A DNA stretch of 64,000 nucleotides from Neorhizobium sp. (GTDB lineage Bacteria; Pseudomonadota; Alphaproteobacteria; Rhizobiales; Rhizobiaceae): NCBI GenBank assembly GCA_028283725.1, contig JAPWKC010000003.1:496001-560000 (forward strand), given 5' to 3'. Positions within the stretch are counted from its first letter, which is position 1. Every line of letters begins with the position of its first letter. Made by a program: the position numbers and the translations under genes. Shown piece by piece: positions 1 through 64,000 of the stretch. The notes below the pieces were generated by a model. It was not told the DNA's origin. It ran no database searches and saw only the letters and a list, made by a program, of their open reading frames with translations.

Positions 1-299
1 TTTCGGGCGGCATCTTTTTGGTGTGCTTTATGGCGGTGATCGCCGCCATTGTCTACAAAGTCTCGCGCACACCTTCGGCTGCGCCGGCAACGGTTGCGTC
101 GTCTTCGCTTTCGGTCCCGTCGGACCAGCCGCTGTCTGCGACCGCGCGCCTGCCTGCCGGCTTCAACGTCCAGAGCGTGTCGCTCTCGGGCACCCAGATG
201 CTGTTCTACGGTGCGATCGACGGCGACCAGAAGGTCTTCGTCTTCGATATCGCCACCGGCCGCATGGTCGCCGACGTCTCGGTGACGACAGGCCAATGA
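1..299 (+). CDS. Small inner-membrane protein, 5' end missing
   Basis: The reading frame is open from the window edge and stops at 297-299, so the N-terminus lies outside the window. The visible part begins with a hydrophobic segment (FLVCFMAVIAAIVYKV), then a short Ala/Ser-rich linker and a C-terminal domain of about 50 residues with alternating hydrophobic residues (MLFYGAID, KVFVFDIATGRM). This looks like a single-pass membrane protein with a small beta-rich extracytoplasmic domain. It resembles the alphaproteobacterial DUF6476 type, which is recalled and not checked. The stop overlaps the next gene's start (ATGA), so the two are probably translationally coupled. Function unknown. Confidence 0.6.
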   Translation, partial: SGGIFLVCFMAVIAAIVYKVSRTPSAAPATVASSSLSVPSDQPLSATARLPAGFNVQSVSLSGTQMLFYGAIDGDQKVFVFDIATGRMVADVSVTTGQ

Positions 300-1225
300 C
301 CGGGCCAATGACCGGGCCGATGGGCGGGACGACGGTAAGAGGTCCGCGCGACATCATCCGGATCGAGGATGCGGATGATCCGCGCATTGCCGATTTCCAT
401 GCGATCCGCGAACGCGACCTGACCGGCCGGCATGGCCGGTTCATCGCCGAGGGTACCGTCGTCCTGCGCATGCTGGCCGCCGCGCATCGCCGCAGCGCCG
501 CCGGCAAAGGGGACGGCGAGGTGATGGCTATGGATGCATCCCGCCGCGGCAGCACCGGCTTTACCGCCGAAAAGATCCTGCTTCTGGAAAATCGCGCCTC
601 CGGCGTCTCCGATATTCTGGACGATTTTCCGGAGGATGTGCCCGTCTATCTCGCCTCCGGCCCGGTTCTCGACCGGATCGCCGGTTTTCACCTGCATCGC
701 GGCGTGCTGGCGCTCGGCCGGCGGAGCGAGGAGATCGAGGCTGCCCAGCTGATTGCACGCTCCCCCGAAAAGGGCCTCATCGTCGCGGCCTTCGGCATTT
801 CCAACCACGACAATATCGGCTCGATCTTCCGCAACGCCGCAGCCTTCGGGGCGGATGCCGTGCTGCTCGACAGCCAGTGCTGCGATCCGCTCTATCGCAA
901 GGCGCTGCGCGTTTCCGTCGGCTCGGTGTTGTCGGTGCCTTATGCGCGCGGCGGGACGGCCGGCTATCTTCTCTCGGCGCTGTCGGGCCACGGGTTTGCG
1001 ATCTGGGGCCTTTCTCCCGCGGGCGAGACAGAAATCCGCCATGTGCCGGCAGATGACCGGATGGCGCTGATCACCGGCACGGAAGGCGAGGGCCTGTCCA
1101 CCGATGTGCTCTCCTCTGTGAAGACCGCAAGGATTGCGCAGGCGCCGGGTCTCGACAGTCTCAATGCCGGCACTGCGACCGGGATCGCGCTCTACGAGAT
1201 CGCCATGGCTCAGGGGCGCCTGTAA
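296..1225 (+). CDS. TrmH/SpoU-family RNA 2'-O-methyltransferase
   Basis: About 309 residues. Family role: SAM-dependent ribose methylation of tRNA or rRNA in the cytoplasm. Three SPOUT motifs are recognisable: motif 1 around residue 170 (SNHDNIGSIFRN, carrying the Asn and Arg typical of the family), motif 2 around residue 259 (ITGTEGEG) and motif 3 around residue 289 (LNAGTATGIALYE), which build the knotted SAM site. The N-terminal 120 residues contain the usual SpoU substrate-binding region (GRFIAEGTVVLRM). The start at 296 is chosen because it overlaps the upstream stop as ATGA; ATG 308 is an in-frame alternative four codons later. The target nucleotide cannot be told from sequence. Confidence 0.85.
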   Translation: MTGPMTGPMGGTTVRGPRDIIRIEDADDPRIADFHAIRERDLTGRHGRFIAEGTVVLRMLAAAHRRSAAGKGDGEVMAMDASRRGSTGFTAEKILLLENRASGVSDILDDFPEDVPVYLASGPVLDRIAGFHLHRGVLALGRRSEEIEAAQLIARSPEKGLIVAAFGISNHDNIGSIFRNAAAFGADAVLLDSQCCDPLYRKALRVSVGSVLSVPYARGGTAGYLLSALSGHGFAIWGLSPAGETEIRHVPADDRMALITGTEGEGLSTDVLSSVKTARIAQAPGLDSLNAGTATGIALYEIAMAQGRL

Positions 1226-1393
1226 GGCCTGCCTGCCTGCCGCCCCGGCATGGATATCGTTTCCTCAAGACCTAAAGACCTGAACGCGCCGCGGTTCCCC
1301 GGATTTGGCCTTGGGCCTGGAGGTGTTGTTTCGGCGCATGTCGTCATCGCAAAACCGCAATAGGTCCTTGCACGGCATGCCTTATGGCCGGGG

Positions 1394-2656
1394 TTATTCC
1401 GACAGGAGCTTGCCGGCTTTCGTCGCGAGGCTTTCGCGCCCCGTGCTGCCATGCTTGCCGCGCAGGATCTTGCGGATCGGCGAGGATCGGCCTTCGGCGG
1501 CTGCGGTGACGGCCACCATGCTCGCGGCGATCGTGGCCAGTTCCTTGCGCATCGCCTCGTCGGTCGCCGGGTTCTTCGCCTTCATCAGCCGTTCACCGAG
1601 CGCGGTTGCGCGGTTGCGGGCTTCCTCGGCCAGCAGCCGGAAGCGCGGATCGATCGCATCCTCGTCGATGCCGAGAGCAAGCGCTGCGGCGGGGGCCGGC
1701 GACGGGGCGCCCGCGGAAGAAGGGGTCGCAGCCGGAGCGGCCGGGGCAGCGGCGGGGATCTGTGCGGATGGCTGCGCGATCGCGTCGTCACTGCCGGCCT
1801 CTGTCTCTTTCGCTGTCACTGCTTCATTCTCCAGCTGTGGCAAGTGCGCGGCCGTACCGGTATTTCCGGTGGTGCGTGCTTCGCTATTGGCGGCTTTCAG
1901 CCGGTCGCGCAAGCGCCCGATTTCCTGCAGACGGCGTTCGAGTGTGGTTTCGCGGTCGCCGCGGTCGGTGATTTCGCCGGCGAGCTTCTCTTCCAGCCGG
2001 CGCAGATGGCGCTGCTCGCGGGAGAGCCGATGCTCGGCCTCGTTGGCGCGGGTCAGTTCCAGCTGCAGGTCGCGGCGCAACGTATCGCGTTCGCCGCGCA
2101 GCGCGCCGAGAGACGCTTTCAGCGCCTCGATCTCGGCGTCGCGGGTCGAGAGGTCGATGCGGTGATTGTCTGCATCCGAGGTCATGCGGCCGATATCGCG
2201 CACCAGCGACTGCATTTCCTCGCCCTTGCCGGAGGCTGCGTCTTCCAGCCGTTCGATCATCGCCTTCAGCTTTTCGACATAACTGTCGTCCTGGCGAAGC
2301 CTCGCGCGGGCATCGGCAGCCTCTGCGTCGAGGTCGTCGATCCGCATCAGAAGCTCGGCATTGGTGCCCTCGAGGGTGCGCAGATCCTCCATCAGGCTTT
2401 CGGTCTTGATCTTCAGAAGCGTGCCGCGATCCTTTTCCTCGACGAGGTCCTGCCGCGTGCGGGCGTTTTCGGCCGCATAGGCGGCGCGGGCCATGTCGCG
2501 CTGGGCGCGAACTTCCTGCGGGCTGATCGGCACCGTTGCCTGGATGCGCCGCTCCGTATAGCGGACGATCTGCCGGTGGATGGCGGGGGCGATCAGGACC
2601 GCAATCAGGGTTGCTGTCAAAAAGCCCAGTCCGAAAAGAAGCACAAATTGGATCAC
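1394..2656 (-). CDS. Membrane-anchored coiled-coil protein of unknown function
   Basis: 420 residues. One N-terminal transmembrane segment (about residues 4-26, IQFVLLFGLGFLTATLIAVL) is followed by roughly 230 residues of highly charged heptad-like sequence (EEKDRGTLLKIKTESLMEDL and similar), which predicts a long cytoplasmic coiled coil. A low-complexity Ala/Pro linker follows at about residues 285-325, then a short basic C-terminal helical tail. No catalytic motif is visible. The architecture suggests a scaffold or envelope-associated protein. It is transcribed towards trmH and away from eipA, about 50 bases past the eipA stop, so it may be cotranscribed with eipA. I do not recognise a named family. 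Confidence 0.75.
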   Translation of the reverse strand: MIQFVLLFGLGFLTATLIAVLIAPAIHRQIVRYTERRIQATVPISPQEVRAQRDMARAAYAAENARTRQDLVEEKDRGTLLKIKTESLMEDLRTLEGTNAELLMRIDDLDAEAADARARLRQDDSYVEKLKAMIERLEDAASGKGEEMQSLVRDIGRMTSDADNHRIDLSTRDAEIEALKASLGALRGERDTLRRDLQLELTRANEAEHRLSREQRHLRRLEEKLAGEITDRGDRETTLERRLQEIGRLRDRLKAANSEARTTGNTGTAAHLPQLENEAVTAKETEAGSDDAIAQPSAQIPAAAPAAPAATPSSAGAPSPAPAAALALGIDEDAIDPRFRLLAEEARNRATALGERLMKAKNPATDEAMRKELATIAASMVAVTAAAEGRSSPIRKILRGKHGSTGRESLATKAGKLLSE

Positions 2657-2708
2657 GTCAGGATCTTTCGTTCAGCGTCGTTTCGAGACTGTAGCTTTCC
2701 CTATGCGT

Positions 2709-3299
2709 TCAGAAGGGGTTCCAGGTGGCTTCGCGGGTCAGCTTCAGGTAGCCGACATTGATGCCGAGGCGCGCGCCGATGCCGGTGCGGATCGGCACAA
2801 GCAGGACGTTGTTGTTGCGCAGAACCGTCATGCCGACGCCGGCAACGACGAAGGCTGAGCCGGAGACGCCGCCGAAACGGGCATAGAGCGAATCAACCGA
2901 GGGAAGATCGTAGACCAGCATCATGGCGCGAGTGCCCTGGCCGCCGTAATCGATACCGAGCGACGGGCCCTGCCAGTAGGCCGGGTGCTGGCCGGCATTC
3001 TTCGTATAAAGCTGGCCTTCGCCATAGGTGAGACCGGCGATAAAGGCGCCGGAGCCTTCCTGGCCGAGGATATAACCGTTCGGCAGGCCATATTTGGCAA
3101 AGGCATTCTCGACGACCTTGGCAAGGCCGCCGCTGGTGGAGCCGAAGAAACCGTTACCGGAATCGACGATTTCCTGCATCGTGTATTGGCTGGCACCCTG
3201 CTGGGCAGACGCGGGGGCTGCGGCAAGCCAAAATGAACAGACGACGGCGGCAAATGCCGCAGCGAGGCGGGGAAGGGCGAGGGCTTGTTGGCGGCGCAT
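2709..3299 (-). CDS. eipA: Periplasmic envelope-integrity protein EipA (DUF1134)
   Basis: 196 residues with a clear signal peptide (basic start, hydrophobic core, cleavage after about residue 32 at PASA-QQG). The mature part matches the DUF1134 pattern: VDSGNGFFGSTSGGLA, then GLPNGYILGQEGSGAF, YWQGPSLGIDYGG and a C-terminal VPIRTGIGARLGINVGYLKL that forms the small beta-barrel fold. In Brucella the family member EipA is a periplasmic protein needed for envelope integrity, and its gene is a direct CtrA target. Here it is divergent from chpT and close to ctrA, the same neighbourhood, and a CtrA-like site lies in the shared upstream region. The gene assignment rests on family recognition and synteny. 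Confidence 0.85.
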   Translation of the reverse strand: MRRQQALALPRLAAAFAAVVCSFWLAAAPASAQQGASQYTMQEIVDSGNGFFGSTSGGLAKVVENAFAKYGLPNGYILGQEGSGAFIAGLTYGEGQLYTKNAGQHPAYWQGPSLGIDYGGQGTRAMMLVYDLPSVDSLYARFGGVSGSAFVVAGVGMTVLRNNNVLLVPIRTGIGARLGINVGYLKLTREATWNPF

Positions 3300-3387
3300 C
3301 TTCAGATCCGTTTATGTTCGTCCAGGTTTCAAGCGTCATGCTTAAAAGCGCTATGCTTAAAGATGGCGCTATCTTGGTCCGATGGTC

Positions 3388-3402
3388 TTAACAATCGGTT
3401 TA
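3388..3402. promoter_or_regulatory. Candidate CtrA half-site pair between eipA and chpT
   Basis: TTAA at 3388-3391, a 7-base spacer, then TTTA at 3399-3402 followed by C. This is the CtrA consensus TTAA-N7-TTAA with one mismatch. It sits 86 bases upstream of the eipA start and 101 bases upstream of the chpT start. eipA is a known direct CtrA target in Brucella. The assignment is by pattern only. Confidence 0.45.
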
Positions 3403-3502
3403 CCAAACATGGTGTCATTATGGCGACACCAATTGCATCATCCCCGCGCAACGTTCACAGGGCATATCAGATGCCTGTTCCGCGCATCCTCAGGAGAATT
3501 TC

Positions 3503-4177
3503 ATGCCGAAGAACCCCAACCTTACCCTCAGCGGTCCGGATCTGGCGGCACTTCTCTGCAGCCGCGTCTGCCATGACGTGATCTCGCCGGTCGGCGCGAT
3601 CAACAACGGTCTCGAACTGCTCGACGAAGGCGCCGCTGACGGCGATGCGCTCGATCTCATCCGGACATCGGCGCTGAATGCGTCCGTCCGATTGAAGTTC
3701 GCGCGCCTTGCTTTCGGTGCATCCGGCTCGGTCGGCGCCTCGATCGATACCGGCGAGGCGGAAAAGGCGGCCAAGGACTTTGCCATCGCCGAGAAGAAAA
3801 CCGAGGTCAACTGGAGCGGTCCGCGGGCCATCATCCCGAAGAACCGCGTCAAGCTGCTGCTCAACCTCTTCCTCGTCGCCTATGCCGGCATACCGCGCGG
3901 TGGCGTCGTCGATGTCGAGCTGGAAAACCCGGAGGACGACGCCAAGTTCACCATCACGGTCAAGGGACGGATGATGCGCGTGCCGGCGAAATTTGCCGAA
4001 ATCAACAACGGCACGCTCGAAGAGGCGGTCGATGCCCACTCGATCCAGCCCTACTATACCGTGCTTCTGGCCGACGAATGCGGCATGGAGCTGACATACG
4101 CGGTGTCGGAAGACAAGATCACCTTCACGGCCGAATACGTGGCTGCCGAAGACGCCGAGACGGGCGAAGACGCCTGA
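3503..4177 (+). CDS. chpT: Histidine phosphotransferase ChpT
   Basis: 224 residues. ChpT is the cytoplasmic phosphotransfer protein that relays phosphate from the hybrid kinase CckA to CtrA and CpdR, so it sets CtrA activity and stability. The N-terminal helical hairpin contains the phosphorylatable His in LLCSRVCHDVISPVGAINNG (His24), the family signature. The remainder (about residues 85-215) is the degenerate GHKL-like domain, which lacks normal ATP-binding motifs, as expected. Length is typical. The start is supported by AGGAG about 9 bases upstream. It lies between eipA and ctrA, as in Brucella, and is followed by an intrinsic terminator. Confidence 0.92.
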   Translation: MPKNPNLTLSGPDLAALLCSRVCHDVISPVGAINNGLELLDEGAADGDALDLIRTSALNASVRLKFARLAFGASGSVGASIDTGEAEKAAKDFAIAEKKTEVNWSGPRAIIPKNRVKLLLNLFLVAYAGIPRGGVVDVELENPEDDAKFTITVKGRMMRVPAKFAEINNGTLEEAVDAHSIQPYYTVLLADECGMELTYAVSEDKITFTAEYVAAEDAETGEDA

Positions 4178-4208
4178 TATCGCCTGCGCCTTGCTGCGAA
4201 AAATCATC

Positions 4209-4233
4209 ACGGCCCTTTTATGGGGCCGTTTTT
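4209..4233 (+). terminator. Intrinsic terminator after chpT
   Basis: ACGGCCC (4209-4215) pairs with GGGCCGT (4223-4229) around a 7-base loop and is followed by a T run to 4233. It lies about 30 bases after the chpT stop. Confidence 0.85.
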
Positions 4234-4437
4234 CGTCGCAATCGCCGCCAGAGCGCGCTGAGATCCTCCAGATCCGGCGGTCGCTTTTCGGCTCATCTGC
4301 CTTTCCGCATGCCTTTGGCGGAGGCCGGCGGTCACTTTCGGCAGGCATGCTCGCAATTGTAACCATTCCTTAGCAGTGCGAAGAGCATGATCGCCGATGT
4401 TGTCGCGGGTGGCGCGGCCGACAGGAGAGGGCTTGAG

Positions 4438-4800
4438 ATGCAGCGCATGATGATCGCCGACGGTTCGGATATCGTCCGCAAGGTCGGAAAGCGTATCCTG
4501 TCGGAACTCGGCTTCCTCGTCGCGGAGGCCGGAAGCGCGCCAGAGGCGATCTCCGCCTGCCGCACGCAATTGCCGAACCTGCTCATCGTGGATGCCGCCA
4601 TGGAGGGTGCGCTCGAGGTGATCACGGCCGTGCGCGCCATGCCGGAAGGCAAGAATGTCCGCATCTTCTACTGCGTCATCGAGGCGGACCTGAAGAAGAT
4701 GATGGCCGGCAAGCGCGCCGGCGCCAGCGATTTCCTGCTGAAGCCTTTCGATCGCAAGATCCTCACCGCTGTCTTCGGCGGATTTGCCGCAGCCGCGTAA
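4438..4800 (+). CDS. Single-domain (CheY-like) response regulator
   Basis: 120 residues, one receiver domain and no output domain. The presumed phospho-acceptor is Asp52 (LLIVDAAM) and the conserved Lys is Lys102 (LLKPFD). The acidic pocket is reduced: only Asp8 is present where two acids are usual (MMIADGSD), and the position normally Thr/Ser at the end of strand 4 is hydrophobic (FYCVIEA). The start at 4438 is chosen because AGGAGAGG lies about 10 bases upstream; an in-frame ATG at 4387 has no such site. It sits between chpT and ctrA on the chpT strand but after a terminator, so it probably has its own promoter. CpdR or DivK identity is not supported by the sequence I see. Confidence 0.85.
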   Translation: MQRMMIADGSDIVRKVGKRILSELGFLVAEAGSAPEAISACRTQLPNLLIVDAAMEGALEVITAVRAMPEGKNVRIFYCVIEADLKKMMAGKRAGASDFLLKPFDRKILTAVFGGFAAAA

Positions 4801-4942
4801 GGCTGTCCTGGCTCGCATCGAGCCGCCTGTCGATTTTTCTTGTCGCTTTTTGTCCCGCACGCTCCGGTCGTCGCGGTGCCGTTAGCCGCCGCCGTCCTGC
4901 ATGCGCGCATTTTGCGCCGTCGTGCCGGCTGCCGCAGACGTG

Positions 4943-4974
4943 AAAAAACCCGCCGGGCAAGCCCGGGCGGGTTT
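4943..4974 (-). terminator. Intrinsic terminator of ctrA
   Basis: Read on the minus strand, AAACCCGCC pairs with GGCGGGTTT (4946-4954 with 4966-4974, and further pairs inside), followed by a six-T run (4943-4948 in complement). It lies 33 bases past the ctrA stop. The hairpin may also act on the convergent response-regulator transcript. Confidence 0.8.
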
Positions 4975-5006
4975 CAAATCAGTCAGGCAAGGGGAGGCAG
5001 TCCAGA

Positions 5007-5708
5007 TCAGGCGGTTTCGGCGAGAACTGCGCCGTCAGGTTCGCGCAGCACGTAGCCGCGGCCCCAGACCGTCTCGATATAGTTGGTGCCGCCGGCCGCA
5101 TTCGCGAGCTTCTTGCGAAGCTTACAGATGAAGACGTCGATGATCTTCAGTTCCGGCTCGTCCATGCCACCATAGAGGTGGTTGAGGAACATTTCCTTGG
5201 TGAGCGTGGTGCCCTTGCGGAGCGAGAGAAGCTCCAGCATCTGGTATTCCTTGCCCGTCAGGTGGACGCGCTGGCCGCCGACTTCGACGGTCTTGGCATC
5301 CAGATTGACGATCAATTCGCCCGTCATGATGACCGACTGGGCATGGCCCTTGGAACGGCGGACGATGGCGTGAATGCGTGCAACCAGTTCGTCCTTGTGG
5401 AACGGCTTGGTCATGTAGTCATCGGCGCCGAAGCCGAGACCGCGAACCTTATCCTCGATACCGGCCATGCCGGAGAGAATGAGGATCGGCGTCTTGACCT
5501 TGGAAAGGCGCAGGGTGCGCAGAACCTCGTAACCCGACATGTCGGGGAGGTTCAGGTCAAGCAGAATGATATCGTAGTCATACAGCTTGCCGAGATCGAC
5601 ACCTTCTTCGCCGAGGTCGGTCGTGTAGACATTAAAGCTTTCCGACTTCAGCATCAGCTCGATGCTCTGGGCAGTCGCGCTGTCGTCTTCGATTAGTAGA
5701 ACCCGCAT
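5007..5708 (-). CDS. ctrA: Cell-cycle master response regulator CtrA
   Basis: 233 residues, OmpR/PhoB type. The receiver domain (1-118) has Asp8/Asp9, phospho-acceptor Asp51 ([12 protein letters not shown]) and Lys in MTKPFHKDE. The C-terminal winged-helix domain (about 127-225) contains the recognition region [15 protein letters not shown] and wing GRGYVLREP. In alphaproteobacteria CtrA controls replication, division, flagella and envelope genes and is phosphorylated through CckA-ChpT. The C-terminus is LAETA, close to the exposed Ala-rich end used for ClpXP turnover in other species. It reads away from fliJ with a 422-base AT-rich upstream region that holds three GANTC methylation sites, and it ends at a strong terminator. 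Confidence 0.97.
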
Positions 5709-6130
5709 AATTTTCCCCTTTACCGCCGCGTAAGGTTAACTCGTGCCCCCTTACTCGTTACGGATCCAGACTGTGCCTGATTTGGAAGCTGACACCAAAT
5801 GGTTAACAAATTATGATGCGGTCTGACAAGATGCATCAATTCATTAAGCAAAAATTGTATCAGCCTGTTTTATCTTACGGATTCGACCATCACCAAGTTA
5901 AATCAACGGACGAGGAAACTCCGCTAAGTGATTCAAGTGACTCACACATTGTCACGACCATTTGGCCTTGGCATTTACCGACCCTTAAGCGATCGGGCTT
6001 ATCATTAATGATGCCTGTAAATGAAAGGTTAATGCGGCGCGGATTTTATTAACGGCGTTGCAATTTTTTCAGTTCGGAGTGTAGCAAACCGGACACAGGC
6101 CTGGGTCTCGCTATCCACGGAGTATTGCGT
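5709..6130. promoter_or_regulatory. ctrA-fliJ divergent regulatory region with GANTC sites
   Basis: 422 bases without a convincing gene, clearly more AT-rich than the surroundings. It contains three GANTC motifs, the CcrM methylation target: GATTC 5880-5884, GATTC 5930-5934 and GACTC 5939-5943. Several TTAA tetranucleotides are present, but I found none in exact TTAA-N7-TTAA spacing. In Caulobacter and Sinorhizobium, ctrA transcription is tied to the methylation state of such sites; that role here is inferred. A short reading frame at 5813-6052 was judged spurious. Confidence 0.7.
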
Positions 6131-6481
6131 ATGAAGTCGCGTGACAATCTTGTTCGCCTGAAGGGTTTTCAGGTTAACGAAAAACGTCGCCAGCTGCAGC
6201 AGCTGGAGATGATGATGGCCGAATTCGAACGGATGGCGAAGGAGCTGGAGCACCAGATCACGCTGGAAGAGAAGAAGTCGGGCATTACCGATCCGGGCCA
6301 TTTTGCCTATCCTACCTTCGCAAAGGCCGCTCGCCAGCGCGCCGACAATCTGCAGGTGTCCATCCGCGAGCTGCGCGTGCAGCAGGAAGCGGCTGAACTG
6401 GCACTGGAAGAAGCCGAGGCAGATCTTGCCAAGGCATCAGCACTCGAAGAGCGCGACGGAGGCATCCGGGCGCGCGCCTGA
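6131..6481 (+). CDS. fliJ: FliJ-like flagellar export coiled-coil protein
   Basis: 116 residues, almost entirely helical and charged: NLVRLKGFQVNEKRRQLQQL at the start, then two coiled-coil stretches separated by a turn (about residues 55-65, TDPGHFAYP). This matches the antiparallel coiled-coil hairpin of FliJ, a cytoplasmic component of the flagellar export ATPase complex, and the length fits. The ATG at 6131 is chosen because GGAG lies 8 bases upstream; the TTG two codons earlier is less likely. It is divergent from ctrA, a regulator of flagellar genes. FliJ proteins diverge strongly, so the call is moderate. Confidence 0.65.
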   Translation: MKSRDNLVRLKGFQVNEKRRQLQQLEMMMAEFERMAKELEHQITLEEKKSGITDPGHFAYPTFAKAARQRADNLQVSIRELRVQQEAAELALEEAEADLAKASALEERDGGIRARA

Positions 6482-6719
6482 CGATCTATCGAAGAGGGAC
6501 CGGCCGGGCAAAACCGGTCGCGACTTCTGTTCTTGTTTCGGATGAGGGGCGGCGCGGAAGCGCCATGGCCCTCATTTCCGTTTGGGCACACGCCTCATTA
6601 TGGGCGGTCCGCTTGCCTGAGGCTTGCTTCTTTTCCGGCGATGCTGTTTCAACAGCCGAAAGGGAATGCCCGATCGACCTGTCCGATCGCGGCCACCCTT
6701 CGAGGAGAGCCGGCGGCCG

Positions 6720-7196
6720 ATGTCCTTCCGTGCAGATGTTTCGAAGCGCCGCCTTTTTGCGATCGTGCTTCTGGTGATTTCGGCGCTTTGTCTTGCCGCA
6801 GGACTATTGTTGCCGATCGTCCGTTTCGGGCGTCTTTACTTCTTCAGCGAGACGCCGTCGCTTCTTGAACTCGTCGGCGGGCTCTGGCACAGCGGCGACC
6901 AGGGATTGGCCTTGGTCGTCGGCCTGTTTTCCATCGTATTGCCGATTGCAAAGCTTGTCTGGCTGGCGGTCGAATTGATGTGGCCGCGTCGTCCGGGCGG
7001 CTTTCTTGCGCGGCTGATGCCGACGATCGCCCGCTGGTCGATGATGGATGTGATGCTGGTGGCGCTGACGGTGTTTGCCGCAAAGACGAGCGGGCTTGCC
7101 GTTGCCATCACTCAGCCGGGATTGTGGTTCTACGCTGCATCGGCACTGATGGCCGGTCTGCTTCCAATCGTCCTGTCACACCCGGCCAGAACATAG
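6720..7196 (+). CDS. PqiA-like (paraquat-inducible protein A) membrane protein
   Basis: 158 residues with four predicted transmembrane segments (about 12-32, 55-77, 105-122 and 128-148). ARWSMMDVMLVALTVFAAK followed by a PGLWFYAAS segment is typical of the PqiA membrane domain. E. coli PqiA has two such domains; this protein has one. PqiA-type proteins support Mce-like lipid transport in the envelope, but no mce gene is adjacent, so the role is open. The start at 6720 is chosen as the first ATG after a long non-coding-looking stretch; the upstream in-frame extension is Arg-rich and unlike a protein N-terminus. Confidence 0.7.
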   Translation: MSFRADVSKRRLFAIVLLVISALCLAAGLLLPIVRFGRLYFFSETPSLLELVGGLWHSGDQGLALVVGLFSIVLPIAKLVWLAVELMWPRRPGGFLARLMPTIARWSMMDVMLVALTVFAAKTSGLAVAITQPGLWFYAASALMAGLLPIVLSHPART

Positions 7197-7350
7197 GCCG
7201 AAGGGGCAAGGCCGCCTGGGCGAGGCCGACCATGATATCGGCGATCACGATATGGGCGAGCGGCAATTGGATAGAAGCCCCGACAAACGAAAGGTGCCAC
7301 CGACCGCAAGATCGATGGCACCATCGCCGCATTCGCGGAAAAAGAAACGC

Positions 7351-7626
7351 CTAGTGGCGATACTGCTGGATGCGCGTGGTGCGCAGACCTGCAAGGCCGT
7401 GGTCATTGATGGACGACTGCCAGGACAGGAATTCTTCGACGGTGAGCGTATAGCGCTCGCAGGCTTCTTCCAAGCTCAGCAGGCCACCACGAACCGCTGC
7501 GACAACCTCTGCCTTACGACGGATAACCCAGCGGCGCGTATTGGCCGGCGGAAGATCCGCAATCGTCAGTGGGCTGCCATCGGGGCCGATGACATACTTT
7601 ACTCGGGGACGTATCATTTCGGTCAT
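7351..7626 (-). CDS. sciP: CtrA-inhibitory protein SciP (DUF1153)
   Basis: 91 residues. The sequence follows the highly conserved SciP family nearly throughout: MTEMIRPRVKYVIGPD, LPPANTRRWVIRRKAEVV, a helix-turn-helix around residues 45-75 (LLSLEEACERYTLTVEEFLS) and the C-terminal GLAGLRTTRIQQYR. In Caulobacter SciP binds CtrA and DNA and blocks CtrA-driven transcription early in the cell cycle. The start at MTEM is chosen from this match; an in-frame upstream ATG would add nine unlike residues. It is located 1.6 kb from ctrA. A GANTC site lies just upstream of the start codon. Confidence 0.93.
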   Translation of the reverse strand: MTEMIRPRVKYVIGPDGSPLTIADLPPANTRRWVIRRKAEVVAAVRGGLLSLEEACERYTLTVEEFLSWQSSINDHGLAGLRTTRIQQYRH

Positions 7627-7628
7627 TG

Positions 7629-7692
7629 GACTCTCTACACAACTCAAGACCACGTGAAGGAGCCTAGCCCGGCAGTTTTAACATTTGACTAA
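7629..7692 (-). promoter_or_regulatory. sciP upstream region: GANTC and CtrA-like site
   Basis: GACTC at 7629-7633, within 7 bases of the sciP start, is a CcrM target. TTAA 7678-7681, a 7-base spacer and CTAA 7689-7692 form a CtrA-like pair with one mismatch. In Caulobacter sciP is under CtrA and CcrM influence; here this is a motif-based inference. Confidence 0.4.
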
Positions 7693-7914
7693 ATGGATGG
7701 CGCGATTTGTGTTCAAACCCGCAATAGTCGCAATTTGCCACAGAAAATCTGAGTAGTTTTCTGTAAGTCTCTGTAATGCAATAAAAATATGGATGTTCCA
7801 AAATCGCATTCCGGTGGCTTTTTCGCCGTATTTCGTGCGAAATCGGCACGGCGCGCATGAGAAACGCGCCGCATCATGCGGATTTTTTTCGGCTTTTTGC
7901 CTCAACCAGGTGGC

Positions 7915-8955
7915 TCAGACAAAGGTCAGAGCGAGGGTCGTCCTGGCTTTCCCAAGGGCGATTTCGGCGCTGCCGGAATGACCGAGGGACAGAATATCGC
8001 CGGCCTCCAGTGCAACCAGGGCGGTTGCGGACTGGCTCGTCTGGCCGCTCGGGGAACCGCGCAGGGACAGAAGGATGTCGGTTCCGTTCCGCAGAAGGTC
8101 GACGCCGTGTCCCGTGGACGAGACGATCCCGAGCGTGAACGCGACGAGGTAGACGCCGGTTGCAGGAATGACGATGGCGTTGCCGCCGCCCGACAATGCG
8201 GCGCCGAGCGTCAGGCCCCCGGTGGCAGCGCCGAGATCGCTAAAACCGCTCTGCTGGCCGGCTACGGGAGAGACGCTCGTGCCGGCGCGGTAGGCGCAGG
8301 CCATCGGCTGATTGGGACGGCGGACGGTGCCCGCGGCGTCGATATCGAGCCCGGTCAGCCAGGTCGGGCCGTCGGAAACCTTGATCGAGAACCTGTCATT
8401 GCCGGCAAGGCCCATTTCCGCATGGCCGGTCCAGTTCGTCTGGAAGAGCAGCGAGGCCGTGTCTGCCGCCGTCGCCTTGTTGACCTTGATCTGGTGGCCG
8501 TTGCCCGCATGGGTGAAGAGGCTCGCGGTGGAGGAGAGGGCGAGCCGGTTCGCCTCGTCGGCCGTGGCGTTGATGCCGAGAAGGGCGATTTCGGCCTCTT
8601 GCGGCAGGGGGATGTCACGCCACGCGCTGCCATCGAAAACCTTCAGCCGCGCCGCCTTCGCAAACCATGCCCGCCAGCCCGGCCTTGGCGCGATGTAGGT
8701 CCAGGCGCCGTCCTGCCAGGCGGCGATCCGGCCGGCGCGGCCCGCCCAGGGTGCCGTGGCACCCGTGGCGATCAGGAAGCAGGCGCCGTCCTCCATCGCA
8801 TCGCTGGCCGCATCGGGAGGGTTTGCCCGTTCATCGGCGATGGTCAGGTGCACCAGCGCATCGAGGCGCAGAAGCGCCTCGTTGTGGGTTACGTGCTTCT
8901 GCGCCTGCGCCGGCAGGATAAAGGGCATTGAAAGATTGGGGGTCGTCTCGCTCAT
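7915..8955 (-). CDS. DUF2793 domain protein (phage/GTA spike-like)
   Basis: 346 residues. The N-terminal about 110 residues fit DUF2793: LSMPFILPAQAQKHVTHNEA, LRLDALVHLTI, then ACFLIATGATAPWAGRAGRIAAW and a W-rich stretch. The C-terminal half is Gly/Ala/Thr-rich with beta character and a C1q/TNF-like flavour (TGVYLVAFTLGIVSSTG), as in structural spike or fibre proteins. DUF2793 proteins occur in gene transfer agent and prophage clusters, including Rhodobacter GTA head spikes. No other phage gene is nearby, so this is an orphan. The start at 8955 is supported by GGAG about 9 bases upstream. No signal peptide is seen. Confidence 0.75.
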   Translation of the reverse strand: MSETTPNLSMPFILPAQAQKHVTHNEALLRLDALVHLTIADERANPPDAASDAMEDGACFLIATGATAPWAGRAGRIAAWQDGAWTYIAPRPGWRAWFAKAARLKVFDGSAWRDIPLPQEAEIALLGINATADEANRLALSSTASLFTHAGNGHQIKVNKATAADTASLLFQTNWTGHAEMGLAGNDRFSIKVSDGPTWLTGLDIDAAGTVRRPNQPMACAYRAGTSVSPVAGQQSGFSDLGAATGGLTLGAALSGGGNAIVIPATGVYLVAFTLGIVSSTGHGVDLLRNGTDILLSLRGSPSGQTSQSATALVALEAGDILSLGHSGSAEIALGKARTTLALTFV

Positions 8956-9240
8956 CTCTGGCTCCATCGGTGATGGGCGAAAGTGTAAGGGCAACTCTGG
9001 CAAGGGGGATGCCGGGCGTTGCAAGCAATTGGAATTGCTCATGCGGGGTGCATATTCGTCCGCTTCCGCCCCCATGGCTTTGTGCCGTCCGGCGCTTGCC
9101 ATTCGTCTCGCGGGGGGAGCGGGTCGCATGCCGTTCGCCGAGAGGATTGTCCGTCGTTAACGGCGTCGGCAATGTCCCGATTGCGCTTGTCCGTTCTGTG
9201 TCATATGCGAATGGTGTACGGCGATAAACGGGACGGTTGG

Positions 9241-10492
9241 ATGCGTTATTCTGCTCTGTCGATTTTGAAGCAAGCCTTTTCCGGCAACCGGCTGTGGAAG
9301 CCTGTCTGGCGCGAGCCGCAGCCGAAACCGCATTATGACGTGATCATTGTCGGCGGCGGCGGTCATGGTCTGTCGACGGCCTATTACCTCGCCAAGGAAT
9401 TCGGCATCACCAATGTCGCCGTCATCGAGAAGGGCTATATCGGCTCCGGCAATGTCGGACGCAACACGACGATCATCCGCTCGAATTATCTGCTCGAAGG
9501 CAATAATCCCGTTCTACGAGTTCTCGATGAAGCTCTGGGAGGGGCTGGAGCAGGATTTCAACTACAATGCGATGATCTCGCAGCGCGGCATCGTCAACCT
9601 CTTCCATTCGGACGGGCAGCGCGACGAATATGCGCGGCGCGGCAACGGCATGCGCATCCATGGCGTCGATGCGGAATTGCTCGACCGCGATGAGGTGCGC
9701 CGGATGATGCCCTATCTCAATTTCGATCATGCCCGTTTTCCGATCCTGGGCGGTCTCTATCAGAAGCGGGCGGGTACGGCGCGCCACGATGCCGTCGCCT
9801 GGGGCTATGCGCGCGGCGCCGACATGCGCGGCGTCGATCTGATCCAGCATTGCGAAGTGACCGGCATAAGGCGCGAGAACGGCGTCGTCACCGGTGTCGA
9901 GACGACCAAGGGTTTCATCGGCTGCAACAAGCTGGCGCTGGCGGCTGCCGGCCACACGACGACGGTCGGGCGGATGGCCGATCTGCAACTGCCGATCGAG
10001 ACGCATGTGCTGCAGGCCTTCGTCTCGGAAGGGCTCAAACCGGCGATCGACCATGTCATCACCTATGGCGCGGGACATTTCTACATCTCGCAGTCCGACA
10101 AGGGTGGCCTCGTGTTCGGTGCCGATATCGACTACTACTCGTCCTATGCCCAGCGCGGCAATCTGGCGACCGTCGAGCATACGATCGAGGAAGGCGTCGG
10201 CCTCATTCCCGGCCTGTCGCGGGCCAAGGTCCTGCGCGCCTGGGGCGGTGTCATGGATATGTCGATGGACGGTTCGCCGATTATCGACCGTACCTCGATC
10301 GACAATCTCTATCTCAACTGCGGCTGGTGCTATGGCGGCTTCAAGGCAACGCCGGCATCGGGTTTCTGCTTCGCGCATCTGATCGCGAAGAACGAAAGCC
10401 ACCATGTGTCGCGGTTCATGCGGCTCGACCGGTTCGAGCGCGGCCACATGATCGACGAAGGGGGCAAGGGCCCCCAGCCGAACCTTCACTGA
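9241..10492 (+). pseudogene. soxB: Sarcosine oxidase beta subunit, frameshifted
   Basis: Two overlapping frames together give one 416-residue SoxB. The first frame runs from ATG 9241 with the N-terminal FAD-binding motif ([19 protein letters not shown]) to [11 protein letters not shown]; the second resumes at [15 protein letters not shown] and ends at 10492 (QPNLH). The switch falls at the CCC run 9508-9510: removing one C restores the normal sequence NNPFYEFSM. Without correction the product would end at 9693 after about 151 residues. SoxB holds the sarcosine oxidation site of the heterotetrameric enzyme that yields glycine and methylene-tetrahydrofolate. It is first of soxBDAG. A sequencing error in a homopolymer and a real mutation cannot be told apart here. 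Confidence 0.9.
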
Positions 10493-10501
10493 GAGCGCGC
10501 C

Positions 10502-10786
10502 ATGGCAAGCCTGATCACCTGTCCGCATTGCGGCGTCAGACCGAAAGAAGAGTTTTCCATCCGGGGTGCGGCCGGCCCGGTACGGCCGTCGCCCTCCGCA
10601 AGGCAAGAGGTCTGGCACGCCTATGCCTATGTGCGCGACAACCCGAAGGGCCGCTATCAGGAATATTGGCACCATGCCGGCGGCTGCCGCCGGTGGCTGG
10701 TGGTCGATCGGGACAATGTCACCCACGCGGTGTTTGCCGTCATCGATGCGACGGAATGGCATAAGACGGCAGGGAGCCGGATATGA
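10502..10786 (+). CDS. soxD: Sarcosine oxidase delta subunit
   Basis: 94 residues, the normal size. The zinc ligands of the family are visible: Cys7 and Cys10 (CPHC), His58 and Cys62 (WHHAGGC). The YVRDNPKGRYQEYWHH block and the ATEWH end are typical. SoxD is a small structural subunit of the cytoplasmic tetrameric oxidase. It starts nine bases after soxB and its stop overlaps the soxA start (ATGA), so it is coupled within the operon. Confidence 0.93.
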   Translation: MASLITCPHCGVRPKEEFSIRGAAGPVRPSPSARQEVWHAYAYVRDNPKGRYQEYWHHAGGCRRWLVVDRDNVTHAVFAVIDATEWHKTAGSRI

Positions 10787-13740
10787 GCAGTTTTCGTCTC
10801 GATGCCGGCGGGCTCGTCAATCGCAGTGATGCGCTGAGCTTTTCCTTCGACGGCAAAAGCTTTACCGGCTTTTCCGGCGACACGCTGGCCTCGGCGCTTC
10901 TCGCCAACGATCAGATGCTGGTCGGGCGGAGCTTCAAGTATCATCGTCCGCGCGGCGTGGTGACGGCAGGCTCTGCCGAACCGAATGCGCTGGTGACGGT
11001 CGGTGCCGGCGCACGTGCCGAGCCGAATGCGCGGGCCACGATGGTGGAGCTGCATTCCGGTCTTTCCGCTGTCAGCCAGAACCGTTTTCCATCGCTGAAA
11101 CATGATTTTGGGGCGGTGAACGGGCTTTTGTCGCCGTTTCTCGGGGCGGGCTTCTACTACAAGACGTTCATGTGGCCGAAACCCTTCTGGGAAAAGGTCT
11201 ACGAACCGCTGATCCGGCGGGCCGCCGGTCTCGGCAAGGTGACGCTTGCCGCCGATCCTGACCGCTACGAGAAAAGCTGGGCGCATTGCGACCTTCTCGT
11301 CGTCGGCGGTGGACCGGCCGGCCTGATGGCGGCGCTTGCCGCCGCACGCGCCGGGGCACGAGTCATCCTCGCTGATGAAGGGTTTCGCTTCGGCGGCTCG
11401 ATGCTGTCGGAAACCGTCACCATCGGCGGCCTGCCGGCGCAGGATTTCGTCCGCCAGACGATCGAGGAACTGGCGACGCTTGCCAATGTCACGCTGATGC
11501 CGCGCACCACCGTGTTCGGCTGGTATGACGACATGGTATTCGGCGCCGTCGAGCGGGTGCAGAAACACGTTTCGCAGCCGTCTGCCGATCTGCCGATGGA
11601 GCGGTTGTGGCGCATCGTTGCCAGGCGGGCGATCCTGTCTTCCGGTGCCGAGGAACGGCCGCTCGTCTTCGGCGGCAATGACAGGCCGGGGGTGATGACC
11701 GCCAATGCTGCCAGAACCTATCTCAATCGTTACGGCGTTGCCGTCGGCAGCCGGGTCGCGGTGTTTACCAATGGCGGCTCCGGCTATCGCACCGCTTCCG
11801 ATCTTGTCGCACGCGGCATCGAGGTTACGGCGATCGTCGATGCGCGGCAGACCGCGCAGGACACGGTGCCGGATGGTGTGAGGGTCATCCGCAACGGCTC
11901 GATCATTTCGACCAAGGGCCGCCACCGGCTGAGCGGCATCATCACCGCACGCTCGGGCTTCGAAGAGGTGATCTCCTGCGATGCGCTGGCCATGTCCGGC
12001 GGCTGGTCGCCGATCGTGCATCTGATGTGCCAGCGGGGCGCAAAGCCCGTCTGGTCCGACGAGGCGCAGGGCTTCATGGCGCCGGATGTGGGCGCAGGTT
12101 TTGTCGCGGCCGGCAGTGCTGCGGGTGTCGAGCGCCTCTCCGATTGCCTGCGGGATGGTGCGGCCAAGGGGGCTGCTTCTGCGGCTGCACTCGGCTTTGC
12201 GCCTTACGACGTGAACACGCCCGACGTCGAGGGCGAATATGATCCATCATTCGCGCCGCTCTGGTATGTGCCGGGGGCCCGCGACAAGGCCTTCGTCGAT
12301 TTCCAGAACGATGTGGCGGTGAGCGATCTCGGGCTTTCCCAGCGCGAGGGCTTTTCGCATATCGAGCACACCAAGCGCTATACGACCGCCGGCATGGCGA
12401 CGGATCAGGGCAAGCTCGGCAATGTCGCGACGATCGGCATCGTTGCCGGCATGCGCGGCGTGTCGCCCGCCGAGATCGGCACGACGACGTTCCGGCCGTT
12501 CTATACGCCTGTCTCGTTCGGGGCGCTTGCCGGTGCCGAGCGGGCAGAGCATTTGCGGCCGGTGCGGACCTCGCCCTTGCATGGCTGGGCCAAAAAGAAC
12601 GGTGCGAGTTTCGTCGAAAGCGGGCTCTGGTATCGCTCCGCGTGGTTTGTCCGCGCGGGCGAGACGGGCTGGCGCGAGAGCGTCGACCGGGAGGTGAGGG
12701 CGGTGCGCGAGGCGGTCGGGATTTGCGACGTCTCGACACTCGGCAAGATCGAGATCTTTGGCTCGGGTGCCGCCGAATTTCTGAACCGCATCTATTCCAA
12801 CAGTTTTCTCAAATTGCCGGTCGGCAAGGCGCGCTACGGTTTGATGCTGCGCGAGGACGGCATGGTGTCCGACGACGGCACGACCAGCCGGCTTTCCGAC
12901 AGCCATTACGTGATGACGACCACCACGGCCTATGCGGGCGAGGTGCTGGCGCATATGGAATTTGCCGCCCAGACCTTCTGGCCGGATCTCGATGTGCGTT
13001 TCGTCTCGACTTCGGACCAGTGGGCGCAGATGTCGATTGCCGGGCCGAAGGCGCGGGTCGTGCTGTCGCGCATCGTCGAAGACGATATTTCGGCGCAAGC
13101 GCTGCCCTTGCTAGGCGCCCGCACGGTGACGCTGAAGGGCGGGCTTCAGGCGCGGCTGTTCCGCATTTCGTTTTCGGGCGAGCTTGCCTTCGAACTGGCG
13201 GTGCCGGCCGGATACGGCGAAAGCGTTGCCGATGCACTGATGGATGCCGGCCGTGACGCGGGGATCACGGCCTATGGGGTCGAGGCGCTCAACGTGCTGC
13301 GCATCGAAAAGGGGTTTGTCACCCATAGCGAACTCGACGGGCGCACGACGGCCGACGATGTCGGGCTGGGACGGATGATGGCGATGCAGAAGCCCGATTT
13401 CATCGGCAAGCGGCTCTCCACCCGCTTCGGCCTCACCGCCGCCGACCGGCTGCAACTGGTTGGCCTGAAACCGGTCGAGATCGACAAGGAGTTCAAGGCG
13501 GGGGCGCATCTTCTCAAAGAGAACGCGACGCCCTCGATGGCGAACGACCAGGGTTTTGTCTCCTCCGTCTGCCATTCTCCGACGCTTGGCCACTGTATCG
13601 GGCTTGCGATGCTGAAATCCGGCCGCGAGCGGCTCGGCGAGCGCATCCATGTCTGGGACGGATTGCGCGGCACCGATGTGGTGGCGGAAGTCTGCTCGCC
13701 CGTCTTCGTCGATCCCGATGCAACCCGTCTTCATCTCTGA
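10783..13740 (+). CDS. soxA: Sarcosine oxidase alpha subunit
   Basis: 985 residues. An N-terminal ferredoxin-like Fer2_4 region (about 1-95, with GRSFKYHRPRGVVTAGSAEP) precedes a nucleotide-binding Rossmann domain with LVVGGGPAGLMAALAAARAG near residue 170. The C-terminal third (about 600-985) is a GcvT-like tetrahydrofolate-binding domain (LRIEKGFVTHSELDGRTT). This is the complete alpha-subunit architecture. It channels the imine intermediate to tetrahydrofolate to make 5,10-methylene-THF. It overlaps soxD by four bases and soxG follows ten bases later. Intact soxD, soxA and soxG contrast with the broken soxB frame. Confidence 0.95.
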   Translation: MSSFRLDAGGLVNRSDALSFSFDGKSFTGFSGDTLASALLANDQMLVGRSFKYHRPRGVVTAGSAEPNALVTVGAGARAEPNARATMVELHSGLSAVSQNRFPSLKHDFGAVNGLLSPFLGAGFYYKTFMWPKPFWEKVYEPLIRRAAGLGKVTLAADPDRYEKSWAHCDLLVVGGGPAGLMAALAAARAGARVILADEGFRFGGSMLSETVTIGGLPAQDFVRQTIEELATLANVTLMPRTTVFGWYDDMVFGAVERVQKHVSQPSADLPMERLWRIVARRAILSSGAEERPLVFGGNDRPGVMTANAARTYLNRYGVAVGSRVAVFTNGGSGYRTASDLVARGIEVTAIVDARQTAQDTVPDGVRVIRNGSIISTKGRHRLSGIITARSGFEEVISCDALAMSGGWSPIVHLMCQRGAKPVWSDEAQGFMAPDVGAGFVAAGSAAGVERLSDCLRDGAAKGAASAAALGFAPYDVNTPDVEGEYDPSFAPLWYVPGARDKAFVDFQNDVAVSDLGLSQREGFSHIEHTKRYTTAGMATDQGKLGNVATIGIVAGMRGVSPAEIGTTTFRPFYTPVSFGALAGAERAEHLRPVRTSPLHGWAKKNGASFVESGLWYRSAWFVRAGETGWRESVDREVRAVREAVGICDVSTLGKIEIFGSGAAEFLNRIYSNSFLKLPVGKARYGLMLREDGMVSDDGTTSRLSDSHYVMTTTTAYAGEVLAHMEFAAQTFWPDLDVRFVSTSDQWAQMSIAGPKARVVLSRIVEDDISAQALPLLGARTVTLKGGLQARLFRISFSGELAFELAVPAGYGESVADALMDAGRDAGITAYGVEALNVLRIEKGFVTHSELDGRTTADDVGLGRMMAMQKPDFIGKRLSTRFGLTAADRLQLVGLKPVEIDKEFKAGAHLLKENATPSMANDQGFVSSVCHSPTLGHCIGLAMLKSGRERLGERIHVWDGLRGTDVVAEVCSPVFVDPDATRLHL

Positions 13741-13750
13741 AGGACATCCG

Positions 13751-14302
13751 ATGGCTCTCAATCTCGTTCACCGGCATGTTCTGGACGACCATATTTCCGG
13801 TTTCGAAACCGGCAAGAACCCCAACCACCTTTCCGTCGCAAGGCGGCCGGTGATCTTTTCGGTGCTTGCGTTGCAGGGCCGGGACGGGGATGTGGGAGCG
13901 GCGCTTTCATCCGTTGCCGGCTTCTCGGTGCGTTGTAGCGGTCCCGGCGAATGGCTTATCGTCTCCGATACGATCGGACCGGAGGCCGCGGCCGGTGCGC
14001 TTGCGGCGATCGACGGTGCGACCTTTGCCGATCAGAGCGACGGCAAGGTGCTGATGGCGCTTTATGGGCCGAGCGCGCGCAAGATCCTGGCAAAATGCGT
14101 GGCCGTCGACCTGCATCGGGATGTGTTCGCCAAAGGGTATTCCGCCAGCATGCTGTGCTGCCAGGTCGCCTCGAACGTGATGCGGACGATGGATGATCAG
14201 TTCGAGATCATTCTTCCGCGGAGCTATGCCGGGTTCGTCTTCGAGACGATGATGGAAATGGGACGGGAATACGCGCTGACGGCGGGGTTTGCATCGCCCT
14301 AA
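13751..14302 (+). CDS. soxG: Sarcosine oxidase gamma subunit
   Basis: 183 residues, usual length. The sequence follows the SoxG pattern: SVAGFSVRCSGPGEWLIVSD, then LYGPSARKILAKCVAVDLH and a C-terminal YAGFVFETMMEMGREYAL, a GcvT-like fold without a catalytic role of its own. The start at 13751 is chosen because GAAGGA lies about 7 bases upstream and the upstream in-frame extension lies inside soxA. Last gene of the operon. Confidence 0.92.
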   Translation: MALNLVHRHVLDDHISGFETGKNPNHLSVARRPVIFSVLALQGRDGDVGAALSSVAGFSVRCSGPGEWLIVSDTIGPEAAAGALAAIDGATFADQSDGKVLMALYGPSARKILAKCVAVDLHRDVFAKGYSASMLCCQVASNVMRTMDDQFEIILPRSYAGFVFETMMEMGREYALTAGFASP

Positions 14303-14334
14303 AGCCGGCCGGCCGACATGGCGCGGAGGCGCAA

Positions 14335-14448
14335 TCAGATCCACTCGCTCGAGGGATGCTTGGGGTCGGTGATGTAGGCCATGAATACGCCGATCAGGAG
14401 GGCGATAACCGGGGTTGCGAAAAACGCATGGATTTCAAACCACGTCAT
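14335..14448 (-). CDS. Very small membrane protein (37 residues)
   Basis: The minus strand encodes 37 residues starting MTWFEIHAFFATPVIALLIG. One transmembrane helix covers about residues 8-26, followed by a short polar tail (ITDPKHPSSEWI). A strong ribosome-binding site, GGAGG, lies five bases before the ATG, good evidence that this short frame is translated. Its ATG overlaps the stop of the 14445-14777 frame (ATGA). Many genuine small membrane proteins look like this. Function unknown. Confidence 0.6.
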   Translation of the reverse strand: MTWFEIHAFFATPVIALLIGVFMAYITDPKHPSSEWI

Positions 14449-14777
14449 GTGAGCCTCCGCAGAGTAAATCCCGTACTCAGATGTAGTCGCAGGCCCATCG
14501 ACAAGCAATTTATGCTCGCAACGCCTATGGCCCAGATGGCGCCCGGTTGGCCATTGCTGACCTGAAACAGAATGGCGAGCAACGGCGCTACAACATCGGT
14601 GAGGATCACACCCGAAGCGAGCGCATTCAACCAGTTTGCCGGGAGCTTCGCCTTGTCATTCTGAATGAATGTGATGTTTTTCGCTAACCGCAAAGCCGCC
14701 GGTTCGCACTCCTTTAAACGGCGTCGCGCAACCCGTTCGTGGCGCATTGAAAATCGCATCTGACGGGGCGACGACAT
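14445..14777 (-). CDS. Small hypothetical membrane protein, start uncertain
   Basis: Up to 110 residues. The first 35 are Arg-rich and may not be translated. The rest has two hydrophobic segments (NALASGVILTDVVAPLLAIL and AIWAIGVASINCLSMGLRL). No ribosome-binding site is evident before ATG 14777, 14759 or 14747, so the start is unsettled. Its stop overlaps the ATG of the 37-residue gene, and that gene's GGAGG is inside its last codons. The tight overlap is the main argument that both are real and coupled. Family not recognised. Confidence 0.45.
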   Translation of the reverse strand: MSSPRQMRFSMRHERVARRRLKECEPAALRLAKNITFIQNDKAKLPANWLNALASGVILTDVVAPLLAILFQVSNGQPGAIWAIGVASINCLSMGLRLHLSTGFTLRRLT

Positions 14778-14830
14778 GCATGGACATCGGGCTTCTCAAA
14801 ACGGCTGCCGGGGCGCTGCATTCTCACTTC

Positions 14831-14858
14831 GCTTACCGCTTACCGCTTACGGCTTACC
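14831..14858. repeat. Tandem 7-base repeat, four units
   Basis: GCTTACC repeated four times head to tail, third unit ending in G instead of C. Non-coding position. Possibly slippage-prone; no function implied. Confidence 0.85.
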
Positions 14859-14971
14859 GCTGGCTGCTGCATCCGATGATCTGCTGTCTCTTCTCCGGCC
14901 AACGCCCTCTTTCGTCGCGACACGGAGTTTTCACGCAAAGCCATGCGGGGATTTTCGTCGTCTCGATCGTG

Positions 14972-15022
14972 CTGTCACCCGGACGGACCTCGCTCATCCC
15001 GCCACATTTCTCCGGATGACAG
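14972..15022. repeat. Palindromic repeat-like element
   Basis: CTGTCACCCGGA (14972-14983) faces TCCGGATGACAG (15011-15022), complementary at 11 of 12 positions around a 27-base loop. It has no T run and lies far from gene ends, so it resembles an extragenic palindromic repeat more than a terminator. A genome-wide copy count would decide. Confidence 0.5.
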
Positions 15023-15326
15023 GGTGCTCGTCGAGCGCCCGGCGCCTGCACGCTGGGTGGCGTGGTCTGTCGCAATTATGCCCGGCACCGCAGCTTATCC
15101 GTCCGTTGCCTTGGTCGGTATGGGATGTGTGCCGGTGACGTTTGTCGGGATCGTCTGCGACCCGGCAGATGAAGGTCATAAGGCCATACAATGCTGACGA
15201 GATTGCAGCCGTTGCCGATTCCGCTCCGAGCGGGCGAATGCATTCGGGTTGACGCGATCAACGATGGGCCGTGCGTGGGTCTGCCTGTGGGAAACGGATG
15301 CGACTGACCGTCGTGTTTCAGCGGTC

Positions 15327-15367
15327 AATGGCGCAAATCTGTAAATCGTGAGCAAATTTGCGCCATT
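15327..15367. promoter_or_regulatory. Perfect 12-base inverted repeat upstream of livH
   Basis: AATGGCGCAAAT (15327-15338) and ATTTGCGCCATT (15356-15367) are exact inverted complements separated by 17 bases, about 160 bases upstream of livH. It could be a dimer operator with half-sites about three helical turns apart, or an RNA hairpin in the leader. No T run follows. Confidence 0.5.
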
Positions 15368-15524
15368 CTGGGCAATTGCTCCAGGAAATTCCAGTGCCTC
15401 TTTATTTTGCACTTCACATTCCGGCCGAAACCATTATGAAATTTGGAATAGGCCCATGCGAAAAATGGGACGGACAATACAAGAGATGCGGCCGCACCGC
15501 CGGACCGCATCCAGGGGAAAGCAG

Positions 15525-16427
15525 ATGGATTATTTCGTCCAGCAGCTCATCAACGGGCTGACTCTCGGATCGATCTATGGCCTCATCGCTATTGGCTATA
15601 CGATGGTCTACGGTATCATCGGCATGATCAACTTCGCTCATGGCGACATTTTCATGCTCGGCGGCTTTGCAGCGCTGATCGTCTTCCTGGTTCTCACCTC
15701 GCTCTTTGCCGGCATCCCCGTGGCTCTTCTGCTGCTGGTGATGATCCTGGTCGGCATGCTGGTGACGGGGCTGTGGAATTGGACGATCGAGCGCATCGCC
15801 TATCGTCCCTTGCGCGGCTCGTTCCGCCTGGCGCCGCTGATCACCGCGATCGGCATGTCGATCACGCTGTCCAACTTCATTCAGGTGACGCAGGGCCCGC
15901 GCAACAAGCCGATCCCGCAGCTCGTCACCGACGTCTACCATTTCGGCGACATCACCATCGCGCTGAAGCAGATCGTCATCGTCGTGCTGACCGCCGTTCT
16001 GCTGGCCGCCTTCTGGTACATCGTCAACAAGACGCCGCTTGGACGCGCCCAGCGCGCGACCGAACAGGATCGCAAGATGGCGGCGCTGCTCGGCGTCGAT
16101 GTCGACCGGACGATTTCGGTCACCTTCATCATGGGTGCTGCGCTCGCGGCCGTCGCCGGTGCGATGTACCTCATGTATTACGGCGTCTCGTCGTTTACCG
16201 ACGGCTTCACGCCGGGGGTCAAGGCGTTCACCGCGGCCGTTCTGGGTGGGATCGGCTCGCTGCCGGGCGCCGTCATCGGCGGCCTTCTGATCGGGCTCAT
16301 CGAGTCCCTGTGGTCGGCTTATTTCTCGATCGAATACAAGGATGTCGCGACATTCGCCATCCTCGCGATCGTGCTGATCTTCAAGCCGACCGGTCTTCTC
16401 GGTCGGCCGGAAGTGGAGAAGGTCTGA
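15525..16427 (+). CDS. livH: Branched-chain amino acid ABC transporter permease LivH
   Basis: 300 residues, about eight hydrophobic segments. The start [20 protein letters not shown] and [18 protein letters not shown] are the family hallmark. The C-terminal [20 protein letters not shown] is the conserved coupling-loop region. LivH is one of two inner-membrane permeases of the LIV importer. The start at 15525 is chosen by family alignment and an AGGGGAAA site upstream; the longer in-frame extension is unlike LivH. First gene of livHMGF; livM follows after one base. Confidence 0.95.
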
Positions 16428-16428
16428 C

Positions 16429-17817
16429 ATGTCCCCTGTAACTGAAAAAGGCGAGACGTCCTTGATGGCGAAGGCCATTCGGGAAGGGATCTTCGCGGCT
16501 ATCATCTCCTTCTTCATGTTCCTGCTGTTTGTCGGCGTCGAGACATATCAGGACATCAACAACGCTCTCGTCTGGCGCATGCGCTGGGGCCTGCTGTTCA
16601 TCTTCGTGGCGATCGCGGCCATCGGCCGGTTCCTGACGGTGGCCTTCATCAAGCCGCATCTGGACGCCCGCAAGCTCAGCAAGGCCAAGAGCGGCATTCT
16701 GGAGATTTCGACCCAGAAGAGCTTCTTCCACAGGCACTTCCTCAAGATCGCGCTGGTCTTCCTGCTCGTCTATCCGTTCCTGATGATGCTGATCGTCGGC
16801 AAGCAGGGCTCGCTCAAATATGTCGACAATTTCGGCATCCAGATCCTCATCTACGTGATGCTCGCCTGGGGCCTCAATATCGTCGTCGGTTTGGCGGGCC
16901 TGCTCGATCTCGGCTACGTCGCCTTCTATGCCGTCGGTGCCTATTCCTACGCGCTGCTCTCCAGCTATCTCGGCCTGTCGTTCTGGATCCTCCTGCCGCT
17001 GTCGGGCATATTCGCAGCGCTCTGGGGCATCATGCTCGGTTTCCCGGTTCTGCGCCTGAGAGGCGATTATCTCGCCATCGTGACGCTCGCCTTCGGTGAG
17101 ATCATCCGCCTCGTGCTGATCAACTGGACGGAAGTGACCAAGGGGACGTTCGGCATTTCCGGCATCGCCAAGGCTTCGGTCTTCGGCATCTGGTCCTTCG
17201 ATGTCGGTGCGCCGAACAACTTTGCCAAGGTCTTCGGGCTGGCATCGTCATCGGTCTACTACAAGGTCTTCCTGTTCTACGTCATCCTGGCGCTCTGCCT
17301 GCTGACGGCCTATGTGACGATCCGGCTGCGCCGCATGCCGATCGGCCGCGCATGGGAGGCGCTGCGCGAAGACGAGATCGCCTGCCGGTCGCTCGGCATC
17401 AATACGGTCACGACCAAGCTCACCGCCTTTGCCACGGGTGCGATGTTCGGCGGGTTTGCCGGCTCGTTCTTTGCCGCCCGGCAGGGCTTCGTGTCGCCGG
17501 AAAGCTTCGTCTTCCTGGAATCCGCCGTCATTCTCGCGATTGTCGTTCTGGGCGGGATGGGATCTCTGACCGGTATCGCGATTGCGGCCGTGGTCATGGT
17601 CGGCGGCACGGAACTGCTGCGCGACATGTCCTTCCTGAAGATCATTTTCGGACCCGATTTCACGCCTGAACTCTACCGCATGCTGCTCTTCGGTCTGGCC
17701 ATGGTCATCGTGATGCTGTTCAAGCCGCGCGGTTTCGTCGGCGCACGCGAGCCGACCGCCTTCCTCAAGGAACGCAAGGCGGTTTCCGGCAGCTTCACCA
17801 AGGAGGGCCACGGCTGA
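16429..17817 (+). CDS. livM: Branched-chain amino acid ABC transporter permease LivM
   Basis: 462 residues. An N-terminal region of about 125 residues with three membrane segments (a DUF3382-like extension common in proteobacterial LivM) precedes the core permease domain ([29 protein letters not shown]). The coupling region [15 protein letters not shown] and the end [20 protein letters not shown] are typical. It begins one base after livH and its stop overlaps the livG start. Together with LivH it forms the membrane channel. Confidence 0.95.
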
Positions 17818-18677
17818 TGGCTCCGGAAACGACTGCAATGACGGATACGATCCTCAAGGTCGAGCACCTGTCGATGAAGTTCGGCGGCCTGATGGCCATC
17901 AACGACTTCTCGTTCGAAGCCAAGCGCGGCGAGATCACCGCGCTGATCGGGCCGAACGGCGCCGGCAAGACCACCGTGTTCAACTGCATCACAGGTTTTT
18001 ACAAACCGACGATGGGGATGATCACCCTCCACCGCCGGGGCGGCAGGACGCTGCTTCTGGAACGGCTGAAGGACTTCGAGATCAACAAGAAGGCCGGCGT
18101 GGCGCGCACGTTTCAGAACATCCGGCTGTTTTCCGGCCTGACTGTTCTGGAAAACCTGCTGGTTGCCCAGCACAATGCGCTGATGCGGGCTTCCGGTTAC
18201 ACGATCCTCGGCCTGCTCGGGGCGCCTGCCTACAAGCGGGCGGTGGCGGATTCGATCGAAAAGGCGCGCTACTGGCTGGAAAAGGCCGATCTCATCGATC
18301 GCGCCGACGATCCGGCTGGCGATCTTTCCTATGGCGCGCAGCGTCGTCTGGAAATCGCGCGTGCCATGTGCACCGGGCCGGAGCTCCTGTGCCTCGACGA
18401 GCCGGCGGCCGGCCTCAACCCGAAGGAATCGCTGACGCTCAACGCGCTTTTGCGCAGCATTCGCGACGAGGGCACATCGCTGCTGTTGATCGAACACGAC
18501 ATGTCGGTGGTCATGGAGATTTCCGACCATGTCGTCGTGTTGGAATATGGCCAGAAGATTTCCGATGGCACGCCGGAGCATGTGAAGACCGATCCGAAGG
18601 TCATCGCGGCCTATCTCGGCGTCGAGGATGACGAAGTTGAAGAAATCGAAGAACAGCTTGACGGAGGGGCGGTATAA
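17817..18677 (+). CDS. livG: Branched-chain amino acid ABC transporter ATPase LivG
   Basis: 286 residues. Walker A at about residues 45-52 (GPNGAGKT), Q-loop with ARTFQNIRLFSGLTVLENL, signature LSYGAQRRLEIARAM, Walker B LLCLDEPAAGLN and switch His in IEHDMSVVM. The C-terminus is acidic and longer than in E. coli. The start at 17817 overlaps the livM stop (TGATG). One of two cytoplasmic ATPases energising the LIV importer. Confidence 0.95.
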   Translation: MAPETTAMTDTILKVEHLSMKFGGLMAINDFSFEAKRGEITALIGPNGAGKTTVFNCITGFYKPTMGMITLHRRGGRTLLLERLKDFEINKKAGVARTFQNIRLFSGLTVLENLLVAQHNALMRASGYTILGLLGAPAYKRAVADSIEKARYWLEKADLIDRADDPAGDLSYGAQRRLEIARAMCTGPELLCLDEPAAGLNPKESLTLNALLRSIRDEGTSLLLIEHDMSVVMEISDHVVVLEYGQKISDGTPEHVKTDPKVIAAYLGVEDDEVEEIEEQLDGGAV

Positions 18678-19405
18678 TGGCCGGTGAACCCCTTCTCAAA
18701 ATCCAGGGTGTCGAGACCTATTACGGCAATATCCGCGCGCTGTCGGGCGTCGATGTCGAGGTCAACAAGGGTGAGATCGTCAGCCTGATCGGTGCCAACG
18801 GCGCCGGCAAGTCGACGCTGATGATGACGATCTGCGGCAGCCCGCAGGCGCGTAGCGGCCAGGTGATCTTCGACGGCGAGGACATTACCAAGCTGCCGAC
18901 ACACATTATCGCGCGCCGGCGGATTGCCCAGTCGCCCGAGGGGCGGCGCATCTTTCCGCGCATGACGGTGTTCGAGAACCTGCAAATGGGCGCCAATCTC
19001 GACAACCTGAAATATTTCAAGGAAGACGTCGAGAAGATCTTCGTGATGTTCCCGCGTCTCAAAGAGCGCCAGAGCCAGCGCGGCGGCACGCTTTCGGGCG
19101 GCGAGCAGCAGATGCTGTCGATCGGGCGCGCGCTGATGTCGCGGCCCAAGCTGCTTCTCCTCGACGAGCCTTCGCTCGGTCTCGCGCCGCTGATCGTCAA
19201 GGGTATCTTCGAGGCGATCAAGATGCTCAACAAGGAGGAGGGGCTCACCGTCTTCCTCGTCGAACAGAACGCGTTTGCGGCGCTGAAGCTCTCCGATCGC
19301 GCCTATGTGATGGTCAACGGCAAGGTGACGATGTCCGGCTCGGGCAAGGAACTGCTGTCCAATCCGGAAGTGCGCGCCGCCTATCTTGAGGGGGGACGGC
19401 ATTGA
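18677..19405 (+). CDS. livF: Branched-chain amino acid ABC transporter ATPase LivF
   Basis: 242 residues. Walker A GANGAGKST, signature LSGGEQQMLSIGRAL, Walker B LLLLDEPSLGLAP and the switch region VFLVEQNAFAAL, all typical of LivF. The start overlaps the livG stop (TAATG). Completes the permease/ATPase set; the binding protein follows after a small membrane protein gene and a hairpin. Confidence 0.95.
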   Translation: MAGEPLLKIQGVETYYGNIRALSGVDVEVNKGEIVSLIGANGAGKSTLMMTICGSPQARSGQVIFDGEDITKLPTHIIARRRIAQSPEGRRIFPRMTVFENLQMGANLDNLKYFKEDVEKIFVMFPRLKERQSQRGGTLSGGEQQMLSIGRALMSRPKLLLLDEPSLGLAPLIVKGIFEAIKMLNKEEGLTVFLVEQNAFAALKLSDRAYVMVNGKVTMSGSGKELLSNPEVRAAYLEGGRH

Positions 19406-19471
19406 TCGATCGTTTCTCGCGAGGCATGGTTTTGATCGGCGGTTCGATCGTCACGGACAGGAGCGCCTGAG

Positions 19472-19825
19472 ATGCAGGGTTTGTTCTTCGAAACGGATGA
19501 AGGCGTGCGTTACGCGCTGCGTTTCTTCGTCTTCATCATCGGTCTTTGGACCGCATGGCGGTCCGGCAAAGCTGCGGCGGAAGGGTGGGCGGAATATCCG
19601 ACCGTCGTCGTCTACACGCTGCTTCTGGCCGTCGCCATGAGCTTTCTGCATTACGCGCTGTTTCAGGGCCCGTTCCTCAGCCTGTTCTATTATCCGCTCG
19701 ATTTCATTACGCTTCTCATCTTCTCGACGGCGGGTTTCAGGATCCGCCGGACAAAGCAGATGGTGCAGAATTATTACTGGATCTACGAGCAGGCATCGCC
19801 TTTCTCGTGGAAGAAGAAACATTGA
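19472..19825 (+). CDS. Small membrane protein linked to liv genes
   Basis: 117 residues with three hydrophobic segments (about 17-30, 43-61 and 68-87) and a basic, aromatic C-terminus (RIRRTKQMVQNYYWIYEQAS). It resembles the rhizobial DUF6867 type found beside liv genes; this is recalled and not checked. The start is supported by AGGAGCGCCTGAG upstream. Its place between livF and the binding protein, same strand, suggests a link with this importer. Biochemical role unknown. Confidence 0.7.
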   Translation: MQGLFFETDEGVRYALRFFVFIIGLWTAWRSGKAAAEGWAEYPTVVVYTLLLAVAMSFLHYALFQGPFLSLFYYPLDFITLLIFSTAGFRIRRTKQMVQNYYWIYEQASPFSWKKKH

Positions 19826-19830
19826 CACTC

Positions 19831-19856
19831 ACGGCAATCTGCACTCAGATTGCCGT
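19831..19856 (+). terminator. Hairpin after the liv permease operon
   Basis: ACGGCAATCTG (19831-19841) and CAGATTGCCGT (19846-19856) pair perfectly around a 4-base loop, 5 bases past the preceding stop. The following bases are A-rich and not T-rich, so it may terminate inefficiently or stabilise mRNA ends. It separates the permease genes from the binding protein gene. Confidence 0.65.
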
Positions 19857-20072
19857 CAATAAAATAGAGGTCGCAAGACCTGTCGCATGCCGCCGAACGT
19901 GATTTTCGATTTCGGAAAGAGGCATGCGCGACAACAAGAAGAGCCGGAGGGCGCAAGGTGGATCGGAAAGATCGCCGACGTGCTCCGGAGTGGAACAGCT
20001 TTCCGGCGCAGTGGTGGTGGGTATTGCGTACGGTCCCAACAATCGGCTCACCTTAAAACTGGGAGTATATCT

Positions 20073-21197
20073 ATGAAGACGTCTCTTCTTTCCGCGGTAG
20101 CGCTGACGGCCATCGTTGCCTTCGGCGGCGCGGCACGAGCCGACATCGTGATCGGCGTCGGCGGCCCGCTGACCGGCCCGAACGCCGCCTTCGGTGCACA
20201 GCTTCAGAAGGGTGCTGAACAGGCCATCGCCGACATCAACGCCGCTGGCGGCATCAACGGCGAAAAGCTGAAGATCGCGCTCGGCGACGACGTGTCCGAC
20301 CCGAAGCAGGGTATCTCGGTTGCCAACAAGTTCGTCGCTGACGGCGTCAAGTATGTCGTCGGTCACTTCAACTCGGGCGTGTCGATCCCGGCCTCGCAGG
20401 TCTATGCCGAAAACGGCATTCTGGAAGTAACGCCGGCTGCAACCAACCCGACCTTCACCGAGGCCGGCCTGTGGAACACGTTCCGTACCTGCGGCCGTGA
20501 CGACCAGCAGGGCGGCGTTGCCGGTGCCTACCTTGCCGACCACTTCAAGGGCGCCAAGATCGCCATCATCGACGACAAGACGCCTTATGGTCAGGGCCTT
20601 GCCGACGAAACCAAGAAGGCGCTCAACGCCAAGGGCACCAAGGAAGTCATGCGCGAAGCCGTCAATGTCGGCGACAAGGACTTTTCCGCTCTCATCGCCA
20701 AGATGAAGCAGGCCGGCGTCTCGATCATCTACTGGGGCGGTCTTCACACCGAAGCCGGCCTGATCATCCGCCAGGCCAAGGACCAGGGCCTGAAGGCAAC
20801 GCTCGTTTCGGGTGACGGTATCGTTTCGAACGAACTGGCATCGATCGCCGGCGATGCCGTCGCAGGTACGCTCAACACGTTCGGCCCGGATCCGACACTG
20901 CGTCCGGAAAACAAGGACCTGGTTGCCAAGTTCAAGACTGCCGGCTTCAACCCGGAAGCCTACACGCTCTACTCCTACGCTGCCGTTCAGGTCATCGCCG
21001 CTGCCATCAAGACGACCGGCAAGGCCGACGACGCTGAAGCCGTTGCCAAGACGATGCACGACAAGGGTCCGTTCAAGACCGTTCTCGGCGATCTGTCCTT
21101 CGACGCCAAGGGCGACCCGAAGCTGCCGGGCTACGTCATGTACGAGTGGAAGAAGGGCCCGGACGGGAACTACAGCTACTTCCAGCAGGGCATGTAA
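20073..21197 (+). CDS. Branched-chain amino acid ABC transporter binding protein
   Basis: 374 residues. A signal peptide ends near residue 23 ([11 protein letters not shown]). The mature protein matches the periplasmic Leu/Ile/Val-binding type I fold: [54 protein letters not shown] and the C-terminal [20 protein letters not shown]. It is the LivJ/LivK equivalent delivering substrate to LivHMGF. The start at 20073 is chosen because GGGAGTAT precedes it and because the signal peptide begins there. It is about 220 bases after the preceding hairpin, so it probably also has its own promoter; binding proteins are usually expressed in excess. Confidence 0.93.
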
Positions 21198-21221
21198 TAA
21201 TCAGCCGATTATGCTATAGAC

Positions 21222-21246
21222 GGGGGCTCGGCATTGCCGGGCCCCC
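21222..21246 (+). terminator. Terminator-like hairpin after the binding protein gene
   Basis: GGGGGCTCGGC (21222-21232) pairs with GCCGGGCCCCC (21236-21246) with one mismatch and a 3-base loop, 24 bases past the stop. A T-containing tail (ggactgtttg) follows. Confidence 0.7.
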
Positions 21247-21295
21247 GGACTGTTTGAAAAGGCCGAAGTCGTCTGCGCCGACATCGCCCGGTTTC

Positions 21296-21334
21296 TCCAG
21301 AGCGCCCGCAAGCAGCTGATTTCGTTGGCGTGAT
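21296..21334. repeat. Dispersed repeat, copy A
   Basis: Begins TCCAGAGCGCCCGCAAGC and continues CTGATTTCGTTGGCGTGAT. The segment 62288-62326 agrees with it at about 31 of 39 positions. Both copies lie between genes. Two related intergenic copies 41 kb apart suggest a dispersed element. Confidence 0.6.
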
Positions 21335-21461
21335 GAGAGCCTTGCGTCAATATCCAGGATGCGCATCGAAGCCCGAAGGCGTGCCGTCACGAGCTGATCA
21401 ACAGGTATCGACGATGCCTTTTCCCGTCAGCGGCCTCGGCCTGTTTCACCGGGAGGTCCTG

Positions 21462-21644
21462 TCAGCGTAGCGCACCGTCCGCCGTCCTCACCGGGCGCGG
21501 ATTGCCATTCTCGTCCCTGATTTCGACCTTGATCGCGCCTTTGACGCGCATCTGCATGTCCCGCACGGCCTTTATGGCGTCGCGCGCGCTTTCGACCGTC
21601 TTGCGTTCCTCGGCATTTCTGATGGATTTCACGGTGAAGGGCAT
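21462..21644 (-). CDS. Small hypothetical protein (60 residues)
   Basis: 60 residues, highly charged: MPFTVKSIRNAEERKTVESA, a central helix (RDAIKAVRDMQMRVKGAIKV) and a polar tail (EIRDENGNPRPVRTADG). No signal peptide or membrane segment. The start at 21644 is preferred because AGGAG lies about 9 bases upstream; the longer frame from 21719 has no such site. It is downstream of the response regulator gene, about 110 bases past its stop and on the same strand. Function unknown. Confidence 0.6.
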   Translation of the reverse strand: MPFTVKSIRNAEERKTVESARDAIKAVRDMQMRVKGAIKVEIRDENGNPRPVRTADGALR

Positions 21645-21752
21645 CGGATCGTCTCCTCTGTCTGAAGAGGACAACTGTAAAGCCTCCCGGTCGTTCCCTG
21701 CGGAACGGGTGCCGATCACGTGTGAACCCGGATAGGCGCAGGCGAATGGGCG

Positions 21753-22679
21753 TTAGATTTCGTGCAGGACGTGGGCGGCCTTGACGGCGGCCGAGGCGCG
21801 ATTTTCGACGCCGAGCTTGACGTAGATCTGCTCCAGATGCTTGTTCACCGTGCGCGACGACAGGCCGAGGATATCGCCGATATCGCGGTTCGACTTGCCC
21901 TTGGCGATCCATAGCAGCACTTCGGATTCGCGCATCGTCAGCGGAAAATGCTGGCGCAGGACTTCGTCGTCCGGCCGGTTGCGTGCAGCCGTCAGGCGAA
22001 AAAGGAATTCGTCCGATCCAATCGCGCCAAGGAAGGACAGTTGCAGGCTGGTCTGGCCGCTTGCTTCGGCAATCGACAAGGCGCTGTCGCGGGCAAAGCC
22101 CGGCTTGTCGCGCTCGGCCATCCATCCGGCGATATGGCGGGCGATCGTGTCGAGGCCTTCATCGCTATTGGTCGCTGCATTGATCAACCGGGTCGCCTGC
22201 GGAGTGGACCAGCGGGTGGAGCCGTCGGCGCGCACCGCAAGCAGATGACGGCCCGCCGCATCGAGCGCCACGCGGGCGCTCTGGGCCGAGCGGGCATTGG
22301 CGAGATGCACGCGAATGCGGGCGCGCAACTCATCGATATTGATCGGCTTGGTCAGATAGTCGACGCCGCCGGCATCGAGCGCGGTGACGACGTGTTCCGT
22401 CTCGGTGAGGCCGGTCATGAAGATCACCGGCACGGGGGCGACCGCGGCATTGGTTTTCAGGCGTCGGCAGGTCTCGAAACCATCCATGCCGGGCATGACG
22501 GCATCGAGCAGGATAAGGTCGGGCGTGATGCGCTCGACGATGTTGAGGGCTGCCTGTCCCGATGTGGCGATCAGGACGGAAAACCCGGATTGTTCCAGCG
22601 CCTCCGTGAGGAAGCCGAGCGCTTCGGGGCTATCGTCCACGAGTAGGACGATATCGCGGGGCAGGGCGGTTTCAGCCAT
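21753..22679 (-). CDS. LuxR-type response regulator, partner of the permease-kinase
   Basis: 308 residues. Receiver domain 1-120 with Asp15/Asp16, phospho-acceptor Asp59 (LILLDAVMPGMDG) and Lys111 (YLTKPI). A middle region of about 110 residues (RADGSTRWSTPQATRLINAA and on) has no motif I recognise. The C-terminal LuxR/FixJ helix-turn-helix lies at about 245-303 (LTMRESEVLLWIAKGKSNRD, LSSRTVNKHLEQIYVKLGV). It is thus a DNA-binding activator or repressor. Its start overlaps the 3' end of the kinase gene by 8 bases, so the two are translated together and are almost certainly cognate. Targets are not evident; liv, urt and the beta-hydroxylase gene are neighbours. Confidence 0.88.
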   Translation of the reverse strand: MAETALPRDIVLLVDDSPEALGFLTEALEQSGFSVLIATSGQAALNIVERITPDLILLDAVMPGMDGFETCRRLKTNAAVAPVPVIFMTGLTETEHVVTALDAGGVDYLTKPINIDELRARIRVHLANARSAQSARVALDAAGRHLLAVRADGSTRWSTPQATRLINAATNSDEGLDTIARHIAGWMAERDKPGFARDSALSIAEASGQTSLQLSFLGAIGSDEFLFRLTAARNRPDDEVLRQHFPLTMRESEVLLWIAKGKSNRDIGDILGLSSRTVNKHLEQIYVKLGVENRASAAVKAAHVLHEI

Positions 22680-25600
22680 CGCTTATCCTTTCCTCTTCGA
22701 GACGCGTCAGGAATTTCATGTAGCCGGCAAGATCGAAGGCCTGAACATAGGTGGTCAGTTCCTCGGTGAAGGGGCGATGCTCCTCGTTTCGCGCGAGATC
22801 GGCAAGCTTTGCCTCTATTCCCCGGACGTAGCCGATTTCGCCGAGCCGCAAAAGATCCTGAACATGGTTCGTCCCCGGCGTTTTGAGCGGTTTTCGCTCG
22901 ATGACGGGCAGATTGGCGCCGGCATCGCTTTCATAGACCCAGGTGAGGCCCAGATGGACGGCCAGCTTGTCCGCAAGCCGGCGGATATCGACAGGTTTTG
23001 CGATCGTGTCGTTATGGCCGGGCGTGCCTTCGTCGATCGACTTCGGATCGACGGGCGCGCCGTCGCCGATATTGGCCGAGAGCATGACGATCGGGGCGGC
23101 CTGCCCCTGTTCGCGCAGGCGCGAGACCAGTTCCCATCCGCTCATGCCGGGCATGGATATATCGACGAGGAAGAGATCGGGCGAGACGCCTTCGATCAAT
23201 GTCAGGCATTCGGTGCCGTCATTGGCGGTCAGAACGACGAAATCCATGGGGATCAGGACTTCGCGCATCAGGGCGCGGTGATCCTCGTTGTCGTCGACGA
23301 CGACGATCGTGCGGCGCGGGCCGGTATAGGAGACGATCTTCTTTTCGGCGGCGGGTGTCGTCACCGGGCGGTCGATCGCCGACAGCATCAGCCGGACACG
23401 GAAGGTGGAGCCCTGATCCTTCGTGCTCTTAACGGAGATCTCGCCGCCGAGCGTGTTGGTCAGCAGTTGCGTAATCGTCAGGCCAAGGCCAAGGCCGGGC
23501 GTCATGCGGTTTCGTTCCGCGTCGCCGCGCTGGAAGGGTTCGTAGATGCGTGCGAGGTCCTTTTCGGCAATGCCTCGGCCGGTATCGGATATGGTGAAGG
23601 TGGCCACCTGATTGCGGTAGGCGATATCGAACGTGACCTTGCCGGCATCGGTGAACTTGATGGCGTTCGACAGGAGATTGACGAGGATCTGGCGCAGGCG
23701 CTTCTCGTCGGTCCTGACATAGTGCGGCAGCGCGCGGGCGCGGACATGGTCGAAGGCCAGCCCCCGCGTCTGGGCCTGAAGCGAGAACATCTCGACGATC
23801 TGGTCGAGGAAATCCTGGATATTGATCTCGTTGGAATAGACCTGAAGGCGGCCTGCCTCGATCTTGGAAATGTCGAGAAGGCCATCGATCAGACCCGACA
23901 GATGGTCGGCGGAGCGCTTGATCACCTTGATCGCCGATTGCCGCGGGGCGGGGATGGTGTCGTCGCGTTCGAGGATCTGGGCGTAGCCGAGCACGGCATT
24001 GAGCGGCGTGCGCAGTTCGTGCGACAGGCCGACGACGTAGCGGCTCTTGGCGCGGTTGGCGGCTTCGGCGGCCTCCTTGGCATCCTGAAGGGCGGCGTCG
24101 GTTTTCTGGTGGGCGGCGATTTCCTTCAGAAGAAGCGTGTTCTGGCGGGAGGATTCCTCCTCCGCCACGACCCGGCTGTCATGGGCAAGAACATAGAACC
24201 ACGAGACGATGCCGGCGATGATGGCGAAGACGAAGAAGACGATGAAGATCGTGCCGAAGATCACCTCTTCATTGGCGGGCGCGGATTCGCGCACCTGATA
24301 GGCGATCATGGCCAAGATCGCGCCGATGACGGAAATCGACAGGAGCGCCGTGATCGCATAGCGGCCGAGCCGCGTCATCAGCTTGGCGATGATGGTTTCC
24401 GGCAGGACGGCGCGGGCGACGGTGCCGACCTGGGTGTTCAGACGCGCATGCGGCTTGCACATGTCGTGGCAGCGGCTGTCGAGCGAACAGCAGAGCGAGC
24501 AGATCGGCGCCGCATAGGCCGGGCACCAGGCCATGTCCTCCGGTTCAAACGGATGTTCGCAGATCGAGCAGGTGATCGACGACAGCGTCTTCCAGCTCTC
24601 GCGCGGCTTGCGGGCGAGATAGTATTTGCCGCGGGTGGCAAAGGCGATCGCCGGCGATATCAGGAAGGCGATCAGGGTGATGTAGGTGGCAAGCGAGGCG
24701 GCGACCGGACCGAAGAGGCCGAAATGCGCTGCAAGCGCCACGCCGGCTGCGCCGAACATCGTGCCGAGGCCGACCGGATTGATGTCGTAGAGATGGGCGC
24801 GCTTGAACTCGATGCCGGGCGGGGCGAGCCCCAGCGGCTTGTTGATGAAAAGATCGGCCGAAATGGTGCAGAGCCAGGCCATGGCGATGATCGAGAAGAT
24901 GCCGAGTGTGCGTTCCAGAAGCTGATAGATGCCGAGTTCCATCAGCAGAAGCGCGATCGCGACGTTGAAGATCAGCCAGACGACGCGGCCCGGATGGCTG
25001 TGGGTGAGGCGCGAGAAGAAGTTTGACCAGGCGAGCGAGCCCGCATAGGCGTTCATCACATTTATCTTCAGCTGCGAGACGACGACGAAGGCCGCCATCA
25101 GGACGAGCGCTGCCGTATGGTTCGGGATCATGTAGCCGAAGGCCGTCAGATACATATGGGCGGGATCTGCCGCCTCGCGGGCGGGAATGGCGGTCGAGAG
25201 CGTCAGGACGGCGAGAAAGGAGCCGGCGAGCAGTTTCGGCACGCCGACGACGACCCAGCCGGAACCGGCCAGGAATATTGCGAGCCGATGGCGCCACTTG
25301 CGCTTGCCATTGCCGGGCAGCGTGGCCGGCAGGAAGCGCAGGAAGTCCACCTGTTCGCCGATCTGCGGCATCAGTGCGAGAATGACGGCGGAGGCGGCGC
25401 CGAATTCCAGGAGATCGAAGGGGGCGGCGCTGCCGACCTGCGCATTCGAATGGTTGATGCCGGCAAAGGAGCGCCAGAGATCGAATTTCTGCCAGTCGAG
25501 GAAGGCGATGAAGACGAAGGGAAGGACGTTGAGGACGATCCAGAAAGGCTGTGTCAGCAGCTGGAACCGGGAGATGAGCTGCACGCCGTAGATGACGAGC

Positions 25601-26085
25601 GGAATGACGACGGCAGCGCTGATGATGTAGCCGATCCAGGGCGGGATGCCGAAGGCGAGCTTGAGGCCCGCGGTCATGATCGAGGCCTCGATCGCAAACA
25701 GCATGAAGGTGAAGCTCGCATAGATGAGCGAGGTGATCGTCGAGCCGATATAGCCGAAACTTGCGCCGCGGGTGAGAAGATCGATATCGACGCCGTGGCG
25801 AATGGCATAGCGGCTGATCGGCAGGCCGATCACCAGCATTGCAATGGCAGCGGCGACGATGGCGAAGAAGGCGTTGGTCGTGCCGTAGGCGAGCGTGATC
25901 GTTCCACCGATCGCCTCAAGCGCCAGAAACGAGATGGCGCCGATCGCCGTCTGGGAAATACGGCTCGAAGAAAAGCGGCGGGCGCTCTTTGCGGTGAAAC
26001 GCAGCGCATAGTCTTCCAGCGTCTGGTTGGCGACCCAACGATTGTATTCACGCCGGACGGGAATGATGCGTTGCCGCGCTGCCAT
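22672..26085 (-). CDS. Hybrid histidine kinase with permease-type sensor domain
   Basis: 1137 residues, all domains in one frame. (1) Residues about 40-490: a 12-helix transporter-like domain resembling NCS1 nucleobase:cation symporters (ISFLALEAIGGTITLAYGTT early on; polar helices at 330-350). (2) Residues 506-543: eight Cys in C-x2-C, C, C-x2-CC, C-x5-C-x3-C order, a likely metal-binding module. (3) Two more membrane helices (573-597, 608-632). (4) A coiled-coil linker, 640-685. (5) Kinase core: H-box His689 (SHELRTP), N-box Asn807, G-boxes DTGRGIA (834-840) and GLGLGL (864-869). (6) Receiver 926-1046 with Asp931/932, phospho-Asp975 and Lys1030. (7) Helical tail. Transporter-kinase fusions are known (CbrA uses an SLC5 domain). 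The ligand is not known from sequence; urea, purines or hydantoins are inferences. Confidence 0.9.
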   Translation of the reverse strand: MAARQRIIPVRREYNRWVANQTLEDYALRFTAKSARRFSSSRISQTAIGAISFLALEAIGGTITLAYGTTNAFFAIVAAAIAMLVIGLPISRYAIRHGVDIDLLTRGASFGYIGSTITSLIYASFTFMLFAIEASIMTAGLKLAFGIPPWIGYIISAAVVIPLVIYGVQLISRFQLLTQPFWIVLNVLPFVFIAFLDWQKFDLWRSFAGINHSNAQVGSAAPFDLLEFGAASAVILALMPQIGEQVDFLRFLPATLPGNGKRKWRHRLAIFLAGSGWVVVGVPKLLAGSFLAVLTLSTAIPAREAADPAHMYLTAFGYMIPNHTAALVLMAAFVVVSQLKINVMNAYAGSLAWSNFFSRLTHSHPGRVVWLIFNVAIALLLMELGIYQLLERTLGIFSIIAMAWLCTISADLFINKPLGLAPPGIEFKRAHLYDINPVGLGTMFGAAGVALAAHFGLFGPVAASLATYITLIAFLISPAIAFATRGKYYLARKPRESWKTLSSITCSICEHPFEPEDMAWCPAYAAPICSLCCSLDSRCHDMCKPHARLNTQVGTVARAVLPETIIAKLMTRLGRYAITALLSISVIGAILAMIAYQVRESAPANEEVIFGTIFIVFFVFAIIAGIVSWFYVLAHDSRVVAEEESSRQNTLLLKEIAAHQKTDAALQDAKEAAEAANRAKSRYVVGLSHELRTPLNAVLGYAQILERDDTIPAPRQSAIKVIKRSADHLSGLIDGLLDISKIEAGRLQVYSNEINIQDFLDQIVEMFSLQAQTRGLAFDHVRARALPHYVRTDEKRLRQILVNLLSNAIKFTDAGKVTFDIAYRNQVATFTISDTGRGIAEKDLARIYEPFQRGDAERNRMTPGLGLGLTITQLLTNTLGGEISVKSTKDQGSTFRVRLMLSAIDRPVTTPAAEKKIVSYTGPRRTIVVVDDNEDHRALMREVLIPMDFVVLTANDGTECLTLIEGVSPDLFLVDISMPGMSGWELVSRLREQGQAAPIVMLSANIGDGAPVDPKSIDEGTPGHNDTIAKPVDIRRLADKLAVHLGLTWVYESDAGANLPVIERKPLKTPGTNHVQDLLRLGEIGYVRGIEAKLADLARNEEHRPFTEELTTYVQAFDLAGYMKFLTRLEEERISDG

Positions 26086-26454
26086 GCCGAATTTCTAGCA
26101 CTTTTTCTTGGGAGGCCAATATTGAGGCAGTTTCGGCCTTGTGTGTTCTTTTTGCAAGCGCGGTTCGCATTTGCGAGGCAAAATTCGGGCAATCGGCAAA
26201 GCGCAACTTTTCCTGATCCCGAAAGTCAGGATAATCGCAGCGTGCGGGCATATCGAGGCTCGGCCGGAGGGTAGCCGGTCCCCAAAATATGTGCCCCATT
26301 GCCACATATGTGACATATAACCTTGCAAGGCCCGTTTGTGTACGCCATGTGAGGGCCGTGCCAGCGAGCAGGTGGTCATTTCCGGCGTTTACGCCAAGAG
26401 GTTTTCCAAGCCCGGCCCGCAATCAGATCAACCATTCATATCAGGCGCAATTCC
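26086..26454. promoter_or_regulatory. Divergent region between permease-kinase and hydroxylase genes
   Basis: 369 bases without a gene. A 10-base perfect palindrome CACATATGTG lies at 26303-26312, followed at once by another ATAT-containing half (GACATATAAC) and preceded by AATATGTG at 26286-26293. This cluster of CATATG-like motifs is a candidate operator. The region should hold both promoters. Confidence 0.45.
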
Positions 26455-27276
26455 GTGGAACCTACATCTTCGAGCGTTTCGAAAGACGAGCAGACGTTCG
26501 GTACGTCCGGCATCCAGCCGATGGACCGTCCGAGCCGTGTCACCCGATTCTTCATGTCGATCGTCTCCTGGGCCGAGCGGCTCAATTACAAGCATGCCAA
26601 GCTCGGCAACCCGCCGGTCTATGACAACAAGACCTTCCCGTGGGTCGCCGAAGTGGAAAAGGCCGCGCCTGCGATCCGCGCCGAGCTCGACCGCATTCTC
26701 GTGCGCAAGGACGAGCTGCCAACCTTCCAGGACATTTCCACCGACGTGAAGACGATCTCCACCGACCGGGGATGGAAGACCTTCTTCCTGCTCGGCTTCG
26801 GCGTGAAATCGCAGCAGAACATCAATGCCTGCCCGGAAACCTGGAAGGCGATGAACAAGATTCCGGGTCTCACGACCGTGATGTTCTCGATCTTCGAACC
26901 CGGCAAGCACCTGCCGGCGCATCGCGGCCCCTATAACGGCGTGCTTCGCCTGCATCTGGGCATGATCGTTCCGGAAAACACCGGCGACAATCTCGCCATC
27001 CGAGTCAAGGACCAGATCTGCCACTGGGAAGAAGGCAAGGTCCTGATCTTCGACGACGCTTATGAGCATGAAGCGTGGAACCACACGGACAAGACCCGCG
27101 TCGTTCTCTTCGTCGATTTCGTCAAGCCGTTGAATTTCCCGGCCCGTCTGGTCAACTGGATGCTGATGAACATGGCGATCTTCACGCCCTTCATCAAGGA
27201 AGGCCTCGACAACCACAAGGAATGGGAAAAGAAGTTCTACGCCGAGGCCGAAGCGCTGCGGAACCGTCCGAACTGA
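26455..27276 (+). CDS. Aspartyl/asparaginyl beta-hydroxylase-like dioxygenase
   Basis: 273 residues from GTG 26455; ATG 26521 is an alternative start and neither has a clear ribosome-binding site. The C-terminal 150 residues carry the Fe(II)/2-oxoglutarate hydroxylase pattern: EPGKHLPAHRGPYNGVLRLH (His156, with the Arg that binds oxoglutarate nearby), then LIFDDAYEHEAWNHT (His205). The N-terminal part has a weak hydrophobic stretch. Bacterial members include LpxO, which 2-hydroxylates lipid A acyl chains, so lipid or protein hydroxylation at the inner membrane is possible. It is divergent from the permease-kinase and followed by a strong terminator. Confidence 0.78.
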   Translation: MEPTSSSVSKDEQTFGTSGIQPMDRPSRVTRFFMSIVSWAERLNYKHAKLGNPPVYDNKTFPWVAEVEKAAPAIRAELDRILVRKDELPTFQDISTDVKTISTDRGWKTFFLLGFGVKSQQNINACPETWKAMNKIPGLTTVMFSIFEPGKHLPAHRGPYNGVLRLHLGMIVPENTGDNLAIRVKDQICHWEEGKVLIFDDAYEHEAWNHTDKTRVVLFVDFVKPLNFPARLVNWMLMNMAIFTPFIKEGLDNHKEWEKKFYAEAEALRNRPN

Positions 27277-27301
27277 TTTTTCGAGTTCCATGACATTCAA
27301 G

Positions 27302-27326
27302 AGAGCCCGCCTGCCGGGCTCTTTTT
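27302..27326 (+). terminator. Intrinsic terminator after the hydroxylase gene
   Basis: AGAGCCCG (27302-27309) pairs with CGGGCTCT (27315-27322), 5-base loop, then TTTTT to 27326. It isolates the gene from urtA. Confidence 0.92.
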
Positions 27327-27498
27327 GCATTCTGGGTCTGTCGTTTTCGCTCGACGCATGCCGCGTCGTAGCCACCTTCCTCCTTCTCCCCCCTCGATAC
27401 GTCATTTGCCGTATGTGGTTTCGCGCTGCAGCAACCGATAGTCGCTCAGCACCGGCCGGGAGCGCCGATGTCGACGAACAATAAGAGGGGTTCGAACC

Positions 27499-28788
27499 AT
27501 GTCTTTCAAAGGAAAGTTTGGCGGCGCATTGCTTGCAGCCGTCATGTCCACCACGGCATTACATGGCGCGTTTGCCGCTGACGACACGATCAAGGTCGGC
27601 GTCCTGCATTCGCTGTCCGGCACGATGGCGATTTCCGAGACGACGCTCAAGGACGCCATGCTGATGCTCATCGACGAGCAGAACAAGAAGGGTGGCCTTC
27701 TCGGCAAGAAGCTCGAGGCGGTCGTCGTCGACCCGGCCTCGGACTGGCCGCTGTTTGCCGAAAAGGCCCGCCAGCTGATCAGCCAGGACAAGGTCGCGGC
27801 CGTCTTCGGTTGCTGGACCTCGTCGTCGCGCAAGTCGGTCCTGCCGGTCTTCGAAGAGCTGAACTCGATCCTGTTCTACCCGGTGCAGTACGAGGGTGAA
27901 GAATCCTCGCGCAACATCTTCTATACCGGTGCGGCCCCGAACCAGCAGGCCATTCCGGCCGTCGACTACCTGATGAATACCGAGGGCGTGAAGCGCTTCG
28001 TGCTCGAAGGCACCGACTACGTCTATCCGCAGACGACCAACAAGATCCTGAAAGCCTATCTGATTTCGAAGGGCGTCAAGGAAAGCGACATTCTCGTCAA
28101 CTATACGCCATTCGGCTTCTCCGACTGGCAGACGGAAGTCTCCAAGATCAAGGCCTTCGGCTCGGCCGGCGTCAAGACCGCCGTCGTTTCCACCATCAAC
28201 GGCGACGCCAACGTGCCGTTCTACAAGGAACTCGGCAACCAGGGCATCAAGGCCGAAGACATTCCGGTCGTCGCCTTCTCGGTCGGCGAAGAAGAACTGT
28301 CGGGCATGGATACCAAGCCGCTCGTCGGCCACCTTGCCGCCTGGAACTATTTCGAAAGCGTCGACAGCCCTGCCAATGCCGCCTTCATCAAGGAATGGCA
28401 CGCGTTCACCAAGAACGACAAGCGCGTGACCAACGACCCGATGGAAGCCGCCTATATCGGCTTCAACGCCTGGGTGAAGGCCGTCGAGGCCGCCGGCACG
28501 ACGGATACGGACAAGGTTCTCGATACGATCATCGGCGTTTCGGTGCCGAACCTATCGGGCGGTGTCGCCACCGTCATGCCGAACCATCACATCACCAAGC
28601 CGGTGCTGATCGGCGAAATCCAGGATGATGGCCAGTTCCAGATCGTCCAGCAGACGCCGGAAGTCGTCGGTGACGAATGGTCCGACTTCCTGCCCGACTC
28701 GAAGAACCTGATCTCCGATTGGCGCAAGCCGATGTCCTGCGGCAACTTCAACGTCGCCACCGGCAAGTGCGGCGGCAAGGGTAGCTGA
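27499..28788 (+). CDS. urtA: Urea ABC transporter binding protein UrtA
   Basis: 429 residues. Signal peptide 1-26 (cleavage after GAFA). The mature part is typical UrtA: IKVGVLHSLSGTMAISETTL, AAVFGCWTSSSRKSVLPVFE, YPVQYEGEESSRNIFYTGAA and the C-terminal LISDWRKPMSCGNFN. It binds urea in the periplasm. AGAGGGG precedes the start. The upstream 170 bases contain short inverted repeats (CGACGC/GCGTCG at 27352-27368 and ATACG/CGTAT at 27397-27414), possible regulator sites. A strong hairpin follows before urtB. Confidence 0.95.
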   Translation: MSFKGKFGGALLAAVMSTTALHGAFAADDTIKVGVLHSLSGTMAISETTLKDAMLMLIDEQNKKGGLLGKKLEAVVVDPASDWPLFAEKARQLISQDKVAAVFGCWTSSSRKSVLPVFEELNSILFYPVQYEGEESSRNIFYTGAAPNQQAIPAVDYLMNTEGVKRFVLEGTDYVYPQTTNKILKAYLISKGVKESDILVNYTPFGFSDWQTEVSKIKAFGSAGVKTAVVSTINGDANVPFYKELGNQGIKAEDIPVVAFSVGEEELSGMDTKPLVGHLAAWNYFESVDSPANAAFIKEWHAFTKNDKRVTNDPMEAAYIGFNAWVKAVEAAGTTDTDKVLDTIIGVSVPNLSGGVATVMPNHHITKPVLIGEIQDDGQFQIVQQTPEVVGDEWSDFLPDSKNLISDWRKPMSCGNFNVATGKCGGKGS

Positions 28789-28819
28789 TCCGCTTTCGGG
28801 ACACAGTATTTCCTGAAGC

Positions 28820-28851
28820 GATCGGGTCGGGACATTCGTCCCGACCCGATC
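28820..28851 (+). terminator. Strong hairpin between urtA and urtB
   Basis: GATCGGGTCGGGAC (28820-28833) and GTCCCGACCCGATC (28838-28851) form a perfect 14-base stem with a 4-base loop. No T run follows, so it is more likely a partial terminator or 3' mRNA stabiliser that raises UrtA over the permease subunits than a full stop. Confidence 0.7.
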
Positions 28852-29074
28852 ATTCCTGCCCCGGCAAGGGGCAGGGTGCCATTCGTCCGCTCGTCCGAAA
28901 CGCTCTTTGAGCAAGCGAGCTTCGGGCAAACGGATGAAGCAGATGTTCTCCTTCATCATGGGGGAGATGGCCGGCAGGCCGGAGGGGTGATCCACCTTGG
29001 CGCTGCCAGACGTCCGATACCGCCGCATCGATCGTGCAGTCGATCATGCGACAGGTGGATGAGGGGGCAATTCG

Positions 29075-30700
29075 ATGACTTCAAGACTTTTCCTGCAAGC
29101 CTTTCAAGCCATTCTCGTGCTTTTCGTTGTGACCCTCGCAGCGCCGTCGTTTGCGCAGCAGGGCGATCCGAAGCCGCTGATCGACCAGATCGGCAAGGCC
29201 GATTTTGCCCAGGCGGAAACGCTGATCGGGCAGATTGCCGCCACCGGCGATGCGCGTGTCGTGCCGGCGCTGCAGGCGTTTTCCGATGGCGATCTCTACG
29301 TCCGCAAATCCGACAGTCTCGTTTTCATCGGCAAGGGCTCCGGTGCCAATCTCGATCTCACCGAACCCGTGACCGGCGCCTCTGCCGGATCCGCGCCGAA
29401 GGGCGCGATGACGAAACTTCGCATCAACAACAACCTGCGCCGCGCCATCCGCTCGGCCATGGGCGGGCTGACCCTGATGAGCCCGGATCGCGGCACGCGG
29501 CTTGCCGCAGCCGATTCCGTCCTGCGCGCGCCAAGCGCCGAGAACCTCGAACTGCTGGAGACGGCGATCGCCAAGGAAACCGACGGCGAGGTCAAGACCC
29601 GAATGGAAGAGGCACGCGCCGTCTCGATCCTGTCTTCCGACCGGCCGGTCGAGGCCAAGCGGGCGGCGATCACCACGATCAAGGGGCTCGGCGGCCGCGA
29701 GGCGCTCGGAATCTTGAGCGGTGCCGTGGCCACGGCCGATCCGGCGCTGAAGGGCGAGCTTGAGGCCTCCATCAAGTCGATCAACGACACTCTCGCGCTG
29801 TGGGACATGGTGCAGAATGTCTGGTTCGGCCTGTCGCTCGGCTCGGTTCTGCTGCTCGCCGGTATCGGGCTTGCCATCACCTTCGGCGTGATGGGCATTA
29901 TCAACATGGCACATGGCGAAATGGTTATGCTCGGCGCCTATTGCACCTATATGGTGCAGCATCTGATCCGCACCGAAGCGCCGTGGCTTTTCAACTGGTC
30001 GCTGGCGATCGCACTGCCGGTCGCCTTCCTCGTCACCGGCGCCGTCGGCTTCGTCATTGAGCGCGGCATCATCCGCTTCCTCTATGGCCGGCCGCTCGAA
30101 ACCCTGCTGGCCACCTGGGGCGTGTCGCTCATTCTGCAACAGGCGATCCGCACGATTTTCGGCCCGACCAACCAGGAAGTCGGCAATCCATCCTGGATGT
30201 CCGGTTCGTTCGCGCTGGGTGGCCTCAACATCACCTGGAACCGTCTCTGGATCCTCGTCTTTGCCGTCGTCATCTTCTTTTCGCTGATGGCGCTGATGAA
30301 GAAATCGGCCTACGGGCTCAATATGCGGGCCGTCACGCAAAACCGTCGCATGGCCTCGTCGATGGGCATCAGGACGCCCTGGGTGGACGCGCTGACCTTT
30401 GCGCTCGGGTCGGGCATTGCCGGTATCGCCGGTGTCGCGCTCAGCCAGATCGACAACGTCTCGCCGAACCTCGGACAGAGCTACATTATCGACAGTTTCA
30501 TGGTCGTGGTGTTCGGGGGCGTCGGCAATCTGTGGGGCACGCTCGTTGGCGCGCTGTCGCTCGGGGTGCTCAACAAGTTCCTCGAACCGTCCGTCGGGGC
30601 CGTGCTTGGAAAAATCCTCGTGCTCGTCCTGATCATTCTCTTCATCCAGAAACGTCCGCGCGGTCTCTTCGCGCTCAAGGGAAGGGCGGTGGAAGCATGA
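29075..30700 (+). CDS. urtB: Urea ABC transporter permease UrtB
   Basis: 541 residues. A signal-like first helix (ends APSFAQ) and a soluble helical region of about 210 residues are followed by the LivH-like permease domain from about residue 245 (WFGLSLGSVLLLAGIGLAIT, MGIINMAHGEMVMLGAY). This long periplasmic N-terminal region is normal for UrtB. The coupling region is NRRMASSMGIRTPWVDALTF. Stop overlaps the urtC start (ATGA). Confidence 0.94.
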   Translation: MTSRLFLQAFQAILVLFVVTLAAPSFAQQGDPKPLIDQIGKADFAQAETLIGQIAATGDARVVPALQAFSDGDLYVRKSDSLVFIGKGSGANLDLTEPVTGASAGSAPKGAMTKLRINNNLRRAIRSAMGGLTLMSPDRGTRLAAADSVLRAPSAENLELLETAIAKETDGEVKTRMEEARAVSILSSDRPVEAKRAAITTIKGLGGREALGILSGAVATADPALKGELEASIKSINDTLALWDMVQNVWFGLSLGSVLLLAGIGLAITFGVMGIINMAHGEMVMLGAYCTYMVQHLIRTEAPWLFNWSLAIALPVAFLVTGAVGFVIERGIIRFLYGRPLETLLATWGVSLILQQAIRTIFGPTNQEVGNPSWMSGSFALGGLNITWNRLWILVFAVVIFFSLMALMKKSAYGLNMRAVTQNRRMASSMGIRTPWVDALTFALGSGIAGIAGVALSQIDNVSPNLGQSYIIDSFMVVVFGGVGNLWGTLVGALSLGVLNKFLEPSVGAVLGKILVLVLIILFIQKRPRGLFALKGRAVEA

Positions 30701-31869
30701 TCACCCGTTTCATTCTTCGCGCGCTCGAAGGCAAGATCGTTTTCGCCGTCGCGATCCTGATCGGCATTGCCATCCTCGTGCCGGCGCTCAACCTTCTGAC
30801 GCCGCCGACAAGTGCATTGCATATCCCGACCTATGCGATGGCGCTGTTCGGCAAGTATCTCTGCTATGCGCTTCTGGCGCTCGCGCTCGATCTCGTCTGG
30901 GGCTATTGCGGCATCCTCTCGCTCGGCCATGGCGCCTTCTTCGCGCTCGGCGGCTATGCGATGGGCATGTATCTGATGCGCCAGATCGGATCGCGCGGCG
31001 TCTATGGCAATCCGGTCCTTCCCGACTTCATGGTGTTCCTCAACTACAAGGAACTGCCATGGTTCTGGTACGGGATGGACTGGTTCGTGGTCGCGATGGC
31101 CATGGTGCTGCTCGTGCCGGGCCTGCTCGCCTTCGTCTTCGGCTGGTTCGCCTTTCGAAGCCGCGTCAACGGCGTCTATCTGTCGATCATCACCCAGGCG
31201 ATGACCTATGCGCTGATGCTCGCCTTCTTCCGCAACGACATGGGGTTCGGCGGCAATAACGGCCTCACAGACTTCAAGGATATCATCGGCTTCTCCGTGC
31301 AGGCGGATGGCACGCGTGCGGTTCTCTTTGCACTTTCCGCCCTGATGCTGGCGCTCTGCCTCGTCGTCGCTTCGGCCATCACCCGGTCGAAATTCGGCAA
31401 GGTTCTGGTCGGCGTGCGGGATGCGGAAAGCCGGGTGCGCTTCCTCGGGTTCCGGGTGGAGAATATCAAGCTTTTCACCTTCGTCGTCTCGGCCATGTTC
31501 GCCGGCATTGCCGGGGCGCTGTTCGTGCCGCAGGTCGGCATCATCAATCCGGGCGAGTTTGCGCCGGCCAACTCGATCGAAGTGGTGGTGTGGACCGCCG
31601 TCGGCGGCCGCGGCACGCTGATCGGGCCGATCATCGGCGCTATCCTGGTCAATGCGGGCAAAAGCTTCTTCACCGGCGCCTTTCCCGAATTCTGGCTGTT
31701 TGCGCTGGGCGGCCTCTTCATCGCCGTCACGCTCTTCCTGCCGAGGGGCATCGTCGGGACGATCCAGCACGGGTTCAATGCCCGCAAGGCGCTGAAGGCG
31801 GCGGCCGAGGCGGAAAAGGGCCGCGGCGATCCCGATGACGTGGCGCGTGCGGTCCAAGCGGCGGAATAG
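30697..31869 (+). CDS. urtC: Urea ABC transporter permease UrtC
   Basis: 390 residues from ATG 30697, chosen for the four-base overlap with urtB and because the upstream in-frame sequence lies inside urtB. LivM-like permease: LALDLVWGYCGILSLGHGAF, QAMTYALMLAFFRNDMGFGG and WTAVGGRGTLIGPIIGAILV are UrtC family features. Forms the channel with UrtB. Confidence 0.94.
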   Translation: MITRFILRALEGKIVFAVAILIGIAILVPALNLLTPPTSALHIPTYAMALFGKYLCYALLALALDLVWGYCGILSLGHGAFFALGGYAMGMYLMRQIGSRGVYGNPVLPDFMVFLNYKELPWFWYGMDWFVVAMAMVLLVPGLLAFVFGWFAFRSRVNGVYLSIITQAMTYALMLAFFRNDMGFGGNNGLTDFKDIIGFSVQADGTRAVLFALSALMLALCLVVASAITRSKFGKVLVGVRDAESRVRFLGFRVENIKLFTFVVSAMFAGIAGALFVPQVGIINPGEFAPANSIEVVVWTAVGGRGTLIGPIIGAILVNAGKSFFTGAFPEFWLFALGGLFIAVTLFLPRGIVGTIQHGFNARKALKAAAEAEKGRGDPDDVARAVQAAE

Positions 31870-31882
31870 GAGAGGGCATCCC

Positions 31883-32644
31883 ATGAACACTGTTTCAGAA
31901 ACCCGGACGAAGAGCCTGCTCTATCTGGAGGACGTCTCCGTCTCTTTCGACGGGTTCAAGGCGATCAATTCGCTGTCGCTGGTGGTCGAGCCAGGCGAGC
32001 TGCGCGCCATCATCGGCCCGAACGGTGCCGGCAAGACGACGATGATGGATATCATCACCGGCAAGACGAGGCCCGATAGCGGCCGCGTGATTTTCGAAGA
32101 CGAGATCGACCTCACCAAGAAGGATGAGGCCGATATCGCCCAGCTCGGCATCGGACGGAAATTCCAGAAACCCACCGTGTTCGAAAGCCATACGGTGTGG
32201 GACAATCTGGAACTGGCTCTCAACCGCTCGCGCGGCGTGTTTGCAACGCTGTTCTATACGCTGTCGGCGGAGGACAAGGCGCGGATCGAGGAAATCCTTG
32301 CGACGATCCGGCTGGCGCATCGCGCCCACGAGCATGCCGCCAATCTTTCGCACGGGCAGAAGCAATGGCTGGAAATCGGCATGCTTCTGGCGCAGGAGCC
32401 AAAACTGCTTCTGGTGGACGAGCCGGTGGCCGGGATGACCGATGCGGAGACGGCGGAGACCGCCATTCTGCTGCGCGAGATCGCCAAGACACGCTCGGTC
32501 GTCGTCGTCGAGCACGACATGGGTTTCATCCGCGATCTCGGGGTCAAGGTGACATGCCTTGCCGAAGGGTCGGTGCTGGCGGAAGGGTCGATCGATTTCG
32601 TGTCGAACGATCCGAAGGTCATCGAGAACTATCTCGGGCGATAA
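31883..32644 (+). CDS. urtD: Urea ABC transporter ATPase UrtD
   Basis: 253 residues. Walker A GPNGAGKTT, signature LSHGQKQWLEIGMLL (the His-containing form of UrtD), Walker B LLLVDEPVAGMTD and switch VVEHDMGFIRD. The start at 31883 is chosen because AGGAGAGGG lies about 8 bases upstream; an in-frame start inside urtC is less likely. Confidence 0.95.
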   Translation: MNTVSETRTKSLLYLEDVSVSFDGFKAINSLSLVVEPGELRAIIGPNGAGKTTMMDIITGKTRPDSGRVIFEDEIDLTKKDEADIAQLGIGRKFQKPTVFESHTVWDNLELALNRSRGVFATLFYTLSAEDKARIEEILATIRLAHRAHEHAANLSHGQKQWLEIGMLLAQEPKLLLVDEPVAGMTDAETAETAILLREIAKTRSVVVVEHDMGFIRDLGVKVTCLAEGSVLAEGSIDFVSNDPKVIENYLGR

Positions 32645-32657
32645 TTGGGGCAATAAG

Positions 32658-33353
32658 ATGCTGACAGTCGATAACGTCAATCTCCATTACGGTGCGGCTC
32701 AGGCGCTGCGCGGTGTGTCGATCACGGCCGAAATGGGCAAGATCACCTGCGTGCTCGGACGAAACGGGGTGGGCAAATCCTCGCTTTTGCGCGCCGTGAC
32801 AGGGCAGCATCCGATATCGGGCGGCACGATCTCGTTCAACGATGCGACGCTCAATGGCCTTGCGCCGTATGTTCGTGCCAAGCATGGTATCGGCTACGTG
32901 CCGCAGGGGCGCGAAATCTTTCCGCTTCTGACGGTGCAGGAAAATCTCCAAAGCGGTTATGCGCCGCTCGCCCGCAAGGACCGGTCCATACCCGACGAGA
33001 TCTTTACGCTGTTTCCGGTCTTGAAATCCATGCTCGGGCGGCGCGGCGGGGACCTTTCAGGCGGGCAACAGCAACAATTGGCGATCGGCCGGGCGATGGT
33101 GACGCGGCCGAAGATCCTCGTGCTGGACGAACCGACCGAGGGCATCCAGCCGTCGATCATCAAGGATATCGGCAGGGCAATCCGTTACTTGCGGGACAGT
33201 ACCGGCATGGCGATCCTGCTGGTCGAGCAGTATCTGGATTTCTGCCGGGAACTCGCCGATCAGGTGTATATCATGGACCGCGGCGAGATCGTTCACGCTG
33301 GGCTCGCCGAGACGCTCGACACCGCAGAAGCGCGCAGACATCTCACTGTCTAG
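32658..33353 (+). CDS. urtE: Urea ABC transporter ATPase UrtE
   Basis: 231 residues. Walker A GRNGVGKSS, IGYVPQGREIFPLLTVQENL, signature LSGGQQQQLAIGRAM and Walker B ILVLDEPTEGIQPS. It starts 14 bases after urtD with GGGG upstream. Last gene of urtABCDE. A 191-base AT-rich gap follows before the esterase gene, with no T-run hairpin found. Confidence 0.95.
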   Translation: MLTVDNVNLHYGAAQALRGVSITAEMGKITCVLGRNGVGKSSLLRAVTGQHPISGGTISFNDATLNGLAPYVRAKHGIGYVPQGREIFPLLTVQENLQSGYAPLARKDRSIPDEIFTLFPVLKSMLGRRGGDLSGGQQQQLAIGRAMVTRPKILVLDEPTEGIQPSIIKDIGRAIRYLRDSTGMAILLVEQYLDFCRELADQVYIMDRGEIVHAGLAETLDTAEARRHLTV

Positions 33354-33544
33354 GTATTTGTACGTATTCAGATAGTTAGTCAGCTGTTCACCTTCTGAAA
33401 CATCAGGTTTTCATATGTGAATGTTTGGAGTGCGACGCAATAAATCCACCGTATCATTGCAAATTTATGTGTGTTAACTAGCGGCCTGTAAGACAGAACT
33501 CCGCACATTGTTGATCACACCCTTGCACCCATGATGAGGCGCTG

Positions 33545-34819
33545 ATGGATTTTGCTCGCACTGCCGGTATCCTTTCCCGATCCGCTCTTGCCCGCCTGAC
33601 GGCAGCAGGGGCGATTTTTCTGGGCGCCGCGACCCTGATGGGCGTTTCGGCCACCAGCGCAGAGGCCGCAGGCTGCGGCTTTTCCATGGAAAAAGGCCGG
33701 CACCCGATCAGCTTTGACGTCAATGGCGTCAAGCGCGAGGGCGAGTATTTCGTTCCGTCCTCCTATACGGGTAAGGACAAGGTTCCGGTCGTTTTCGATT
33801 TCCATGGCAGCAACAGCAATCCGGATGGACAGTTCGACCGTTCGTCCTGGGACAAGGTGGCCGAGAAGAGCGGTTTCATCGCCGTTGCGCTACAGGGCAG
33901 TCTTTCGGGCAAGGCTGCCGGCACCTATGGCTGGAACGTGCCTTTCGTGCAGGTGAACCAGCAGATCCTGCCGACCGGCGCTGCCGGCGGCCAGGACGAG
34001 ATCGCCTTCATCGATCAGGCAGTCAAAACGATCAACCGAGAATTCTGCGTCGATCCGGCGCGCGTCTTCGCGTCGGGTTATTCCGGCGGCGGGCGCATGC
34101 TGTCGGCCTATCTCTGCTCCGGTGGCGAGGGATTTGCCGCTGCCGGTTTCGTCAATTCGCTGCGCGCCGGCCGGCCGGTCGAGGATGACGGCAAGTGGGG
34201 ACCGGAGGCTTCAAATTGCAGCCCGGCCAAACCCGTCTCGATCATGGCCTTTGCCGGCATCAAGGATCAGCAGAACCCCTATGCCGGCGGCGGTGCGGCC
34301 TATTGGCAATACGGGTTCAAGACAGCAATCCAGCGCTGGAGCGATCTTGATGGCTGCAAGGGCGATGCCGATCCGAAGACGATCGACGGCGTGACCTACA
34401 GCATCTATTCGACCTGCAGGAGCGGTGCGCGCATCGCCACCTACGTCTTCGCCAATGGCACGCATGACTGGCCGAAGCCGGCGCCGGCCGCGGAAGCCGT
34501 GATGGCCGCCGCCAAGGATGCCGCTGCCGGCGTCACCAAGGTTTCCGCTTCTGCGATCAAGCCGAAGCTTGCCTTCGATCCCAATGTTGATCCGGCTTCC
34601 AGAATGTGGGACTTCTTCGGCAAGGCCGACAGCACGGATGTCGTCGCCGCTGTCGCTCCTGCAAGGCCTGTCGCCGTGAAATCCGGTCTCGGTGCGGAGA
34701 CTGGCACGGGCGTTGCTTCCGATTGCGCAATGGAAGCAGATAGTCAGGATCAGACGTGCAACAGCATTCAGCCGCTCAACATGCGCCGCAGCGGGCAAGG
34801 GGTACAGGACGCCTTGTAA
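33545..34819 (+). CDS. Secreted PHB-depolymerase/feruloyl-esterase-like hydrolase
   Basis: 424 residues. Signal peptide to about residue 42 (TSAEAA-GCG). Alpha/beta-hydrolase core with oxyanion motif FHGSNS (87-91), nucleophile elbow GYSGGG (Ser180), probable acid Asp241 ([10 protein letters not shown]) and His307 (NGTHDWP), the esterase/PHB-depolymerase (LpqC-like) triad. Cys residues at 168, 191, 225, 271 and 291 could form disulfides, as in secreted esterases. About 100 C-terminal residues are Ala-rich and unassigned. Its last 64 bases overlap the ureD start in another frame, an unusually long overlap. It sits between urea import and urease without an obvious functional tie. Substrate unknown. 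Confidence 0.75.
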
Positions 34820-35580
34820 CCAAGGCTTTCGGCGGGCGCACGAGGCTCGACGAGTTCTACCAGGAAGGCTGCGCAAAAATTCGCCTTCCGGAAACGTTTT
34901 CGCCTGAAATGGAGGCGATCCTCATCAATACGTCAGGGGGACTGACGGGCGGCGACGTGATCGATTGGTCCGTCGCCGCTGCTGATTCCACGCGCCTGTC
35001 GATCACCACCCAGGCGAACGAAAAAATCTACAAGGCGGCCGACGGGACGGCCTCGGTCTCCACCCATATCACTGTCGGCGAGAACGCTTCCGTTCACTGG
35101 CTGCCGCAGGAGACTATCCTCTTCGATCATGCTTCGCTGACGCGGCGGCTCGACGTGGATCTGGCGGAAAATGCCGAGTTTCTCGCCGTCGAGGCGGTGC
35201 TTCTCGGCCGCAAGGCGATGGGCGAGGCGGTGGGGCAGGGCTTTTTCCGCGATCGCTGGCGGATCCGCCGCTCAAGCCGGCTCATCCATGCCGAAGACAT
35301 GAAATTCGAAGGCGAAATCGCGCATCTCGCCGAGCAGGCCGCCGTGCTTTCGGGCCAGGTGGCCTTCGCGACGCTGTTTTACAGCGGGCCGCTTGCCGAG
35401 GTCCTGTTTCCGAGGCTCAGGGCCTGCCTCGAGGGAACATCCGGCGGCGCAAGCCATTGGAACGACAAGATTGTCGCGCGTCTCGTGGCGCCTGTCGGCT
35501 TCGATCTGAGAAAAATCCTCGTGCCGGCGATTTCCGTCTTGCGTAACGGCGCGCCAGTGCCGAAAGTCTGGAACATCTGA
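34756..35580 (+). CDS. ureD: Urease accessory protein UreD
   Basis: 274 residues from GTG 34756. Family features: [60 protein letters not shown] and [15 protein letters not shown]. UreD (UreH) is the scaffold on which UreF and UreG activate apo-urease with nickel. The N-terminal residues [14 protein letters not shown] align with other rhizobial UreD proteins, which supports a start near here even though it overlaps the esterase gene. ureA follows 23 bases later. Confidence 0.93.
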
Positions 35581-35603
35581 AAAGCGATTTGCGGTAAAAA
35601 CCC

Positions 35604-35906
35604 ATGAACCTGACGCCGAGAGAAAAAGACAAGTTGCTGATTGCCATGGCGGCGATCGTCGCCAGACGCCGGCTGGAGCGGGGCGTGAAGCTCAACTATC
35701 CAGAAGCGATCGCGCTGATCACCGATTTCGTCGTCGAAGGTGCGCGCGATGGTCGCTCCGTCGCCGACCTGATGGAGGCCGGTGCGCATGTGATCGAGCG
35801 GGCGCAGGTCATGGATGGCATTGCCGAGATGATCCATGACGTGCAGGTGGAAGCAACGTTCCCCGACGGCACCAAGCTCGTCACGGTGCATGAACCGATC
35901 CGCTGA
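35604..35906 (+). CDS. ureA: Urease gamma subunit
   Basis: 100 residues, exact family length. [52 protein letters not shown] and the [17 protein letters not shown] end are diagnostic. Small structural subunit of the cytoplasmic urease trimer of trimers. Followed by a DUF1272 gene and then ureB. Confidence 0.97.
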
Positions 35907-35945
35907 TCTATCCGTTTGACCCCACTCCACCGGGAGGAATGCGCG

Positions 35946-36206
35946 ATGCTGGCCCTGAGACCCAATTGCGAATGCTGCGACAAGGATCTTGCCCCCGACA
36001 GCCGGGAGGCGATGATCTGCACGTTCGAATGCACGTTCTGCGCCGATTGCGCCACGGATGTGCTTTCCGGCATATGCCCGAACTGCGCAGGCGAACTGGT
36101 GCGTCGTCCGGTGCGGCCGGCCGAGGCGCTGCTGCGCCATCCGGCTTCGACGGAACGGGTTCTCAAAGCCGGCGGCTGTGCTTCGTCCGGTCCATTAGCA
36201 GCTTGA
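35946..36206 (+). CDS. DUF1272 Cys-rich protein
   Basis: 86 residues. Eight Cys in a C-x2-C ... C-x3-C-x2-C-x2-C ... C-x2-C arrangement (ECCDKDLAPDS, CTFECTFCADCA, ICPNCAGELVRRP) indicate a two-site zinc ribbon/RING-like fold, the DUF1272 pattern. Function unknown. The start at 35946 is chosen because GGGAGGAA lies about 8 bases upstream; the longer frame has none. It is in the urease operon between ureA and ureB, an insertion seen in some rhizobial urease operons. Confidence 0.85.
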   Translation: MLALRPNCECCDKDLAPDSREAMICTFECTFCADCATDVLSGICPNCAGELVRRPVRPAEALLRHPASTERVLKAGGCASSGPLAA

Positions 36207-36217
36207 GGAATTGAATC

Positions 36218-36523
36218 ATGATACCTGGTGAAGTCATTGCCGCCGAAGGTGAAATCGAGCTGAATGCCGGCGCCGAGACGGTGACGATCGAAGTCTCCAA
36301 CACGGGCGACCGGCCGGTGCAGGTGGGCAGCCACTACCATTTCTTCGAGACCAATAACGGGCTCGTCTTCGATCGCGACAAGGTGCGCGGCATGCGGCTC
36401 GATATACCGGCCGGTACCGCCGTGCGTTTCGAACCCGGCCAGACGCGTCAGGTGACGCTGATCCCGCTGTCGGGCGCCCGCAAGGTCTACGGTTTCCAGC
36501 AGAAAGTGATGGGCGCGCTCTAA
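36218..36523 (+). CDS. ureB: Urease beta subunit
   Basis: 101 residues, normal length. [36 protein letters not shown] and the [16 protein letters not shown] end are diagnostic. Structural subunit without catalytic residues. Eleven bases after the DUF1272 gene, 21 bases before the LprI-like gene. Confidence 0.97.
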
Positions 36524-36544
36524 GCGAGCGCCGGTCATGGGAGG

Positions 36545-37006
36545 ATGTCTGCGGTGCTGAACGGGGTTGCCATATTCGCGCTGTGCGGCTGCGTTTCGCT
36601 GCTCGATGCGCCGGTGGAGACCTCAGTCGCCGGCAGGGCGCAGGTCGAGACCGTTGCGATGACACGCGATTGCGCCCAAGCCGAGACGCAGACCGACATG
36701 ACGCTCTGTGCCGGGCAGGATCTGGAACTGGCCGACAAGGCGCTCAATCAGCAATACCGGGTGACGCGCGATGCGATGCGCAAACGCGATGCCGATGCGG
36801 TGGCCGACAAAGCCGCCGGTGCCGAGGATGCGCTGGTGACAGCGCAACGTGCCTGGGTGAACTATCGCGATGCACAGTGCACCTCTTTCGGTTTCCAGGC
36901 GCATGGCGGCACAATGGAGCCGATGCTGGTGGCGCAGTGCAAGGCCGACCTTTCGCGCAACCGAACGCAGGCGTTGAAGGTGCTGGCGGACGGGGTGGGG
37001 AATTGA
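36545..37006 (+). CDS. LprI-like (DUF1311) putative lipoprotein
   Basis: 153 residues. An N-terminal hydrophobic stretch ends in a lipobox-like LCGC (Cys16), so it may be lipidated in the envelope. The mature part matches the DUF1311/LprI pattern: CAQAETQTDMTLCAGQDLEL, a central helix and AQRAWVNYRDAQC, with paired Cys. Family members include lysozyme inhibitors. It lies within the urease operon between ureB and the toxin-antitoxin pair; no role in urease is known. AGGATG context at the start is only a moderate ribosome-binding site. Confidence 0.78.
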   Translation: MSAVLNGVAIFALCGCVSLLDAPVETSVAGRAQVETVAMTRDCAQAETQTDMTLCAGQDLELADKALNQQYRVTRDAMRKRDADAVADKAAGAEDALVTAQRAWVNYRDAQCTSFGFQAHGGTMEPMLVAQCKADLSRNRTQALKVLADGVGN

Positions 37007-37131
37007 GTAGGTGCAGGACCGAGGCGCCGTGTCATCGGCATTGACGGTTCCGGTCTGACCGGCCGGTATGCCGCGTTGCGGATGTTTCTTCGGCGCCTTA
37101 CGTTGCGCCAGAAAAGTAAGGAGGTTGGGCG

Positions 37132-37386
37132 ATGGCAGATACGGCGAAAATTACGACGAAAAACCAGATCACATTGCCTGCCAATGTCAGAAAATCGCTT
37201 GGTGTTTCGACCGGTGACATGGTTGATTTCGTCCGCAACGAAGCCGGTTATTTCGAAGTGCGGGCGCGCAAATATACGTTTGCAGACCTGCGCGGAATGG
37301 TGAAACTCGACAGGCCAGTTACCGACGAGGAACTGGCGCAGTGGATCGATGATGCAAGAGCCGGTACCCGTGGGGAGGGCGAATGA
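37132..37386 (+). CDS. vapB: AbrB/SpoVT-type antitoxin
   Basis: 84 residues. The N-terminal swapped-hairpin DNA-binding domain is clear (KITTKNQITLPANVRKSLGV, GDMVDFVRNEAGYFEV). The C-terminal half (DRPVTDEELAQWIDDARAG) is the toxin-neutralising tail. TAAGGAGG lies 8 bases before the ATG. The stop overlaps the PIN toxin start (ATGA), the classic toxin-antitoxin layout. The complex probably represses its own promoter in the 125-base gap upstream, where CTTAC/GTAAG form a short inverted repeat. Confidence 0.85.
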   Translation: MADTAKITTKNQITLPANVRKSLGVSTGDMVDFVRNEAGYFEVRARKYTFADLRGMVKLDRPVTDEELAQWIDDARAGTRGEGE

Positions 37387-37793
37387 TCGGAGTCGATACC
37401 AATGTTCTTTTGCGTTGGATCGCTTCCGACGTGGTTGGCACAGATGATGCTCGGCATCAGTCGTTGATTATCGAGGATATGATCGCGGATGGCCGCGAAC
37501 CGATCTTTGTCAATCATGTCGTGCTGGCGGAAGCCGTCTGGGTTTTGCGAAGGCGGGCCGGCGTCTCCAAGCAGACTTTGATCGAGGTGATCAATGTCAT
37601 TTTGAATTCTACAAACGTGGTTGTCGATGATCGGGATACGGTCGTTGCGGCGTTCAGCGATTACGGTCGTCAACGCGGCGATTTCCCCGATCAGCTGATT
37701 GGCCAGATCAATGTAACAAAGGGCTGCCGGACAACGATGACGTTCGACAAGACCGCAGCTCAATCGTCCAATTTTTCCGAACTGACGAGGTAA
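37383..37793 (+). CDS. vapC: PIN-domain toxin (VapC-like ribonuclease)
   Basis: 136 residues. The PIN acidic set is complete: Asp5 (GVDTNVLL), Glu50 (LAEAVWVL), Asp100/Asp103 (GDFPDQLIG) and Asp122 (TFDKTA), which bind the metal ions for RNA cleavage. It overlaps its antitoxin by four bases and ends four bases before ureC. Base use is visibly less GC-rich than ureB and ureC on either side, which suggests acquisition by transfer. It looks intact. Confidence 0.85.
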
Positions 37794-37797
37794 TTCC

Positions 37798-39507
37798 ATG
37801 CCCTACAAGATGTCCCGTGCCTCCTATGCCTCGATGTTCGGTCCGACCACCGGCGACAAGGTGCGGCTGGCCGATACCGAGCTATTCATCGAGGTGGAGA
37901 AGGATTTCACCACCTATGGGGAAGAGGTGAAATTCGGCGGCGGCAAGGTCATCCGCGACGGCATGGGCCAGAGCCAGGCGACGCGCGCCGAAGGCGCCGT
38001 CGATACCGTCATCACCAATGCGCTGATCGTCGATCATACCGGCATTTACAAGGCCGATGTCGGCCTGAAGAACGGCCGGATTCACGGTATCGGCAAGGCC
38101 GGCAACCCCGATACGCAGCCGGGCGTGACCATCATCGTCGGCCCGTCGACGGAAGCGATCGCCGGTGAAGGCAAGATCCTGACAGCCGGCGGCATGGACG
38201 CGCATATCCACTTCATCTGCCCGCAGCAGATCGAGGAAGCGCTGATGTCCGGCGTTACCTGCATGCTCGGCGGCGGCTCCGGCCCGGCGCATGGCACGCT
38301 TGCCACGACCTGCACCGGCGCCTGGCATATCGAGCGGATGATCGAAAGTTTCGACGGCTTCCCGATGAACCTTGCGCTTGCCGGCAAGGGCAATGCGGCG
38401 CTGCCGGCGCCGCTCGAAGAAATGATCCTCGCGGGCGCCTCGTCGCTGAAGCTGCATGAGGACTGGGGCACGACGCCGGCTGCCATCGACAACTGCCTCA
38501 CGGTCGCCGACCAGTATGACGTGCAGGTGATGATCCACACGGATACGCTGAACGAAAGCGGCTTCGTCGAAGATACGGTCGCCGCCATCAAGGGCCGCAC
38601 CATCCATGCCTTCCACACGGAAGGCGCCGGCGGCGGTCACGCGCCCGACATCATCAAGATCTGCGGCAACCCGAACGTCATCCCGTCATCGACCAATCCG
38701 ACGCGGCCCTATACGGTCAACACGCTGGCCGAACATCTCGACATGCTGATGGTCTGCCATCACCTGTCGCCGTCGATCCCGGAAGACATCGCCTTTGCCG
38801 AAAGCCGTATCCGCAAGGAAACGATCGCGGCGGAAGACATTCTGCACGATATCGGCGCCTTCTCGATCATCTCGTCGGACAGCCAGGCCATGGGCCGTGT
38901 CGGCGAAGTGGCAATCCGCACCTGGCAGACGGCCGACAAGATGAAGCGTCAGCGCGGCCAGTTGAAGGAAGAGACCGGCGACAACGACAATTTCCGCGTT
39001 CGTCGTTACATTGCCAAATACACGATCAACCCGGCGATCGCCCATGGCGTTTCCCACGAGATCGGCTCGGTCGAGGTCGGCAAGCGCGCCGATCTGGTGC
39101 TCTGGAACCCGGCCTTTTTCGGCGTGAAACCGGAAATGGTGCTGCTCGGCGGCTCGATCGCAGCTGCCCCGATGGGCGATCCGAATGCCTCGATCCCGAC
39201 GCCGCAGCCGATGCATTACCGCCCGATGTTTGCCGCCTATGGCAAGCTGCGCACCAGTTCCTCCGTTACCTTCGTGTCGCAGGCCTCGCTCGATTTCGGT
39301 CTGGCGGCTCGTCTCGGCGTTGCCAAGAACCTGGTTGCGGTGAAAAATGTCCGCGGCGGCATTTCCAAGGCCTCGATGATCCACAATTCGGCAACGCCGC
39401 ATGTGGAAGTCGACCCGGAAACCTATGAAGTGCGGGCCGATGGCGAGCTCCTGACCTGCCAGCCGGCAACCGAACTGCCGATGGCGCAGCGCTATTTCCT
39501 GTTCTGA
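37798..39507 (+). CDS. ureC: Urease alpha (catalytic) subunit
   Basis: 569 residues. Nickel ligands are visible: [14 protein letters not shown] (two His), the carbamylated Lys in [24 protein letters not shown], and the flap [20 protein letters not shown] with the catalytic His. Hydrolyses urea to ammonia and carbamate in the cytoplasm. It starts four bases after the vapC stop, so its translation follows the toxin gene. ureE follows 37 bases later. Confidence 0.98.
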
Positions 39508-39544
39508 CGCATACCCTTCTGGCGCATAACCGAAAGTCGAAGAA

Positions 39545-40093
39545 ATGGACCATATCCATTCCTACCGCCCGGCCGGCGAGATCACCGATCCGCCGGTCGA
39601 TACCGTGACACTGCCGCATGACCTGCGCCATCTGCGTCGCAAGCTCCTGCATCTGTCCAACGGCGGCATGGTGATGCTCGACCTGAAAGAAGCCGTGCTC
39701 TTCCATGACGGCGACCGGCTGGTGCTCGACAGCGGCGATACGATCGAGGTGAAGGCGGCGCCCGAAAAGCTGTTCGAAGTGCGCCCGCGCAATAGGCTGC
39801 ATCTGATCGAGCTTGCCTGGCATCTCGGCAACCGGCATCTTTCAGCGCAGATCGAGGAGGATCGCATCGTCATCCTTCGCGATCATGTGATCCGCTCGAT
39901 GCTTCAGGGGCTTGGCGCCATGGTGCTCGATATCGAGGAGCCGTTCCAGCCGGCGCGCGGGGCTTATCATGCGCATGGCGGGCAGTCGCATGGGCATGAG
40001 CAACATTCCCACGATCATCACGGTCACGATCATCACGGTCATGATCACCATGATCACGCTGGTCATGACCACTCCCACCATTCGCATGACTGA
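39545..40093 (+). CDS. ureE: Urease nickel metallochaperone UreE
   Basis: 182 residues. The N-terminal part is the UreE peptide-binding domain ([20 protein letters not shown]), followed by the metal-binding domain ([20 protein letters not shown], the paired His). The C-terminal about 40 residues are extremely His-rich, more than 20 His with Asp and Gly, suited to nickel storage. The coding DNA of the tail is a degenerate CATGATCAC-type repeat. Delivers nickel to the UreDFG complex. Confidence 0.95.
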
Positions 40094-40099
40094 GCGCGG

Positions 40100-40819
40100 A
40101 TGAGCGACGGCATGGATATGTCCTGCGCCTCCTTGTCGCCGGGTGCTGTTGCTCCCGCCGGCAGCACGCAGGCGCTGCTGCGCCTGATGGCATGGCTCTC
40201 GCCGGCCTTTCCGATCGGCGGCTTTGCCTATTCGGGCGGACTGGAGCGGGCGGTGCATGACCGGCTGGTGGCAAGCGCATCGGGCCTGACGGACTGGCTC
40301 TCGACGCTGATGGGCCATGGTGCGCTGTGGAACGACGGCGTGCTTCTTTGCGAAGGATGGCGTTGCCATGCCGACCAGGCCGGGCTTGCCAGTGCCTGTG
40401 AACTCGGCCTGGCGCTGGCCGGCTCTGCCGAACGGCATGCGGAAACGCTGTCGCTCGGGCGTGGCTTTGCTTCTGCCGCTGCCGCATGGCCGGCGGATGT
40501 GTTTGGGCTTCTGCCGAAGGACGTGCCGTTTCCGGTTGCGGTCGGCGCTATCGCTGCCGCCCACGGCGTCGGGCTCGATCAGGCGCTTGCCGCCTATCTT
40601 CACGCGGCCGTGTCGCAGGCCGTCTCGGCGGCGATCCGGCTCGGCGTCTGCGGGCAGGCCGATGGGCTCGGCGTGCTGGCCGCGCTTGAGACCCGGATCG
40701 AACAGCTTGCGGCGCGGGCATCGGCGCTGACGCTCGACGATCTCGGTGGCGCTACGGTGCAGGCCGAGATTTCCTCGCTCCGGCACGAGACACAGCATTC
40801 CCGGCTTTTCCGCAGCTGA
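40100..40819 (+). CDS. ureF: Urease accessory protein UreF
   Basis: 239 residues, all helical. LLRLMAWLSPAFPIGGFAYS and the conserved LSLGRGFASA, HGVGLDQALAAYLHAAVSQA and SSLRHETQHSRLFRS end identify UreF. It bridges UreD and UreG during nickel insertion. The ATG at 40100 starts six bases after ureE; ATG 40112 is a possible alternative. Confidence 0.94.
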   Translation: MSDGMDMSCASLSPGAVAPAGSTQALLRLMAWLSPAFPIGGFAYSGGLERAVHDRLVASASGLTDWLSTLMGHGALWNDGVLLCEGWRCHADQAGLASACELGLALAGSAERHAETLSLGRGFASAAAAWPADVFGLLPKDVPFPVAVGAIAAAHGVGLDQALAAYLHAAVSQAVSAAIRLGVCGQADGLGVLAALETRIEQLAARASALTLDDLGGATVQAEISSLRHETQHSRLFRS

Positions 40820-40862
40820 TCGCGGGACTAAGCTGCTCCTATACGATTGAAAGGATCTTGAG

Positions 40863-41474
<612 letters not shown>

Positions 41475-41528
41475 GCCTCGCGCCTGCCCGTCAGGCAGAA
41501 AGATCGTTCGCGATCGAGAAAAAAAGAT

Positions 41529-41560
41529 GAGGCCGGTGACCCCCACTTGTCACCGGCCTC
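41529..41560. terminator. Bidirectional hairpin between ureG and the Crp/Fnr gene
   Basis: GAGGCCGGTGAC (41529-41540) pairs perfectly with GTCACCGGCCTC (41549-41560), 8-base loop. The left side is preceded by AAAAAAAG, which on the minus strand gives a T run, so it fits best as terminator for the convergent minus-strand regulator and may also protect the ureG transcript. Confidence 0.8.
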
Positions 41561-41676
41561 CATCCCGCCGACCGCTCGTCAGTACCGGGCGGCGGGGCGC
41601 AAGTTCGTCCGCAGCGTCAAACGGAAGAACCCGCGAAGGGATCGGGCGGCCTTCGCCTGCCCGTGGTAAAATCGTG

Positions 41677-42363
41677 TCAGAAGTCGCGCAGCGCCTGCAC
41701 GTCTCCCACCTGGATCATTCTTCCGCGCACGGTAACACCCGTCTTGCGCAGGCTGGAAAAGGCGCGCGACAGTGCCTCGGGCGCCAGGCCGAGCTTGCCG
41801 GCCAGAAGGTTCTTCTGGAAGGGAAGCCTGATTGCCGCCTGTCCGTCATCGACGGGGCAGAGGCTTGCCAGATATTGCGCCACACGCTGCGGCGCTGTGA
41901 ACAGCCGGTCGTTGGCGACGCAATCCATCGTGGTGATCAGGTCGCGCGAGAGGGAGGCCATGACGGCACGGGCAACTTCCGCCTGTTCCGCCGCCAGCTT
42001 GCGCACGGTCGCCATGTCGAAGCGCGCCAGCGTCGCGTTCTCGGCCGTCTGGGCGTGGAACGGGTAGGGGCCATCGGCATAGAGAAGGCATTCGGCGAAG
42101 GTATCGCCCGGCGCGCAGATGCGGATATCGGCCTCGCGCCCGTCCTTGTTCAACCGGTAAAGCCTGACATAGCCGCCAAGCACGCAGTAGAAGGCTTCGG
42201 CCGGATCGCCGGTGCGAAAGACCTGCCGGCGCGCCGGCAGACTGACGATCGTCATCGTCTGCATCATGCTGACGGTCAATGCAGGGCTCAGGCCCTGTAG
42301 AAACCGCGTCTTCATCAGGACCGCCCGGTCCCGGCTGTTCAGCTTGGTGTTGTCGTTGATCAT
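41677..42363 (-). CDS. Crp/Fnr-family transcription regulator
   Basis: 228 residues. The cyclic-nucleotide-binding-like beta-roll covers about 20-130 (VSLPARRQVFRTGDPAEAFY, GGYVRLYRLNKDGREADIRI, FAECLLY). The C-terminal winged helix lies at about 155-225 with recognition helix LGLAPEALSRAFSSLRKTGV. No N-terminal Cys cluster is present, so it is not an oxygen-sensing FNR. The start at 42363 is chosen for the GAGGAGG about 9 bases upstream; a longer frame to 42447 lacks one. It is convergent with the urease operon and precedes the RND genes on the same strand. Effector and targets unknown. Confidence 0.85.
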   Translation of the reverse strand: MINDNTKLNSRDRAVLMKTRFLQGLSPALTVSMMQTMTIVSLPARRQVFRTGDPAEAFYCVLGGYVRLYRLNKDGREADIRICAPGDTFAECLLYADGPYPFHAQTAENATLARFDMATVRKLAAEQAEVARAVMASLSRDLITTMDCVANDRLFTAPQRVAQYLASLCPVDDGQAAIRLPFQKNLLAGKLGLAPEALSRAFSSLRKTGVTVRGRMIQVGDVQALRDF

Positions 42364-42511
42364 CTCCGCCACCTCCTCGCTCAGTGCCCGTCGGATGTTT
42401 GTTCGATGGGGAGACGATAACAGGTCGCGGGCCGCTGCCTTTGACATCGATCAACCGCTGTCATGCGGTTGCCTTTTTTCTCAAGCGGTGCCGGATGGCG
42501 CGAAGACGGCG

Positions 42512-45500
42512 CTATTCGGCGGGCGATGGCGGCAGGCGCAGGACACGGCCGCCGGCCTGTGCGCCGGGTGCGCCATACTTGTCGTCGGAACGGCGGTCCG
42601 GTCCGTTAAACCGCTCCTCCAGCGTTTCGATACGGCCCTCGCTGTCGCGGCTGCGGCGGGAGAGTTCCTCCGCCGAAAACGTCTCGCCTTCCTCTTCCTT
42701 TTTGCCGACCATACGGCCGAAGAGACGACCCATGAGACGCGAGAGATCGTCCATGATCAGGAAGAAGGACGGCACGACGACGAGCGACAGAACCGTCGAG
42801 ACGATGATGCCGCCAATGACGGCGATTGCCATCGGGGCGCGGAAGGAGCCGCCTTCGCCGACACCGAGTGCAGATGGCAGCATGCCGGCCGACATGGCAA
42901 TCGAGGTCATGATGATCGGGCGGGCGCGCTTGCGGCCCGCTTCCACCATCGCGTGGACCCGTTCCATACCATGGCGTTTCATCTCGATGGCGAAATCGAC
43001 GAGCAGGATGGCGTTCTTCGTCACGATGCCCATCAGCATGAGGATGCCGATCAGGACAGGCATGGAGAGGGCATTGCCGGTGACGATCAGCGCCACCGCG
43101 ACCCCGCCGATCGCAAGCGGCAGCGAGAAGAGAATGGTGAAGGGCTGAATGACGTCCTTGAACAGCAGGATCAGCACGACGAGAACCAGAAGCAGGCCCA
43201 TCAGCATGGCCTTGCCGAAATTGGCGACCATTTCGGCCTGGACCTTGGCGTCGCCGCCGGCGGCAAGATGGACAGTCTTCGGCAGGTCGGTCTCGGCGAC
43301 GATGCGCTTGAACTCGGCCGTCGAGGTGTCGAGCGCTGTGCCATAGGGCACGTCGGAGCCGATCGCGACCACACGGTTGCGGTTGTTGCGCTTGATCGAG
43401 CTTGGACCTTCCGAATAGTCGATATCCGCAATCGAGTAGAGCGGAACCGTGCCGTTTGCGGCAGTCTTGATCTTCAGCGCCCGGATGGCGTTCAAATCCC
43501 GGCGGACATCGAGGGAAAGCTGGACGCGGATCGGGATCTGCCGGTCATCCAGCGAGATCTTCGTCAGCTGCGCGTCGATATCGCCGATCGTGGCGACGCG
43601 CACGGTTTCGGAAATCTGCTGCGGGGTGATACCGAGCCGGGCGATCTGATCCTTGTGCGGGCGGATCTGCAGTTCCGGGCGGGGCAGCGCGCCATCGGAG
43701 GAGACGTTGGCAAGGATCGGCGATGCGCGCAGGCGCGATTCCAGCAGACTGACGGCCTCGTTCAGATCCTGTTCGTTCGACGACAGGAAGTTGAACGACA
43801 GGTCGCGCTCGGCGCGGTCGTTGACCTTGGAGATCCGCACGTCGGGAATGTCGCGCACGGCGCCGAAGATATCGGTCTCGACATCCCATTGCGGCCTTGT
43901 GCGGCCGTTTTCCTGCATCTTCGGAATGAACTGGCCGATCAGCGGCAGGCGGCCGAGGCCCTTGTTGACCAGCGTCTTCACCAGCGAATGGTCGATATTG
44001 CCGAGGATGACGCGGACGGTGGCGCGGCGCAGTTCGAGATCGCCCTTGGGCGAGGCGCCGCCAAGAACGAAGACGCTCTGCACCCCGTCGATGCCGCGCA
44101 CGGCATTGTAGATGCGATCGGTGGTCGATGCCGTCTCTTCGAGCGAGGCGTTCGGGGGCAGTTCCACCGAGAGCACGACGCGGGAGGAATCGTCCGGCGG
44201 CATGAAGCTGCCGGGCACTTTCGACAGAAGGAACATCGAGCCGACGAGAAAGCCGATGGCAGCCAGCATCGTGGCATAGCGCCAGTACCATCTGCGCGTC
44301 GTGCCGGTGACGAGCCTCGTATAGGCGCGCATCAGCGCACCGTCATTGTCCTCATGGTCTTCCCTGCCGTCTTCGGCGCGCATCAGATAAGCGGCCATCA
44401 GCGGCGTGATGAGGCGGGCGACGGCCAGCGAGAAGAAGACCGAGAAGGCGACCGTGAGGCCGAACTGGATGAAATACTGGCCCGGAATGCCCGGCATGAA
44501 CGAGACTGGCACGAAGACGGCGATGATGGTGAAGCTCGTCGCGATCACCGCAAGGCCGATTTCGTCGGCCGCCTCCAAGGCGGCGCGATAGGGCGTCTTG
44601 CCCATCTTGATATGGCGGGCGATGTTTTCGATCTCGACGATCGCGTCATCCACCAGAATGCCGGTCGCCAGCGTCAGGGCCAGAAACGAGACGAGGTTAA
44701 GCGAGAAACCCATCTGGTTCATGATCCAGAAGGTCGGGATGGCCGAAAGCGGCAGCGCCACGGCGGCGATCAGCGTCGCGCGCCAGTTGCGCAGGAAGAG
44801 GAAGACGACGATGACGGCAAGCAACGAGCCTTCCATCAGCGTGTGAAGGGCGGCCTCGTAATTGCCGTAGGTGAAATAGACCGAGTCATCGACCATTTCG
44901 ATCGCGACGTCGGGATGGGCGTTCCGCAGGTCGCCAAGCGAAGTGGCGACGGTTTCGGCAACCGAGACCTCGCTTGCGCCCTTGGCGCGGAAGACGGCAA
45001 AGGTGACGGCCGGCGCGCCGTTGAAGCGCGAGAAGGACTTCGGCTCCTCATAGGTATCGGTGACGGTGCCCAATTCGGAGAGCTTGACGAAGCGACCGTT
45101 GGCCAGCGTGATCGTGGTATCGGCAAGCTGGGCGACGTTGCGGGCATCGCCGAGCGTGCGGATCGTCTGCTCGTTGCCGCCCACCTGACCGCGGCCGGAG
45201 CCGAGATCGACGTTGACGCTGCGCAGCTGGCTGTTCACGTCGGCGGCGGTAATGCCGTAGGCGTCGAGCCGGCCGGGATTGAGCGAGACATGCACTTCGC
45301 GGTCGGAGCCGCCGTAGCGGTCGATGCGGCCGATGCCGGGCTGGCCTTGCAGGGCGCGTTTTACCGTATCGTCGACGAACCACGACAGCTCCTCGAGCGT
45401 CATGTTGGGGGAGGAGACAGCGAAGGTCTGGATCGCCTGCCCCTCGACATCCACCTTGCTGACGATCGGTTCCTCGATGCCGGCAGGAAGCGTGCTGCGG

Positions 45501-45844
45501 ATCTTGTCGATCGCATCCTTGGTGTCCTGCACCGCCTCCTGGGTCGGCTTTTCGATGCGGAAGACGATGGTCGTCAGGGACTGGCCGTCGGTGACGGTCG
45601 ACTGGATCTCATCGATGCCGCTGATCGAGGCGACCGCATCCTCGACCTCCTTTGTCACCTGCGCTTCGAGCTCGGATGGCGAGGCGCCGCTCTGGGTGAC
45701 GGTGATTGCCACGACCGGAACGTCGATATTCGGAAAACGGGTGATCGGCAGCTTGTAGAAGGCCTGCACGCCCATCAGGACAAGAAGCGCGAAGGCCAGA
45801 AGCGGGGCTATCGGATTGCGGATCGACCAGGCGGAAAAGTTCAT
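42512..45844 (-). CDS. RND multidrug efflux transporter (AcrB-like)
   Basis: 1110 residues. Twelve-helix HAE1/ACR layout with two large periplasmic loops. Hallmarks: N-terminal RNPIAPLLAFALLVLMGVQA, FPNIDVPVVAITVTQSGASP, TM4 proton-relay Asp pair in LATGILVDDAIVEIENIARH and a late helix with MGIVTKNAILLVDFAIEMKR. The C-terminal about 80 residues are polar and cytoplasmic (GKKEEEGETFSAEELSRRSR). Exports drugs or toxic compounds by proton antiport with the membrane-fusion protein encoded immediately upstream; an outer-membrane factor is not in the window. Confidence 0.95.
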   Translation of the reverse strand: MNFSAWSIRNPIAPLLAFALLVLMGVQAFYKLPITRFPNIDVPVVAITVTQSGASPSELEAQVTKEVEDAVASISGIDEIQSTVTDGQSLTTIVFRIEKPTQEAVQDTKDAIDKIRSTLPAGIEEPIVSKVDVEGQAIQTFAVSSPNMTLEELSWFVDDTVKRALQGQPGIGRIDRYGGSDREVHVSLNPGRLDAYGITAADVNSQLRSVNVDLGSGRGQVGGNEQTIRTLGDARNVAQLADTTITLANGRFVKLSELGTVTDTYEEPKSFSRFNGAPAVTFAVFRAKGASEVSVAETVATSLGDLRNAHPDVAIEMVDDSVYFTYGNYEAALHTLMEGSLLAVIVVFLFLRNWRATLIAAVALPLSAIPTFWIMNQMGFSLNLVSFLALTLATGILVDDAIVEIENIARHIKMGKTPYRAALEAADEIGLAVIATSFTIIAVFVPVSFMPGIPGQYFIQFGLTVAFSVFFSLAVARLITPLMAAYLMRAEDGREDHEDNDGALMRAYTRLVTGTTRRWYWRYATMLAAIGFLVGSMFLLSKVPGSFMPPDDSSRVVLSVELPPNASLEETASTTDRIYNAVRGIDGVQSVFVLGGASPKGDLELRRATVRVILGNIDHSLVKTLVNKGLGRLPLIGQFIPKMQENGRTRPQWDVETDIFGAVRDIPDVRISKVNDRAERDLSFNFLSSNEQDLNEAVSLLESRLRASPILANVSSDGALPRPELQIRPHKDQIARLGITPQQISETVRVATIGDIDAQLTKISLDDRQIPIRVQLSLDVRRDLNAIRALKIKTAANGTVPLYSIADIDYSEGPSSIKRNNRNRVVAIGSDVPYGTALDTSTAEFKRIVAETDLPKTVHLAAGGDAKVQAEMVANFGKAMLMGLLLVLVVLILLFKDVIQPFTILFSLPLAIGGVAVALIVTGNALSMPVLIGILMLMGIVTKNAILLVDFAIEMKRHGMERVHAMVEAGRKRARPIIMTSIAMSAGMLPSALGVGEGGSFRAPMAIAVIGGIIVSTVLSLVVVPSFFLIMDDLSRLMGRLFGRMVGKKEEEGETFSAEELSRRSRDSEGRIETLEERFNGPDRRSDDKYGAPGAQAGGRVLRLPPSPAE

Positions 45845-45853
45845 CGTCTGACC

Positions 45854-47152
45854 TCAATTGCCGACATTTGAGGTGGCGGGCGTCGCTGGCTGAGTGCCGG
45901 CGGCAGACGCGAGATCGGCAGGCTTTGCCGCGACCGGGCGGATATGGTCGCCATCGCGGACGAAGGCACCGGCCTTGGCGACGACCTTGTCGCCGGCCAC
46001 AAGTCCCTGCGCGATCTCGACATAGCCGGCATCCTCGATGCCGGTTCTGATCGCCACCTGGCGGACGGTGCCGTTCTCGACCTTGCGGGCGGACGAGCCC
46101 TTTTCGCCGGTCGTGACGGCCGCGAGCGGCAGAGCGAGCGTATCCTTCTCCTGGACGATGATCTCGGCCGTCGCGAACATGCCGGCACGGGCACCGGTAT
46201 CGTCATCGATCACCACATGGACGGCGCCGAGCCGCGTCGTCGCATCGACGGTCGGCGAGACGAGGCGCACCTTGCCCTCGATGCGGATCGAGCCGCCGGC
46301 GACGCTGACGGTTGCGCGCTGCCCGACCCTGACCTTCTGGATATCGGTTTCGGAGAGATCGGCGACAAGTTCGATCGCACCGTCGCGGATGACGGTGAAG
46401 AGCGGGTCGCCGCTGCCATTGGCGATGGCGCCGACGCGGGCGTTCTTGTCGGAAACGATGCCGGCGACCGGCGTCTTGACTGCGGTTCTGGCGAGCTTGA
46501 GATCGGTATCGGCAATCTGCGCGTCTGCGACCTTGACGTCGGATTCCCCGACGGAGACGGTCTGCCTGGCGGCGTTCAGGCGTGCCTGCGCCACCTCGAA
46601 CTGGGCGCTGGCAGTCTCGACCTGGGACTGGGTGTTGGTGCCGCTTTCGCTGAGTTTCTGGGCGCGATCGCGCTGGCGGCGGGCATCATCGAGATTGGCT
46701 TCCGCCTCCACCACCTGGGCGCGGTATTGCGCGACATTCGCCTCGGCCTTTGCCCTGTTGGCCTGATACTGGCTCTTCTGCAGGACCAGTGCATCGTCCG
46801 TCAGCGTCGCAAGAACGCTGTTGGCGGCAACTTCGCTGCCGATATCGACATTCAGCGCCTTGACCGAAAGACCATCGACCAGCGGCTGGATATAGACCTC
46901 GTCGACGGGCTTGACGGTGCCGCTGGCGATGACGCGGTCGGTCATGTGGCGCTTGACGACATCGGTGACGACGATGGCGGGGAGGCGGGTTTCGTTGGGC
47001 TGTGCGGCCCCGGTTGCCGGCGGCGCCGGCTTTTCTTGCGCCTGCGCCTGCGCGTTCAAACCGGCAAGGCTTGCGGTGGCGAGGAGTATGGCGACGGTCG
47101 CCGACAGGAGGGCGGATTTCGGGCGTCGGTCGAAGGTTGTGCGGCGTGCCAT
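45854..47152 (-). CDS. RND efflux periplasmic adaptor (membrane fusion protein)
   Basis: 432 residues. Signal peptide to about residue 40 (AQAQAQ-EKP), barrel-sandwich half VIASGTVKPVDEVYIQPLVD, a long alpha-hairpin (about 120-200, YQANRAKAEANVAQYRAQVV), the second lipoyl half TPVAGIVSDKNARVGAIANG and beta-barrel domains. No lipobox Cys is seen. It ends nine bases before the RND transporter gene, so the two form an operon. Connects the pump to an outer-membrane channel. Confidence 0.92.
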   Translation of the reverse strand: MARRTTFDRRPKSALLSATVAILLATASLAGLNAQAQAQEKPAPPATGAAQPNETRLPAIVVTDVVKRHMTDRVIASGTVKPVDEVYIQPLVDGLSVKALNVDIGSEVAANSVLATLTDDALVLQKSQYQANRAKAEANVAQYRAQVVEAEANLDDARRQRDRAQKLSESGTNTQSQVETASAQFEVAQARLNAARQTVSVGESDVKVADAQIADTDLKLARTAVKTPVAGIVSDKNARVGAIANGSGDPLFTVIRDGAIELVADLSETDIQKVRVGQRATVSVAGGSIRIEGKVRLVSPTVDATTRLGAVHVVIDDDTGARAGMFATAEIIVQEKDTLALPLAAVTTGEKGSSARKVENGTVRQVAIRTGIEDAGYVEIAQGLVAGDKVVAKAGAFVRDGDHIRPVAAKPADLASAAGTQPATPATSNVGN

Positions 47153-47643
47153 GCAATCATTCCGGGAGAGCGATCAAATCGGTCAGACCGGACCTTGCCG
47201 ATTGCGCCCCTCCTCTGCGCAACCAGCCGGACAGAGGTGGTGGGGGCGTACCCCGTTTGCAAGGCCATGACCGCAACACCACTTCGGCTCCATCGCATGC
47301 CTTCATGTGGCGAGATGGATCGGTTGCGACGGTTTTACGTGGTTGGACGGGGTAAATCAACCGGAGGGCAGATCGGGCCGTGACGAGACGATGGCCGGAA
47401 CCATCGATCTGACCTCGGTCTGCCCAGCGCTCTGGCCTGTCGGCCATCTCCTCCCCGCAGGCGGGGATAACGATATGCCGCGCTCGTCTGTTGCGACGAC
47501 CTGTCGGACATACGTCCGGGTGAGGCTCTCGCCGCTGTGGCGACGACCCGGATCGCTAGGGTCCGTATGGGACGGTGGCGGATACGGTGGGGTGGGAGGC
47601 GGCCTTTTCCGTGGCCGCCTCGCGCAGTTTCAAGGAGCTTGGA
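47153..47643. other. 491-base non-coding region with palindromic repeat-like DNA
   Basis: No supported gene. The stretch 47434-47466 has two short palindromes in a row: GGCC-TGTC-GGCC (47434-47445) and CCCCGC-AG-GCGGGG (47453-47466), with a TCTGCCC start around 47420. This resembles the extragenic palindromic repeats common in rhizobia, which is an inference. The promoter of the RND operon should lie at the left end. Confidence 0.45.
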
Positions 47644-48630
47644 TCACTTCACCGCGGCGTCGGTGATTTCGCTCGTGTAGGCGCCCTCCGGCTTTTTGGT
47701 GATGATCTTCTGATCGGTCAGGGCCTTCACCGTGCGGTCGTAGGTCGCCATGTCGAGCTTGCCGTTGCCGATCAATTTGCCGACTTCGCCCATCATGCGC
47801 TTCTGGTGGTTCTCGTCCTGGCCGCCATTGTCCATGACGATTTCGGCGGCTTCATCCGGATGTTCCAGCGCATACTGCCAGCCCTTCATCGAGGCGCGGA
47901 CGAACTTGACCATATCCGCCTTGAACTTTTCGTCCTTCAGCTTCGTCTCGTTGACGTAGAGGCCGTCTTCCAGAAGGTCGATGCCGAGCTTGGTATAGTT
48001 GAAGACAACGAGGTCTTCCGCCTTGAAACCGGCATCGATCGCCTGCCAGTATTCGTTATAGGTCATGACCGAGATGCAGTTCGCCTGTTTCTGGACGAGC
48101 GGCTGCACGTCAAAGCTCTGCTTCAGCACGGTGACGCCATCGGCGCCGCCATCGGTCTTCAGGCCGAGCTTGTTCATCCAGGCGAAGAACGGATACTCGT
48201 TGCCGAAGAACCATACGCCGAGCGTATGTCCCTTGAAATCGGCTTCGGTCTTGACCGGGCCATCCTTCGGGCAAATCAGTTCGAGGCCGGATTTCGCATA
48301 GGGCTGGGCGATGTTGACGAGCGGAACGCCCTTTTCGCGGGCGACCAGTGCGCCGCCCATCCAGTCGACGATGACGTCTGCGCCGCCGCCGGCGATGATC
48401 TGTTCGGGGGCAATGTCCGGGCCGCCCGGCTTGATGGTGACGTCGAGGCCCTCATCCGTGTAGAAACCCTTGTCTTTGGCGACGTAATAGCCGCCGAACT
48501 GGCCCTGAGCGACCCATTTCAGCTGCAGCGTCACCTTGTCTGCGGCAGATGCCTGTGCGGCGGCAAGCGACATCGCTCCCATCACTGCGCCGGCCATCAG
48601 GCCCTGCACCAGTTTTTTCCCTTGTAGCAT
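47644..48630 (-). CDS. NMT1/THI5-type ABC transporter binding protein
   Basis: 328 residues. Signal peptide to about residue 30 (AAAQASA-ADK). The mature start VTLQLKWVAQGQFGGYYVAKDKGFYTDEG is the hallmark of the pyrimidine-precursor/NMT1 binding family, followed by PDIAPEQIIAGGGADVIVDW. The start at 48630 has GAGAGGG about 8 bases upstream. With two permeases and an ATPase on the same strand it completes an importer. Position beside hydA and rutR suggests a pyrimidine, hydantoin or N-carbamoyl substrate; thiamine precursors are the other option. Confidence 0.88.
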   Translation of the reverse strand: MLQGKKLVQGLMAGAVMGAMSLAAAQASAADKVTLQLKWVAQGQFGGYYVAKDKGFYTDEGLDVTIKPGGPDIAPEQIIAGGGADVIVDWMGGALVAREKGVPLVNIAQPYAKSGLELICPKDGPVKTEADFKGHTLGVWFFGNEYPFFAWMNKLGLKTDGGADGVTVLKQSFDVQPLVQKQANCISVMTYNEYWQAIDAGFKAEDLVVFNYTKLGIDLLEDGLYVNETKLKDEKFKADMVKFVRASMKGWQYALEHPDEAAEIVMDNGGQDENHQKRMMGEVGKLIGNGKLDMATYDRTVKALTDQKIITKKPEGAYTSEITDAAVK

Positions 48631-48685
48631 TGCGTTACCCTCTCTTGTTGCCCGGCCCCACGGTGAAGGCTCGGGATGTTGGCGT

Positions 48686-49843
48686 CTAACCCCCACGGTT
48701 AGACGGATGCCAGAAGGTCGTCGTCCTTTCGATAAGGGCGATGACCCCGTAGAAGACCGATCCGGCAAGCGCGGCCACCGCCACCTCGGCCCAGACCATG
48801 TCGACATTCATGCGGCCGATCTCGGTGGAGATGCGGAAACCCATGCCGACGATCGGGGTGCCGAAGAATTCCGCGACGATGGCGCCGATCAGCGCCAGCG
48901 TGGAATTGATCTTCAGCGCATTGAAGATGAAGGGCATGGCCGCCGGCAGGCGCAGTTTGACGAGCGTCTGGCCGTAATCGGAGGCGTAGGAGCGCATCAG
49001 GTCACGCTCCATCGGGCCGGTGGCGGCAAGGCCGGCAACCGTGTTCACCAGCATCGGGAAGAAGGTGATGATGGTGACGACGGCTGCCTTTGACTGCCAG
49101 TCGAAGCCGAACCACATGACCATGATCGGGGCGACGCCGATCATCGGCAGTGCCGACATGAGGTTGCCGATGGGCAGGAGCCCGCGGCGCAGGAAGGTGA
49201 CGCGATCGGCCAGAATGGCGGTGACAAAGCCCGCGCCGCAGCCGATGGCATAGCCTGCGATCACCGCCTTGAAAATCGTCTGGCGCACGTCGTCGAAGAG
49301 AACCGGTATGGAGGTCACAAGCCTTGCCGCAATCGCCGACGGGGGCGGAAGCAGGATGAAGGGCACGCCGGCGCCACGGGTGAAGGCTTCCCACAGAATG
49401 AGGAGCCAGGCGCCGAAGATGGCCGGGATCAAAAGGCGAAGCAGCTTGTCTGCGGGTTTCGAGGCCGTGTGTATCGCAGACAGCGCCGTCACGCAGCGCC
49501 AGGCGAGAAGCCATGCGGCCATGATCAGCGCGGCAAAGGCCAAGGTTGCCTTGCCCTCGTTGCCGGCAAGACCTGACAGCAGCAGCCATGCGGCACCATG
49601 GGCGCCGATGAAGAGGATGGCTGCAAGTGTGACCGGGCTGGACGTGACGAAGCAGGCAAGGGCCGCGACGATGACGGGAGCGAGGATGAAGCCGGTCTCC
49701 GTCGCGCCGTAAGGTGTTGCAGCATCGGCGGCCATGAGCGGCAGCGAGGCGATGGCCACCACAGCAAGGGCGAGGGCGCCCAAGGCCTGCCATTCGTTGA
49801 GAAGACGCGCGATGGGCAAGCGGGTGTTATGAGAGGTCATCAT
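48686..49843 (-). CDS. ABC transporter permease, long N-terminal membrane region
   Basis: 385 residues. The C-terminal about 250 residues are a SsuC/TauC-like BPD_transp_1 permease (WEAFTRGAGVPFILLPPPSA, coupling loop YGQTLVKLRLPAAMPFIFNA). The first 130 residues add four hydrophobic segments not usual for this family. It follows the second permease at a distance of about 370 bases that carries a dispersed repeat and decayed duplicated DNA. Pairs with the 50213-51118 permease as a heterodimer. Confidence 0.87.
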   Translation of the reverse strand: MMTSHNTRLPIARLLNEWQALGALALAVVAIASLPLMAADAATPYGATETGFILAPVIVAALACFVTSSPVTLAAILFIGAHGAAWLLLSGLAGNEGKATLAFAALIMAAWLLAWRCVTALSAIHTASKPADKLLRLLIPAIFGAWLLILWEAFTRGAGVPFILLPPPSAIAARLVTSIPVLFDDVRQTIFKAVIAGYAIGCGAGFVTAILADRVTFLRRGLLPIGNLMSALPMIGVAPIMVMWFGFDWQSKAAVVTIITFFPMLVNTVAGLAATGPMERDLMRSYASDYGQTLVKLRLPAAMPFIFNALKINSTLALIGAIVAEFFGTPIVGMGFRISTEIGRMNVDMVWAEVAVAALAGSVFYGVIALIERTTTFWHPSNRGG

Positions 49844-49869
49844 GCCGCGCGCCTTCCCGTCTTCCTACT

Positions 49870-49971
49870 AGAGCATTTTCGCCTTTCTTCGAAACGCGAA
49901 ACTGCTCTATCTCTTTGTTTCCACGCAATTCCGGACGCAAAACCGGTTGCCACTTTTGCTGGAATTGCTCT
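49870..49971. repeat. Rhizobial-type dispersed palindromic repeat (about 102 bp)
   Basis: Bounded by AGAGCA (49870-49875) and TGCTCT (49966-49971). Internal blocks include CTCTTTGTTTCCACGCAATT and CCGGACGCAAAACCGGTTGC, which match a repeat family I recall as very common between genes in Rhizobiaceae and Brucellaceae. It has no coding content and is probably a non-autonomous or RNA-level repeat. Family identity is from memory. Confidence 0.7.
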
Positions 49972-49974
49972 AAT

Positions 49975-50310
49975 TTTACGGGCGGCGAGTTTTGCGGCAA
50001 TGCCGTCAGCCGCGACCGGAACGGCGGTCGATGCGTGCCGTTGGGCGGGTTGGATGAGCGGACGGGTGTTCGCGAGGCCCATCATTCTGCAGGCCCTCCA
50101 GTTCGGGCACCGATGGCGCGGTCGGTGCGTTTGGCCACCATGCCGGCCGCCGCAGCCGGAAGAGCGGACAGGGTATGCCATGCGACGGGCAGGCCGGTGA
50201 CGAGAAACCCCCTCATGCCGCACGCCCTCCAGTTTGTGCGCCCATGGCACGGGCGACGAGTTTGGAGGCGATCCCGACCGCGGCGACCAGAAGAGCGGCC
50301 AGGACCGAGC
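49975..50310. repeat. Decayed tandem duplication of the permease 3' end
   Basis: Three related blocks about 120 bases apart: 50213-50310 (inside the permease gene), 50091-50180 and 49975-50035. Shared landmarks are CCCTCCAGTT, the GATGGCGCGG/CATGGCACGG block, GCGAGTTT, and CCGCGACC...GAAGAGCGG-like segments. The outer two copies have drifted and have no complete gene. They are likely remnants of slippage or unequal exchange at the end of the permease gene. Confidence 0.6.
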
Positions 50311-51118
50311 CGGCGACCAGGGCTGCCCAGATATCGATCGTCTGGCTGTAATAGGAGCCGGCAAGCAGTTTCGATCCGAGCCCGGCGACGGCACCCGTCG
50401 GCAATTCGCCGACGATGGCACCGACGAGGCTTGCCGCGACCGCGACCTTCATCGAGGCGAACAGGAAGGGCACGGAGGCGGGCAGGCGCAGTTTCAGAAG
50501 CGTCGCCAGCGTGCCGGCATTGTAGGTGCGCATCAGATCGAGCTGTATCAGTTCGGGCGAACGCAGGCCCTTCACCATGCCGACAGCCACGGGGAAGAAG
50601 GAGAGGTAGGTGGAGATCAGCGCTTTCGGCAGAAGCCCGGTGATGTTGACGGCGGAAAGCACGACGATGACCATCGGCGCAATCGCCAGAACCGGCACCA
50701 TCTGCGAGGCGATGATCCACGGCATCAGGCTGCGCTCCAGCGCCGTCACATGAACGATGCCGATGGCGATCAGGATGCCGAGCACAGTGCCGAAGGCAAA
50801 GCCGGCCAATGTCGAGGAGAGCGTCACCCAGCTGTGGTAGACGAGGCTGCGATTGGAGGTGACGCTGCGCATCACCGTGTTGTCGAACAGGTTCTGCGCC
50901 ACCTGATGCGGCGCCGGCAGGATCGGCTTCGGCTGCGACAGGGTCTTTGCGACGAATTCCATCGTGGTCGACGTGGTGTTGCCGCGCCGGTCGAGATCGC
51001 GCTGGAAGGGCGCGTTCATGGCGATGGCGCCGACATACCAGATGGCGATGATGGCAACCACGATGGTCGCAACCGGGATGATGTGGTCGCGGATGCGGTC
51101 GGCCGCACTATTCGTCAT
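50213..51118 (-). CDS. ABC transporter permease
   Basis: 301 residues, six main membrane segments. BPD_transp_1 domain: YHSWVTLSSTLAGFAFGTVL, MVPVLAIAPMVIVVLSAVNI and coupling loop YNAGTLATLLKLRLPASVPF. The N-terminal periplasmic loop (about 30-90) is longer than usual. It overlaps the ATPase gene by 11 bases. Its C-terminal coding end (SKLVARAMGAQTGG) is the source of the duplicated DNA downstream. Confidence 0.88.
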   Translation of the reverse strand: MTNSAADRIRDHIIPVATIVVAIIAIWYVGAIAMNAPFQRDLDRRGNTTSTTMEFVAKTLSQPKPILPAPHQVAQNLFDNTVMRSVTSNRSLVYHSWVTLSSTLAGFAFGTVLGILIAIGIVHVTALERSLMPWIIASQMVPVLAIAPMVIVVLSAVNITGLLPKALISTYLSFFPVAVGMVKGLRSPELIQLDLMRTYNAGTLATLLKLRLPASVPFLFASMKVAVAASLVGAIVGELPTGAVAGLGSKLLAGSYYSQTIDIWAALVAGSVLAALLVAAVGIASKLVARAMGAQTGGRAA

Positions 51119-51959
51119 AGCTGTGCCCCGCCCTCAAGCCTTCGCGGACGCGGTGGGCGATTTCGAGAAATTCCGGCGTCTCGCGGATATCGAGCGGGCG
51201 CTCCTTCGGCAGGGTCGATTCGATGACGTCGGTCACGCGGCCGGGGCGGGGTGACATGACGACGATCCTGGTGGAGAGATAGACGGCTTCGGGGATCGAG
51301 TGGGTGACGAAGCAGATCGTCTTCTGGGTCTCCTGCCAGAGCTTCAGCAATTGCTCGTTCAGGTGATCGCGGACGATTTCGTCGAGCGCGCCAAACGGCT
51401 CGTCCATCAAAAGAAGATCGGCGTCGAAGGCCAGCGCGCGGGCGATCGAGGCGCGCTGCTGCATGCCGCCGGAGAGCTGCCAGGGGTATTTCTTGCCGAA
51501 GTCTGCGAGATTGACGAGATCGAGCGTGCGCTTGATACGCGCCTGCCGCTCCGAAGCGGTATAGTTCATGATCTCGAGCGGCAGTGCGATGTTTTTTTCG
51601 ATCGTACGCCACGGATAAAGCGCCGGCGCCTGGAAGACATAGCCGTAGGAGCGCGCCTTGCGCGCCTCTTCCGGCGTCATGCCATTGACCGAAATTTGTC
51701 CGGAGGTCGCCTGTTCGAGATCGGCAATGACGCGAAGGAAGGTGGTCTTGCCGCAGCCGGACGGGCCGATGAAGGAGACGAAATCGCCCCGCTTCACGTC
51801 GAGATCCACATGCGAGAGCGCATGGACCGGCCCGTCATTGGTGTCGAAGGTGAGGCTGAGGTCGCGGGCCGAGACGACTGAAAACGTCTGGTCGTCCCGT
51901 GCCGGTGGCGCTGGCCGCGTCGAAGTGTCTGCTACTGGCATTTCGGATAGGGACCCCAT
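51108..51959 (-). CDS. ABC transporter ATPase (SsuB/TauB-like)
   Basis: 283 residues. Walker A GPSGCGKTT, Q-loop YVFQAPALYPWRTIEKNIAL, signature LSGGMQQRASIARAL, Walker B LLLMDEPFGALDE and switch VTHSIPEAVYL. The start at 51959 overlaps the preceding gene by 28 bases; in-frame ATG 51941 would reduce this to 10 and is equally plausible because neither has a clear ribosome-binding site. Energises the importer with the two permeases. Confidence 0.92.
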   Translation of the reverse strand: MGSLSEMPVADTSTRPAPPARDDQTFSVVSARDLSLTFDTNDGPVHALSHVDLDVKRGDFVSFIGPSGCGKTTFLRVIADLEQATSGQISVNGMTPEEARKARSYGYVFQAPALYPWRTIEKNIALPLEIMNYTASERQARIKRTLDLVNLADFGKKYPWQLSGGMQQRASIARALAFDADLLLMDEPFGALDEIVRDHLNEQLLKLWQETQKTICFVTHSIPEAVYLSTRIVVMSPRPGRVTDVIESTLPKERPLDIRETPEFLEIAHRVREGLRAGHSYDE

Positions 51960-52318
51960 GTCTTGCCGCCGGGAAGGGTGATCGCATAGCCCTTGTCGGA
52001 GAAGGCGAGTGTCGCCGTTCCACGCTTGGTATCCTCGCCATCAGCATCGCATTGCGCCGGCACGCTGTAGCCATTGGCGGTCTTGGTGGCGTTGGCGGTG
52101 AAATCGCAGGTCATTTCCGAGGTGGTGATGCCATCGTCATCCAGCGTGAAGAACGTGTCGTCGTCGCCCGGATCACCCGATTTGGCAAACAGGCAGCCGC
52201 CCTTGTTGCCGTAGGCGCCGTCGAGGAACGGGTCGGCTGCGTTTGCCGCCGTTGCGATCAGGCCCAAGGCCAAGGCCAAAGCCGGGGCCAGAGATTGAGC
52301 GAGAAGGACGTTTTTCAT
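51932..52318 (-). CDS. Small secreted protein, unknown function
   Basis: 128 residues from ATG 52318. Signal peptide to about residue 28 (ATAANA-ADP). The mature part is acidic, Gly/Asp/Thr-rich, with four Cys (GCLFAK, MTCDF, AQCDAD and the last-but-one residue CQ) that could form two disulfides. It begins one base after the hydA stop and overlaps the ATPase gene, so it is a true member of this operon. Family not recognised. Confidence 0.75.
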   Translation of the reverse strand: MKNVLLAQSLAPALALALGLIATAANAADPFLDGAYGNKGGCLFAKSGDPGDDDTFFTLDDDGITTSEMTCDFTANATKTANGYSVPAQCDADGEDTKRGTATLAFSDKGYAITLPGGKTWGPYPKCQ

Positions 52319-52319
52319 T

Positions 52320-53774
52320 TCATACTCCACTTGCCGGAATGCCGGTCCGTTCGATCCTGCGCGGCGCCGTCAGCTCCTTCCAGGTGGAAAGCGCCTTTGC
52401 CGGGGCCGGGAAGGGTTGGCGGGCGACGAACCTGCCGTCGCCTTCGCGCGATTTGATGTTGCCGTCACCATAAGCGACATTGCCGCGCGACAGGGTATAG
52501 CGCGGTAGCCCTGTCACAGTCTTGCCTTCGAAGACATTGTAATCGATCGCCGATTGCTGATTTCCGGCGGAAATGGTCTTCGACGCCCTGGGGTCGAGCA
52601 CGACGATATCGGCATCGGCGCCGACAAGGATGGCGCCCTTCTTCGGGTACAGGTTGAGGATTTTTGCGATATTGGTCGAGGTGACGGCGACGAATTCGTT
52701 CATAGTGATGCGGCCCGTCGCAACGCCATGGGTCCAGAGCATGGGGAGGCGATCTTCAAGCCCGCCGGTGCCGTTCGGGATCTTGCGGAAGTCGCCGAGG
52801 CCGGTGCGTTTCTGCGCTGTGGTAAACGCGCAATGGTCGGTCGCGACGACCTGAAGGGAGCCTGCGGAGAGGCCCGCCCAGAGACTGTCCTGATGGGCCT
52901 TGTTGCGGAAGGGCGGCGACATGACGCGGCGGGCAGAGTGATCCCAGTCCTTGTCGAAATACTCGCTTTCGTCGAGCGTCAGATGCTGAATCAGCGGCTC
53001 GCCATAGACCCGCATGCCGGCCTGACGGGCACGGCGGATCGCCTCATGCGACTGTTCGCAGGATGTGTGGACGACATAGAGCGGCACCTTTGCCATATCG
53101 GCGATGATGATGGCGCGGTTGGTGGCTTCGCCTTCGACTTCCGGCGGGCGGGAATAGGCATGGCCTTCCGGCCCGTCATTGCCTTCGTTCATCAGCCTGT
53201 CCTGAAGGGCGGCGACGATATCGCCGTTCTCGGCATGGACGAGCGGCAACGCGCCAAGCTCGGCGCAACGGGAGAACGAGGCGAACATCTCGTCGTCGTT
53301 GACCATCAGCGAGCCCTTGTAGGCCATGAAGTGCTTGAAGCTGTTGATGCCCCTTTCCTCGACGATGGTCTTCATCTCGTCGAAGACCTGCTCGCCCCAC
53401 CAGGTGATCGCCATGTGGAAGGAATAATCGCAATGGGCACGGGTAGCCTTGTTGTCCCAGCGCTTCAGGCCATCCAGAAGCGACTGGCCGGGTTCGGGCA
53501 GGCAGAAATCCACCACCATCGTCGTGCCGCCGGCAAGGGCTGCGCGGGTGCCGCTCTCGAAATCATCGGCCGAATAGGTGCCCATGAACGGCATTTCGAG
53601 ATGCACATGCGGATCGATGCCGCCCGGCATGACGTAGCAGCCGGTGGCGTCCAGCACCGTGTCGCCCGAAAGGTCCGGCCCGATCTCGACGATCCTGCCG
53701 CCCTCGACCTTGACGTCCGCCGTGTAGGTGAGGTCGGCGGTGACGACCGTGCCGCCCTTGATGACTATGGTCAT
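52320..53774 (-). CDS. hydA: Dihydropyrimidinase/D-hydantoinase
   Basis: 484 residues, cytoplasmic. The amidohydrolase metal set is complete: His56 and His58 (GGIDPHVHLE), carbamylated Lys153 (FMAYKG), His180 (HAENGD), His236 (VVHTSCEQSH) and Asp313 (VATDHCAF). Opens the ring of dihydrouracil/dihydrothymine or hydantoins to N-carbamoyl amino acids, the second step of reductive pyrimidine breakdown. The neighbouring M20 hydrolase would take the next step. About 240 bases separate it from the small coiled-coil gene upstream. Confidence 0.95.
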   Translation of the reverse strand: MTIVIKGGTVVTADLTYTADVKVEGGRIVEIGPDLSGDTVLDATGCYVMPGGIDPHVHLEMPFMGTYSADDFESGTRAALAGGTTMVVDFCLPEPGQSLLDGLKRWDNKATRAHCDYSFHMAITWWGEQVFDEMKTIVEERGINSFKHFMAYKGSLMVNDDEMFASFSRCAELGALPLVHAENGDIVAALQDRLMNEGNDGPEGHAYSRPPEVEGEATNRAIIIADMAKVPLYVVHTSCEQSHEAIRRARQAGMRVYGEPLIQHLTLDESEYFDKDWDHSARRVMSPPFRNKAHQDSLWAGLSAGSLQVVATDHCAFTTAQKRTGLGDFRKIPNGTGGLEDRLPMLWTHGVATGRITMNEFVAVTSTNIAKILNLYPKKGAILVGADADIVVLDPRASKTISAGNQQSAIDYNVFEGKTVTGLPRYTLSRGNVAYGDGNIKSREGDGRFVARQPFPAPAKALSTWKELTAPRRIERTGIPASGV

Positions 53775-54015
53775 TGCTGTTCCCTTTTTATGCTTTTGGA
53801 CCGATAAAGCTGGTCAGGCCGATGACGTAGTCCAGAACCATGTCTACGCGACGTCGATCACACTCTGTAACCTGCCCGGCCCCTTGGTCGATCCGCCTCT
53901 CGGCGCACAGGTGTTATTCTCTCGACCATCGCCTTTGACGGATATTGCAACCGTTATCGAGGGTCGGTTCAATCACTGACAAAGACGCGGAGCGTCGAGA
54001 CGCTGCCCGTCCGTT

Positions 54016-54219
54016 TCACCTATCGACGCGTTCGAGCCGTTTTTCGATCCGCAGAATGCGTTGATCGACCCGATCCAGCCGGTTCGAGAGGCTGGCATAT
54101 TGCTGCACGAGCGGGCCGAGCCGCGACCTGGCCTGCTGCATGTCGTCAGACAGGCGTTCGACGGTCGCGCGGATCGCGCCAAGATGATCGAGGACAAGGT
54201 TTTCGGTTGCGGGGGACAT
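54016..54219 (-). CDS. Small coiled-coil protein
   Basis: 67 residues, helical with heptad pattern (LVLDHLGAIRATVERLSDDM, YASLSNRLDRVDQRILRIEK). No signal peptide. The start at 54219 is chosen because the longer frame to 54279 overlaps the acetyltransferase gene. It lies between the acetyltransferase and hydA on the same strand. Resembles small proteins of unknown role; not assigned. Confidence 0.65.
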   Translation of the reverse strand: MSPATENLVLDHLGAIRATVERLSDDMQQARSRLGPLVQQYASLSNRLDRVDQRILRIEKRLERVDR

Positions 54220-54268
54220 GGTGTGCGCTCCGCGGCTTGGTTTGCTGTGGAATATAATGCCGTCGCGG

Positions 54269-54754
54269 TCACGGTACAATTTCCAATTGCGTGTCCGCTC
54301 TTGCGGATTTCACCATGAACAGGCTGTAGGGGTTCTCCTCGTAATCGGCGAAAGGGCCGCATTGGCGGTAGCCCTGCGCCTGATAAAGTTTGACCGCCTC
54401 CACATTGAGAGGACCGGTTTCGAGATAGATGCTGTGGATGCCCCTGGAGGTCGCAACCTCTTCCAGCGCTTTCAGAATGCGACGCCCCAGGCCATGGCCG
54501 CGGGCATCGTCGCGCACGAAGATCCGCTTCAACTCGGCACTGTCGCGATCCAGCATTTTCACGGCGCCGCAGCCGACGGCGCGACCGTCCAGTCTGGCAA
54601 CGACGAGCGCGATATCCGGCCGGCAAAGGGCGTTCAGGTCTACCGCAAAATTGCCCTCCGGCGGATAGAGCCCGGCCATGTACTGATCGGAAAGTGCAAG
54701 CAGGCTTGCGACCTCCGGCTGGTCGGCGGGTTCGATGGCAATCGTTGCCGTCAC
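54269..54754 (-). CDS. GNAT-family N-acetyltransferase
   Basis: 161 residues from GTG 54754, which overlaps the hydrolase stop (GTGA). GNAT motif A is clear: LKRIFVRDDARGHGLGRRIL with the R/Q-x2-G-x-G/A acetyl-CoA loop, then IYLETGPLNVEAVKLYQAQG (motif B) and a PFADYEENPYSLFMVK end. The acceptor is unknown; in this operon an amino acid or amine from pyrimidine breakdown is possible. Confidence 0.85.
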   Translation of the reverse strand: MTATIAIEPADQPEVASLLALSDQYMAGLYPPEGNFAVDLNALCRPDIALVVARLDGRAVGCGAVKMLDRDSAELKRIFVRDDARGHGLGRRILKALEEVATSRGIHSIYLETGPLNVEAVKLYQAQGYRQCGPFADYEENPYSLFMVKSARADTQLEIVP

Positions 54755-56004
54755 GCGACGATCTCCGCCGTTTCGACGACCGCGTGGAAGAGGACGTCGC
54801 ATCCGGCGGCGGCCCATTCCTTCGAGATCTCTTCGGCCTCATTGTGCGACAGACCGCCGACACAGGGGCAGAAAATCATCGTCGACGGCGCCACCTGGGC
54901 GGCCCAGCAGGCATCGTGCCCGGCGCCGGAAATGATATCCATGTGGGTGTAGCCGAGCCTGTCCGCCGCATCGCGCACGCGGCCAACCAGCGTCGGGTCG
55001 AAGGTGACGGGATCGAAATGGCCGACGGCTTCCACCGCGCAGCCAACGCCGAGTGCTGCGCAGATTTCCGCTGCACCCGCTTCGATCTTTTCGCGCATGC
55101 GGTCGAGCTTTTCCTGCGAGGGCGTGCGCATGTCGACGGTAAAGACGACCTTGCCGGGCAGAACGTTGCGCGAATTGGGCGAGAAGAACACCTGGCCGAC
55201 GCCGGCAACCGCACCCGGCTGCTCCGCCATCGCCACATCCTGCACCACCTCCAGAATACGGCCCATGGCAAGGCCGGCATTGACACGGCGCTCCATCGGC
55301 GTCGATCCGGTATGGGCTTCCTTGCCGGTCAACGTGAATTCCAGCCACCAGAGGCCCTGGCAATGGGTGACGACGCCGATCTGCCGATCTTCGGCCTCGA
55401 GGATCGGCCCCTGTTCGATGTGATATTCGAAATAGGCATGCATCTTTCGTGCGCCTACCTCTTCGTCGCCGAGCCAGCCGATGCGCTTCAGCTCGTCGCC
55501 ATAGGTCTTGCCGTCGGGGTCCTGCCGCGCATAGGCGTAGTCGAGCGAGTGGATGCCGGCAAAGACACCTGATGCCAGCATGGCGGGTGCAAAGCGGGCG
55601 CCTTCCTCGTTGGCCCAGTTGGTGACGACGATCGGATGTTTTGTCCGGATGCCGAGATCGTTCATCGTGCGCACCACTTCGAGGGCCGCGAGCACGCCGA
55701 GCACGCCATCATATTTGCCGCCGGTCGGCTGGGTGTCGAGATGGCTGCCGAGATAGACGGGCAGGGCATCCGGGTCGGTGCCGGCGCGGGTCGCAAACAT
55801 CGTGCCCATCTTGTCGACGCCGACCGTCAGGCCGGCCGCCTCGCACCAGGTCTTGAACAGGTGGCGGCCCTCGCCATCGGCATCCGTCAGCGTCTGGCGG
55901 TTATTGCCGCCGGCAATGCCGGGGCCGATCTTTGCCATATCCTCCAGCATGTCCCACAGACGGTCGCCGTTGACGCGCAGATTTTCGCCCGGTGCTGCCA
56001 CCAT
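54751..56004 (-). CDS. M20 N-carbamoyl amino acid/beta-ureidopropionate hydrolase
   Basis: 417 residues. Zn-dependent hydrolase of the HyuC/allantoate amidohydrolase type: His88 and Asp90 (GSHLDTQPTGG), Asp99 (KYDGVLGV), Glu133/Glu134 (NWANEEGARF), HIEQGPILE, and dimerisation domain TGKEAHTGSTPM. With HydA in the same operon the expected reaction is release of ammonia and CO2 from N-carbamoyl-beta-alanine or N-carbamoyl amino acids. The start at 56004 is chosen because the upstream extension is Lys/Pro-rich and unlike the family. First gene after the RutR-like operator. Confidence 0.9.
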   Translation of the reverse strand: MVAAPGENLRVNGDRLWDMLEDMAKIGPGIAGGNNRQTLTDADGEGRHLFKTWCEAAGLTVGVDKMGTMFATRAGTDPDALPVYLGSHLDTQPTGGKYDGVLGVLAALEVVRTMNDLGIRTKHPIVVTNWANEEGARFAPAMLASGVFAGIHSLDYAYARQDPDGKTYGDELKRIGWLGDEEVGARKMHAYFEYHIEQGPILEAEDRQIGVVTHCQGLWWLEFTLTGKEAHTGSTPMERRVNAGLAMGRILEVVQDVAMAEQPGAVAGVGQVFFSPNSRNVLPGKVVFTVDMRTPSQEKLDRMREKIEAGAAEICAALGVGCAVEAVGHFDPVTFDPTLVGRVRDAADRLGYTHMDIISGAGHDACWAAQVAPSTMIFCPCVGGLSHNEAEEISKEWAAAGCDVLFHAVVETAEIVA

Positions 56005-56138
56005 GATTTTTTTCCCATTCTTTCCGTCACGCGGCCAAAGTCGGGGCGGCATGGCTCTGTTCCCTTATGGTCCCCGCCGCTGCGGTGATCCGCAATCGGA
56101 AGATCGGCATTGCCTCACAAATAAGCGTTGCCGATAAT

Positions 56139-56154
56139 TTGACCGGTTGGTAAA
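56139..56154. promoter_or_regulatory. Candidate RutR operator
   Basis: TTGACCGGTTGGTAAA agrees with the E. coli RutR consensus TTGACCANNTGGTCAA except at two positions. It lies between the divergent hydrolase gene (start 56004) and rutR (start 56260), where autoregulation and operon control would be expected. Confidence 0.7.
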
Positions 56155-56259
56155 ACCTTACTAATTCCGCGGCGTCACTCAAGATGAAAAACGCTGATGA
56201 CGACAGGAATTTATCGCCCGGTTGACGGGCGCATCAGGATGAGGGCAGGCAGAGCGCGG

Positions 56260-56901
56260 ATGGCCATACCAAGAGCGGCGAAAACGCAAAGACGAACGCG
56301 CATTCAGGAGGAAAAGGAGGAGCTTATCCTCGAAGCCGCGCTCGATGTGTTTTCCGTCAACGGTTTTCGCGGCTCGACGATCGACGAGATCGCCGAGGCG
56401 GCCGGCATGTCGAAGCCGAACCTCCTTTATTATTTCCGCACCAAGGAGGCGATCCATCGGCACCTGATCGACCGGGTGCTGACGACATGGCTCGAGCCGC
56501 TGCGCGCTTTCGATGCGGAGGGGAGCCCGGAGTCCGAAATTCGGTCGTATATCCGCCGCAAGCTGGAAATGGCGCGGGATTTTCCGCGCGAGAGCCGGCT
56601 TTTCGCCAATGAGGTGCTGCAGGGCGCGCCCCATATCGAGGATGAGCTGAAGGGGCCCTTGAAGCAGCTGGTAGACGAAAAGGCCGAGGTGATCCGCGGC
56701 TGGGCGCGATCGGGCAAGATCGCCAAATGCGATCCCTATCACCTGATCTTTTCGATCTGGTCGACCACTCAGCATTATGCGGATTTCGACGTGCAGGTGC
56801 GCGCCGTGCTGGGGCAGGACATGTCCGGCGAGGGGCGTTTCGATGATGCCGCGCGGTTTCTGGAGCAGATCTTCATGGACGGGCTGAAGATCCGGTCGTG
56901 A
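56260..56901 (+). CDS. rutR: Pyrimidine-responsive TetR-family regulator RutR
   Basis: 213 residues from ATG 56260, the RutR length. N-terminal helix-turn-helix: FSVNGFRGSTIDEIAEAAGM, SKPNLLYYFRTKEAIHRHLI. The ligand domain follows RutR closely (SYIRRKLEMARDFPRESRLF, DELKGPLKQLVDEKAEVIRG, DPYHLIFSIWSTTQHYADFD). E. coli RutR binds uracil or thymine and then leaves DNA. A frame upstream to 56197 would add 21 residues without family support. It is divergent from the catabolic operon with a matching operator between. Confidence 0.9.
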   Translation: MAIPRAAKTQRRTRIQEEKEELILEAALDVFSVNGFRGSTIDEIAEAAGMSKPNLLYYFRTKEAIHRHLIDRVLTTWLEPLRAFDAEGSPESEIRSYIRRKLEMARDFPRESRLFANEVLQGAPHIEDELKGPLKQLVDEKAEVIRGWARSGKIAKCDPYHLIFSIWSTTQHYADFDVQVRAVLGQDMSGEGRFDDAARFLEQIFMDGLKIRS

Positions 56902-56922
56902 CCGGCGCCGGCGCTGCGCGCT

Positions 56923-57468
56923 TCAATCCGTTGGCGCACCAACGAAGCTTGACGACCTGACGCCATGTCTCCAGCCGTGAAGGATCTTGTCGACATTGGT
57001 CTCGACGCCGTCGCTGGATTGCAGTTCGATATCATATCTCTTGCCAATATGGATCGTCTCGAAATCGCGCCTGGCGCTTCCCAAAGGCCTGTCACCGCGT
57101 GCCGTTTCCCGGTCCGTCAGCACGTCGAGCGGGCAATGCACCGCGGCAAAGAAGACATCGTGGCCGGCCAGCAGGCCAGCGATGGTGTCCAGCCATCCAT
57201 CCGTATCCAGGATATGTTCGAGAATGAGATTGTTGCCGGCATCCGCATAGGCTTTCAGAGACCGGTGAAAACCGTCGAAAAACGCCGGCCGGCACTCGCC
57301 CCAACGGAAATCACCGGTTCGGAAACGATCCGTCGGAAGGACGCTGGCATCCCGCAAATGGTCGATCGATATATGCCAGAACGGCTTTTCGATACGGGAT
57401 TGGAGCGCTTTGGCGATGGTTGATTTACCGCTGCTGGATGCGCCATGCAGAAAGATGATGTGGGCCAT
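56923..57468 (-). CDS. Chloramphenicol phosphotransferase-like P-loop kinase
   Basis: 181 residues. The P-loop GASSSGKST (9-17) and preceding IIFLH match the CPT-like family, followed by ISIDHLRDA, FHRSLKAYADAGNNLILEHI and VHCPLDVLTDRETARGDRPL with the family Arg/Asp residues, and a helical end (HIGKRYDIELQSSDGVETNV). Members phosphorylate small molecules; chloramphenicol resistance cannot be assumed. It converges on rutR, 21 bases apart, without an obvious terminator. Confidence 0.82.
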   Translation of the reverse strand: MAHIIFLHGASSSGKSTIAKALQSRIEKPFWHISIDHLRDASVLPTDRFRTGDFRWGECRPAFFDGFHRSLKAYADAGNNLILEHILDTDGWLDTIAGLLAGHDVFFAAVHCPLDVLTDRETARGDRPLGSARRDFETIHIGKRYDIELQSSDGVETNVDKILHGWRHGVRSSSFVGAPTD

Positions 57469-57715
57469 CGCCGGGTTCTCTCGTTTGCGACTGCGGGTAA
57501 GTCATTCATGTGACGCGCCAATGAACAGCGTTGCGGCAAAACGGCTGCGCCATCTCAACCGCCGAAAGCCGCTTGCTACTGAGCGGCGGTCGCGGCGAAG
57601 GCGCATCCCTTCGACAATCCGGCGCTCCCCATTGACGAGGGCGGCTTTCACGACAATAGGGTGGGGCAGACATGTCTGGTCAGTGCCAGACGAATGATAA
57701 CCGGAGTGTCATACA

Positions 57716-57949
57716 GTGAGCGAACCGACCGTCGCAGAGGCCACCAATCGCATATACGAATCGCTTCAGGCGGATAATGCCGACATCGACGTGCATATCG
57801 CCAGCCTCAAGGCCGCGTTGAAACAGGCGGGCGAGAAAGAGGCGGTTTTCGATCCCACACGACTGCCGCACAAGAACCGCTCCGGCCGCAAGCTGATGCA
57901 GGCCTATTTTCGCCAGCGCGGCGTGACCGTGACATTTTCGGCCGCCTAA
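57716..57949 (+). CDS. Small hypothetical protein (77 residues)
   Basis: 77 residues from GTG 57716, with GGAG about 10 bases upstream. The sequence is helical and polar (ATNRIYESLQADNADIDVHI) with a basic C-terminal part (PHKNRSGRKLMQAYFRQRGV). It has the composition of a real protein and looks like a conserved rhizobial orphan, from memory. It is followed in the same frame by a tandem 15-base repeat. Function unknown. Confidence 0.65.
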   Translation: MSEPTVAEATNRIYESLQADNADIDVHIASLKAALKQAGEKEAVFDPTRLPHKNRSGRKLMQAYFRQRGVTVTFSAA

Positions 57950-57990
57950 GGCTGCCGACACGGCGTCGCCGGCCAGACCGGACCTGTTGC

Positions 57991-58065
57991 GCAAGCCGTA
58001 CCTGTGCAGGCCGTACCTCTGCAGGCCAGACCTGTGCAGAACGGGCCTGTGCGGAACGGAGCCGT
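57991..58065. repeat. Tandem 15-base repeat, five units
   Basis: Units start at 57991, 58006, 58021, 58036 and 58051; the first three agree closely (GCAGGCCGTACCTGT type) and the last two have diverged. The unit is a multiple of three and is in the frame of the upstream 77-residue gene beyond its stop, where it would encode a QAVPV-like pentapeptide repeat. Confidence 0.85.
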
Positions 58066-58196
58066 TCCGGCGGCGTGCCACCCGGCCATGGGGCGGGGGT
58101 GCCGGCATCGGTTCCGGCGTCTGACAGGCTTTATCCGCCTGCCGCGTGATCTGCCGCGGGGCATCGCATATTGCGGGCCATGTCATTGTCTTAAAC

Positions 58197-58225
58197 GCAA
58201 AACGCCGGCCCCGAGGGGCCGGCGT
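58197..58225 (-). terminator. Intrinsic terminator of glnII
   Basis: Read on the minus strand, ACGCCGGCCCC and GGGGCCGGCGT (58202-58212 with 58215-58225) form a GC-rich stem followed by TTTT (58199-58202 in complement). It lies 25 bases past the glnII stop. Confidence 0.88.
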
Positions 58226-58249
58226 CTTTGATTGTGATCGTCAGATCGA

Positions 58250-59284
58250 TCAGGCGGCAGCCGACTTTGCAGTCGGGACTTCCGAAATCGTCTTCAGAAC
58301 CTGGGAAGCGATCGCGTAGGGGTCGCCCTGGGAGTTCGGACGGCGGTCTTCAAGGTAGCCCTTGTAGCCGTTGTTGACGAACGAGTGCGGAACGCGGATC
58401 GAGGCGCCACGGTCGGCAACGCCGTAGGAGAACTTGTTCCACGGAGCCGTTTCGTGCTTGCCGGTCAGACGCAGGTGGTTGTCCGGGCCGTACACTTCGA
58501 TATGTGCCTGCAGGTTCTTGTCGAACTGCGCCATCAGCGCTTCGAAATAGTCCTTGCCGCCAACTTCGCGCATGTACTTGGTCGAGAAGTTGCAATGCAT
58601 GCCCGAGCCGTTCCAGTCGGTGTCGCCGAGCGGCTTGCAATGGTACTCGACGTCGATGCCGTACTGTTCGGTCAGACGCTGCAGCAGGTAGCGGGCCATC
58701 CAGATCTGGTCGGCAGCGCGCTTCGAGCCCTTGCCGAAAATCTGGAATTCCCACTGGCCCTTGGCCACTTCGGCGTTGATGCCTTCGTGGTTGATGCCGG
58801 CAGCGAGGCACTGGTCAAGATGCTCTTCGACGATCTCACGCGCAACTGCGCCGACGTTCTTGTAGCCGACGCCGGTGTAGTACGGGCCCTGCGGAGCCGG
58901 GTAGCCGTCTTCCGGGAAGCCGAGCGGGCGACCGTTTTCGTAGAAGAAGTATTCCTGCTCGAAGCCGAACCATGCATCTTCGTCGTCGAGGATGGTTGCA
59001 CGGGTGTTCGTGGAATGCGGCGTGACGCCATCCGGCATCATGACTTCGCACATGACGAGAACGCCGTTGGTGCGAGCCGGGTCCGGGTAAACGGCAACGG
59101 GCTTCAGCACGCAGTCAGACGAACGACCTTCGGCCTGCATCGTGGACGAACCGTCGAAGCCCCACAGCGGAAGCTGCTCGAGCGTCGGGAAAACGTCGAA
59201 TTCCTTGATCTGCGTTTTACCGCGCAGGTTCGGTACCGGGGTATACCCGTCGAGCCAAATGTACTCGAGCTTGAACTTGGTCAT
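58250..59284 (-). CDS. glnII: Type II (eukaryotic-type) glutamine synthetase
   Basis: 344 residues, typical GSII length and clearly not the 470-residue GSI. Features: LEYIWLDGYTPVPNLRGKTQ, LPLWGFDGSSTMQAEGRSSD, FGFEQEYFFYENGRPLGFPE (metal and glutamate site), HCKPLGDTDWNGSGMHCNFS, the ATP/ammonium region NNHLRLTGKHETAP-like, and DRGASIRVPHS. Makes glutamine from glutamate and ammonium in the cytoplasm. Rhizobia carry GSII next to GSI; its gene is usually NtrC-activated. A sigma-54-type promoter lies 90 bases upstream, gstI is divergent, and a strong terminator follows. Confidence 0.97.
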   Translation of the reverse strand: MTKFKLEYIWLDGYTPVPNLRGKTQIKEFDVFPTLEQLPLWGFDGSSTMQAEGRSSDCVLKPVAVYPDPARTNGVLVMCEVMMPDGVTPHSTNTRATILDDEDAWFGFEQEYFFYENGRPLGFPEDGYPAPQGPYYTGVGYKNVGAVAREIVEEHLDQCLAAGINHEGINAEVAKGQWEFQIFGKGSKRAADQIWMARYLLQRLTEQYGIDVEYHCKPLGDTDWNGSGMHCNFSTKYMREVGGKDYFEALMAQFDKNLQAHIEVYGPDNHLRLTGKHETAPWNKFSYGVADRGASIRVPHSFVNNGYKGYLEDRRPNSQGDPYAIASQVLKTISEVPTAKSAAA

Positions 59285-59373
59285 TTTTTATCTCTCAGGC
59301 CGTGATTAGCATGGTTGAGCCATCCTGAGGTGCCTGCCTTCGCGGCCCACACCTCCGGGATGGCAACATAGAG

Positions 59374-59388
59374 GCACATCCCGTGCCA
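59374..59388 (-). promoter_or_regulatory. Sigma-54 (-24/-12) promoter of glnII
   Basis: On the minus strand TGGCACGGGATGTGC matches TGGCAC-N5-TTGC with one mismatch; the essential GG and GC are separated by 10 bases. Located about 90 bases before the glnII start. Confidence 0.8.
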
Positions 59389-59673
59389 GTTTGCGGGTGG
59401 CCCACCGTTTTCGGTTAAAAAAGTGTTAAGACGGATGCGGCGATGGTCACGGGGACGCGCTGTCCGACCGGCCTTTGGCGGTTTTGTAACGTTGGATTCC
59501 CCTTGAATGCCGGGCAGGCCGCAGTCGCGCCGTAGAAGCGTCAATCGGCTCTATGCGCCGCTGCGGCTATCGGGCCGTGGCCGTCTAGGTGTTGATACGG
59601 ATGCATGGTGCTGGCCCGGCGCAAAGATTGCGCCTAGCGCCGAACCTTTACTTGATGTAAAATAGTGCAATAG

Positions 59674-59688
59674 GCACAAATAATGTGC
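59674..59688. promoter_or_regulatory. Candidate NtrC-binding site
   Basis: GCAC (59674-59677), 7 bases, GTGC (59685-59688): the GCAC-N7-GTGC core of NtrC sites. Further unpaired GTGCA/TGCAC half-sites occur at 59665, 59711 and 59725. It is 64 bases upstream of the gstI start. Confidence 0.55.
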
Positions 59689-59751
59689 AATTTTGTGCTG
59701 TGGGTGTTTGGTGCACTCAAACTGCTGCACTGGGAGTGAGGAGACGATCGG

Positions 59752-59943
59752 ATGGCAATCAACATCCATCGGGAGACGGCGACGATCTATCAATTTCCGG
59801 TTCGCCCGCGCCGGCGGCTGGATGACGGCAAGACGGTGCCGGCAGGCGTGTTCGATGTAAGCTTCAGCGTCGTCGACGATTGCTGGTATCATGAGGAGGC
59901 TCTGCACGAGCCGGTCAAACCCGAGCGACCGAAGCCCTGCTGA
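59752..59943 (+). CDS. gstI: Glutamine synthetase translational inhibitor GstI-like (DUF2735)
   Basis: 63 residues: MAINIHRETATIYQFPVRPR, a short basic/hydrophilic middle and VFDVSFSVVDDCWYHEEALH. The size, the divergent position next to glnII and the IYQFP motif fit GstI of Rhizobium leguminosarum, described as a 63-residue inhibitor of glnII expression that is itself repressed by NtrC. GAGGAG lies about 11 bases before the ATG. Its stop codon is inside a strong terminator hairpin. Identity rests on position and length as well as sequence, so the functional call is an inference. Confidence 0.8.
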   Translation: MAINIHRETATIYQFPVRPRRRLDDGKTVPAGVFDVSFSVVDDCWYHEEALHEPVKPERPKPC

Positions 59944-59960
59944 GGGCTTTGGTCGCTTTT
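59926..59960 (+). terminator. Terminator overlapping the gstI stop
   Basis: CGACCGAAGCCCT (59926-59938) pairs with AGGGCTTTGGTCG (59943-59955) with one G-U pair and a 4-base loop; TTTT follows at 59957-59960. The stop codon TGA (59941-59943) lies in the loop. Confidence 0.8.
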
Positions 59961-59984
59961 GTCGGAGTTGAGGAGTTCCGACTG

Positions 59985-60020
59985 AAAAAGGGCCGCGCCG
60001 GTCAGGCAGCGGCCCTTTTT
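59985..60020. terminator. Bidirectional intrinsic terminator
   Basis: AAAAAGGGCCGC (59985-59996) pairs with GCGGCCCTTTTT (60009-60020), 12-base loop, with A and T tracts on both sides. Placed between gstI and the convergent exporter gene, it can stop both transcripts. Confidence 0.9.
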
Positions 60021-60057
60021 CGTTTTCGACCGGCCCCGATCGACGACGCAAATCCGC

Positions 60058-61110
60058 TCAGAAGCCGAAGAGGCGCAGCATGGCGTAGCCGAAACTTGCG
60101 ATGAACAGCCAGCCGAAGGCGCCGAGCGCCAGCGGCCGCCAGCCCTGCGCCTTCAACCGTCCCAGATCTGTCTGCAATCCCATCGCGGCGAGCGCCGTCG
60201 CAAGAAGCACGTTGGTGAGCATCGACACAGCCCCGGCCACATCCGGCGGGATCGACACTGCGCTGTCGATCAGCATCATTGCCACAAACCCCAGGACGAA
60301 CCAGGGCATCGGCGCGGAGGCTCTGCCGTTCGCGGTCGTTGCGCTTTCTCGCGCTAAGACGGCGAGCGTCATGACGAGCGGCGCGAGCATCACGACGCGG
60401 GCGAGCTTGGAAATGGTGCCGAAATGGCCGGCGACATCGCCCGACTGGAAGCTTGCGGCAACGACCTGCGCCACTTCATGGATCGTGCCGCCGGCCCAGA
60501 GCCCGTAGGCTTGCGGACCAAGGCCCAAAGGGTCGGCGAGAAACGGATAGGCGAGCATGGAGATCGTGCCGAAGATGGTGACGCAGGCGATCGCATAGGC
60601 AACGTGTTCCTGCCGTCCGCGTATCACCGTATTGGCGGCGATCACCGCCGAGGCGCCGCAGACCGACGTGCCGGCGGCGATGAGATCGGTCAGAGCGGGC
60701 TCGACGCCCAGCGCCCGCCCGGCGAGGCGGATCGCCAGAAACGTGCTGACCAGCGTCACCGCGATCATGGCAAGGCCGCCGGTACCAAGCGACAGGATCT
60801 GCCCTGCCGTGACCTGCAGGCCAAGGAGCACGATACCGGTCCGCAGGATGCGCCGCACCGAAAAGCCGATGCCGGGTTCGGCGATCGCAGGGACAGGCAG
60901 GGTGTTGCGGATGATCATGCCGATGACAATGGAGAGAATGAGCGGGCTCAAGGAAGCCCAGCCGGTCCAGGTCCGGATGCCGATGGCGAAAAGCCCGATC
61001 GTCGCCGTCAGGGCTATGCCCGGAAATACGGCGCCGGGGCCGGGGCCGGGGCCGGCGGCGGACAGCGGATTACGGTGCGGTATGATCGCGTTCGGGGCGG
61101 CGGGCTTCAT
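60058..61110 (-). CDS. YeiH/UPF0324-family putative sulfate (sulfite) exporter
   Basis: 350 residues, about ten membrane helices. Family features: LSPLILSIVIGMIIRNTLPV, GIVLLGLQVTAGQILSLG, LIAAGTSVCGASAVIAANTV and LWAGGTIHEVAQVVAASFQS. E. coli YeiH is linked to sulfite stress under YeiE control. The N-terminus carries a GPGPGPG run (about 20-27), short tandem DNA. It is divergent from a LysR regulator, the YeiE-YeiH layout. Confidence 0.88.
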   Translation of the reverse strand: MKPAAPNAIIPHRNPLSAAGPGPGPGAVFPGIALTATIGLFAIGIRTWTGWASLSPLILSIVIGMIIRNTLPVPAIAEPGIGFSVRRILRTGIVLLGLQVTAGQILSLGTGGLAMIAVTLVSTFLAIRLAGRALGVEPALTDLIAAGTSVCGASAVIAANTVIRGRQEHVAYAIACVTIFGTISMLAYPFLADPLGLGPQAYGLWAGGTIHEVAQVVAASFQSGDVAGHFGTISKLARVVMLAPLVMTLAVLARESATTANGRASAPMPWFVLGFVAMMLIDSAVSIPPDVAGAVSMLTNVLLATALAAMGLQTDLGRLKAQGWRPLALGAFGWLFIASFGYAMLRLFGF

Positions 61111-61192
61111 GGTTCTTCCAAAAAATGCGGCTTTCGATGGAAAACATTCTCATGCCGATTGAATGACAAATCCAATTGATTGATATTGTCAT

Positions 61193-61202
61193 ATCGATCG
61201 AT
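61193..61202. promoter_or_regulatory. Palindrome in the exporter-LysR intergenic region
   Basis: ATCGATCGAT is a perfect palindrome, 15 bases before the LysR gene start, in a 107-base AT-rich spacer with repeated TGATTGATAT/ATATCGAT blocks. A LysR-type operator (T-N11-A) is expected here; the exact site cannot be fixed by eye. Confidence 0.35.
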
Positions 61203-61217
61203 TTTAATGGTTTAGCG

Positions 61218-62126
61218 ATGACGCTCGAACAATTGCGGGTCTTTCTGGAAGTCGCAGAGCGCGAGCATGTGACGCGCGCCGCGGAGGCTCTCAACCTGAC
61301 GCAATCGGCGGTCAGTGCTGCGATCGCGGCGCTGGAGATGCGCCATGCGGTCATCCTGTTCGATCGTGTCGGCAGGCGGATCGAGCTGACCGAGGCCGGC
61401 CGGCTGTTCGTGCCGGAGGCGCGCGCCGTGCTGGAGCGGGCGCGTTCGGCCGAGACGATGCTGGCAGACCTTGCCGGCTCGACCGGCGGTCTCCTGCGTA
61501 TCCATGCCAGCCAGACGGTCGCGAGCTATTGGCTGCCGGCGCGGCTGATGCGCTATCACGAGCGGTTTTCGCGCGTCGACCTGCAACTGACGGTCGGCAA
61601 TACCCAGAGCGCGGGCGAGGCGGTGCTTGAGGGCGCAGCCGATCTGGCAGTCGTCGAGGGCGGGCTCGATTTGCCGGGGCTGATCGTGCGTGGCGTGGCG
61701 CAGGACAGGCTGGTTCTGGTCGTCGGCAATCGGCATCCCTGGTCGGATGGCAGGGCGATCCTGCCGGACAACCTTATGGAGACCAACTGGATCCTGCGCG
61801 AAGACGGGTCTGGCACACGCGCGGCTTTCGAGGCGCATCTGCGCGGGCTCGATCTCGATCCCACCGCGTTGTCGATCGTGCTGGAACTGCCATCCAACGA
61901 GGCAGCGATGGCGGCGGTCGAGGCCGGTCAGGCGGCAACGGTGCTGTCGATACGGGCGGCGCAGGCGCATGTGGCGGCCGGGCGGCTGCATGTCTGCGAT
62001 TTCGAGATCCCGCCGCGCAGCTTTTCGGTCGTTCATCACGGGCAGCGGCACGTCACGCGGGCGCTTGCCGCCCTCATCCAGATGCTGGACGCGCCGGATG
62101 CGGCCGATGATGCCTATCCGGGGTGA
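61218..62126 (+). CDS. LysR-family transcription regulator (YeiE-like)
   Basis: 302 residues. The N-terminal winged helix is typical: MTLEQLRVFLEVAEREHVTR, AAEALNLTQSAVSAAIAALE. The effector domain (about 90-290) begins GGLLRIHASQTVASYWLPAR and has the LysR ligand cleft. The start at 61218 is chosen because the family begins MTLEQLR; the upstream in-frame ATG at 61176 adds unlike residues. Divergent from the YeiH-type gene, its likely target. Confidence 0.88.
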   Translation: MTLEQLRVFLEVAEREHVTRAAEALNLTQSAVSAAIAALEMRHAVILFDRVGRRIELTEAGRLFVPEARAVLERARSAETMLADLAGSTGGLLRIHASQTVASYWLPARLMRYHERFSRVDLQLTVGNTQSAGEAVLEGAADLAVVEGGLDLPGLIVRGVAQDRLVLVVGNRHPWSDGRAILPDNLMETNWILREDGSGTRAAFEAHLRGLDLDPTALSIVLELPSNEAAMAAVEAGQAATVLSIRAAQAHVAAGRLHVCDFEIPPRSFSVVHHGQRHVTRALAALIQMLDAPDAADDAYPG

Positions 62127-62287
62127 GCCGCGTTTCGCAGGCGGTGTCCGGTGCGGTGCAGATCGTTCTGATGGTTTTCAGGGGACATGATCGGGCCGAA
62201 TACGGAAAAAGGCCGGCGTTTGCGGATCCGGGCCTTCATGCCGCCGACCAAGGCTGAAAACCTATCCTTGCGTCCTGCACGGGCCTG

Positions 62288-62326
62288 TCCAGAGCGTCCG
62301 CAAGCGTCTGATCTTAATGGCATGAT
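62288..62326. repeat. Dispersed repeat, copy B
   Basis: Begins TCCAGAGCGTCCGCAAGC and continues CTGATCTTAATGGCATGAT; about 31 of 39 positions agree with 21296-21334. Intergenic. Confidence 0.6.
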
Positions 62327-62389
62327 CAGGTCTTCAGGACTGGCCAGAGGATGACGGCATCCAACGGCCGAGGGGGTGCCGGCAGTCTG

Positions 62390-62420
62390 AAGGCCCGGAC
62401 TTGCAGGTCCGGGCCTTTTT
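62390..62420 (+). terminator. Intrinsic terminator downstream of the LysR gene
   Basis: AAGGCCCGGAC (62390-62400) pairs with GTCCGGGCCTT (62407-62417), 6-base loop, T run to 62420. It is 264 bases past the LysR stop and 26 bases past the convergent chemoreceptor stop; the T run favours plus-strand termination. Confidence 0.82.
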
Positions 62421-62445
62421 CTCGCATGCGGATGGTCTCTTGCCG

Positions 62446-64000
62446 TCAAGCGGCGTGGCGCAGGTCGCGGGGCGTGCGGCGGCTATCTCCGTCGAGACGG
62501 AAGTTGGAAAGCAGTGCCTGCAGCTGGCGGCTTTCTTCCGCCAGCGTTTCGCTCGCAGCGGTGGTTTCCTCCACCATGGCGGCATTCTTCTGGGTCATCT
62601 GGTCCATGTGGTTGACCGAGGAATTGATCTCGGCGAGCGCGGTCGACTGTTCGCGCGAGGCCGTCGCGATCGATTCCACATGCTCGTTGACCTTGTTGAC
62701 CAGCCGTTCGATCTCGACCAGCGCATCGCCGGTGGAGCGGACGAGCGAGACGCCGCCTTCGACTTCCGATGCCGACGTGCTGATCAGCGTCTTGATTTCC
62801 TTGGCGGCATTGGCAGAGCGTTGTGCCAGTTCGCGGACTTCCTGGGCAACGACGGCAAAGCCGCGGCCGGCCTCGCCCGCACGGGCCGCCTCGACGCCGG
62901 CATTGAGCGCCAGAAGGTTGGTCTGGAAGGCGATCTCGTCGATGACGCCGATGATCTGGCTGATCTTCGTCGAGGAATCCTCGATGCGGCCCATGGCGGT
63001 GACGGCGCTGCGGACGATATCGCCGGACTTTGCCGCACTCTGCTTGGTCTCGTGCACCATGTCGCGCGCCTCGTTGGCGCGGGTGGAGGCGGCGCGGACG
63101 GTGGCCGTGATCTCGTCAAGCGCCGCTGCCGTTTCTTCCAGGGCTGCGGCCTGCTGTTCGGTGCGCTTCGACAGGTCGTTTGCGGCCGACGAGAGTTCTG
63201 CCGAATTGTTGTTGATCGTCGCTGCGGCGCCACGGACATTCACCATGGTGGAGCGCAGACGTACCATCGTCATGTTGACGTTGGTCTGCAATTCGGCGAA
63301 GGCGCCCTGGAACGTGCCTTCCATGCTGTGGGTGAGGTCGGCTTCGGCAAGGGCGGCGATGACGCGGCGGACTTCGTTGACGGCATTGTCGACGCTCGTC
63401 ACCAGTTCGTTCATGCCATGGGCAAAACGGTTGAGGTCGTCATTGCCGTAATCCTTGTGGATGCGGCCGGTGAAATCGCCGGCGACGGCTGCGGCGACGA
63501 CGCCGGAAATGCTCGCCTGCAGATCGCTCGAGCGCTCGTGCAGAACCGCTTCCTGGGCCTTGAGTTCGGCCATGGCGCGGGCATTGTTGCGGAAGACCTC
63601 GACGGCGCGGGCCATTTCGCCGATCTCGTCACGACGGTCGGCATCGATGCCCTTATCGTCCATTTCGCCGCGGGCCAGAAGCGTCATCGCGCCGGTCAGA
63701 TCATGGATGGGGCGAACGATGCCGCGGCGGGCAATCAGCGTGCTGATGAAAGCGCCGAGCAGGATCAGCGCCAGCGCTGCACCGCCGGCGACCATCATCG
63801 CCATCGAGGAAGAGGAGAGCGCTGCGGCGCGGGCGGCTGCCAGCGTGTTGCCGGAATAGGTGCTGTAGACCTTGACGGTGTCGGTGACGGTTTTCTGTCC
63901 GTCGAGCGCCTTGCCGAGTGCCGCCGATATCGCCGTTGCATTCGACGGGTCATTCTCTGCGACCACGACCATGGCGCGGATCGAGGAGAAATAGCTGTCG
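62446..64000 (-). CDS. Methyl-accepting chemotaxis protein, 5' end missing
   Basis: At least 517 residues; the frame is open to the window edge (DSYFSSIRA precedes the first internal Met), so the N-terminal helix and part of the ligand domain are outside. Visible order: end of a helical periplasmic domain, membrane segment ([20 protein letters not shown]), HAMP domain ([20 protein letters not shown]), a second HAMP-like stretch, and the cytoplasmic signalling domain with the invariant hairpin [20 protein letters not shown] and [19 protein letters not shown]. No C-terminal NWETF-like pentapeptide is present. It signals to CheA/CheW; ligand unknown. Confidence 0.93.

Follow-up and report, generated by a model that had tools for sequence, protein, structure and literature searches.

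Gene content of the locus and recurrence of the kinase

The window analysed here is a 64,000-nucleotide stretch from Neorhizobium sp., in which a kinase-regulator gene pair and the genes olsC and urtABCDE are transcribed in opposite directions away from each other, and ureD, ureC and ureE lie further along. Its features are as follows (window positions, strand, description).

21753..22679, minus strand: partner response regulator of 308 aa, with receiver and GerE (LuxR/NarL) helix-turn-helix domains (Pfam)
22672..26085, minus strand: hybrid sensor histidine kinase, whole gene, one intact frame of 1137 aa
22963..23307, minus strand: receiver of the hybrid kinase, Asp975 (Pfam)
23383..23712, minus strand: HATPase_c catalytic domain (Pfam)
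23851..24048, minus strand: HisKA, His689 (Pfam)
24208..24357, minus strand: two further membrane helices, residues 577-626 (hydropathy)
24457..24570, minus strand: eight-Cys module, residues 506-543, invariant in 100/100 and 62/62 aligned sequences (sets described below)
24631..25953, minus strand: 12-helix transporter domain of NCS1-like type, roughly residues 45-485 (hhalign and hydropathy)
27398..27413, no strand assigned: palindrome TACG-N8-CGTA, putative operator, 85 bases from the urtA start
27499..28788, plus strand: urtA, urea ABC transporter binding protein (TIGR03407, 556 bits against a cut-off of 493)
29075..30700, plus strand: urtB, open reading frame with a domain match from residue 247 (TIGR03409)
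30532..31869, plus strand: urtC, open reading frame with a domain match from residue 96 (TIGR03408)
31835..32644, plus strand: urtD (TIGR03411)
32559..33353, plus strand: urtE, open reading frame with a domain match from residue 35 (TIGR03410)
34756..35580, plus strand: ureD (PF01774)
37798..39507, plus strand: ureC, urease alpha subunit (TIGR01792)
39545..40093, plus strand: ureE (PF02814 and PF05194)

The original prediction of a 1137-residue frame was correct in both coordinates and length, and the gene lies on the minus strand. A Pfam scan of the whole kinase at E 0.01 returned only HisKA (residues 680-745), HATPase_c (792-901) and receiver (927-1041) domains, with His689 as the phosphoacceptor and Asp975 as the receiver aspartate; these three domains, together with the conserved His and Asp, identify a hybrid histidine kinase. 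The hydropathy profile, in which 28 overlapping peaks were merged by eye, contains 12 membrane stretches as far as residue 483, followed by another two at residues 577-595 and 608-626. Hydropathy and Pfam thus agree with the predicted series of a 12-helix domain, two extra helices, a kinase core and a receiver. The regulator gene shares 8 bp with the end of the kinase gene, and its product scores over the cut-offs for PF00072 and PF00196, as is characteristic of LuxR/NarL-type regulators.

In a one-per-species genome collection, 519 stretches encode a relative of the sensor. The best 80 of these 519 loci (the close loci, nearly all Rhizobiaceae by title) match the sensor query at 82-92% identity and have frames of 1125-1199 aa in 80/80 cases, a recurrence showing that the sensor is neither a product of chance nor an assembly artefact; a fusion created by assembly is ruled out, as the long frame is found again in related loci. 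A survey of the class gave a match in 21/289 genomes, with the long form in 20 (own genome included) and a lone NCS1 protein in the 21st, while a profile survey of the phylum gave a match in 56/398 genomes, a small number of these matches being incomplete or lacking a kinase. Relatives of the sensor also occur on 531 plasmid records, 342 of which are from the heavily sampled Klebsiella and some of which may be kinase-less; the 25 Klebsiella plasmid matches listed have 47.7-47.8% identity.

From these surveys, 60 loci were chosen by hand (20/21 class match rows and 40/63 phylum rows), and 57 were kept as distant loci after removal of two loci that lack a kinase, L129 and L169, and of the partial L198, which has an internal stop. 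The distant kinases, the window kinase and four from named plasmids form a set of 62 kinases. Eight kinase-less relatives were also compared, seven from among 20 matches listed, plus one more.

Three further observations concern the window itself. The gene olsC, for an ornithine lipid hydroxylase (26455-27276), lies between the kinase and urtA and is present in 18/80 close loci. A PIN-domain open reading frame (37383-37793, E 1.7e-6) ends four bases ahead of ureC. An open reading frame of 424 residues after urtE (33545-34819) has no Pfam match and may not be a gene.

The transporter domain and the cysteine module

Profile comparison supports the assignment of the transporter domain as NCS1-like, and neither SLC5 nor APC. 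When 58 sensors were aligned with 34 NCS1 sequences in hhalign, the match had a Prob of 98.9 and an E of 3e-17 over 392 columns, compared with a Prob of 2.3 over 59 columns for SLC5 (11 sequences) and 3.2 for APC (25 sequences), both being control sets with frames selected for their length and hydrophobicity. The alignment pairs DFSRY of NCS1 helix 6 with VDFLRF of the sensor, and helix 8 is aligned around Asn342 and Asn345. Direct searches gave a different result: at a threshold of E 10, residues 1-500 are matched by none of the Pfam transporter families, PF02133 included, the sensor falls below the curated NCS1 cut-off (PF02133 / TIGR00800), and the kinase's own genome contains no PF02133 match. 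A phmmer search of the transporter part against the PDB found nothing relevant, a profile search with the same part returned a single entry (zinc finger protein 183-like 1, E 4), and two lone NCS1 proteins, when searched against the PDB, produced chance matches only. An AlphaFold model was poor (mean pLDDT 53, with 51 near relatives as the alignment); in a Foldseek search of this model against the PDB, CodB was the top match and Mhp1 the fourth, at low TM-scores and with other LeuT-fold families close behind CodB. As there is no direct Pfam match to a transporter, the NCS1 assignment rests on the profile comparison and these weak fold matches.

The original prediction had named an NCS1-like domain in preference to SLC5, had proposed a check against transporter-family HMMs, and had staked itself on the region having a transporter fold. 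The family preference is supported and the fold is found by profile comparison; in the HMM check, that comparison succeeded (NCS1, 98.9) and the direct Pfam match of residues 1-500 failed. An SLC5 kinase identity was rejected on the basis of the low hhalign Prob and the lack of an SSF match in the Pfam scan. That scan also showed no STAC linker in the kinase, a domain for which Pfam may hold no model.

Seven residues of the carrier core, E133, Q241, D247, R250, K340, N342 and N345, are identical in 62/62 kinases and 8/8 kinase-less relatives. In the alignment with Mhp1, Lys340 falls on Ser312, which we take to bind sodium, and Glu133 on Gln121, presumably a ligand residue. The position aligned with Trp117 of Mhp1, whose role we assume to be ring stacking, is occupied by Phe in 54 of the 62 kinases and by Leu in the other 8. 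Such a pocket would be consistent with a small ligand that has no ring and with the absence of sodium. The sensor shares a family with the NCS1 permeases Mhp1 and CodB, by profile comparison and a weak structure match, and is distinguished from them by the lack of a PF02133 match, the kinase fusion, the Cys module and the lysine at the Ser312 position.

The cluster of eight cysteines predicted at residues 506-543 is exact, with cysteines at 506, 509, 521, 529, 532, 533, 539 and 543 in the pattern CxxC-x11-C-x7-CxxCC-x5-C-x3-C; the only other cysteines of the kinase are at 406 and 960. All eight are invariant in 100/100 aligned sequences (the window, the 80 close loci and 19 class-genome loci, with own-genome copies and the lone NCS1 protein L109 left out) and in 62/62 kinases of the broader set. 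The absence of these cysteines in close homologues, which the original prediction had named as the outcome that would count against it, was not observed, as they are kept in every homologous kinase compared. In the 100-row alignment, carrier stretches 101-125 and 351-375 show higher conservation than the Cys module.

Among the eight kinase-less relatives, which come from named plasmids, the C-terminal module keeps from 1 to 8 cysteines: eight in Methylovirgula, five in Streptomyces, four each in Acinetobacter, Klebsiella and Moraxella, and a single one in two Arthrobacter and in Tsukamurella. Because kinase-less NCS1 relatives carry it, the module belongs to the NCS1 branch and is no linker peculiar to the kinase, and the idea of a kinase-specific invention was rejected for the same reason. 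On this point the original interpretation, which is supported in part, had to be changed. Four eight-Cys peptides, two of them the window's own, had no match in Pfam at E 10, known zinc families included, and a four-Cys kinase-less relative matched Zn_ribbon_SprT at E 0.06 only. Judging from sequence, the module likely holds zinc and probably serves as a structural zinc site.

Neighbouring genes and a palindrome upstream of urtA

Genes for the uptake or hydrolysis of urea or short amides lie near the kinase in 53/57 distant loci, where UrtA is present in 44, formamidase in 32, urease genes in 11, aliphatic amidase in 9 and allophanate hydrolase in 4 (neighbour clusters were checked by curated models on one representative each). 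In the remaining 4/57 loci, L117, L118 and L128 (one genus) and L121, they are absent from the examined stretch. The urtA gene is found in 69/80 close loci and is absent from the stretch in 11/80, some of which are ended by contig ends. A relative of the regulator accompanies the kinase in 80/80 close loci and 52/57 distant loci. The same surroundings are seen on three named plasmids, with urtABCDE and formamidase at the Klebsiella locus, urease and urt in Novosphingobium, and formamidase with an AmiS/UreI transporter in Paracoccus. The original prediction of a nitrogen compound as the signal remains likely, and this neighbourhood narrows the candidates to urea and short-chain amides. On the Klebsiella plasmid L276 (NZ_CP089326.1), the block of kinase, urtABCDE and formamidase genes is flanked on both sides by transposase genes.

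The sensor and Cys module are also fused to a non-hybrid kinase without a receiver (L165:7499-10156, L187:7663-10347 and, in Paracoccus, L278:9929-12550), and formamidase genes lie near all three. In a tree, the kinase-less forms fall into a single clade (0.996) that sits next to the non-hybrid kinases (0.58), a topology that does not settle whether the kinase-less forms came first. Six of the eight kinase-less relatives (L367:4971-6578, L366:4980-6587, L369:4953-6596, L372:5016-6704, L277:9932-11608 and L370:4944-6593) lie near urease, formamidase or amidase genes, and 2/8 are without any such gene annotated nearby. The six are annotated as cytosine/allantoin permeases or hypothetical proteins, and are candidate urea or short-amide permeases. 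On the Methylovirgula plasmid pHY1 (L370:260-6593), a hybrid kinase, a regulator and the kinase-less relative with eight cysteines are adjacent to one another and to an aliphatic amidase gene.

Searching for dyads in 59 regions upstream of the kinase yielded ATACG-N8-CGTAT. The relaxed form TACG-N8-CGTA, chosen after the distant set had been viewed, is present in 31/57 distant kinase upstream regions, with other gaps of 2 to 15 bases each found in at most 1/57, and the exact motif is absent from 26/57. It occurs in 16/79 close kinase upstream regions of 420 bp and is absent in 63/79. At close loci the motif lies 83-108 bp upstream of 66/67 urtA genes when gene starts are set from the stop codon by assuming a UrtA of 429 residues, a figure inflated by the relatedness of close strains, and other gaps of 5 to 11 bases are each found in at most 1/67. 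Measured from the start of the longest open reading frame, 51/67 close urtA genes have the motif within 500 bp; L052, the one miss in the count of 66/67, has a strict site by its open reading frame start. The discovery set overlaps with the 67 close urtA genes in L060 only, although the close loci had been inspected earlier with the strict form. This strict form, TACGTCA-N2-TGACGTA, was rejected as too narrow; it is found at 50/67 close urtA genes and, with two mismatches, at 4/16 urtA genes near a kinase in class genomes.

The motif is associated with the presence of the kinase. In the 289 class genomes, 77 urtA genes exceed the curated cut-off; among these, it precedes 8/16 near a kinase, 3/18 elsewhere in kinase genomes and 0/43 where no kinase was found, the last count presuming that the kinase and urtA surveys covered the identical 289 genomes (same handles). 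The comparison of 8/16 with 0/43 gives a Fisher value of 6e-6 with relatedness ignored, and 8/16 is probably low, since the urtA upstream regions taken for L334, L335 and L339 ended short of sites upstream of the kinase. The motif is absent in 15/18 other urtA genes of kinase genomes, and the three that have it are from one genus (G033, G162 and G260), in which the kinase is not beside urt.

Within the window's own genome (4.08 Mb, 78% complete), the extended motif has a single site, which lies 85 bases ahead of urtA, and a reversed control pattern has two; as the control is the more frequent, the number of sites is unremarkable and the placement is what stands out. Looser versions show no enrichment: the window has 12 where 9.4 are expected, and the genome has 23, against 73 of the reversed pattern. 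Paired 7-base arms separated by 2 bases have the spacing of NarL-type sites, and the partner regulator may bind TACG-N8-CGTA. Neither this motif nor the partner regulator figured in the original prediction.

A proposed sensor of urea and short amides

In combination, these observations make it probable that the window encodes a transceptor-like hybrid kinase that senses urea or short amides and, through its regulator, turns on urt, fmd or ure genes. The NCS1-type domain, kin to a permease branch, would act as the receptor and directly bind urea and/or short-chain amides such as formamide and acetamide. Ligand occupancy of the central pocket would alter the carrier bundle, and the Cys module, probably with its structural zinc, and the two extra helices would relay this change to the kinase core, in a switch whose direction we infer. 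Phosphate would then pass to the overlapping LuxR/NarL-type regulator, which would bind TACG-N8-CGTA upstream of urtA and activate the urea/amide uptake operon; in other species, the regulator would activate formamidase, amidase or urease genes. The evidence is good for the target genes and weaker for the ligand.

The invariance of the carrier core in 62/62 kinases and 8/8 kinase-less relatives would also suit a true transceptor, in which the NCS1 domain itself actively imports urea or amides, coupled to protons or sodium, and the kinase reads turnover rather than occupancy, and CbrA is a precedent titled with both transport and kinase activities (PMC7096432, from the accessible part of that source). 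However, an ABC importer is already present at most kinase loci (UrtA in 44/57), and active import is considered unlikely. A different ligand, either a product signal (ammonium or cyanate) or, in keeping with known NCS1 members, a hydantoin or nucleobase, appears quite improbable: PF02133 is described as comprising permeases for cytosine, purines, uracil, thiamine and allantoin, but no nucleobase or hydantoin gene is found among the annotated recurring neighbour clusters (many small clusters lie outside the annotation), and the sensor has Phe or Leu at the Trp117 position of Mhp1. Least probable of all is that the Cys module is the real sensor, of zinc, nickel or redox state, with the NCS1 part as an anchor or modulator: the eight cysteines are invariant in 62/62 kinases and urease, which requires nickel, could argue for that metal, but formamidase is commoner near the kinase than urease genes (32 vs 11 of 57), carrier stretches 101-125 and 351-375 are better conserved than the module, and its partial erosion in kinase-less relatives fits a structural part.

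A receptor derived from a carrier, as favoured here, has known parallels. The accessible text on the SLC5/STAC kinases CbrA (PMC13022988, PMC7096432), CrbS (PMC5715377) and RpuS (PMC9100948) describes carriers fused to histidine kinases that govern nutrient genes, as in the window kinase, and CrbR is given as a LuxR-family regulator requiring an imperfect inverted repeat (PMC5715377). Unlike these, the window kinase has an NCS1-like carrier, the Cys module and two helices where theirs have the STAC domain, and urea/amide genes nearby. In Ks-Amt5, a nitrogen-source carrier has likewise been recruited as a kinase receptor; there the carrier is Amt and the ligand ammonium, and the accessible part of the paper does not mention a Cys module (PMC5764959). 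The ammonia sensor GrtK was rejected as a counterpart, being PilS-like and of a different build in the part of its description available (PMC12918730).

The gene kinds beside the window kinase, which import and hydrolyse short amides and urea, are those of fmdCABDEF in Methylophilus methylotrophus and of urtABCDE. According to the available text of a review, fmd is induced by formamide and urea; that text names a putative positive regulator for the cluster and no sensor kinase (PMC10781810). A literature search, mostly without subscription papers, found nothing among the papers listed on an NCS1-fused kinase sensor, the Cys module or the palindrome. This is a real and conserved variant of the carrier-linked kinase that is, as far as seen, undescribed, and that may be in print elsewhere.

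More broadly, it is an evenly balanced proposition that an undescribed, Pseudomonadota-wide class of urea/short-amide transceptors exists, in which the NCS1 branch with the C-terminal Cys module serves as the receptor of a kinase where the two are joined and, as a free protein, is a urea/amide permease that has gone unrecognised, with TACG-N8-CGTA as its own operator. The window kinase and its relatives would supply a sensor for the urea and short-amide genes of many Pseudomonadota, rhizobia included. An NCS1 carrier joins the few known carrier-kinases, so that whether occupancy or transport is read can be asked in an independent system. The palindrome offers a putative operator open to direct testing, and candidate urea/amide permeases come into view under other names.

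Genome papers, as judged from their accessible parts, already report kinases of this description together with urtABCDE. In Ectopseudomonas, a hybrid kinase and a LuxR regulator occur with the urtABCDE operon (PMC13296017), and in Dechloromonas, a 1131-residue kinase and a 308-residue receiver protein lie beside UrtA (PMC2907700, Table 4); both kinases may be homologues of the window kinase. Pseudomonas veronii carries amiE-fmdA-fmdB-urtABCDE, with amiC and amiR reported as not found (PMC13209695).
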